This document shows, one piece after another, positions 1 to 28,424 of a stretch of DNA of 28,424 nucleotides; the stretch's first letter is position 1, and each line of letters opens with the position of its first letter. Source of the DNA: a virus. The position numbers and the translations under genes were made by a program. The stretch is from the IMG/VR virus record IMGVR_UViG_3300027747_000762, positions 1 through 28,424 of that record. One strand, given 5' to 3'. The notes under the pieces were generated by a model. That model did no database searches. It was given only the letters and a program-made list of their open reading frames with translations, and had not been told where the DNA came from.

Positions 1-158
1 AAAATGATCGCTATTGGCAATCGATAGTACAAGATCGTTTGCTTCAAGATCTAAATATTAAATCGGAAGAGAACTATCAAAAAGGTGACATTATCTGGAA
101 TGTAGGGTCTTTACACGTATATGAAAGACATTTTAACCTTTTAACAAATGAACAGTAA
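1..158 (+). CDS. Thymidylate-synthase-superfamily protein, C-terminal end (partial)
   Basis: The frame is open from the window edge (first full codon at 3) to TAA at 156-158 and encodes about 51 residues. It contains GDIIWNVGSLHVYERH, which lines up with the E. coli ThyA stretch GDFVWTGGDTHLYSNH (from memory), the part of the fold that binds the deoxynucleotide sugar and phosphate. This family transfers a one-carbon unit to C5 of dUMP, or of dCMP in the hydroxymethylase branch. The protein stops about eight residues after the HVYERH motif, whereas classical ThyA runs on for roughly fifty more, so this is a short-form member. The residue separating dUMP methylases from dCMP/dUMP hydroxymethylases lies at or beyond the window edge, so the substrate is undecided. 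It overlaps the dCMP deaminase gene by 11 bases. Confidence 0.75.
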   Translation, partial: NDRYWQSIVQDRLLQDLNIKSEENYQKGDIIWNVGSLHVYERHFNLLTNEQ

Positions 159-588
159 ATGGAAAGGTAGGTATTTAAGTCTTGCTAAAGAAGTTGCTTC
201 ATGGTCTAAAGATCCATCACGTAAGATTGGTGCAGTAGCGATTGGAGATCGAGGTCAGGTGCTTTCTCAAGGATATAACGGTTTTCCTAGAGGAATTGAA
301 GATTCTGAAGAAAGATATAACAACAGAGAAATTAAATATAAGTATGTAGTACATGCAGAGATGAATGTAATCTATAATGCTTCAATGAATGGAGTATCTC
401 TTCGAGATTCTACAATGTTTATTCATGGACTACCTGCTTGTTCTGAATGCGCAAAAGGAATGATCCAAGTTGGTTGCAAGCATGTCGTTATGCCTAAAAT
501 AGATATTGCTGGAACCTGGAAAGATTCGTGCGAATTAACTCTAAGCTTATTTGAAGAGGCGAGAGTGACATGGGAGTTTAGCGAATGA
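148..588 (+). CDS. dCMP deaminase
   Basis: Zinc-dependent deoxycytidylate deaminase converting dCMP to dUMP, the substrate for thymidylate synthesis. Visible signatures are the HAE motif (H69, E71: zinc ligand and proton shuttle) and PACSEC (C98, C101: the other zinc ligands). SKDPSRKIGAV near residues 20-30 and the GYNGFPRG substrate loop near 42-49 are typical of the family. At 146 residues it is near the compact ComEB-like length, shorter than the T4 enzyme. It sits between a TS-family gene (11-base overlap) and a UDG-like gene (ATGA overlap), a standard phage pyrimidine arrangement. If the upstream gene is a hydroxymethylase rather than ThyA, this enzyme would feed a modified-pyrimidine pathway. 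Confidence 0.93.
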   Translation: MNSKWKGRYLSLAKEVASWSKDPSRKIGAVAIGDRGQVLSQGYNGFPRGIEDSEERYNNREIKYKYVVHAEMNVIYNASMNGVSLRDSTMFIHGLPACSECAKGMIQVGCKHVVMPKIDIAGTWKDSCELTLSLFEEARVTWEFSE

Positions 589-956
589 AAGAGAAAGTTC
601 TAATACTGGGTTCAAATCCTGCTTCCGGTAAAGGTTTTCCACATAAGAATACTACTATGAATCGTATCGCTCGATGGGCCGAACGGCTGGAAGTTCCTTA
701 CGATTTTGCGAATGTTATACCGTATCACGTGGATAAAGAAGATCCTAAGTTAGTAGATCAATCTCGCATATTAGGTATTACTAAAACTTATAAACATATT
801 CTTACATTAGGAAATTTCTCGCATCACACTCTAGAGAAGCTAAATATAACTCATTACCCTCTACCGCACCCATCTTCTCGAAATAGAAAATTTAACGATA
901 AGAACTTTGAAGAAGATACTTTAAAAAAACTTATAGCATCTAAATACCTCTCATGA
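585..956 (+). CDS. Uracil-DNA-glycosylase-superfamily-like protein
   Basis: A 123-residue protein with two motifs placed as in the uracil-DNA glycosylase superfamily. LGSNPAS at residues 7-13 corresponds to the active-site loop (GxNPG or GExPG in other families). LPHPSSRN near residues 93-100 corresponds to the HPSPxN DNA-intercalation motif. It is shorter than cellular family 4 or 5 enzymes and lacks the four Fe-S cysteines of family 4. The catalytic Asp/Asn cannot be assigned with certainty. It is coupled by ATGA overlaps to dCMP deaminase and to the glycosyltransferase. The role could be uracil removal or recognition of a modified base; the fold assignment is firmer than the activity. Confidence 0.6.
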   Translation: MKEKVLILGSNPASGKGFPHKNTTMNRIARWAERLEVPYDFANVIPYHVDKEDPKLVDQSRILGITKTYKHILTLGNFSHHTLEKLNITHYPLPHPSSRNRKFNDKNFEEDTLKKLIASKYLS

Positions 957-2020
957 AGATATTAGTCACAGGAATGAATTCAGCACAGTGTATCGAAAAC
1001 TTCTGGTTAAGGCAGGATCTAGAAGTAGTGAACACTCAGTACGCGCTCATACACGCTCTTAGAGATATGGGACACACTGTTCATCACACTCATGCGGTAA
1101 TAGGTGAGAGTTTAGATTCTTACGATAAAGTAATTGCTTTCATTCATAATCCAGCTGGATTTGCTCGATATCTTTACAATGGTCTCTGGGCCATCAGCCA
1201 GAGGCCGGATTGTATACTCGCCATCGATGATTGGCAGGCCGATTCTATCTGGGACGCAGTCTCAGCTCTCGATAAGGATAACTTATTTCGACCTTACCTT
1301 AGAGACATGCAAGAGATCGTGCCGAATGATGTTGAGAAGTATCTACCTCAATTCTTAGAAGCTCTTGAAACTATCAAAGCGATGAAGAACAAGATGCTGA
1401 TTGCCGGTTTCTTAGGAGGCGATATCTCAATGATGCTACCTCAGTATCCTAAAGAATTATTTCATACTTGGTTACTTAATCCTTATCATTTAAACCGTCG
1501 TCCCGAGAACAATTTTACAGGAGATGATTCCGCAGTATTTCTTGATAGTATGCTGATTGATGCAAAAGACAAGAAGAGAGAGTGGGTCTTTACGTCATTG
1601 ATGCAGGGAAAGACCCGTAAGTATCTCGATAGTTTGAATCTCGGTAGCGGATGGAAGGTCAATATCTATGGAGGACTCAGGGGTCAATTTAAAACTCCTC
1701 GGTTGATCGAGGCGGATATGTGTAACGCGTATCAGCAACATTGGGCCGCATTGGTACCTAAGTACTATCATTCGGGTTCAGGTTTCTGGCGCCCTCGCGT
1801 GTTTCAGGTGGCTGACGCTAATTCTATTCTTGTTGTAGATTCCTCAGAAGGAAAACTTTATTCCGAAGCTCACACCGGTATCAATACAAAGGATATAGAA
1901 GCTATGGACCTAGGACAACTTATAGATCTCGCGAAGCGCCAGAAAGAAAGTCTATACGACAATCAACCTCTGGATAAAAAAATAACTCGCAAACAATTAA
2001 CTGCCGCTCTAGAATCATGA
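953..2020 (+). CDS. Putative GT-B-fold glycosyltransferase
   Basis: A 355-residue protein with a Rossmann-like start (MKILVTGMNSAQ) and an N-terminal half with the pattern of the GT-B acceptor domain (QYALIHALRDMGHTVHHTHA). The second half looks like the nucleotide-sugar domain: WVFTSLMQGKTRKYLDSL, then a Trp/Arg-rich YYHSGSGFWRPRVFQ stretch and ADANSILVVD, resembling the C-terminal signature of CgeB-like and related GT-B enzymes. It is coupled by ATGA overlaps on both sides within an operon that ends in a cytosine-5 methyltransferase, so DNA-base glycosylation is a reasonable guess. Glycosylation of another phage or host product is the alternative. No specific family can be named. Confidence 0.55.
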   Translation: MKILVTGMNSAQCIENFWLRQDLEVVNTQYALIHALRDMGHTVHHTHAVIGESLDSYDKVIAFIHNPAGFARYLYNGLWAISQRPDCILAIDDWQADSIWDAVSALDKDNLFRPYLRDMQEIVPNDVEKYLPQFLEALETIKAMKNKMLIAGFLGGDISMMLPQYPKELFHTWLLNPYHLNRRPENNFTGDDSAVFLDSMLIDAKDKKREWVFTSLMQGKTRKYLDSLNLGSGWKVNIYGGLRGQFKTPRLIEADMCNAYQQHWAALVPKYYHSGSGFWRPRVFQVADANSILVVDSSEGKLYSEAHTGINTKDIEAMDLGQLIDLAKRQKESLYDNQPLDKKITRKQLTAALES

Positions 2021-3039
2021 AAAAAATAGCAATCATTGGTGCTGGCTGGTACGGTTGTCACATAGCTTTATCGCTAAAAGAACTTGGCTTTGAGGTCTCG
2101 GTGTTCGAAAGAGACTCAGACGTGCTGACTCGAGCGTCCGGAAACAACCAATTCAGACTTCATCTTGGATTTCATTACGCAAGAAATTATGACACTCGCA
2201 TTCAATCTCGTAATGGGTACCAACGATTCGTAGAGCGCTATCCCACGCTAACAAAGGAATGGGAAAACGGCAATATCTATTCTGTGCCTACACTGGATTC
2301 ACTCGTAGATTTCAAAACATACAAGTTGATCATGACTGCGAGTGGAATAGAATTTAATGAAGTAGCCAATCCACAATGGAGTAAAGGTCTAGCAGGCAGT
2401 GTGAGTTGTCAAGAACGAGTGATTCTTACTCAAACCGCAAGAAATTACTTCAAAGAAAAACTTGGGTCCATACTTAGATTGAACACTCCGGTCACTTCGG
2501 TAGATATGGACTCCACTCAATTGAATGACGAAAAATTTGACTTCATCATCGATTGTACGTGGGGACATTTTCGTCCTGCGCGTTCTGATACATTTTATGA
2601 GTCAACGATACTGCTGTACTACAGCACGAAAGAGAAGTTTCCTGCTTTTACTCTCGTAGATGGTCCTCTCGCTTCCATATATCCTACAGAAACTCCTGGA
2701 ATCTATACTCTCTCGAGTGTCATTCATACGCCATTAAAGACCTTTGATAGTTCGGCAAAAGCTCAGAAATACTTGGATAAAGATTTTAATAAGTACATAT
2801 TGAATCAGAAGATCGCCGCGATGGAAGAGCATATCTCTCGTTACGTTCCAGATTTTTCTGATATTTTCAAGTACGAATCTCCGCAGCTAGCGATTAAAAC
2901 AAAGATAATAGGCGCAACCGACGATCGCAGCTGTTCTGTCAAATGCGAAGGTAAATACATCTCAGTCATGTCTGGCAAGATAGATACGATCTTTCACGGT
3001 ATGGAACGAGTCTTATATCATATCCAATCTTATGTCTAG
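2017..3039 (+). CDS. FAD-dependent oxidoreductase (DAO-like)
   Basis: A 340-residue flavoprotein. The N-terminus is a dinucleotide-binding beta-alpha-beta unit, KKIAIIGAGWYG (G8, G10, G13), ending in the acidic VFERD that binds the FAD ribose. It is followed by ASGNNQFRLHLGFHYARN, the segment typical of D-amino-acid-oxidase-like (DAO) flavoproteins found in glycan and secondary-metabolite clusters. The substrate is unknown: it could oxidise an amine or alcohol on a sugar or a base substituent. It shares an ATGA overlap with the glycosyltransferase and an 8-base overlap with the SDR gene. Dedicated FAD enzymes are uncommon in T4-like phages, which supports a specialised pathway. Confidence 0.7.
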   Translation: MKKIAIIGAGWYGCHIALSLKELGFEVSVFERDSDVLTRASGNNQFRLHLGFHYARNYDTRIQSRNGYQRFVERYPTLTKEWENGNIYSVPTLDSLVDFKTYKLIMTASGIEFNEVANPQWSKGLAGSVSCQERVILTQTARNYFKEKLGSILRLNTPVTSVDMDSTQLNDEKFDFIIDCTWGHFRPARSDTFYESTILLYYSTKEKFPAFTLVDGPLASIYPTETPGIYTLSSVIHTPLKTFDSSAKAQKYLDKDFNKYILNQKIAAMEEHISRYVPDFSDIFKYESPQLAIKTKIIGATDDRSCSVKCEGKYISVMSGKIDTIFHGMERVLYHIQSYV

Positions 3040-3778
3040 TAATAATAATAATGCACTTATAGGTTACACCGGATTCGTTGGGACCACTCTTATGGCTCAA
3101 ACGAAATTTGATTATTTGTACAGATCCACAAATATCGAAGATATAAAATATAAGAATTTTGACACTATAGTCTGCGCAGCAGCACCGGCTCAGAAATGGA
3201 TAGCAAATAAAGAACCTGAAAAGGATATATCAAACATTAATAAGCTCATAGAATGTCTTAAGCACGTCAAGTGCAATAAGTTTATTCTTATCAGCACCGT
3301 CGACGTGTACAAAACACCAGTGAATGTAGACGAGAATATGGCGATAGATGAGGAAGGACTTCATCCTTACGGCCTAAACAGAAGACATTTAGAAAAATTT
3401 GTAGAAGGAAACTTTAGTAATCATTTTATAGCACGTTTGCCAGGACTCGTCGGTGATGGGTTGAAGAAAAATATCATTTACGATTTGAAAAATAATAATA
3501 ATGTCGATCAGATCAATCACGATAATATATTTCAATTCTATCCTATGAAGAATCTATGGAAGGATATACATGAATTTTGCCGCCATACTGATATCATGAA
3601 TTTTGCCACAGAACCAGTTCAAGTTAGTGATATCGCAGAAAGATGCTTTGGTAAGACTCTAAACAATCCAGCAAAGAATAAAGTGTCTTACGACATGAGA
3701 ACTATCTATGGTTATAAAGGCTATATCTACAATCAAGAGGATGTAATGGCCACGATATCGGCCTACGCGAAATCATGA
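3032..3778 (+). CDS. NAD(P)-dependent epimerase/dehydratase (extended SDR-like)
   Basis: A 248-residue short-chain dehydrogenase/reductase-like protein. It has the nucleotide-binding motif IGYTGFVG (G11, G14, G17), a STVDVY strand carrying the catalytic-position S88/T89, and HPYGLNRRH, where the active-site Tyr (Y113) is followed four residues later by Arg (R117) instead of the canonical Lys. RLPGLVGDG matches the substrate-loop region of sugar epimerases. It is shorter than typical UDP-sugar epimerases (about 310-340), mainly at the C-terminus. It begins with an Asn run (NNNN) encoded by an AAT repeat at 3041-3052, and a second AAT repeat lies at 3490-3501. Likely a nucleotide-sugar modifying enzyme; the Lys-to-Arg change makes activity uncertain. 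Confidence 0.65.
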   Translation: MSSNNNNALIGYTGFVGTTLMAQTKFDYLYRSTNIEDIKYKNFDTIVCAAAPAQKWIANKEPEKDISNINKLIECLKHVKCNKFILISTVDVYKTPVNVDENMAIDEEGLHPYGLNRRHLEKFVEGNFSNHFIARLPGLVGDGLKKNIIYDLKNNNNVDQINHDNIFQFYPMKNLWKDIHEFCRHTDIMNFATEPVQVSDIAERCFGKTLNNPAKNKVSYDMRTIYGYKGYIYNQEDVMATISAYAKS

Positions 3779-4569
3779 GTATCTCTATCTCAAATATCGC
3801 TTGGGCTGAGAACAATAATGTCGAGATGTGTAAGATCTTAAACGATAATGGTATAACACGCATCGATGTAGCTCCAGGAAAACTGTTTCGAGATATAAGC
3901 AGTGTAAAGATGGATGAAATTAAAAGAGTAAAGTATTGGTGGAACCAAAGAGGTATTGAATTGGTAGGAATGCAATCTTTACTATTCGGCACCACCGGAT
4001 TGAATCTATTTGCAGAAAATAGCTACTTGATGCTGGATCATTTAGAAAACATATGTGAAATAGCATCAGGACTCGGTATCACTAAACTTACCTTTGGATC
4101 GCCGAAGAATAGAGATCGTTTATCATTTAATGAAGAGCAAGCCAGAAATATCGCAGCTTTCTTCTTTCGTAGATTAGCCGATATAGCAGATTCTTATGAA
4201 GTCGTTATCTGTCTCGAGCCAAACCCTGTAGATTACGGATGTAATTTTATGACAACTACTTCAGAGACTGCCGCTATGGTATCCGAAGTCGACAGACCAT
4301 CAATCAGGCTTCAGCTCGATACGGGTGCTATGTTCATGAACAATGAAAATATAACCAGCACTATCGAAAAATATTCTAATCTCGTAGGGCATATTCATAT
4401 ATCGGAACCAAAACTAAGTGCTATAAATCCTGAAAATAACTCTCATACAGAAGTTTCAGAATCTTTAAAAAGGTTTCTGCCTAGTCGCATATATACAATT
4501 GAGATGCTCTCAGGGGATCTAATCCAGATCAATAACTCTCTGAAATTCGTAATGAAACAATATATATGA
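3775..4569 (+). CDS. Xylose-isomerase-like TIM-barrel protein (sugar isomerase/epimerase family)
   Basis: A 264-residue protein of the xylose isomerase-like / AP-endonuclease-2 superfamily. Probable metal ligands sit at the expected strand ends: E148 in LEPNP, D182 in QLDTGA, H206/H208 in HIHISEP and E243 in the late TIEM strand. Members isomerise or epimerise sugars and related compounds with a divalent metal; a few are AP endonucleases. The length is close to the usual 260-290. ATGA overlaps join it to the SDR upstream and the methyltransferase downstream, which favours a sugar-processing role in the same pathway. A DNA-repair role is less likely because the classical endonuclease IV metal set is not evident. 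Confidence 0.65.
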   Translation: MSISISNIAWAENNNVEMCKILNDNGITRIDVAPGKLFRDISSVKMDEIKRVKYWWNQRGIELVGMQSLLFGTTGLNLFAENSYLMLDHLENICEIASGLGITKLTFGSPKNRDRLSFNEEQARNIAAFFFRRLADIADSYEVVICLEPNPVDYGCNFMTTTSETAAMVSEVDRPSIRLQLDTGAMFMNNENITSTIEKYSNLVGHIHISEPKLSAINPENNSHTEVSESLKRFLPSRIYTIEMLSGDLIQINNSLKFVMKQYI

Positions 4570-5765
4570 AATACGCTTCTATAGTACCATTGATTGGTGG
4601 CGAGACTATCGCCATGCAGAATGTTTTTGGCTCAAGACCTGAATACATCTTATCGTATTCACCTTTTGCAAATAACGACCAACACATCGTAAAGCACTAT
4701 AATAATGAAGTTCAATACGCGCTCATCGATAAGAACGATAGGGTATCATTGAAGAAAGGTAAGATCGATGTAGTGAATACCGTATGTCCTTGCGCCGGAT
4801 TAAGCTCTCTATCTCCTTCGGCAAAATCTGACGCTTCTGCGAACGATTGGATGAGTGAGACGGCGAAGTACGTACTAGCGAATATTCAACCTCGAGTATT
4901 CTGGGGAGAGAATGCACCTCGTTTGGCATCTAAGATGGGTGAACCTGTAGTGGCCAAACTTCGTAAGATCGGTAAAGAACATGGTTATAGTTTCATGATC
5001 TATAAAACCAAGTCAATTCTTCATGGTCTGTCTCAAGTTCGAGATCGTACTTTCTATTTCTTTTTTAAAGGCACCAAAGTTCCTGTTTTTAAATTCTACG
5101 ATCGACCTCACGAGCGTATAGAAGATACTATTCGAAACGCACTAGCTCCAAGTGACGATCCGATGAACCAGCTTACGAATAAGAAACTGCCGAGTCAGGA
5201 TCCTTTCTATCGATTTGTTCTAGAAAGCATCCATAACGGTATATCTCATAGAGAGTTCCAGAGACAGATCGAGAAGTCTATCGGCGCTATGGAGTATATA
5301 GAGAATATGAAATACGATTACCGCGCTGTAGCATCTTGGTTCGATGAAAAAGGAATGAACTCTAAGCTCATATCCAGATGCAAGATGATGCAGAAGAAAT
5401 TGGATTCCGGTGGTAACATCATGAGAAAAATCACCGAGATTCCAAAAGATTATATCGGAGCGTTTGTTGGTCACTATCCGACAAATCTGACTCATCCTGA
5501 TGATGACCGCTATCTTACGATTCGCGAATGTCTAGCGATCATGAAACTTCCAAAAGATTTTCAACTTCAAGGAGGACTCAAGAACTTGAATCATATATGC
5601 CAGAATGTGCCTGTCACTACGGCGCAAGATATGGCCTTTGAGATATCACAATATCTTGAAGATGATTTATCTATGATGGATACCGATTTTGCAGTTATCA
5701 ATAATAAGACGAAGAGTTATTCATCAAATTATAAGCCAGAATCTTTAGACAAATTTTTCACTTAA
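4566..5765 (+). CDS. DNA (cytosine-5)-methyltransferase
   Basis: A 399-residue C5-cytosine methyltransferase. Motif IV is present with the catalytic Cys (CPCAGLSS: P75, C76), motif VI as ENAP (E115, N116) and motif VIII as SQVRDRTF (Q157, R159, R161). A motif X-like QNVPVTTA lies near the C-terminus. Motif I is degenerate (PLIGGETIAM). The long segment between motif VIII and motif X is the variable target-recognition region and resembles nothing I recognise. It closes the overlapping operon, so the phage makes C5-modified cytosine itself. It could be self-protection against host restriction or, with the neighbouring sugar enzymes, the first step of a bulkier modification. No cognate restriction endonuclease or TET/JBP oxygenase is visible in the window. 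Confidence 0.88.
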   Translation: MKYASIVPLIGGETIAMQNVFGSRPEYILSYSPFANNDQHIVKHYNNEVQYALIDKNDRVSLKKGKIDVVNTVCPCAGLSSLSPSAKSDASANDWMSETAKYVLANIQPRVFWGENAPRLASKMGEPVVAKLRKIGKEHGYSFMIYKTKSILHGLSQVRDRTFYFFFKGTKVPVFKFYDRPHERIEDTIRNALAPSDDPMNQLTNKKLPSQDPFYRFVLESIHNGISHREFQRQIEKSIGAMEYIENMKYDYRAVASWFDEKGMNSKLISRCKMMQKKLDSGGNIMRKITEIPKDYIGAFVGHYPTNLTHPDDDRYLTIRECLAIMKLPKDFQLQGGLKNLNHICQNVPVTTAQDMAFEISQYLEDDLSMMDTDFAVINNKTKSYSSNYKPESLDKFFT

Positions 5766-5776
5766 AATGCAATAAG

Positions 5777-5805
5777 TTGTACATTCATCAATTTTGTATT
5801 ATAGT
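5777..5805 (+). promoter_or_regulatory. Sigma-70-like promoter upstream of uvsX
   Basis: TTGTAC at 5777-5782 and TATAGT at 5800-5805 are separated by 17 bases in the 57-base gap between the methyltransferase and uvsX. Transcription would begin near 5812, just ahead of the start at 5823. It is the clearest promoter-like pair here and would give the recombination/replication genes their own start. Assigned by eye only. Confidence 0.5.
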
Positions 5806-5822
5806 CAGTTTATATATCTTTT

Positions 5823-6869
5823 ATGTCTACACTGCTCGAAAAACTCAAGAAGAACTCTAAGCTAGAACTTACATCGGTCCTTTCGGAATCGAAAATCTTT
5901 AATAAGAAAGACGATATCCCGACCGACGTCCCAATGCTCAATGTTGCTCTCTCCGGAGACCTAGAGCACGGATTAACGAGTGGACTTACGGTATTAGCCG
6001 GTCCCTCAAAGCATTTTAAAACTTCATTCGGATTGATAATGGTTGCTTCATATTTGAGGCAGTATCCTGATGCGGCAATCCTTTTTTACGATTCAGAATT
6101 TGGTTCGCCTTTCGACTATTGGAAGACGTTCGGCATCGACACGAGCAAAGTTATTCATAGCCCTATTCGTAATGTTGAAGAATTAAAGTTCGATATCATG
6201 AATCAATTGGCCAATATCTCAAAAGGAGATAAGATTATGATCTTTATCGATTCCGTTGGTAATTTGGCCTCAAAGAAAGAAGTCGAAGACGCGTTGAACG
6301 AGAAGTCTGTCGCAGATATGACTCGAGCGAAAGCGTTCAAGAGTCTATTCCGCATGGTGACTCCATACTTGCATTTGAATGACATCCCTCTGCTGTGTGT
6401 CGGTCATACTTATAAAACACAGGATATGTATCCAAAGGATGTTCTATCTGGTGGTACCGGTATCTACTACAGCGCCGATACCGTTTGGATCTTAGGTCGT
6501 CAGCAGGACAAAGATGCGGAAGGTCTCAATGGTTATAACTTCGTGATCAACGTTGATAAGAGCCGTTTTGTTCGCGAAAAGAGTAAAGTTCCAGTCTCAG
6601 TATCATTCGCTCGCGGTATAGAAAAATACTCGGGTCTTCTTGATGTCGCATTAGAGGGAGGCTTTGTAGTAAAACCAAGCATGGGTTGGTACTCTATTAA
6701 AGACTCTCAGAAGAAGCATCGCGAAGCGGATACTTACACGAAAGAGTTCTGGGATCCTATCTTAACTTCTCAAGAGTTTAAAGACTACATTCGTTCCAAG
6801 TATAAACTTGGAATGGGTGCGGTCAATCTAAATACACCTTCTATCAAAGATGACGACGAAGAAACCTAA
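5823..6869 (+). CDS. uvsX: UvsX, RecA-like recombinase
   Basis: A 348-residue RecA/RAD51-family strand-exchange protein of the T4 UvsX type. Walker A is GPSKHFKTS (residues 60-68), very close to the form seen in T4 UvsX. FYDSEFGSP carries the catalytic-Glu region and IMIFIDSVGNL is Walker B. LSGGTGIYYSADTVWILGR matches the conserved late core. It forms filaments on single-stranded DNA for recombination-dependent replication and repair. The acidic tail (DDDEET) is typical. The gene overlaps the next one by 20 bases and leads the UvsX - small protein - gp41 order common in T4-like phages. Confidence 0.95.
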   Translation: MSTLLEKLKKNSKLELTSVLSESKIFNKKDDIPTDVPMLNVALSGDLEHGLTSGLTVLAGPSKHFKTSFGLIMVASYLRQYPDAAILFYDSEFGSPFDYWKTFGIDTSKVIHSPIRNVEELKFDIMNQLANISKGDKIMIFIDSVGNLASKKEVEDALNEKSVADMTRAKAFKSLFRMVTPYLHLNDIPLLCVGHTYKTQDMYPKDVLSGGTGIYYSADTVWILGRQQDKDAEGLNGYNFVINVDKSRFVREKSKVPVSVSFARGIEKYSGLLDVALEGGFVVKPSMGWYSIKDSQKKHREADTYTKEFWDPILTSQEFKDYIRSKYKLGMGAVNLNTPSIKDDDEET

Positions 6870-7227
6870 TATAATTACAGAAGACGATTACACTTTAGTA
6901 GAAAAGCCAGATTCACTGATGTACTCAGTGAAGATTAAAAAGGGAAAATATACTGACGTAATCGTAACTTATGGGGAAGTAAGAATAAAAGCTGATCCAG
7001 AAAATGATAAAGCCGATCTCCATTTTAAATATCAAATAATAGAATCACCAAAAAAATTAAATGTACAAGAGCTTGAAAAGAGTGTAGAGTTTAATAATCT
7101 GCTAGGCGATATTTTAACTTACATCTTGCAAACGGCCTTTGATACTGGAAATTATAAATTAGGCTCAAAAGAAAAAACAAATGGTATCGAATCTACAACT
7201 GACGATTCTGCAGAAACTGATCAATGA
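6850..7227 (+). CDS. Conserved small phage protein between uvsX and gp41, unknown function
   Basis: A 125-residue acidic protein that I cannot name. The middle part (about 20-75) predicts beta-rich, alternating strands such as MYSVKIKKGKYTDVIVTYGEVRI. Residues 85-110 look helical, and the tail is low-complexity and acidic (STTDDSAETD). It overlaps uvsX by 20 bases and the helicase gene by 47 bases, so all three are likely translated from one message. The position between recombinase and helicase suggests a replication or recombination accessory role, but nothing in its sequence proves it. Confidence 0.75.
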   Translation: MTTKKPNIITEDDYTLVEKPDSLMYSVKIKKGKYTDVIVTYGEVRIKADPENDKADLHFKYQIIESPKKLNVQELEKSVEFNNLLGDILTYILQTAFDTGNYKLGSKEKTNGIESTTDDSAETDQ

Positions 7228-8575
7228 TGAAAAGTTCTGTAGAAAGGTTTTACCGTTTATTAAAACGGAATATTTTGAAGGTGCAAACAAATCGGTCTAT
7301 AAGGTTATACTGGATTTCATTGGTAAATATAATAAATTACCGACATCTATTTCTCTTGGAATAGATTTAGATTCTGCAAATCTTTCTGAAGACATATATC
7401 CTGAAGCAGTAAAAATCATAGACTCTTTAGGTGAAAATCCTTTAGTTGAAGATCAGTGGCTGATTGAGCATACTGAAAAGTGGTGCAAAGATCGTGCAGT
7501 ATTCTTAGCTATCATGGAGTCAATTCAGATTATTGATGGAAAAAGTAAAAATAAAGTACAAACTGCAATTCCAGATATTCTTCAAAAGGCATTAAGTATT
7601 AGTTTTGATGATAGTGTAGGTCACGATTATATTGCTGATGCTGAAGAAAGATTTGACTTTTATCACAAAACTGAAGATAAACTTCCGTTTGATCTCGATA
7701 TGTTTAATACAATAACTAAAGGCGGTGTTCCTAGAAAAACATTGAATATTGCCTTGGCTGGTACCGGCGTAGGAAAGAGCTTGTTTATGTGTCATGTCGC
7801 AGCATCTGCGCTGTCTCAAGGAAAGAATGTTTTGTATATTACACTTGAAATGTCGGAAGAAAGAATTGCAGAACGAGTAGATGCAAATCTTATGAATGTA
7901 GCGATAGACCAATTAGAAATTTTACCTCGTGATACTTTTGAAAATAAAATAACAAAGATTGCTGCGAATACTACAGGCAAATTAATTATTAAAGAGTATC
8001 CGACTGCTTCTGCGCACGCCGGTCATTTTCGTGCGCTTTTAAATGAATTGAAATTAAAGAAGAATTTTAAACCAGATGTAATCTTTATAGATTATTTAAA
8101 TATATGTTCTTCTGAAAGAATTAGAGGTTTAAGCGGCGGTGTTAATACATATTCATTAGTTAAAGCAATTGCTGAAGAGATTCGTGGACTCGCTGTAGAA
8201 TTTGATGTTCCTATATTCTCAGCAACTCAAACTACAAGGTCTGGATTTGGCAATACTGATGTTGAACTTACTGATACCTCTGAGTCTTTTGGTTTACCTG
8301 CTACAGCGGATCTTATGTTTGCATTAATATCTACTGAAGAACTAGAAAAGATAGGGCAGATCATGGTAAAGCAATTAAAAAATAGATACAATGACGTGGT
8401 AAAGAATAAAAGATTTGTTATAGGAGTAGATAGATCTAAGATGAAATTATATGATGTTGAAGACAAAGCTCAGAATCTTTCTAGCGATTCTAGTGGCGGC
8501 CATAAAAAAAATATATCGAAAATAGCTTCAACTTCAGCAGCAAAACATAATTTCAATGGATTTCAAGTAGAATAA
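7181..8575 (+). CDS. DnaB-family replicative helicase (T4 gp41-like)
   Basis: A 464-residue replicative helicase. Walker A is AGTGVGKS (about 193-200), followed by the DnaB-type VLYITLEMSEERIAERVDANL. Walker B is PDVIFIDYLNIC (near 303), and the later FSATQTTRS holds the sensor-type Gln of DnaB/gp41 proteins. Length fits T4 gp41 (about 475). It unwinds the fork with a primase and is loaded through the UvsX recombination route. The start at 7181 lies inside the previous gene in another frame; no alternative start gives a better family length. The stop runs directly into an AAT repeat. Confidence 0.93.
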   Translation: MVSNLQLTILQKLINDEKFCRKVLPFIKTEYFEGANKSVYKVILDFIGKYNKLPTSISLGIDLDSANLSEDIYPEAVKIIDSLGENPLVEDQWLIEHTEKWCKDRAVFLAIMESIQIIDGKSKNKVQTAIPDILQKALSISFDDSVGHDYIADAEERFDFYHKTEDKLPFDLDMFNTITKGGVPRKTLNIALAGTGVGKSLFMCHVAASALSQGKNVLYITLEMSEERIAERVDANLMNVAIDQLEILPRDTFENKITKIAANTTGKLIIKEYPTASAHAGHFRALLNELKLKKNFKPDVIFIDYLNICSSERIRGLSGGVNTYSLVKAIAEEIRGLAVEFDVPIFSATQTTRSGFGNTDVELTDTSESFGLPATADLMFALISTEELEKIGQIMVKQLKNRYNDVVKNKRFVIGVDRSKMKLYDVEDKAQNLSSDSSGGHKKNISKIASTSAAKHNFNGFQVE

Positions 8576-8594
8576 TAATAATAATAGTAATAAT
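8571..8594 (+). repeat. AAT trinucleotide tract at the gp41 stop codon
   Basis: An (AAT)n run with one AGT interruption spans the helicase stop codon and the start region of the next small gene. It is one of several AAT/ACT tracts at gene boundaries in the window (see also 3041-3052, 10772-10801, 17291-17306, 17909-17935 and 22222-22258). Confidence 0.85.
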
Positions 8595-8597
8595 TTT

Positions 8598-8747
8598 ATG
8601 TTAATAAATAATAATAGCCAAACAACATTTGCAGATATATCAATAAGCTTTGAGGCATACGTTGAAAAAACGATACACACTCACTTAAATCAAATTCAAT
8701 ATGAATTTGATTTCAATATGTTTCGATATACTGTTAGTTTAGATTGA
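8598..8747 (+). CDS. Small hypothetical protein (49 aa)
   Basis: An ATG-to-TGA frame of 49 codons directly after the AAT tract that follows gp41. The product starts with an Asn run (LINNNS) and is otherwise a plausible small soluble protein with mixed aromatic and charged residues (FEAYVEKTIHTHLNQIQYEF). There is no recognisable domain and no Shine-Dalgarno. It fills an otherwise empty gap, which favours a real gene, but composition alone cannot prove it. Confidence 0.4.
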   Translation: MLINNNSQTTFADISISFEAYVEKTIHTHLNQIQYEFDFNMFRYTVSLD

Positions 8748-8764
8748 TAATTAATCATTTTAAA

Positions 8765-8794
8765 TTGTACAATTTATATTTACTCGTGTATATT
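8765..8794 (+). promoter_or_regulatory. Possible sigma-70-like promoter
   Basis: TTGTAC (8765-8770) and TATATT (8789-8794) are 18 bases apart in the 84-base gap before the gene at 8832. The -35 element is identical to that upstream of uvsX. The local AT-richness makes a chance -10 match likely. Confidence 0.3.
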
Positions 8795-8831
8795 TAATCT
8801 TTAAGTAAACAATTAAACTATTAATATTATT

Positions 8832-9443
8832 ATGAGCATGTTCGATTATATAGACTACAGAGGTAAGTTACCATGTAATGCGGAAATGTCACTTTTGAAA
8901 TTAAATGAAGTAGCGGAATGGAATCTTCAAACCAAGGATCTCAAGGATCTCGCAGACGTTTTATCAGAATACGTAGTTAAAGCGAAGATACTTTATGTTA
9001 AAAAATATAAGGTATCAGAATGGGTAGAAAATGACTCAGAAAGTAATAATCCGATGGATCGGTTGGGTCATTTTCGTAATGAAGGTGAATATCTCGATAA
9101 GTCCGATTATACTGGCGAATTAAATGCTTATACGAGTCTTTATGATATAAATGATAGATGGGACTGTTGGTTAGAATGGAAGTTTACTTTTGTAAAAGGA
9201 AAACTTGTAAAAACTAAATTGTTTAACTTTAAATCAGAATCTAATCAAGCTCGCCTAGCTGCTCGAGCAGCTCGCCTAGAACGAGACAAGCTATTCCTAG
9301 AAGAAATTGCTTATCGAAACAGTGTTTGGTATAATAAGTATCTATTTCATACAATAGCTTACAGCTGGATTCGTCGTAAAACTAGTTATATATTATATAC
9401 TACTGGAAATTTTATAGCGTCTTTATCATATAAATTACCTTAA
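8832..9443 (+). CDS. Hypothetical protein (203 aa)
   Basis: Not recognised. The N-terminal 120 residues are charged and Trp/Tyr-rich (NDRWDCWLEWKFTF). They are followed by an Ala/Arg helix (QARLAARAARLERD) encoded over a perfect 16-base palindrome at 9257-9272. The C-terminal 50 residues are aromatic and weakly hydrophobic (KYLFHTIAYSWIRRKTSY) and could contact a membrane. It starts after a gap with a possible promoter and heads the accessory region, so it may be an early host-takeover gene. No SD is visible. Confidence 0.7.
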   Translation: MSMFDYIDYRGKLPCNAEMSLLKLNEVAEWNLQTKDLKDLADVLSEYVVKAKILYVKKYKVSEWVENDSESNNPMDRLGHFRNEGEYLDKSDYTGELNAYTSLYDINDRWDCWLEWKFTFVKGKLVKTKLFNFKSESNQARLAARAARLERDKLFLEEIAYRNSVWYNKYLFHTIAYSWIRRKTSYILYTTGNFIASLSYKLP

Positions 9444-9450
9444 TAACATC

Positions 9451-9756
9451 ATGGAATCAAAAAATTCAAATACCTCAGAGTTTAATCCGTCACATTATCG
9501 CTTATTCGATTCAAAAAACTATCGCAAAAAAGTTAAGCGTTTAGTCGAAATGGTAAAATACTGTCGTAATATTACATCATTTCCTCGCCCAGCTCCACAG
9601 CTCAAGTCTAATGCTACTGCAAATGAGAGGGCAAAGCGTATGGACTTTGAAGATCTTCGTCTATCCTCAAATACTATGCATTGGTTTGCACAGCCATATG
9701 AAAGTCAACGGAATAGCCAACAATCTTCGTCGAAAATGCATGAATTCCAAACTTGA
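9451..9756 (+). CDS. Hypothetical protein (101 aa)
   Basis: Not recognised. The protein is basic and hydrophilic: KNYRKKVKRLVEMVKYCRN near residues 22-40, a Pro-rich SFPRPAPQ, and a Ser/Gln-rich end. It starts 7 bases after the previous stop, suggesting co-transcription. Its last 59 bases overlap a different-frame remnant of another gene (9698-9841), so the C-terminus may be extended by read-through into decayed sequence. Confidence 0.5.
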   Translation: MESKNSNTSEFNPSHYRLFDSKNYRKKVKRLVEMVKYCRNITSFPRPAPQLKSNATANERAKRMDFEDLRLSSNTMHWFAQPYESQRNSQQSSSKMHEFQT

Positions 9757-9871
9757 AAAGACCATATTTGACAAATATCCTAAGATATTTGTCGATCATA
9801 CTAAGTCTCTTCAAGATACTAATATGGTTTATGGCTTATAGATAGGAGATGGCCAGTAGTTATAATTAATA
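9698..9871 (+). pseudogene. Truncated or decayed small phage gene (YPKIF...YGL...GDG family)
   Basis: From ATG 9698 (or the internal ATG 9740) the frame gives EKTIFDKYPKIFVDHTKSLQ and then NMVYGL before TAG at 9839-9841. From memory this matches the first half of a small phage protein family whose conserved core continues as YG(I/F/L)ECGDGW...LID. Past the stop, the same frame still reads IGDG at 9842-9853, then stops at 9857 and 9863, and LI at 9866-9871. The core therefore seems present but broken by point changes. The intact part is at most 47 residues. Confidence 0.45.
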
Positions 9872-9939
9872 TGATTCACGAGTTTTATAATCCTATTCCT
9901 GTTATAGTAGAAAATAAACAAGAAGATAAAATTTTATAG
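9871..9939 (+). CDS. Very small ORF (22 aa), possible remnant
   Basis: ATG to TAG, 22 codons, beginning MIHEFYNPIPVIVE. From memory this resembles the N-terminus of a 60-70-residue phage protein family that starts M(I/L)HEFxNPIPVxT and continues with a DGYVIYV-type strand. Here it ends shortly after. It is either a truncated copy or a genuine short peptide, and it follows directly on the decayed gene at 9698-9871. Confidence 0.3.
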   Translation: MIHEFYNPIPVIVENKQEDKIL

Positions 9940-9965
9940 ATTAATAAAAGCTCAGATTTTACACA

Positions 9966-10658
9966 ATGAATAACTTTATTTCCAATTACGAGATAAAAGA
10001 TGAAGAATACGATATCGATACCCTCGATAAGTATTTAAATCTTCCATTAAATAAACGCCAGAAAACAGTTTGGTTTTGGCCGTGTTCAATATATCTCACT
10101 CCGATAACCATGAAGTCGGATTTACGATCCAAGAATAAAAGCGAGTGGGAGAAATTTTATCTATACGTGTATAGCAACTATCCAATACAATTTTTCTTTC
10201 GATATACGCTTGACATACAACTTTCTTACATTAAAAGAAATATCAGAGAGTGTTATTATAAGTTAAAATATAGAATATCGAATCCTCATAAAGAAATGAG
10301 AGACAGTGTATTTCCTCCAGCGTATCAAGATCTGCCAAATATCATTATAAAGTTCCATATGGAATGTTTGATTGAGTATGTAGAACGCGAAGATTGCTTT
10401 GGTAAGATAGATTGGAATTCTTCAAAAGAACATAAGAAGCTTGCAAAGCTGATTCGTTATTACTATGACTATGCAAAATCTGGAAGAGACGAACTTCAGA
10501 AGAATCTAGATGAAGCTTATGATAGAGTTGAAGTTAATTCAAATAAGCCATATCTAACCATATATCATGATGTTCATTTAGCTGAAAATAGATTAAAAGA
10601 TGCCGATACTAAACTTTGCAAATGGGTAATAGATAATAGAGAACACTTATGGTCTTAA
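9966..10658 (+). CDS. Conserved-type hypothetical phage protein (230 aa)
   Basis: No named function. It is highly charged and Tyr/Trp-rich, mostly helical by composition. RYTLDIQLSYIKRNIRECYYK (residues 79-99) and a long C-terminal segment with YYYDYAKSGRDELQKNLDEA predict helices. The central part (MRDSVFPPAYQDLPNIIIKF and ECLIEYVERE) resembles a widespread phage family of helical proteins of unknown role, from memory. It is preceded by a 26-base gap and followed by a strong hairpin overlapping its stop, so it probably ends a transcription unit. Confidence 0.75.
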   Translation: MNNFISNYEIKDEEYDIDTLDKYLNLPLNKRQKTVWFWPCSIYLTPITMKSDLRSKNKSEWEKFYLYVYSNYPIQFFFRYTLDIQLSYIKRNIRECYYKLKYRISNPHKEMRDSVFPPAYQDLPNIIIKFHMECLIEYVEREDCFGKIDWNSSKEHKKLAKLIRYYYDYAKSGRDELQKNLDEAYDRVEVNSNKPYLTIYHDVHLAENRLKDADTKLCKWVIDNREHLWS

Positions 10659-10681
10659 GTTGTTGGTAATCAACAACTTAA
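10655..10681 (+). terminator. Hairpin at the end of the 9966 gene (possible terminator)
   Basis: A perfect 11-base-pair stem (10655-10665 with 10671-10681) and a GTAAT loop overlap the stop codon. It is not followed by a T tract on the plus strand (an A-rich stretch follows), so it may instead stabilise a 3' end. Confidence 0.5.
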
Positions 10682-10708
10682 AAAATATACAGTTTTGTCA
10701 CTTTATTA

Positions 10709-10737
10709 TTTACAAAGACCTTGATTTTCCATAGTAT
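10709..10737 (+). promoter_or_regulatory. Sigma-70-like promoter candidate
   Basis: TTTACA (10709-10714), a 17-base spacer and TAGTAT (10732-10737) lie after the 10655 hairpin and 26 bases before the next start. The same TATTTACA-N17-TA(G/C)TAT layout recurs upstream of the RNase H gene at 25706-25736. Confidence 0.45.
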
Positions 10738-10763
10738 TTTTTACGGATTAAAACCAATAAAAT

Positions 10764-11141
10764 ATGTTAAACAATAATACTACTACTACAAATAATAATA
10801 CTGTTTCTGTTAATGCTGTTTCTGCAACAGCAGCAAAGACAAAAACTCCCGCTCCATCGGCTCCATCGGCTCCAAAAAAGCCAGTGAAGCAACCGAAGCC
10901 ATCCGTGAAGGAAAGCTTCCGCAGAGGTCTAAAAAAGGCTGAAGCCGTCTCAATCATAGAGAATTTTAATTTTCCAAAAGAGCCTTTTACTCTCTCTGAG
11001 ATTTGTGAAAAAACCGGCATCTGTCACTGGTACTTGATCGAATTCGTAAAAAAGAACGGTAAGATCGTAGGCGATTCTAGCAAGAGACCAGGCGCTCGTG
11101 GTAAAGCAGCAAAGCTTTATCAAATTACTCTAGGTAGCTAA
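10764..11141 (+). CDS. Putative helix-turn-helix DNA-binding protein with low-complexity N-terminus
   Basis: A 125-residue basic protein. Residues 1-50 are low complexity: an Asn/Thr run encoded by AAT/ACT repeats, then Ala/Pro/Lys (PAPSAPSAPKKPVKQPKP), probably a disordered arm. Residues 60-123 form a compact domain, with PFTLSEICEKTGICHWYLIE reading as a helix-turn-helix or winged-helix core, followed by basic SSKRPGARGKAAKLYQI as a wing. It may bind DNA as a regulator or nucleoid-type protein. No family name can be assigned. It has its own promoter candidate and precedes a terminator. Confidence 0.6.
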   Translation: MLNNNTTTTNNNTVSVNAVSATAAKTKTPAPSAPSAPKKPVKQPKPSVKESFRRGLKKAEAVSIIENFNFPKEPFTLSEICEKTGICHWYLIEFVKKNGKIVGDSSKRPGARGKAAKLYQITLGS

Positions 11142-11151
11142 TACTAATAAA

Positions 11152-11301
11152 ATGATTATACTATCGATTGGTATTATTCTATGTATCGTTGCGTTTTGTG
11201 CAGAATGTGCATTTGGTGATAAATTAGTACATGATACTACTGATGAAGTAAAAGCTGAAGCAGAAAAGCTTGAAAAAGATATTAAATCTAATAAGTCTTA
11301 A
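11152..11301 (+). CDS. Small single-pass membrane peptide (49 aa)
   Basis: It starts 10 bases after the previous stop. Residues 2-22 are strongly hydrophobic (IILSIGIILCIVAFCAECAF), either a transmembrane segment or an uncleaved signal anchor. The rest is a charged helix (DEVKAEAEKLEKDIKSNK). T4-like phages carry many such small inner-membrane proteins expressed early; the function is unknown. A good terminator follows 18 bases after the stop, which supports a real gene closing a transcription unit. Confidence 0.6.
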   Translation: MIILSIGIILCIVAFCAECAFGDKLVHDTTDEVKAEAEKLEKDIKSNKS

Positions 11302-11319
11302 TTAAGATTTTATTAAATC

Positions 11320-11356
11320 ATAGCTGGTCGCGCTAAACACGTGACCAGCTATTTTT
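11320..11356 (+). terminator. Rho-independent terminator
   Basis: ATAGCTGGTC (11320-11329) pairs perfectly with GACCAGCTAT (11343-11352). The stem extends inward by GCG/CGT (one G-U pair) to a CTAAACA loop, and TTTTT follows directly. It is the best classical terminator in the window, ending the 10764-11301 unit. Confidence 0.85.
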
Positions 11357-11407
11357 ATAGTTCTTTAGAATATTAATAGTAACAATAACTTTAAAGTAAG
11401 TCAGTCA

Positions 11408-11611
11408 ATGAAATTCACAACGGCTCTCCCAGATGGAAGACATCGAGTAAATAAGTCTGATATAATTAAATATCTAATTAAGTTAAAAAAATATAAACAG
11501 AAAGCTACAGTACTAGGAACTATTCCGGTATCTCCTCGCGAAATTCAACAAGAAGCCAAAGAATTAATACAATATACGGCTGATAAATTTATAAATCAAT
11601 CTGACGACTAG
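11408..11611 (+). CDS. Hypothetical protein (67 aa)
   Basis: A short basic protein, not recognised. The central part is helical and Lys-rich (KSDIIKYLIKLKKYKQKAT), then IPVSPREIQQEAKELI. It lies in a new unit after the 11320 terminator and 11 bases before the HEXXH gene. Confidence 0.55.
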   Translation: MKFTTALPDGRHRVNKSDIIKYLIKLKKYKQKATVLGTIPVSPREIQQEAKELIQYTADKFINQSDD

Positions 11612-11622
11612 TACCTAATATA

Positions 11623-12120
11623 ATGGAAAGCAATATAGCAATTTCTGGAGGATCGATACTGCAGAGGAAAATAGTGTCACAAGCTGCAAAATTCTATTTA
11701 AAGAAATTGCTTCCTAAAAACTATTTTGAAGTTACTCTCGTAATAAAACTTAAAAAGAATTATTACGAGCGAAGTGGTTCTCGTGCCGACATGATACCAG
11801 ATGATGATCAAGACTCAGATGACTATCCTCGCGAATTTGAGCTTCAATTAGATTCAAGCATGAAAATGTGTGGATTATTAAGAGCTTTAGCTCATGAGTG
11901 CGTGCACGTAAAGCAATATGTACTTTATGAAATGGAAGATACTAGTAATATACACATAGTTTGTTGGAACAAGAAAAAATACGATACTCGTAAAATAAAT
12001 TATTTCGATCTGCCTTGGGAAATAGATGCCTATGGTAGAGAAATTGGGCTTCATTCTATTTTTATAGAACGATTTAAGTATTTAAAAGCTAAATGGAATC
12101 AATACGATCCAGATTACTAA
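11623..12120 (+). CDS. Putative zinc metalloprotease-like protein (HEXXH)
   Basis: A 165-residue protein with LLRALAHECVHVKQY holding an HEXXH zinc motif (H91, E92, H95). Downstream, LPWEIDAYGRE offers acidic residues that could supply the third ligand, as in SprT-like and other gluzincin-type folds. Similar small HEXXH proteins with a later WE(I/A)(E/D)A segment are widespread in phages, but their substrates are unknown. The N-terminal 70 residues are unassigned and include an acidic loop (DDDQDSDD). Activity is inferred only from the motif. Confidence 0.65.
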   Translation: MESNIAISGGSILQRKIVSQAAKFYLKKLLPKNYFEVTLVIKLKKNYYERSGSRADMIPDDDQDSDDYPREFELQLDSSMKMCGLLRALAHECVHVKQYVLYEMEDTSNIHIVCWNKKKYDTRKINYFDLPWEIDAYGREIGLHSIFIERFKYLKAKWNQYDPDY

Positions 12121-12135
12121 TAATAAATATTAGAT

Positions 12136-12966
12136 ATGATTTCCAATAACTTTATCTCAAATCTAAGTAAACTTCAAATGATGTATGTTCTTGCAGATAA
12201 AAATTGGGGAAAGATATCAGCAGAAGTTAGAAATCAATATAATAAGTATTTAATAGAAGCTTCAAAGTCTGAAATTGACATTGCTCTCGGTAGAGCAAAT
12301 AAAATGACAATAGAGTTTTTAAAGTGGTCTCATCAAAATAATTATTCAGGAAGCATAAGGGGAGTATGGTTAGTTAACCACAAGAGAGATGTGGAAAGAA
12401 TAGCGGGAATACAATTATCATCTATCGAAGATCCATTTCAATTTTTAGTTCAATTTAGTTCTGGTCCGGCAAACGGTTATATCGGTGTATCTTTAAACTA
12501 TTTCATAGGCAAAAAGAAGCAGTTATCTATTAAGTGCCCTACCCTCGAGTCAATAGATAAATCTTTAAAAACTACACTTTTTAAAGATTCAAAGGCTTTA
12601 ATATTAAAGCAAAAAAAGGATAAAAAAATAAATATCCTCAAAGAATTAAAAAATGAATTATATGATACACTTTCTAACTTAAAGCCGAATGAGCTGCTAT
12701 GTCATATTGTAGATCTATGGGTAGATGCTGACGTAACATATCCTCCATTTGTAAGAATAATTGGAAAAAACTATCAAGAACCATTTTTAGCAGACGTCTA
12801 TCACTTCGTTTCAGATAAAAGAGCCGAATGTATTTCAAACTATGGAATACAACTCAAGAACCTTAAAAATTGTATTGAAGTGACCTCTGATACTACGCAT
12901 ATAATGAATATATGTTTTGAGTTCGACGAGGATAAGCCCAATTGTGTAATTATTACTGTCTCATGA
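12136..12966 (+). CDS. Hypothetical phage protein (276 aa)
   Basis: Not named. The central part, RDVERIAGIQLSSIEDPFQF and then GYIGVSLNYF, has the spacing of a PD-(D/E)XK nuclease core: an acidic residue before DP, then a beta-strand ending where a (D/E)XK would lie. The catalytic Lys position reads Asn, however. From memory, a family of phage proteins shares the GYxGVSLK segment. The C-terminus is beta-rich. It is ATGA-coupled to the glycosyltransferase at 12963, so the two are probably co-expressed. Confidence 0.6.
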   Translation: MISNNFISNLSKLQMMYVLADKNWGKISAEVRNQYNKYLIEASKSEIDIALGRANKMTIEFLKWSHQNNYSGSIRGVWLVNHKRDVERIAGIQLSSIEDPFQFLVQFSSGPANGYIGVSLNYFIGKKKQLSIKCPTLESIDKSLKTTLFKDSKALILKQKKDKKINILKELKNELYDTLSNLKPNELLCHIVDLWVDADVTYPPFVRIIGKNYQEPFLADVYHFVSDKRAECISNYGIQLKNLKNCIEVTSDTTHIMNICFEFDEDKPNCVIITVS

Positions 12967-13721
12967 TTCTAGGGATAACACATTTTGGAGATAAAGCATT
13001 TCTACCATTACTCAATGAGTGGTTAGAAGTTTATGCAAATTCGGGTTGCAAGTATAACGTCGTGATCCTTGCAGATCTAACAGTTCCTTTACCAGACAAT
13101 TGTGTTCCATATAACACACAAGATACTGCTCGATTATCTTATCTTAGATTTGATCCGCTCTTAGACATTAAGATAGTTAGAAAGAAAATGGCGTTTGATA
13201 TAAAAGGCGCGTTGATCTGTCAGGCGCTGAAAGTACTGCCTAGATGTATTATATTAGACTCAGATGCCTTTTTCGTCAAAGACCCTAGTAAACTTATAGA
13301 AGCTTTACCTAAAGTCGCCATGGGCATCGGAGAAGATCCTAATACTCGGTATATAGCTGGATTGCAAGAATATATTAGAGAAAGGAACGCCGGAGTACTA
13401 TACTTTGGAACTAATGACTCCCTCGATAGGGATAAAGTTATTGCTTTATATAAAACTAGCTTTATATCAGCTAAAGAATGTAATAACAATACTATGCTTG
13501 AACAAATAGCATGGACTTTAACTTCCCATATTTTGTTTAATAGCAAGCAGTGTGTGGAACTTCCTAAAGAGCTTAATTGGTCTCATCAGTGGGGTAAAAA
13601 TACAAATTCGACATATATACTCCATATGCATGGCCCATCAAAATACTTGACTCTTAAGAATGCTGAACGCGGCCCGTCAGGAGAAATATCACCTAAATAT
13701 AAAGACTACTACTATGCTTGA
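12963..13721 (+). CDS. GT-A-type glycosyltransferase (GT8-like)
   Basis: Start chosen at 12963 (MILGITHFGDKAF) because it forms an ATGA overlap with the previous stop; an in-frame ATG at 12942 adds seven unlikely residues. It encodes 252 residues. CIILDSDAFFVKD contains the DxD metal/nucleotide-sugar motif (D99, D101). HMHGPSK near the end (H221, G224, K227) matches the HxxGxxK C-terminal motif of GT8/glycogenin-like enzymes, whose His is a metal ligand. Together they support transfer from a nucleotide sugar. The acceptor is unknown: virion glycan, host surface or DNA are all possible. Confidence 0.68.
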   Translation: MILGITHFGDKAFLPLLNEWLEVYANSGCKYNVVILADLTVPLPDNCVPYNTQDTARLSYLRFDPLLDIKIVRKKMAFDIKGALICQALKVLPRCIILDSDAFFVKDPSKLIEALPKVAMGIGEDPNTRYIAGLQEYIRERNAGVLYFGTNDSLDRDKVIALYKTSFISAKECNNNTMLEQIAWTLTSHILFNSKQCVELPKELNWSHQWGKNTNSTYILHMHGPSKYLTLKNAERGPSGEISPKYKDYYYA

Positions 13722-14448
13722 TTATAACGATGTTATTGGAATCGTCCATGCACACGCTTCAGCCAGAGATACCGTTCTTAGGCATCTACCTTATTGGCTA
13801 AGGACGTGTAAGAAAATAGTCGTCGTGACTCCATTGGGACACGACCTAAAACTAGATCATCCAAGGGTAGATGAGGTTCAAAAGATTGAGAATGGTAGTT
13901 CTTATTCAAGGCAGACCAATATGAGGACCTATGAATGTCTAAATCTAGCAAGAGAAAAGTATAAGAAATATCCCTACGTCATGCTATTTGAATATGATAG
14001 CTTATGCTGGGGACCGATACCGGATAAGGCAATACCTAGATCTGGTGCAATATCTGCAACTAAGTTCATGAATGAGACCGCTTCTCCAGTTAAAGGTAAG
14101 ACTTTCTTAGCTAGTTACTACTTACATTATCCTCAGATTTATTCAAGGGAAGCACTTGATGCCATCCTATGTTCGATGGAATCAAAAATCAACTTTGATG
14201 CGGAACACGGATACACTGATAGATTCTTAGGACTAGCTGCTGAAAGGGCGCAAATACCGATATTAAATCTATTAGAACTAGGGTTATCATACTCTTGGGA
14301 GAACATATCTGTAAGTAAGTATCCTCAGCGAGTAAAAGAATGCATATCTGCTATAAAAGGCGGAGCATTTATGTCACACGGTATAAAAGACATAGAAACG
14401 CTTAAAATTATAGCTGAAAACTCACCTTTCGGGTACCTAAAAGAGTAA
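13714..14448 (+). CDS. Putative second GT-A-type glycosyltransferase
   Basis: Start placed at ATG 13714 (MLDYNDVIGIVHAH), overlapping the previous stop by 8 bases; an in-frame ATG further upstream at 13660 would overlap it by 62. It encodes 244 residues. VIGIVHAHASARDTVLRHLP and CKKIVVVTPLGHDL form a Rossmann-like start. YPYVMLFEYDSLCWG has an acidic ExD (E93, D95) at the DxD position of GT-A enzymes. The fold is plausible but the family cannot be named. It lies between a GT8-like gene and the late block. Its stop is inside a hairpin carrying a TATAAATA box. Confidence 0.5.
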   Translation: MLDYNDVIGIVHAHASARDTVLRHLPYWLRTCKKIVVVTPLGHDLKLDHPRVDEVQKIENGSSYSRQTNMRTYECLNLAREKYKKYPYVMLFEYDSLCWGPIPDKAIPRSGAISATKFMNETASPVKGKTFLASYYLHYPQIYSREALDAILCSMESKINFDAEHGYTDRFLGLAAERAQIPILNLLELGLSYSWENISVSKYPQRVKECISAIKGGAFMSHGIKDIETLKIIAENSPFGYLKE

Positions 14449-14477
14449 TATAGTATAAATAGTATTACTATATTACT
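14444..14477 (+). promoter_or_regulatory. AT-rich hairpin at the end of the glycosyltransferase gene
   Basis: A perfect 12-base-pair stem, AGTAATATAGTA (14444-14455) with TACTATATTACT (14466-14477), and a 10-base loop TAAATAGTAT. It spans the stop codon of the 13714 gene and the TATAAATA box. It could end upstream transcripts, or form only in RNA read through from upstream. No T tract follows. Confidence 0.6.
14454..14461 (+). promoter_or_regulatory. T4-type late promoter box TATAAATA
   Basis: An exact TATAAATA, the T4 late promoter -10 element recognised by gp55-type sigma factors, lies 57 bases before the first gene of the virion block (14519). It is the only exact plus-strand copy I found in an intergenic position. 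The fit with the late-type genes downstream makes a real late promoter likely. Confidence 0.6.
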
Positions 14478-14518
14478 GGGTAAAATATCACTTTTTACTC
14501 TATGGGAACCTCGAAACA

Positions 14519-14728
14519 ATGCTCTCGTTTAAAGATTTTATCACAGTCAATTATGCTGGTGGTCAGTCCGAAATGCAGGACTATTATGCAGCAAAGCGCC
14601 ATCATGGCGTAAACATCCCTGAAGAAAAGACTGAATTAGAGACAAAATTGGAGTCTCATTGGGAAGATAGCCGTAACAAACAGAAGAAGAACATTCATAG
14701 TCTTCATGGAAAGGCTCAGCGACCATGA
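14519..14728 (+). CDS. Small virion-type protein with capsid-targeting-like N-terminus (69 aa)
   Basis: The N-terminus MLSFKDFITV resembles the T4 internal-protein leader MKTYQEFIAE. The rest is hydrophilic and charged (EEKTELETKLESHWEDSRNK). It is the first gene after the TATAAATA box and is ATGA-coupled to the next gene. The likely role is a head or core accessory protein, inferred from leader and context; no domain is recognised. Confidence 0.6.
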   Translation: MLSFKDFITVNYAGGQSEMQDYYAAKRHHGVNIPEEKTELETKLESHWEDSRNKQKKNIHSLHGKAQRP

Positions 14729-15675
14729 TTAAATCCTTCTCACAGTTTGTAGTTGAGAATGCTCCAAAAGAGATTGTAGTTGCATTTGAGAAGTTTAATC
14801 CGCCTAATATTGAGCACGAGAAGTTCTTAAATAAGATATTTGAACACGCTCGTGGCAGACCTTATAGGATATATGTCTCTAATACGGTGGATTCAAAGAA
14901 TAATCCACTAGCGCTTGAAGAAAAGGTAAAATGGATGCGTAAGATGTTTCCAAAACACGCTCGCAATATAGTGTTGGAAAGTGTTTCAGAGATTCGCGAT
15001 ATATGCGGTAAACTTTATGAACAAGGATTTACTTCAGTAGAATTTGCAGTCAATGAAGATCAATTGGTACAATACGACACGGTATTAAAGTTTAATAACG
15101 GAGTATTTCTAGAAGGTGAGAGCTCAAAGTTTTTTAATTTTAAAAAGTTATGCGTCGTATCACTCGTAGAAAGTAACGACATGGAACAAAAGATGAGATT
15201 AGCGGCAATGGCAAATGATTTTAATGGTTTTTCAAAGTGCATTTCAGCTTCATTCATTGACGGAGAAGATCTTTTTAATGCCGTTAGAAATGGTCTTGGA
15301 TTAAAAGAATCAAAGAATTTTCGAAAGCACTTGCAACTAGAACCAGTATCTGAAAGGCGCGAAGCCTATGTCGCAGGAGATCTTTTTGAGGTAGGCGATC
15401 AAGTCGTCATCAAGGAATCAGAGGAAGTCGGAAAAATTTCAAGCTGTGGACCAAACTATTTGATTGTAAATTTAAATGACGGTCGCAAGGTTCGCAAATG
15501 GCTGAATGCCGTCGAACTCATAGAGAAGAAGGTTATAGCAAATGAGAAACTAGACGCTGCACCATTACCAATTCAAAAACCAATTCAAGTTAGAACACCC
15601 TCGCGCGCTGGTATTCCGATCAGTAAAATTCGTACTTTTAAAGATATAACAAACAGCAATAGAAATAAAGCATGA
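14725..15675 (+). CDS. Nucleotidyltransferase-fold protein with capsid-targeting-like leader
   Basis: A 316-residue protein. MIKSFSQFVVEN at the start looks like a prohead-protease leader with cleavage expected after FVVE. AFEKFNPPNIEHEKFLNKIF follows, which is the cytidylyltransferase/NMNAT-like phosphate motif (usual FxPxxxGH) with Glu in place of the Gly before His. NPLALEEKVKWMRKMFPKHA is strongly like a phage family of HIGH-type nucleotidyltransferases found in T4-like structural regions, from memory. Residues 230-300 carry a beta-rich GDQVVIKESEEVGKI segment like an SH3/KOW barrel. The changed motif may abolish catalysis. Confidence 0.65.
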   Translation: MIKSFSQFVVENAPKEIVVAFEKFNPPNIEHEKFLNKIFEHARGRPYRIYVSNTVDSKNNPLALEEKVKWMRKMFPKHARNIVLESVSEIRDICGKLYEQGFTSVEFAVNEDQLVQYDTVLKFNNGVFLEGESSKFFNFKKLCVVSLVESNDMEQKMRLAAMANDFNGFSKCISASFIDGEDLFNAVRNGLGLKESKNFRKHLQLEPVSERREAYVAGDLFEVGDQVVIKESEEVGKISSCGPNYLIVNLNDGRKVRKWLNAVELIEKKVIANEKLDAAPLPIQKPIQVRTPSRAGIPISKIRTFKDITNSNRNKA

Positions 15676-16826
15676 AAACCTTAAAGCAAATCAGAGAAGA
15701 GCATGGTGCGGGCGAATGGGGAACTCCTGAACTCCTTAATAAGTATAAGCAATCAACTCCAGGCCAAGACGTGATTCCTGATAAGATTGCAACGAACGAG
15801 TTGACTGGTTATCCTACAACTTACGATGAGGCAACAAGTCTAAAGCCTTTAGGACATCTTTCATATCACGCGGCAAGTCTATCTGCAGCAGCTTTAAAGG
15901 CACCTTCAAGGACAGCTCACTTAAAGGCAATGAATGCTCATCAGATGGCTCATTCAGTAGCAAAAGGTGGTGCGGTTGAGTACCATGCAGATAAAGCTCG
16001 CGAGCACATGAAAGCTGCAAAACTAATGAGTGAAAGTGCTGCTCAAACTGAAGAAACTATTCATCAGTATGCTCATGGACAGATTGTAAAGCATCTTGAC
16101 GCTTTAAAACATCACTTGGAGCAAGCAAAGACTGATAAAGCAAACGCTGCATGGCATTATGACCAAGCCGACTATCACTCAGATAGAGCTATAAAGCATG
16201 GCGCAACTAAAAAGCATTTAATGGCTCATGTATCAGAAAGTTTAAAGGACGCTTGTTGGAAAGGCTATGAAGCTATTGGAATGAAAGATAAAAATGGTAG
16301 AAAAGTTCCAAATTGTGTTCCAAAGGAAATGACTGAGAATCTTTCTGATTATGCGGCAAAGGCACATTCAGCTTCAGAATTGGCAAATAAAACAGGTAGT
16401 GCAAAGCATCACGAATTAGCTTCAAGAGCTCACGTTGCCGCGCATACCGCTCATAAGATGGCTGGTCAATCTCATGAAGCGGATCATCATTTAGATAAAG
16501 CAGGACAGCATGCAGCTATGGCAGCTAGAGCCCACGATCACGCTATGGGAATGAAAGAAGAGATGGATTATAAAGAAGACGAGGCTGAAGAAGTCGGAAT
16601 GGCATGTCGCCAACTTCGTAAGATCGCTTCCATGTCCATGATTATAGAATCTAAGTTAATGAATGACAGTGAAGCACTACAGGCTTGGATGCAGTCAAAG
16701 ATTGCAATTGCTTCTGATAAGATTGACGAAGTTTTTAGTAACATAGTATTCTCTAGCCCCAATGATGCAGATCGTAAGTATGAAGAACAGGAAGAGCAGT
16801 CAGAAGAAGAAGAAAAAAAATCATAA
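15672..16826 (+). CDS. His/Ala-rich modular virion-type protein (384 aa)
   Basis: It starts MKTLKQIREEHG (leader-like). Residues about 60-170 and 225-300 are two His/Ala-rich helical repeats (for example AHLKAMNAHQMAHSVAKGG and HHELASRAHVAAHTAHKMAG). Between them sits the mini-module CWKGYEAIGMKDKNGRKVPN (from residue 195, ending VPNCVP), a motif seen in many phage virion proteins. After residue 300, CRQLRKIASMSMIIESKL and AWMQSKIAIASDKIDEV match a short helical module common in phage structural proteins. The tail is acidic (EEQEEQSEEEEKKS). Likely an internal head or core protein. Coupled upstream by an ATGA overlap. Confidence 0.65.
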   Translation: MKTLKQIREEHGAGEWGTPELLNKYKQSTPGQDVIPDKIATNELTGYPTTYDEATSLKPLGHLSYHAASLSAAALKAPSRTAHLKAMNAHQMAHSVAKGGAVEYHADKAREHMKAAKLMSESAAQTEETIHQYAHGQIVKHLDALKHHLEQAKTDKANAAWHYDQADYHSDRAIKHGATKKHLMAHVSESLKDACWKGYEAIGMKDKNGRKVPNCVPKEMTENLSDYAAKAHSASELANKTGSAKHHELASRAHVAAHTAHKMAGQSHEADHHLDKAGQHAAMAARAHDHAMGMKEEMDYKEDEAEEVGMACRQLRKIASMSMIIESKLMNDSEALQAWMQSKIAIASDKIDEVFSNIVFSSPNDADRKYEEQEEQSEEEEKKS

Positions 16827-16838
16827 AGCAAAATAGAC

Positions 16839-17246
16839 ATGTCAATTCCTCCATCAGATCGTAGTCACGGCGAGATAATAAACAAGAAAGGTTTATCTTG
16901 GTCTTTCGTTATTAGAGCAATATTTTGGGTAACTCCTATTTTAGTTGCTGCGACGTTAGCTTATTTTAGAACCCAGTTTGCGAGTCATGACGAGCTAGAT
17001 GGTCTCGCATCACAAGTGAAAGACAACATCGCAGACACTCGATTGCATGTGACTTCACTCGAAGAATTTAAAACTAGAACTGAGATACATCAAACGAATC
17101 TTACTGAAACGCTTCAAGCAATCATTAAAGAACAAGCTTCTCAAAGAGCAGTGTTAGAATCGGTAAAGTCAGGTCAGGACCGTATATTCAATCGTTTAGA
17201 CACGCTTTCAGATCGTTCATTAACAAAACAAGATTATTCTAAATAA
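16839..17246 (+). CDS. Single-pass membrane protein with coiled coil (lysis-type candidate)
   Basis: A 135-residue protein with a charged N-terminus, one transmembrane segment (about residues 21-43: WSFVIRAIFWVTPILVAATL) and a long, heptad-rich helix (ELDGLASQVKDNIADTRLHV to the end). Membrane-anchored coiled coils of this size include inner-membrane spanins, some holin partners and phage membrane-remodelling proteins. No lysis partner is visible nearby, so the role is open. It starts 12 bases after the His/Ala-rich gene. Confidence 0.6.
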   Translation: MSIPPSDRSHGEIINKKGLSWSFVIRAIFWVTPILVAATLAYFRTQFASHDELDGLASQVKDNIADTRLHVTSLEEFKTRTEIHQTNLTETLQAIIKEQASQRAVLESVKSGQDRIFNRLDTLSDRSLTKQDYSK

Positions 17247-17257
17247 ACTTATAAGTC

Positions 17258-17902
17258 ATGCACTCAGCGCCTTCAGCAATCTCTCATGATACTACTACTA
17301 CTACTAGTAAAGAGTTACCTCTTCAAGATATAGCATCGACTTATCGCGATATGAAGGCTGTAGAGAATAGTCAAGAAGAATTGACTTTGCCTAAACATAT
17401 ATGCAACTGTGCTTGGGATGCTTCTGAGCTAGCTCACAATATGAGTAAAGACACAGAATTAAATGCAAGTAAACACGGCGACGCTCAAGCGGCGCACTTT
17501 CATGCGGCTGAATTACATGGATTAGCTTCTGATATGTTAGGAACTGAACATCCTGAATATAACGCTCATATGGAAGCTGAAGAGATGCATAGCACAAAGT
17601 GGGAACATCATAGGCGATTGCAGCATGGAATAGAAGAATCTTTTATTGAAGAAAATAAGTACAAGTCAGAGACCGGTGGTTTAACTAGAGCTGGAGTAAA
17701 TAAATATAATAGAGAAAATCCAGGCCATCACTTGAAGATGGCAGTCACTACTCCTCCAAGTAAGTTAGATCCTAAAGGTAAAGCAGCCGGTAGACGTCGT
17801 TCCTTCTGTGCAAGAATGAAAGGCGTTAAAGGCCCAATGAAAGATGAACACGGAAAACCTACTAGAAAAGCTTTAGCGCTTCGCAAATGGAACTGTCATT
17901 AA
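17258..17902 (+). CDS. Modular virion-type protein with His/Ala repeat and SFCARM C-terminal domain
   Basis: A 214-residue protein in three parts. The leader MHSAPSAISHD plus a Thr run (ACT repeat at 17291-17306) leads into DIASTYRDM, matching the leader of the 17953 gene. A His/Ala-rich part follows (AQAAHFHAAELHGLASDMLG, near 75-120). The C-terminal domain (residues 136-214) includes TGGLTRAGVNKYNRENPGHH, RRRSFCARMKGVKGPMKDEH and ALALRKWNC; it is a widespread phage mini-domain of unknown function (I believe called DUF6321, from memory). Two or more such modules in one protein suggest assembly by module shuffling. Confidence 0.65.
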   Translation: MHSAPSAISHDTTTTTSKELPLQDIASTYRDMKAVENSQEELTLPKHICNCAWDASELAHNMSKDTELNASKHGDAQAAHFHAAELHGLASDMLGTEHPEYNAHMEAEEMHSTKWEHHRRLQHGIEESFIEENKYKSETGGLTRAGVNKYNRENPGHHLKMAVTTPPSKLDPKGKAAGRRRSFCARMKGVKGPMKDEHGKPTRKALALRKWNCH

Positions 17903-17935
17903 TTAATTAATTAATAATACTAATAATAATAATAA
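17899..17935 (+). repeat. TTAA tetranucleotide plus AAT/ACT tract
   Basis: Four tandem TTAA units (17899-17914) overlap the stop codon and put TAA in all three frames. An AAT/ACT tract follows, before the next gene at 17953. With the CTAA run at 18588-18607 this makes two stop-rich tetranucleotide linkers flanking paralogous genes. Confidence 0.8.
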
Positions 17936-17952
17936 AAATCTTACATAATAAT

Positions 17953-18579
17953 ATGGACTCCGTACCATCAGCCATCTCAGACGACAAAAACGACAAAACA
18001 TTGAAATCAACCGATATTGCTCAAGCATATCGTGAGATGTATCAAGAAAGCACGGATCACGTTCATTCAAATCCGATACATGTAGGACATACGCCTAATA
18101 ATAAAAAACTTGATTATACTAGCTATCATCAACGTGCCCATGGCGTTCATACTAAATGGCATAAGGACAATACTATTACGTTTCATGGACCAAAGGCAAA
18201 TGTTCGTAAAGCGATTACTGATCATACGGGCGAAGATCCTCACAGCGAAGACCTTCACGCGCAACATCCTCATATATTTAACGAGGAAGTTCATATGCCA
18301 TCTCACTTATCTATGCATGCTCATAGAGCAAGTACAGATGCTCATAACAGTAGCGGAGAAACACATTTAGAACCTACATTTTCAAAACATTTAGCGGCTC
18401 ATGCAAAGCATTATCATGCAGCAGAGCTTCATTCTATGGCTTCTCAAGCTCATGGTAAAGATCATCCAGCTTTTCAAAATCATAATGAAAAGGAAGCTAT
18501 TCATACCAATAAAGCAGCTGAACATAAAGCTGAATTACATAAGATGATGGCTCCTAAGAAACCAGCTAAAACAAAATAA
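17953..18579 (+). CDS. His-rich virion-type protein, paralog of the flanking genes (208 aa)
   Basis: The leader MDSVPSAISDD plus STDIAQAYREM matches the leader of the 17258 product. Residues about 50-115 (HGVHTKWHKDNTITFHGPKA) are a domain also present in the 18644 protein at about residues 340-395 (HGVTTKFHGDDELSFHGPKK). The C-terminal part is His/Ala-rich (HLAAHAKHYHAAELHSMASQ) and matches the repeat in the 17258 product. It is therefore built from two modules shared with its neighbours. Function unknown; probably a virion or head-interior protein, by context. Confidence 0.65.
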   Translation: MDSVPSAISDDKNDKTLKSTDIAQAYREMYQESTDHVHSNPIHVGHTPNNKKLDYTSYHQRAHGVHTKWHKDNTITFHGPKANVRKAITDHTGEDPHSEDLHAQHPHIFNEEVHMPSHLSMHAHRASTDAHNSSGETHLEPTFSKHLAAHAKHYHAAELHSMASQAHGKDHPAFQNHNEKEAIHTNKAAEHKAELHKMMAPKKPAKTK

Positions 18580-18587
18580 TTTTAAAA

Positions 18588-18607
18588 TTAACTAACTAAC
18601 TAATTAA
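18588..18607 (+). repeat. CTAA tetranucleotide stop-rich linker
   Basis: A run of CTAA/TTAA units between the 17953 and 18644 genes gives stops in every frame. It parallels the TTAA run at 17899-17914. Confidence 0.75.
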
Positions 18608-18643
18608 CAACAGATAAAAACCACTCACAGAAAGAAAATCATC

Positions 18644-20281
18644 ATGGAAACCACATCCCAGACCAACAAATCAATCCGTTCAGTTGCTGAGGCATACTTT
18701 GCAATGCAGAACGCTAGCGTAGATCGCCCAAATTGGGTGCCAGCGGCTATCACCAATGAGCAAGTAGAAGGCTTCACTAAAGCTATACATGAGGCTCGTG
18801 TCAATAAGCAATCTATCGTTGAGTTTGCTGGCAAGCAGTACAAAATTAAAGAAGCAGTGTTTCCTGAGCTTGGGCATGAAAAAGAAATTCAAAAAACTGA
18901 TCTAGATGCAGCTCATAAAGAACCGATGCATGATGCACCTACTCAAGCAGAAAAGAAAGAAATGGAAGATGAATGCTGGGATAAAGGCAATGCTCCTGAG
19001 TACGTTGACATGGGCAAAAAGATTCAAGCAGCAAATAAAGACGATAAAGAAACAGCTGATTCTGCAGCAGGTATGATGCGTCCATCGATGGCTGAACGTA
19101 AAGAAGAAGAAGATGAGAATGATTTAGCAGCAGCTCATTCCGAAAAAGCTTTAGAAGAAGGCTTATATACAACTGAAGAAGTTAAGCAAGAAGATGAAAA
19201 CGTAGGAACTTTCCATTTCAAGAAAGAAAAGGCAGTTCAGGCTGGTAAATCATCTTTCTCTGTAGATGGTAAAACCTTCCCTGTTAAAGCGGAATCCACT
19301 CAGGATGCATTCGAGACTAAACAAAATATGGATGAAGTATTGAACCCAAGTGATCCAGCTTCAAAGTGGATACATGATTTCGTTCATAGCAAGAACCCTA
19401 AATTTGCTGGTAAATCCAAGGAAATGCGTCAGAAGATGGCATTAGGCGCTTATTATTCATCTCAAAAAGAATCAGTTCAAGTTAATAGCACAAAAAATAT
19501 GCTCAGTGTAGCTGAAGCGTATGCTCAAATGAATAAAGTTTCTGTTACTGAAAGTACTGATCTAAATGAATCTGTCAAAATGGATGAAGAACATATAGAT
19601 TCTGGTACAGCTCAGCATAATCTTTTAGATCATGAAAGAGCAAAACATGCAGCTTATATGAATAAGAAGCATGGGGTAACTACTAAGTTTCATGGCGATG
19701 ACGAATTATCATTTCATGGTCCAAAAAAGAATGTAAAATCTGCACTAATAAATCACTATCATGGCGAGCGAGATGATGCAAAAGAAATGCATCCTCATGT
19801 ATTTGATGAAGCTGATCACAAGGAGATGATGCATGACTATCATGGAATTAGTGAAGCTATAAACTATCATATGGATTCTGCCGATCAACATTTAGATATG
19901 GCAAATAAACATTTAGATCAAGCAGACAAACATAGTAAAAAAAGTCCTCAGCATAGATTCCATAAAGACGAAGCGAGCTATCATCATAGTATGGCAAAGT
20001 CTTACATGAAACGCGCGCGTCAGAAGATGAAAACTGGCATGAATGAATCCACTGAAGATATAGCCATTCATAATCCAGAAATGGGAAGTCCAGATCATTC
20101 AGTAGCAGGTCCAGAAGTAATGGATCCAACAACACAGAAAATGCGCGACTTACATGTTAAAAATGTAAAAATTGAGGATCGTTTTAATATTGGATACGCT
20201 CAAGATGGCGCAAATGAGTTACAACACGCAGAATTAAATCGTTCTAAGCCAGAAGATGCAGTAATTCCAAAGATCAAATAA
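18644..20281 (+). CDS. Large modular virion-type protein (545 aa)
   Basis: Leader KSIRSVAEAYFAMQ at 9-22. An acidic, probably disordered region runs from 60 to 190. PASKWIHDFVHSKNPKFAGK followed by MRQKMALGAYY (about 239-271) is a mini-module common in phage structural proteins. A second copy of the leader motif, SVAEAYAQMNKVSV, begins at S288. The HGP domain shared with 17953 is centred on F357-K361, and a His/Ala helical repeat (SADQHLDMANKHLDQADKHS) covers about 405-465. The second leader in mid-chain suggests fusion of two ancestral genes or polyprotein processing. Likely virion-associated; function unknown. Confidence 0.65.
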   Translation: METTSQTNKSIRSVAEAYFAMQNASVDRPNWVPAAITNEQVEGFTKAIHEARVNKQSIVEFAGKQYKIKEAVFPELGHEKEIQKTDLDAAHKEPMHDAPTQAEKKEMEDECWDKGNAPEYVDMGKKIQAANKDDKETADSAAGMMRPSMAERKEEEDENDLAAAHSEKALEEGLYTTEEVKQEDENVGTFHFKKEKAVQAGKSSFSVDGKTFPVKAESTQDAFETKQNMDEVLNPSDPASKWIHDFVHSKNPKFAGKSKEMRQKMALGAYYSSQKESVQVNSTKNMLSVAEAYAQMNKVSVTESTDLNESVKMDEEHIDSGTAQHNLLDHERAKHAAYMNKKHGVTTKFHGDDELSFHGPKKNVKSALINHYHGERDDAKEMHPHVFDEADHKEMMHDYHGISEAINYHMDSADQHLDMANKHLDQADKHSKKSPQHRFHKDEASYHHSMAKSYMKRARQKMKTGMNESTEDIAIHNPEMGSPDHSVAGPEVMDPTTQKMRDLHVKNVKIEDRFNIGYAQDGANELQHAELNRSKPEDAVIPKIK

Positions 20282-20284
20282 TAT

Positions 20285-20611
20285 ATGAACATATTCGACC
20301 AGATAGCTTCTTACATAGGTAGCCTATTCTCAAGCCGCAATAAAAGGCAAGATACTAGCTATCTTGCTGAACTTGCCAAAGAAGACTTCAAGACTAAGAA
20401 TCTCTCAGAAGAGATTAGTCTAGAAGACTTAGAATTCGATGGCGAAGAGGAGCTAATTATCACTAACGAATCTTTAAAAAAGATGAATAGAAAAGATCTG
20501 GTCGAGATATGCGACATACTATTGATTAAAGTATTAGCTAGAGATAATAAGAAGATACTAATCAATAAAATATCTAAAGAAGTAAAATTAAGAGAAAAAT
20601 CCCATGACTAA
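20285..20611 (+). CDS. Hypothetical protein with SAP-like C-terminal segment (108 aa)
   Basis: An acidic protein. Residues about 62-100 (LKKMNRKDLVEICDILLIKV, then KKILINKI) have the helix-loop-helix spacing of SAP/LEM-like nucleic-acid-binding motifs. The N-terminal FDQIASYIGSLFSSR is amphipathic. It starts 3 bases after the large modular gene and overlaps the next by 8. The SAP reading is a suggestion. Confidence 0.55.
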   Translation: MNIFDQIASYIGSLFSSRNKRQDTSYLAELAKEDFKTKNLSEEISLEDLEFDGEEELIITNESLKKMNRKDLVEICDILLIKVLARDNKKILINKISKEVKLREKSHD

Positions 20612-20867
20612 TACAAATCCATTTGATACTTACCGGGTAATGCTTAAGGAAGATACTTCTGGAGATGTGATATCTTTAGACGTTCCTCTTCTTATTCGTA
20701 TCCTTGAAGCGGCGCGTGAAGATATTAAAAATGACGTAGAGCTTCATAAGTTTGTAGAGAACATGATCAAGATCAGTGATCGTGGAGTCCTTACTATGAA
20801 AGACTACGACGATATATGTTCTTGCTGGAAAAAGAACGGAGACGTACCACCATCCGAGACGACCTAA
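20604..20867 (+). CDS. Conserved small phage protein (87 aa)
   Basis: Its core, SLDVPLLIRILEAAREDIKN and the later HKFVENMIKISDRGVLTMKD, matches from memory a small helical protein encoded in the structural region of many marine T4-like phages. Its function is unknown. It is coupled by overlap to the upstream gene and followed by the start-codon hairpin of the next. Confidence 0.65.
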   Translation: MTNTNPFDTYRVMLKEDTSGDVISLDVPLLIRILEAAREDIKNDVELHKFVENMIKISDRGVLTMKDYDDICSCWKKNGDVPPSETT

Positions 20868-20895
20868 TAAATACTCTCTATATATGAGAGTATTT
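20864..20895 (+). promoter_or_regulatory. CTAATAAATAC box plus hairpin with start codon in the loop
   Basis: CTAATAAATAC (20864-20874) contains AATAAATA, a late-promoter-like box. A 10-bp stem (20869-20878 with 20886-20895) has the loop TATATAT. The ATG at 20884-20886 has its A and T in the loop, and its G is the first base of the 3' arm. The arrangement matches that at 25277-25304 with different stem bases. Confidence 0.55.
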
Positions 20896-21252
20896 GATGA
20901 ATTAAACGATCAGAATTTCCTGCTTTTTGCATCCAAAAACTATAACAATCCACAATGTGTAGACATTGCTGAATTTAACGATGATATTTCCAGATTTAAG
21001 TATATCAAACGACTTCTTCGAAGATACAGACAATCGGGTGAAATTCAAGAAAGATTAGTTCTTAATCACATCATCATACTTTATAACGTCTTTGGAATAC
21101 CAGCCGCAAACAAAATGATCTTTTTTAAAATAGAGCAAGAGCTATGGCCAGCCATTAAGACATTTTTAGTCTATCTGGACTACATTTCTGAGAATGAACG
21201 CGTGGAAGTTCCTGTTGATATGAAGATCGCTGAAATACTTCGAAAGATATGA
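20884..21252 (+). CDS. Conserved phage protein in the virion block (122 aa)
   Basis: From memory this belongs to a well-conserved phage family: DDISRFKYIKRLLRRYRQSG, RLVLNHIIILYNVFG and KTFLVYLDYI are its hallmarks. Members lie in structural regions of many T4-like phages, and the function is unknown to me. It is helical, and near full length for that family. Its start sits in a hairpin loop that could control initiation; its end is ATGA-coupled to the next gene. Confidence 0.7.
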   Translation: MRVFDELNDQNFLLFASKNYNNPQCVDIAEFNDDISRFKYIKRLLRRYRQSGEIQERLVLNHIIILYNVFGIPAANKMIFFKIEQELWPAIKTFLVYLDYISENERVEVPVDMKIAEILRKI

Positions 21253-21836
21253 GCATTCTAGGGCAAGCAGCAGATGCGGTTTATTCTTATAAATTCCTGA
21301 AGTTACTCGTAACTCCATGGGATAAGACTGATGCGTATAAGCTTGGAATTGTGAATGCTGATGGAAAGCCTTTAAAGAAAGCTTCAGATTTAAAGACATC
21401 TCAAGAAAGAAATGCCTATAGTGTATTCAATCGCCTCGTATTCAATATTAAGAGGCTATTGAACAAATTACCTTTAGGAAAAACCACTCTTGCGTCTTAT
21501 GCAGCAGCATTATATCTCATAAAAGAAAATACAAGAATGACAGATAATGGTATTACAAAGATATTTGATAAGTTAGAGATACCAGTAGACATGTCTCTAA
21601 ATGAGAATACTTGGTTTCTGAATGATAATGGACAGCTTCAACCTGGCTCATATAGGTTAGTAAGTGAATGTCCAATCGTAAGTAATGGAGAATTTAGGGC
21701 TTATCCTCACTCTCACATATACGTCAAAGAGGCATTAAGCCCAGTTGGATCGGTACTAGGGATTCCTGTATTTTTTGTAAAGCATCACGAGACACAGCAA
21801 ACAATTTGTATTTCAACAGAGGATATTACCAGATGA
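21249..21836 (+). CDS. Conserved phage structural-region protein (195 aa)
   Basis: Motifs FLKLLVTPWDKTDAYKLGIV, DLKTSQERNAYSVFNRLVFN and LASYAAALYLIKE match, from memory, a protein conserved in many T4-like phages next to the 122-residue family upstream. The C-terminal part is beta-rich (SPVGSVLGIPVFFVKHHETQ). The function is unknown; it is probably a virion component. ATGA overlaps join it to both neighbours. Confidence 0.7.
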   Translation: MSILGQAADAVYSYKFLKLLVTPWDKTDAYKLGIVNADGKPLKKASDLKTSQERNAYSVFNRLVFNIKRLLNKLPLGKTTLASYAAALYLIKENTRMTDNGITKIFDKLEIPVDMSLNENTWFLNDNGQLQPGSYRLVSECPIVSNGEFRAYPHSHIYVKEALSPVGSVLGIPVFFVKHHETQQTICISTEDITR

Positions 21837-22210
21837 TCAAATCATTCAAAAGCTTTACAACTGAAGACGGTGGTGGATCAGGTGGTGGTGGATCAGGTGG
21901 ATCGGGTGGAACAGGTTCAGTTGCTGCAAATGTCACTGGAGACAGTCCTACTATGGCAATGCCACCGACATCTGGAGGTTTAATGCGACGCAAGTATAAG
22001 TCCTTTGATGTTGAACCAGAACTATTTAAGAAATTTCAGACGGGAAGAATGAAGTTTGAAAGATGGGCAAGGAATCTAGATCTTCAGAACGAGAAGCATA
22101 AGCAGATATATGACTATGCAACTCGATATAAGAAGCATGTAGTGGTATTAAAGGATTCTTCTACAGGGGCTTTAAGAGCTATCCGTAGAAAGTCGGTGGA
22201 TGGAATGTGA
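21833..22210 (+). CDS. Conserved phage protein with capsid-targeting-like leader and Gly/Ser linker (125 aa)
   Basis: Start set at ATG 21833 (MIKSFKSFTTEDGG), ATGA-coupled to the previous stop; the ATG at 21806 would add nine residues and lose the leader. A Gly/Ser-rich linker (residues 12-32) is followed by a domain with DVEPELFKKFQTGRMKFERW and a terminal VVLKDSSTGALRAIRRKS. These are features of a protein family found next to structural genes in T4-like phages, from memory. It is probably a processed virion protein and is the last gene of the late block. Confidence 0.7.
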   Translation: MIKSFKSFTTEDGGGSGGGGSGGSGGTGSVAANVTGDSPTMAMPPTSGGLMRRKYKSFDVEPELFKKFQTGRMKFERWARNLDLQNEKHKQIYDYATRYKKHVVVLKDSSTGALRAIRRKSVDGM

Positions 22211-22402
22211 TCGTAGCAGGCAGTAATAATAATAATTATTATTACTATTACTACTATTTAATCATTTTTAAAAAAGTTTTAGAGTATAGATAGATTATTG
22301 TTGCATACATTCTCGAATAAGAATGTACATTCCACTTAACTTTTGGTAGTCTATAGGAGTAGTACTCCTATTTCTATTAAAATTTACATCCTATAACTTC
22401 TT
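22211..22402 (+). other. Gene-free spacer with three hairpins
   Basis: There is no credible ORF in these 192 bases. Three inverted repeats are present: 22222-22246 (12-base arms of AAT/ATT repeat around one base, possibly ending the late block), 22306-22327 (TACATTCT with AGAATGTA, 6-base loop) and 22353-22371 (ATAGGAGTA with TACTCCTAT around one base, 31 bases before nrdB). The last could be an operator or attenuator. It is the main transcriptional boundary between virion genes and nucleotide metabolism. No convincing promoter pair was found. Confidence 0.6.
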
Positions 22403-23374
22403 ATGATTTTTGACGAACAGATATCTCGCAAGCCTGACCACTATCCGTGGACGCAGGAATATATAGAAGCCATGCAGAATGGTTTCTGGACTCATAGAGA
22501 GTTCAATTTCCAAAGTGATAATCAAGACTTTCGAGTCGCACTTTCCCCGCAAGAAAAAGAAATAATAATTAGGGCACTGTCTACTATTGGTCAATTAGAG
22601 ATTTCTGTAAAGAAGTTTTGGGCCAAGTTGGGTGAAAATCTTCCTCATCCTACAATCAATGATCTCGGCTATGTAATGGCCAATTCTGAAGTGATTCATG
22701 GAGATGCCTATGAGAGGCTATTAGAAGTCTTAGGAATAACAGATTCCTTTGATGATATACTTAAACTTCCTATTATTCAAGGTCGTGTCAACTACTTAAG
22801 AAAGTATTTGAGTCACTTTCATACTGATAATAAGAAGCAGTTCATCTATAGTATGATCCTATTTACTCTATTTGTAGAGAACATTGCACTATTCTCGCAA
22901 TTTTATACGATTGGCTACTTTGGTCGTTACCGAAATCTTTTAAAGGATACCAATAAGCAAGTGGAGTATACTTCGAGAGAAGAGAATCTTCATGCAATGA
23001 TTGGTATCAAGATCGTCAATGTAATTCGCGAAGAACATCCTGAACTCTTTGATGCTGAGTTAGAAGAGAAGATTCTGTCTGAAGCGAAAGAAGCAATCAA
23101 GTATGAGACAAAAATCATTGAATGGATCGTGAATGGATATGGTGAAGAAAGGCTGAACTCGGAGCTTCTCAAACACTTTATCATGAATCGTATGAACGAG
23201 TCTCTTGTTCAAATCGGATATAGGAAAATCTTTGAAGTAGATCAAGAGTTGATAAAGAAAACTATATGGTTTGAAGAACAAATTCTAGGTAATAATATGA
23301 CTGATTTCTTTCATAGCCGTCCTATCGAGTATTCTAAGAAATCACAGAGTTTCTCGGAATCAGATCTATTTTAA
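22403..23374 (+). CDS. nrdB: Ribonucleotide reductase class I, small (beta) subunit
   Basis: A 323-residue R2 protein that generates the radical for NrdA. Metal ligands by motif are E66 (QLEIS), E96 and H99 (NSEVIHGDAY), E159 (VENIALF), and E194 and H197 (EENLH). The radical tyrosine is Y103, four residues after H99, as in E. coli Y122. The first ligand is Glu where E. coli has Asp84. The C-terminus ESDLF would dock to NrdA. It precedes nrdA by 27 bases. Phage NrdAB supplies dNTPs from host ribonucleotides. Confidence 0.95.
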   Translation: MIFDEQISRKPDHYPWTQEYIEAMQNGFWTHREFNFQSDNQDFRVALSPQEKEIIIRALSTIGQLEISVKKFWAKLGENLPHPTINDLGYVMANSEVIHGDAYERLLEVLGITDSFDDILKLPIIQGRVNYLRKYLSHFHTDNKKQFIYSMILFTLFVENIALFSQFYTIGYFGRYRNLLKDTNKQVEYTSREENLHAMIGIKIVNVIREEHPELFDAELEEKILSEAKEAIKYETKIIEWIVNGYGEERLNSELLKHFIMNRMNESLVQIGYRKIFEVDQELIKKTIWFEEQILGNNMTDFFHSRPIEYSKKSQSFSESDLF

Positions 23375-23401
23375 TAATTAATATATAATACTACTATTCA
23401 G

Positions 23402-25063
23402 ATGTCATCGTCAAATACAGAAAAATACTATTGGTTAAACAATCACTCCAGGCTCTACCTAGAGCGTGGATACTTGGAAGAAGGTGTAACTCCAGAAAAA
23501 AGAATAAGCCAGATAGCTCTTAATGCAGAGACTATTTTAGGAATAGAAGGATTTGCGACTAAGTTTGAGGATTACATGTCAAAAGGCTTCTATTCTCTTT
23601 CTACTCCAGTCTGGACAAACTTTGGAAATAAGAGAGGTCTTCCAGTTTCATGCTTCAATTCTCACATCTCAGATAAGATGGAAGAGATACTCTATAAAGC
23701 AGCTGAGGTTGGAATCATGTCCAAGCACGGGGGTGGAACTTCTGGCTATTTTGGAGATCTACGTTCTCGCGGTACTAAAATCTCTGTTGGTGGGGAGTCT
23801 TCTGGTCCAGTTCATTTCATGGAACTCTTTGATACGATTGCTGATGTAATTTCGCAAGGATCTGCACGTAGAGGATCATTTGCAGCTTATTTACCGATAG
23901 AGCATCCAGACATACAAGAATTCTTGCAGATCAGAAGCGATGGTCATCCTATTCAAAACATGAGTATTGGTGTTACAGTTACTGACGCTTGGATGAAGTC
24001 CATGACTGAAGGTAATAAAGAGAAGCGTGGTATCTGGAGTAAAGTCATTCAGAAACGTTTTGAGACTGGTTATCCTTACATCTTCTTTACAGACAATGTC
24101 AATAAAGTAGCTCCAAAGGTCTATAAAGAAAAAGGAAGAAAGATCAATGCGAGTAACCTCTGTTCAGAGATCATGCTTAGTTCAAATGAAAATGAAAGTT
24201 TCGTGTGTGTTCTTTCGTCATTAAATCTATTGCATTGGGAAGAAATGCAGAAGACTGATGCAGTTCAGACTATGATTTACTTCTTAGATGCAGTGAACGA
24301 GGAGTTTGTACATAAGACCATAGGAATGAAGTTCATGGAACACCCACATAACTTTGCAAAGAATCAAAGGGCACTTGGTCTAGGAGTACTCGGTTGGCAC
24401 TCGCTGCTTCAATCAAAATCGATTGCATTTGAATCTTTAGAAGCCAAATTGCTAAACACTTCTATCTGGCAAACAATTAGATTTAGAGCCGATGAAGCTA
24501 CAGAATGGTTGGCATCTAAATTTGGTGAACCAGAAATGCTAAAAGGAACTGGAAGACGTAATGTAACTACACTAGCAGTTGCTCCTACAACGTCTTCTAG
24601 CTTTATTCTAGGTCAGGTATCACCAAGTATTGAGCCATTAAATTCAAATTACTTCGTAAAGAAATTGGCAAAAGGTTCATTCACATATAAGAATCCATAT
24701 TTAAAAGATGTTTTAAGGAAATATGATAAGAACGACGAAGAGACTTGGAAGTCCATTCTCGTTCATGGTGGATCGGTTCAGCACCTAAAGTTTTTAAATG
24801 ATTCGGAAAGGGATATATTTAAGACTTTTGGAGAACTTTCCCAGAAAGAAATATTGATTCAGGCTGCAACACGCCAGAAATACATCGATCAGGGTCAGTC
24901 AATCAATATCATGGTTCATCCAAAGACACCTCCGAAAGAAGTCAATCAACTCATGATCTTTGCTTGGGAGCAAGGAATCAAAACATTATACTACCAGCGC
25001 GGAACACATCCAGCACAAGAGCTTAGCCGCAACTTGCTGAATTGTGCTTCGTGTGAAGGATGA
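23402..25063 (+). CDS. nrdA: Ribonucleotide reductase class I, large (alpha) subunit
   Basis: A 553-residue catalytic subunit. Active-site residues are C84 (PVSCFNS) and C269 (FVCVLSSLN) as the redox pair, and N252, C254 and E256 in NLCSEIM. The radical-transfer pair Y530/Y531 lies in LYYQR, and the C-terminal CASC provides the thioredoxin/glutaredoxin-reduced cysteines. It is shorter than E. coli NrdA (761) and begins without the N-terminal ATP-cone, so it should lack dATP feedback inhibition. The glycyl-radical and B12 variants are excluded by these motifs. Confidence 0.95.
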   Translation: MSSSNTEKYYWLNNHSRLYLERGYLEEGVTPEKRISQIALNAETILGIEGFATKFEDYMSKGFYSLSTPVWTNFGNKRGLPVSCFNSHISDKMEEILYKAAEVGIMSKHGGGTSGYFGDLRSRGTKISVGGESSGPVHFMELFDTIADVISQGSARRGSFAAYLPIEHPDIQEFLQIRSDGHPIQNMSIGVTVTDAWMKSMTEGNKEKRGIWSKVIQKRFETGYPYIFFTDNVNKVAPKVYKEKGRKINASNLCSEIMLSSNENESFVCVLSSLNLLHWEEMQKTDAVQTMIYFLDAVNEEFVHKTIGMKFMEHPHNFAKNQRALGLGVLGWHSLLQSKSIAFESLEAKLLNTSIWQTIRFRADEATEWLASKFGEPEMLKGTGRRNVTTLAVAPTTSSSFILGQVSPSIEPLNSNYFVKKLAKGSFTYKNPYLKDVLRKYDKNDEETWKSILVHGGSVQHLKFLNDSERDIFKTFGELSQKEILIQAATRQKYIDQGQSINIMVHPKTPPKEVNQLMIFAWEQGIKTLYYQRGTHPAQELSRNLLNCASCEG

Positions 25064-25066
25064 TCT

Positions 25067-25267
25067 ATGAAATTACATAAAGAATGCTCATGTTGCGCCG
25101 CCACTTATGTGGTAGCATTTACAGTCAGAGAAAATCCAATAGAATGGCCAGAGGAAAGTGAGAATGCTGATACGGATATGGACTTTAACCAATATCCAGA
25201 ATTCTGTCCATTCTGTGGAAAGCATGAGGCAGATTCTGAAGACGATTTTCTTGATGAAGAAGAGTAA
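25067..25267 (+). CDS. Small acidic zinc-ribbon-like protein (66 aa)
   Basis: Four cysteine ligands are plausible: CSCC near the start (C7-C10) and CPFCG near residue 48, the CxxC...CxxC pattern of a zinc ribbon. The C-terminal tail is acidic (DSEDDFLDEEE). It starts 3 bases after nrdA, so it is part of that operon. The role is unknown; small zinc ribbons of this kind are common in T4-like phages. Confidence 0.65.
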   Translation: MKLHKECSCCAATYVVAFTVRENPIEWPEESENADTDMDFNQYPEFCPFCGKHEADSEDDFLDEEE

Positions 25268-25276
25268 AATAATTAG

Positions 25277-25304
25277 CTAATAAATACCACTATAATGTGG
25301 TATT
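25277..25304 (+). promoter_or_regulatory. CTAATAAATAC box plus hairpin with start codon in the loop
   Basis: The 11-mer CTAATAAATAC (25277-25287) is identical to that at 20864. An 8-bp stem, AATACCAC (25283-25290) with GTGGTATT (25297-25304), has the loop TATAAT. The ATG at 25295 has its first two bases in the loop and its G at the start of the 3' arm. Confidence 0.55.
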
Positions 25305-25705
25305 ATAAAGATCAACCTTACGAACCTATTAACTTAGATCCAAAAAAAGATATTGGATTTGTATACTTAATAAAAAATAAGGTTAGCGGAAAGCTTTATG
25401 TTGGTAAAAAACTGTTTTTCTTTAAAGGCTTTAAAAAAATAAAAGGAAAAAGGAAGCGAACTTACATAGAGTCAGACTGGAAAGAATACTATGGATCAAA
25501 CAGGCTGTTACAGGAAGACGTACAGGTATCAGGACCAGAAAACTTTGAAAGAACTATATTGCATCTATGCTCCTCAAAAGGTCACTGTAACTATCTAGAG
25601 CTGTATGAACAGATTACACGAAATGCTATTATAGATCCTGGGTATTATAATGACTTAATATGGGTTAGGATCAATAGAAGTCATTTAAAGAATATTAAAT
25701 TTTAG
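25295..25705 (+). CDS. GIY-YIG-type nuclease-like protein
   Basis: A 136-residue protein with the GIY-YIG core GFVYLIKNKVSGKLYVGKK (residues 21-39; here FVY and YVG), then ESDWKEYYGSN. From memory this matches a phage family annotated as GIY-YIG or Seg-like, with the later HLCSSKGHCNYLELYEQ. The catalytic Tyr positions and Lys are kept, and a Glu (E71 or later) could be the metal ligand. It could be a homing-type endonuclease or a domesticated nuclease. There is no sign that it interrupts another gene. Confidence 0.65.
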   Translation: MWYYKDQPYEPINLDPKKDIGFVYLIKNKVSGKLYVGKKLFFFKGFKKIKGKRKRTYIESDWKEYYGSNRLLQEDVQVSGPENFERTILHLCSSKGHCNYLELYEQITRNAIIDPGYYNDLIWVRINRSHLKNIKF

Positions 25706-25707
25706 TA

Positions 25708-25736
25708 TTTACATATCTTATAGTTCAATCTACTAT
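25708..25736 (+). promoter_or_regulatory. Sigma-70-like promoter candidate upstream of RNase H
   Basis: TTTACA (25708-25713), 17-base spacer, TACTAT (25731-25736). Layout matches the candidate at 10709-10737. The predicted start falls at about 25743, the ATG itself, which would make a nearly leaderless message; that counts either for leaderless initiation or against this assignment. Confidence 0.4.
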
Positions 25737-25742
25737 TTACAA

Positions 25743-26594
25743 ATGATCATCTTAGATCGGACTGGAATAGCTATAGCGAGTGCTTTCAGTCAAAACTTTG
25801 AAATGAAAGAAGGCATTATACGTCATTTGATATTAAATTCTCTTCGCATGTATAACGTAAAGTACCGTGAAGAATATGGCCAAATGGTTATAGCGTGTGA
25901 TGGTGGGTCAAACTGGAGAAAGAAAGTGTATCCTCACTATAAGGCTCATCGCAAAAAGAATAGAGACGATTCTGGATTAGACTGGAAAGAATTTTTTAAA
26001 ATATTAGATCTTATTAAGGAAGAAATAAAAGAAAATCTTCCTTATAAAGTCATTCACCTCGATGAAGTTGAAGCCGATGATGTTATAGCAACTCTCGTAG
26101 ATTCCACACAGCAGTTTGGAAGTGATGAGCCAGTAATGATTATATCTTCTGATAAAGACTTTATTCAGCTTCAACGATATAATAATGTTAAGCAATTTTC
26201 TCCAATGTCTAAGACTTTTATAAAAGAAAGTGATCCTATTAGAGCACTTAGAGAAAAAATACTTAGAGGTGATTCTGGAGATGGAGTACCGAATGTGTTA
26301 AGTTATGACTCTACTTTTGTGGATAACGTTCGTCAAAAGACGCTTTCTTCAAAGAAAGTTGATGAATGGATTAAAGATTGGGACAATCTGTCAAAGGTGA
26401 TGGAAAGTGATGTATATCTTAACTTTCAGCGCAATAAAACTCTAATAGATTTATCAGAACTACCTCAAGACAAGAAAGCTGCTATTATAAATACATTTGA
26501 ATCCGTTAAACCGAATTCAAACATACTCTCTTATCTTATATCAAAACGATGCTCTCAGCTAATTGAATGCGCCGAAGAATTTAATACTATATGA
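25743..26594 (+). CDS. T4-type RNase H (5'-3' exonuclease, FEN family)
   Basis: A 283-residue FEN/5'-nuclease-family protein that removes RNA primers and flap DNA from lagging-strand fragments. Metal-binding acidic residues are D5 (ILDRTG), D53 (ACDGG), E108, E110, D112 and D113 (EVEADDV), D137 and D139 (SSDKDF), and D177 and D180 (GDSGDGVPN). The basic VYPHYKAHRKKN follows the second motif, as in T4 RNase H. Length is near the T4 protein (305). It is ATGA-coupled to the next gene. Confidence 0.9.
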   Translation: MIILDRTGIAIASAFSQNFEMKEGIIRHLILNSLRMYNVKYREEYGQMVIACDGGSNWRKKVYPHYKAHRKKNRDDSGLDWKEFFKILDLIKEEIKENLPYKVIHLDEVEADDVIATLVDSTQQFGSDEPVMIISSDKDFIQLQRYNNVKQFSPMSKTFIKESDPIRALREKILRGDSGDGVPNVLSYDSTFVDNVRQKTLSSKKVDEWIKDWDNLSKVMESDVYLNFQRNKTLIDLSELPQDKKAAIINTFESVKPNSNILSYLISKRCSQLIECAEEFNTI

Positions 26595-27043
26595 TGCACT
26601 TAACATTACATGAAATCCTTGAAAAGGTTGCTGCGGCGCCTTCTAAGGCAGAAAAGATTGATTTATTAAAACAGCACAATTGTCTAGCACTTAGAGACGT
26701 ACTCAAGGCGTCATTTGATGATTCAATAGTGTTTCTTTTACCAAAGGGTATTCCTAAGTATGAGTCTGCGTTATCAGAAGAAGGCATGCCACCATCTGAC
26801 TTAAAGCGTAGGACCGTAGAATTTACTTACTTTATAAAAGGTGGAATGGGCGAAAAACTTGCTCCTGAAAAGAGGGAAAGAATGTTTATGGGCATCGTAG
26901 AAGGCGTGGATCCAAAAGACGCAGAACTACTATTCGCAATGAAAGACAAGAAGTTAAATAGGAGATACAAAGGTATCACAAAAGCTTTAGTTCAGCAGGT
27001 TTGGCCAAATTTGATCAAGGATGCTGAAATAATAAAAATCTAA
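26591..27043 (+). CDS. Conserved T4-like phage protein (150 aa), unknown function
   Basis: From memory this matches a well-conserved family in marine T4-like phages (possibly listed as DUF6433): HEILEKVAAAPSKAEKIDLL, LRDVLKASFDDSIVFLLPKG, KRERMFMGIVEGVDPKDAEL, and a C-terminal GITKALVQQVWPNLI. It is helical and soluble. It is always near replication genes in the genomes I recall, and here it is coupled to RNase H by ATGA. Its biochemical role is unknown to me. Confidence 0.7.
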   Translation: MMHLTLHEILEKVAAAPSKAEKIDLLKQHNCLALRDVLKASFDDSIVFLLPKGIPKYESALSEEGMPPSDLKRRTVEFTYFIKGGMGEKLAPEKRERMFMGIVEGVDPKDAELLFAMKDKKLNRRYKGITKALVQQVWPNLIKDAEIIKI

Positions 27044-27054
27044 CTTGATAAGCA

Positions 27055-27297
27055 ATGTTTGCTTACTATATTATGCTCTCGTCAGTTAACGTTAGCAGAT
27101 ATAACAGTCAAATGATAGAATCACAACTAGAACGGTTAAAACAAGATTCAGTTGAACTCGATTACTACATACAGCGTCTTCAAAAGGAAGGCGATACAAA
27201 AAAAGTAGTTTCAATCCAAAAGAAGCGTCAATACTTATTGGATTACATAGAAACCCTTCAAGGCGGCCAGCGAGAAGAAATACTAATTGCAATTTAA
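27055..27297 (+). CDS. Small coiled-coil protein
   Basis: The frame opens at 27055, but the best start may be the ATG at 27112 (MIESQLERLKQDSVELDYYI), which leaves a clean coiled coil. The upstream 19 codons (MFAYYIMLSSVNVSRYNSQ) do not fit it. The helix continues through KVVSIQKKRQYLLDYIETLQ. No domain is recognised. It ends before a strong hairpin at 27310. Confidence 0.5.
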   Translation: MFAYYIMLSSVNVSRYNSQMIESQLERLKQDSVELDYYIQRLQKEGDTKKVVSIQKKRQYLLDYIETLQGGQREEILIAI

Positions 27298-27309
27298 TTA
27301 ATATTATTT

Positions 27310-27342
27310 ACAAGTTATACCGAATAGTATAACTTGTCTTTT
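27310..27342 (+). terminator. Hairpin followed by TTTT (terminator or start-region regulator)
   Basis: A perfect 11-bp stem, ACAAGTTATAC (27310-27320) with GTATAACTTGT (27327-27337), 6-base loop CGAATA, then CTTTT. It has the shape of a rho-independent terminator, but the next gene starts at 27345, so it could also control that gene's translation. A weak promoter (TTTACA 27307-27312, TATAAC 27328-27333, 15-base spacer) overlaps it. Confidence 0.6.
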
Positions 27343-27344
27343 AA

Positions 27345-27905
27345 ATGAATATCTTTGTATTAGATTATGATCCCGTAAACGCCGCTAGAATGCAATGTAA
27401 TGCTCATGTAGTAAAGATGATACTTGAGTCAGCGCAAATGCTTTCTACTGCTCACCGTATTCTTGACGGAAAGATGACTGTCTCCGTTAATGATAAAAAT
27501 AGAAAAGTAAAGATTTGGACAATTACTGACGACCATGAACTAGATAATATTTTATATAAATCAGTTCATGTGAATCATCCATGTACAAAATGGACAATGG
27601 CGAGTATTGCAAATTACCAATGGCATTATAAGCATTTTACAGCATTATGTGAAGAGTATAAATTTCGTTATGGAAAAATACATAAAACCGATAAGATGCT
27701 TAGAAATGTTCTTAGCAAAATTCCAATTAATATTTCAAGTTGCCCTCAAACGCAATTTCCTCTCGCAATGAAATCTAATCCTGAATGCATGAATCCAGAT
27801 GATCCTGTTACTTCTTATAGATTATTTTATCAGACAAAACAACAGCGCTTTAAAATGAATTGGACTCATAGAAAAATGCCGGATTGGTTCATACGAACTG
27901 TATAA
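27345..27905 (+). CDS. Conserved phage protein (186 aa), unknown function
   Basis: The motifs MNIFVLDYDPVNAARMQCNA, HVVKMILESAQMLSTAHRIL and HPCTKWTMASIANYQWHYKH match, from memory, a family conserved in many large tailed phages. The patterned Asp, His, Cys and Trp residues (YDP, HVVKM, HPCTKW) look like an enzyme active site, but no reaction is known to me. It is full length by the family pattern. It starts right after a strong hairpin. Confidence 0.7.
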   Translation: MNIFVLDYDPVNAARMQCNAHVVKMILESAQMLSTAHRILDGKMTVSVNDKNRKVKIWTITDDHELDNILYKSVHVNHPCTKWTMASIANYQWHYKHFTALCEEYKFRYGKIHKTDKMLRNVLSKIPINISSCPQTQFPLAMKSNPECMNPDDPVTSYRLFYQTKQQRFKMNWTHRKMPDWFIRTV

Positions 27906-27913
27906 ATTATTTT

Positions 27914-28174
27914 ATGCCTACATACGATTATACCTGTGAAGCCTGCGGTCATACATTTGATATGAATGTACAAGTAATGGAAAGAGATATTTTTGCTCAA
28001 TCTACTCCATGTCCGGAATGTAAAAAGAAAAAATTAATTAGGGGAGTGTCTGCTGCAGCTTTTCATTATGACCATGGAGTGTCTATACATAAGAGAGCTG
28101 GAGATGGCTGGAAAGAAGTTCAAGATAGAATTAAGGCTGGATCCGCTAAAAAGAATACTATTACGACTAAATAA
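27914..28174 (+). CDS. FmdB-like zinc-ribbon protein
   Basis: An 86-residue protein, start placed at ATG 27914 (MPTYDYTCEACGHTF) because that is the standard FmdB N-terminus; an in-frame ATG at 27884 lies inside the previous gene. Zinc ligands are CEAC (residues 8-11) and CPEC (near 36-39). The C-terminal part is basic and Lys-rich. FmdB-like ribbons are common in phages and bacteria as small regulatory or structural proteins, with no specific role established here. Confidence 0.8.
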   Translation: MPTYDYTCEACGHTFDMNVQVMERDIFAQSTPCPECKKKKLIRGVSAAAFHYDHGVSIHKRAGDGWKEVQDRIKAGSAKKNTITTK

Positions 28175-28186
28175 TAAATAATACTA

Positions 28187-28424
28187 ATGGCTAAAAAACC
28201 TAAAGGTCAACAGAAGATAAAAATTCAACCGTCTGGACTTGGACTTGAGAATTTAAAAGAAATAAGCCCTCTTACACTTATACAGAAAAAGGTATTTCAA
28301 GCTTTTAAAAAGAATAATAATCTTTGTTTATCTGGAAGCGCAGGTACTGGAAAGACTTTCATAGCCATGTATCTAGCATTAGAAGAGATACTCTCAGGCG
28401 AATCAAAGGCTGAAAAGGTGATAG
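28187..28424 (+). CDS. phoH: PhoH-like ATPase, N-terminal part (runs off the window)
   Basis: Starts at ATG 28187 and is open to the window end (79 residues). A basic N-terminus (MAKKPKGQQKIKIQ) is followed by LTLIQKKVFQAFKKNNNLCL and Walker A SGSAGTGKTFIAMYLAL, the PhoH/helicase-superfamily P-loop preceded by a Q-like motif. PhoH-like ATPases are frequent in marine phages; the activity (RNA helicase or nuclease-associated) is not settled. It starts after an AAT-rich junction. Confidence 0.85.
   Translation, partial: MAKKPKGQQKIKIQPSGLGLENLKEISPLTLIQKKVFQAFKKNNNLCLSGSAGTGKTFIAMYLALEEILSGESKAEKVI

What the first reader, a model, noticed from the sequence alone, without database searches (positions are those of the whole stretch)
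20864..20895. Start codon in a hairpin loop after CTAATAAATAC (first copy)
A 10-bp stem has the A and T of ATG in the loop and the G opening the 3' arm. The same architecture occurs at 25277-25304 with a different but still complementary inner stem (TCTC/GAGA against CAC/GTG). Two sites sharing an 11-mer and geometry but with compensated stem bases suggest selection on structure, possibly late-promoter plus translational control.
Basis: partly seen in the sequence, partly recalled or inferred. Interest (0 to 1): 0.65.

Follow-up and report, generated by a model that had tools for sequence, protein, structure and literature searches.

The report
Hairpin-gated start codons at late promoters
In an uncultured T4-like phage, two genes start inside small RNA hairpins that can form only on read-through messages and not on messages begun at the phage's own late promoter, which probably keeps both genes off until late infection; the same switch recurs, with different sequences, in related phages.

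Summary
The hairpins are real and at the stated coordinates. Site 1 starts a DUF7207 gene; site 2 starts a SegE-like GIY-YIG endonuclease. The shared 11-mer contains AATAAATA, a documented variant of the T4 late-promoter box. By T4 geometry transcription starts in the hairpin loop, so late mRNAs lack the 5' arm and have leaders of only about 5 and 3 nt. Read-through mRNAs keep the full hairpin and hide the AUG: about 10 kcal/mol to open, against 1-2 in the late mRNA. Homologues keep the pairing through compensatory changes; some use a second topology, with the box in the loop and the AUG in the 3' arm. Of 16 non-redundant starts in these families (plus a third), 75% fold at -8 kcal/mol or better, against 11% of 73 other late-promoter starts of the same clade. 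This matches the T4 gene e / I-TevI / mobE principle, but masks an AUG with no Shine-Dalgarno. Behind it lies a clade-wide feature: late boxes sit 4-11 nt before start codons, unlike in T4, Syn9 or other isolates, which predicts leaderless late mRNAs. All of this is inferred from sequence; no transcript or protein was measured.

The parts
20866..20873 (+). Late-promoter box AATAAATA, site 1 (inside CTAATAAATAC 20864-20874)
   Evidence: Sequence; A at -13 is a known T4 variant
20869..20878 (+). 5' arm of hairpin 1, AAATACTCTC; lies wholly upstream of the predicted late start
20879..20879 (+). Predicted late transcription start (+1), first loop base
   Evidence: Inference from T4 spacing, box at -13 to -6; not measured
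20886..20895 (+). 3' arm of hairpin 1, GAGAGTATTT (G of the start codon and codons 2-4)
20884..21252 (+). DUF7207 gene, 122 aa, all-helical model, function unknown
   Evidence: PF23837 E 3.9e-46; model
25279..25286 (+). Late-promoter box AATAAATA, site 2 (inside CTAATAAATAC 25277-25287)
   Evidence: Sequence
25283..25290 (+). 5' arm of hairpin 2, AATACCAC
25292..25292 (+). Predicted late transcription start (+1), second loop base
   Evidence: Inference from T4 spacing; not measured
25297..25304 (+). 3' arm of hairpin 2, GTGGTATT (G of the start codon and codons 2-4)
25295..25705 (+). SegE-like GIY-YIG endonuclease gene, 136 aa, downstream of nrdB and nrdA
   Evidence: PF19835 E 1e-32
12117..12138 (+). 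Possible third, weak site: CTAATA-ATAAA-TATTAG with the box in the loop, ending 2 nt before ATG 12136
   Evidence: only -3.0 kcal/mol here, but the homologue in contig G004 (L285) has a 12-bp version, -17.8 kcal/mol
28174..28189 (+). Contrast: ATAAATA 6 nt before the phoH-like ATG 28187, no hairpin (predicted near-leaderless)

Best explanation
Each site is a late promoter embedded in a start-codon-masking RNA hairpin. Transcripts that read in from upstream early or middle promoters carry the whole hairpin, which holds the AUG in its loop or stem and blocks initiation. The late RNA polymerase (gp55-type sigma) starts about 6 nt after TAAATA, inside the loop, so late transcripts lack the 5' arm and carry a free AUG 0-6 nt from the 5' end, read as leaderless or near-leaderless mRNA without a Shine-Dalgarno. 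Shown: sequence, pairing, covariation, geometry relative to the box. Inferred: promoter activity, start point, read-through, repression, leaderless translation.
For: Folds and shuffles. Compensatory changes in homologues (weak alone). Two topologies with the same outcome. Hairpins in 75% of these families' late starts against 11% of other late starts in the clade, p 8e-7; DUF7207 with box -13.4 against without box -4.1 kcal/mol, p 1e-4. Opening -6..+8 costs about 10 kcal/mol in read-through RNA and 1-2 in predicted late RNA; in DUF7207 all 78 pairs touching that region have the 5' partner upstream of the predicted start. Box-to-ATG spacing 4-11 nt across the clade. gp55 homologues in three related contigs. 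The same principle is established for T4 e, I-TevI and Aeh1 mobE. Site 2 lies directly downstream of nrdB/nrdA, the kind of gene usually transcribed early or middle in T4 (general knowledge).
Against: No start was mapped and no host is known. Homologues share ancestry, so p-values are descriptive, and the families were picked after inspection. For SegE, presence of the box does not predict folding (p 0.30), L061/L067 and L164 have the box with no good hairpin, and L001 has a mismatch. Two of the three pair counts used sequences with placeholder loops put in register by hand. Without SD, how far hiding the AUG reduces initiation is untested.
Confidence: 0.75

Rival explanations
1. Coincidence: the box (ending AATAC) happens to complement codons such as GTATT that protein conservation fixes; there is no selected structure.
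For: The box ends in AATAC and both coding regions contain GTATT; inverted repeats are common in the window (13 against 4.1).
Against: Bases beyond the box also pair and covary in homologues. 75% of these sites against 11% of other late starts in the same clade fold at -8 kcal/mol or better. The second topology pairs bases outside the box.
Confidence: 0.04
2. The hairpin acts in read-through RNA as a terminator, pause or RNase processing site that insulates the late gene, rather than by masking the AUG.
For: In L057, L058 and L070 the hairpin after the box is followed by a T-rich tract upstream of the ATG. Some hairpins end before the ATG (L023 DUF7207, BUCT-ZZ01).
Against: No U-tract follows the window hairpins and the terminator scan does not list them. 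In most homologues the ATG itself lies in the loop or stem.
Confidence: 0.12
3. The inverted repeat works in DNA, as an operator or a promoter-opening element; for example the endonuclease could repress its own late promoter, as I-TevI does.
For: I-TevI binds an operator overlapping its late promoter. Arms sit on or next to the box in every case.
Against: Arm sequences are unrelated between homologues and the repeat moves relative to the box between topologies, which does not suit one DNA-binding protein. Most other late promoters of the clade lack it.
Confidence: 0.06

Closest known systems
T4 gene e (lysozyme), soc and 49 initiation hairpins (PMC3014915)
   Same: Late promoter encoded at the 5' side of a hairpin that hides the initiation region in early read-through RNA; the late transcript lacks the 5' portion.
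   Different: T4 hairpins hide a Shine-Dalgarno and/or AUG of an mRNA with a normal leader; here there is no SD-like word, the box is 8-10 nt from ATG and the late mRNA would be nearly leaderless.
I-TevI, T4 segB and Aeh1 mobE homing-endonuclease hairpins (PMC2988022)
   Same: A GIY-YIG gene (site 2) next to nrd genes with hairpin and late promoter; I-TevI and segB are GIY-YIG, mobE sits in an nrd gene.
   Different: Those sequester an RBS about 8 nt upstream of AUG; site 1 is not an endonuclease gene; here a second topology exists.
T4 late promoters (gp55/gp33/gp45)
   Same: AATAAATA is a T4 variant (A at -13); gp55 homologues occur in three related contigs.
   Different: In this clade the box lies 4-11 nt before the ATG; in the T4 late region boxes lie 12-50 nt before one.

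Membership tests
T4 e / I-TevI-type late-gene translational hairpin | Late promoter immediately upstream, overlapping the 5' side of the hairpin | tested here: met
   Sequence at both sites and homologues; activity not measured
T4 e / I-TevI-type late-gene translational hairpin | Stable RNA helix hides the initiation region in read-through RNA | tested here: met
   Predicted folds, shuffles and covariation
T4 e / I-TevI-type late-gene translational hairpin | A Shine-Dalgarno (RBS) is among what is sequestered (classical I-TevI, mobE form) | tested here: not met
   0 of 16 hairpin-family starts have an SD-like word at -18..-4; the AUG alone is masked
T4 e / I-TevI-type late-gene translational hairpin | Late transcript starts within the hairpin and lacks the 5' arm | tested here: inconclusive
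   Follows from T4 spacing but no start was mapped
T4 e / I-TevI-type late-gene translational hairpin | Translation is lower from long early transcripts than from late ones | not testable with these tools
   Needs reporters or ribosome profiling
T4-type late promoter | Box TATAAATA or accepted variant, with gp55 encoded | tested here: met
   AATAAATA; gp55 homologue in G001, G003 and G008, not on the window fragment itself
Leaderless mRNA | AUG at or within a few nt of the RNA 5' end | tested here: inconclusive
   Spacing predicts 0-6 nt leaders; 5' ends not measured
Rfam-described RNA families | Match at gathering score | tested here: not met
   No match in the window

The most novel reading that the evidence does not exclude
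A clade of T4-like phages has moved much of its late regulon to leaderless mRNAs, with the late box abutting the start codon. Late genes that lie among early genes carry an extra lock: a hairpin that hides the otherwise SD-less AUG on any message not begun at the late promoter. The 5' end of the RNA would then be both the ribosome entry signal and the timing signal.
Probability: 0.55. Interest if true: 0.75.

Novelty: new variant of a known kind. Interest (0 to 1): 0.6.

Why it matters
It extends the T4 gene e / homing-endonuclease timing device to uncultured T4-like phages, to a conserved gene of unknown function (DUF7207) and to initiation without a Shine-Dalgarno. The clade-wide 4-11 nt spacing makes a sharp, testable prediction: leaderless late mRNAs in a T4-like phage. 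None of the papers found by the searches made here described that for T4-like phages. It also tells gene finders that start codons in these phages cannot be recognised by Shine-Dalgarno.

Tried and rejected
Swapping sequences at the predicted start point: significant for SegE (p 2e-4 against any site, 0.006 within family), only marginal for DUF7207 (0.12 and 0.04), because in its second topology most of the paired bases lie before the start, so this split is the wrong test. Rfam: nothing. DUF7207 structure: confident all-helical model but no significant PDB match, so function stays unknown. Paper searches for leaderless late mRNAs in T4-like phages: nothing on point in the papers opened; promoter/stem-loop (PeSL) cassettes: no paper on point. 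bS21 as a clade-wide helper of leaderless initiation: found in 1 of 13 contigs (G008), so not supported. Sigma-70 promoter scan around the sites: no excess over shuffles. Short-spaced boxes in ten isolates: no excess. G005 and G006 (nrdA relatives) also show none, so the spacing feature is confined to other relatives.

Full report
What is there. The window is a fragment of a T4-like phage (UvsX, DnaB-type helicase, NrdA/NrdB, RNase H-like exonuclease, PhoH; the Nrd names are my reading of the ORFs and of relatives). CTAATAAATAC occurs at 20864-20874 and 25277-25287. At each, the bases from inside the box onward pair with the first codons of the next gene: AAATACTCTC/GAGAGTATTT around ATG 20884, and AATACCAC/GTGGTATT around ATG 25295. 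The RNA folds are -12.3 and -10.3 kcal/mol, better than all 200 shuffles. The genes are DUF7207 (PF23837) and a SegE-like GIY-YIG endonuclease (PF19835).

Why late promoter. T4 late promoters are an 8-bp box about one helical turn upstream of the start, first base at -13; A in place of T at -13, as here (AATAAATA), is found at nine T4 sites (PMC2988020). With that spacing the starts fall at 20879 and 25292, the first and second bases of the loops. The 5' arms end at -1 and -2. Late mRNA would lack the 5' arm and have a leader of about 5 or 3 nt; refolded alone, neither shows the hairpin. gp55 homologues occur in three related contigs.

Conservation. SegE starts from relatives keep the hairpin while the arms change: TGG-TAT with ATA-CCA (window), TGG-CTT with AAG-CCA (L027 group), TGG-ATG with CAT-CCA (L108). 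Counted on six sequences: 95% of cells paired, three pairs changed on both sides, 1 of 500 shuffles as good on cells paired and on covariation score, all slid registers poor. In that alignment the loops of five of the six rows are placeholders and the arms were put in register by hand, so the count leans towards the structure. DUF7207 shows TCTC/GAGA to TTTC/GAAA (L072), one broken pair in L001, and AAATAATTT/AAATTATTT in L163 (weak alone: 64 of 500 shuffles as good). Other DUF7207 homologues use a second topology in which the box lies in the loop and the 3' arm contains or abuts ATG: CATAGCGGTA-ccataaa-TACCGCTATG (L167), CATACCCGTAT-ctcataa-ATACGGGTATG (L184), a G-U-containing version in L178, and TTCATCGTG-ataaataac-CACGATGAA (L107). 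Three of these give 27 of 27 cells paired with three doubly changed pairs (same caveat about loops and register). Two topologies with one outcome, AUG masked and 5' arm upstream of the predicted start, argue for selection on that outcome rather than on a sequence.

Specificity. Among 89 non-redundant gene starts of the clade with the box 4-11 nt upstream, the DUF7207, SegE and ORF12136 families (16 sites) have median fold -11.4 kcal/mol; the other 73 have -3.6, p 8e-7; 75% against 11% reach -8. DUF7207 homologues without an adjacent box mostly lack the hairpin (median -4.1 against -13.4, p 1e-4). For SegE this contrast is not significant (p 0.30); several box-less copies have other start hairpins, e.g. 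CATACTGATGgaggcaCATCAGTATG in L055, or a TAGATA variant box (L182 group), and a few box-bearing copies (L061, L067, L164) fold poorly. Homologues share ancestry and the families were chosen after inspection, so the p-values are descriptive. Freeing -6..+8 costs about 10 kcal/mol in read-through RNA and 1-2 in predicted late RNA.

The wider pattern. In loci of the window's clade, 48 of 106 ATAAATA sites lie 4-11 nt before the first ATG of an ORF and only 8 lie 12-50 nt before one. In the T4 late region none are at 4-11 and 14 at 12-50; Syn9 has 0 and 7; Melnitz 3 and 19; control words of like composition give 2 of 59 and 2 of 57 at 4-11 in the clade. In whole contigs, ATAAATA-N(3-12)-ATG occurs 119 times against 31 for the reversed control, summed by me over 12 clade contigs, some of which look like near-duplicates. 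Ten isolates give 35 against 39 for N(4-11). The commonest spacing is 5 nt (31 of 89), which by T4 geometry puts the A of ATG at +1. Proteins in G008 that share an N-terminus from M1 (MVLSGIPISE, MTLAGIPISE, MVLNGIPISE) support these starts. Shine-Dalgarno-like words are near absent at these starts (0 of 16 and 2.7% of 73), and rare at other starts of the clade too (11.5%). The simplest reading is leaderless late mRNAs.

Cultivated relatives with the same device at segE: BUCT-ZZ01 AAATAGAGTAGG/CCTACTCTATTT then TTATG (12 bp; -15.3 kcal/mol) and V45v66 ATAGATCATC/GATGATCTAT with the ATG in the 3' arm. C48C1 has CCTATAGATAGG then TGCATG. The first two would keep leaders of ordinary length, closer to classical T4 e.

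Mechanism and standing. This is the T4 gene e / I-TevI / mobE principle with the AUG itself as the masked element. Because the Shine-Dalgarno feature of the classical form was tested and not met, I file it as a variant that works like it. Shown: sequences, pairing, conservation, spacing. Inferred: promoter activity, start points, read-through, repression, leaderless translation.

Noticed in passing
window 8687-8713, 9770-9793, 10655-10681, 12560-12589, 22222-22246, 27310-27337: Further perfect inverted repeats with arms of 10-12 bp, against 0.35 expected for arms of 10 or more in shuffles. Several lie between genes and may be terminators or other hairpins.
   Followed up: no
L057, L058, L070 upstream of segE-like starts: The late box is followed by a long hairpin and a T-rich tract before the ATG (e.g. 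ATAAATACCCATAC...GTATGGGTATTTTC), as if promoter and terminator overlapped.
   Followed up: no
public annotations of PF19835 homologues in cyanophages: Many segE-like GIY-YIG genes are annotated 'NAD synthetase', which looks like a propagated misannotation.
   Followed up: no
G008 (217 kb contig) 216525-216686: Encodes a bS21 ribosomal protein homologue, found in only 1 of 13 related contigs searched.
   Followed up: partly
L161 19182-19258: ARAGORN reports a tRNA with a four-base anticodon (cctg) in a tRNA cluster of a related phage.
   Followed up: no
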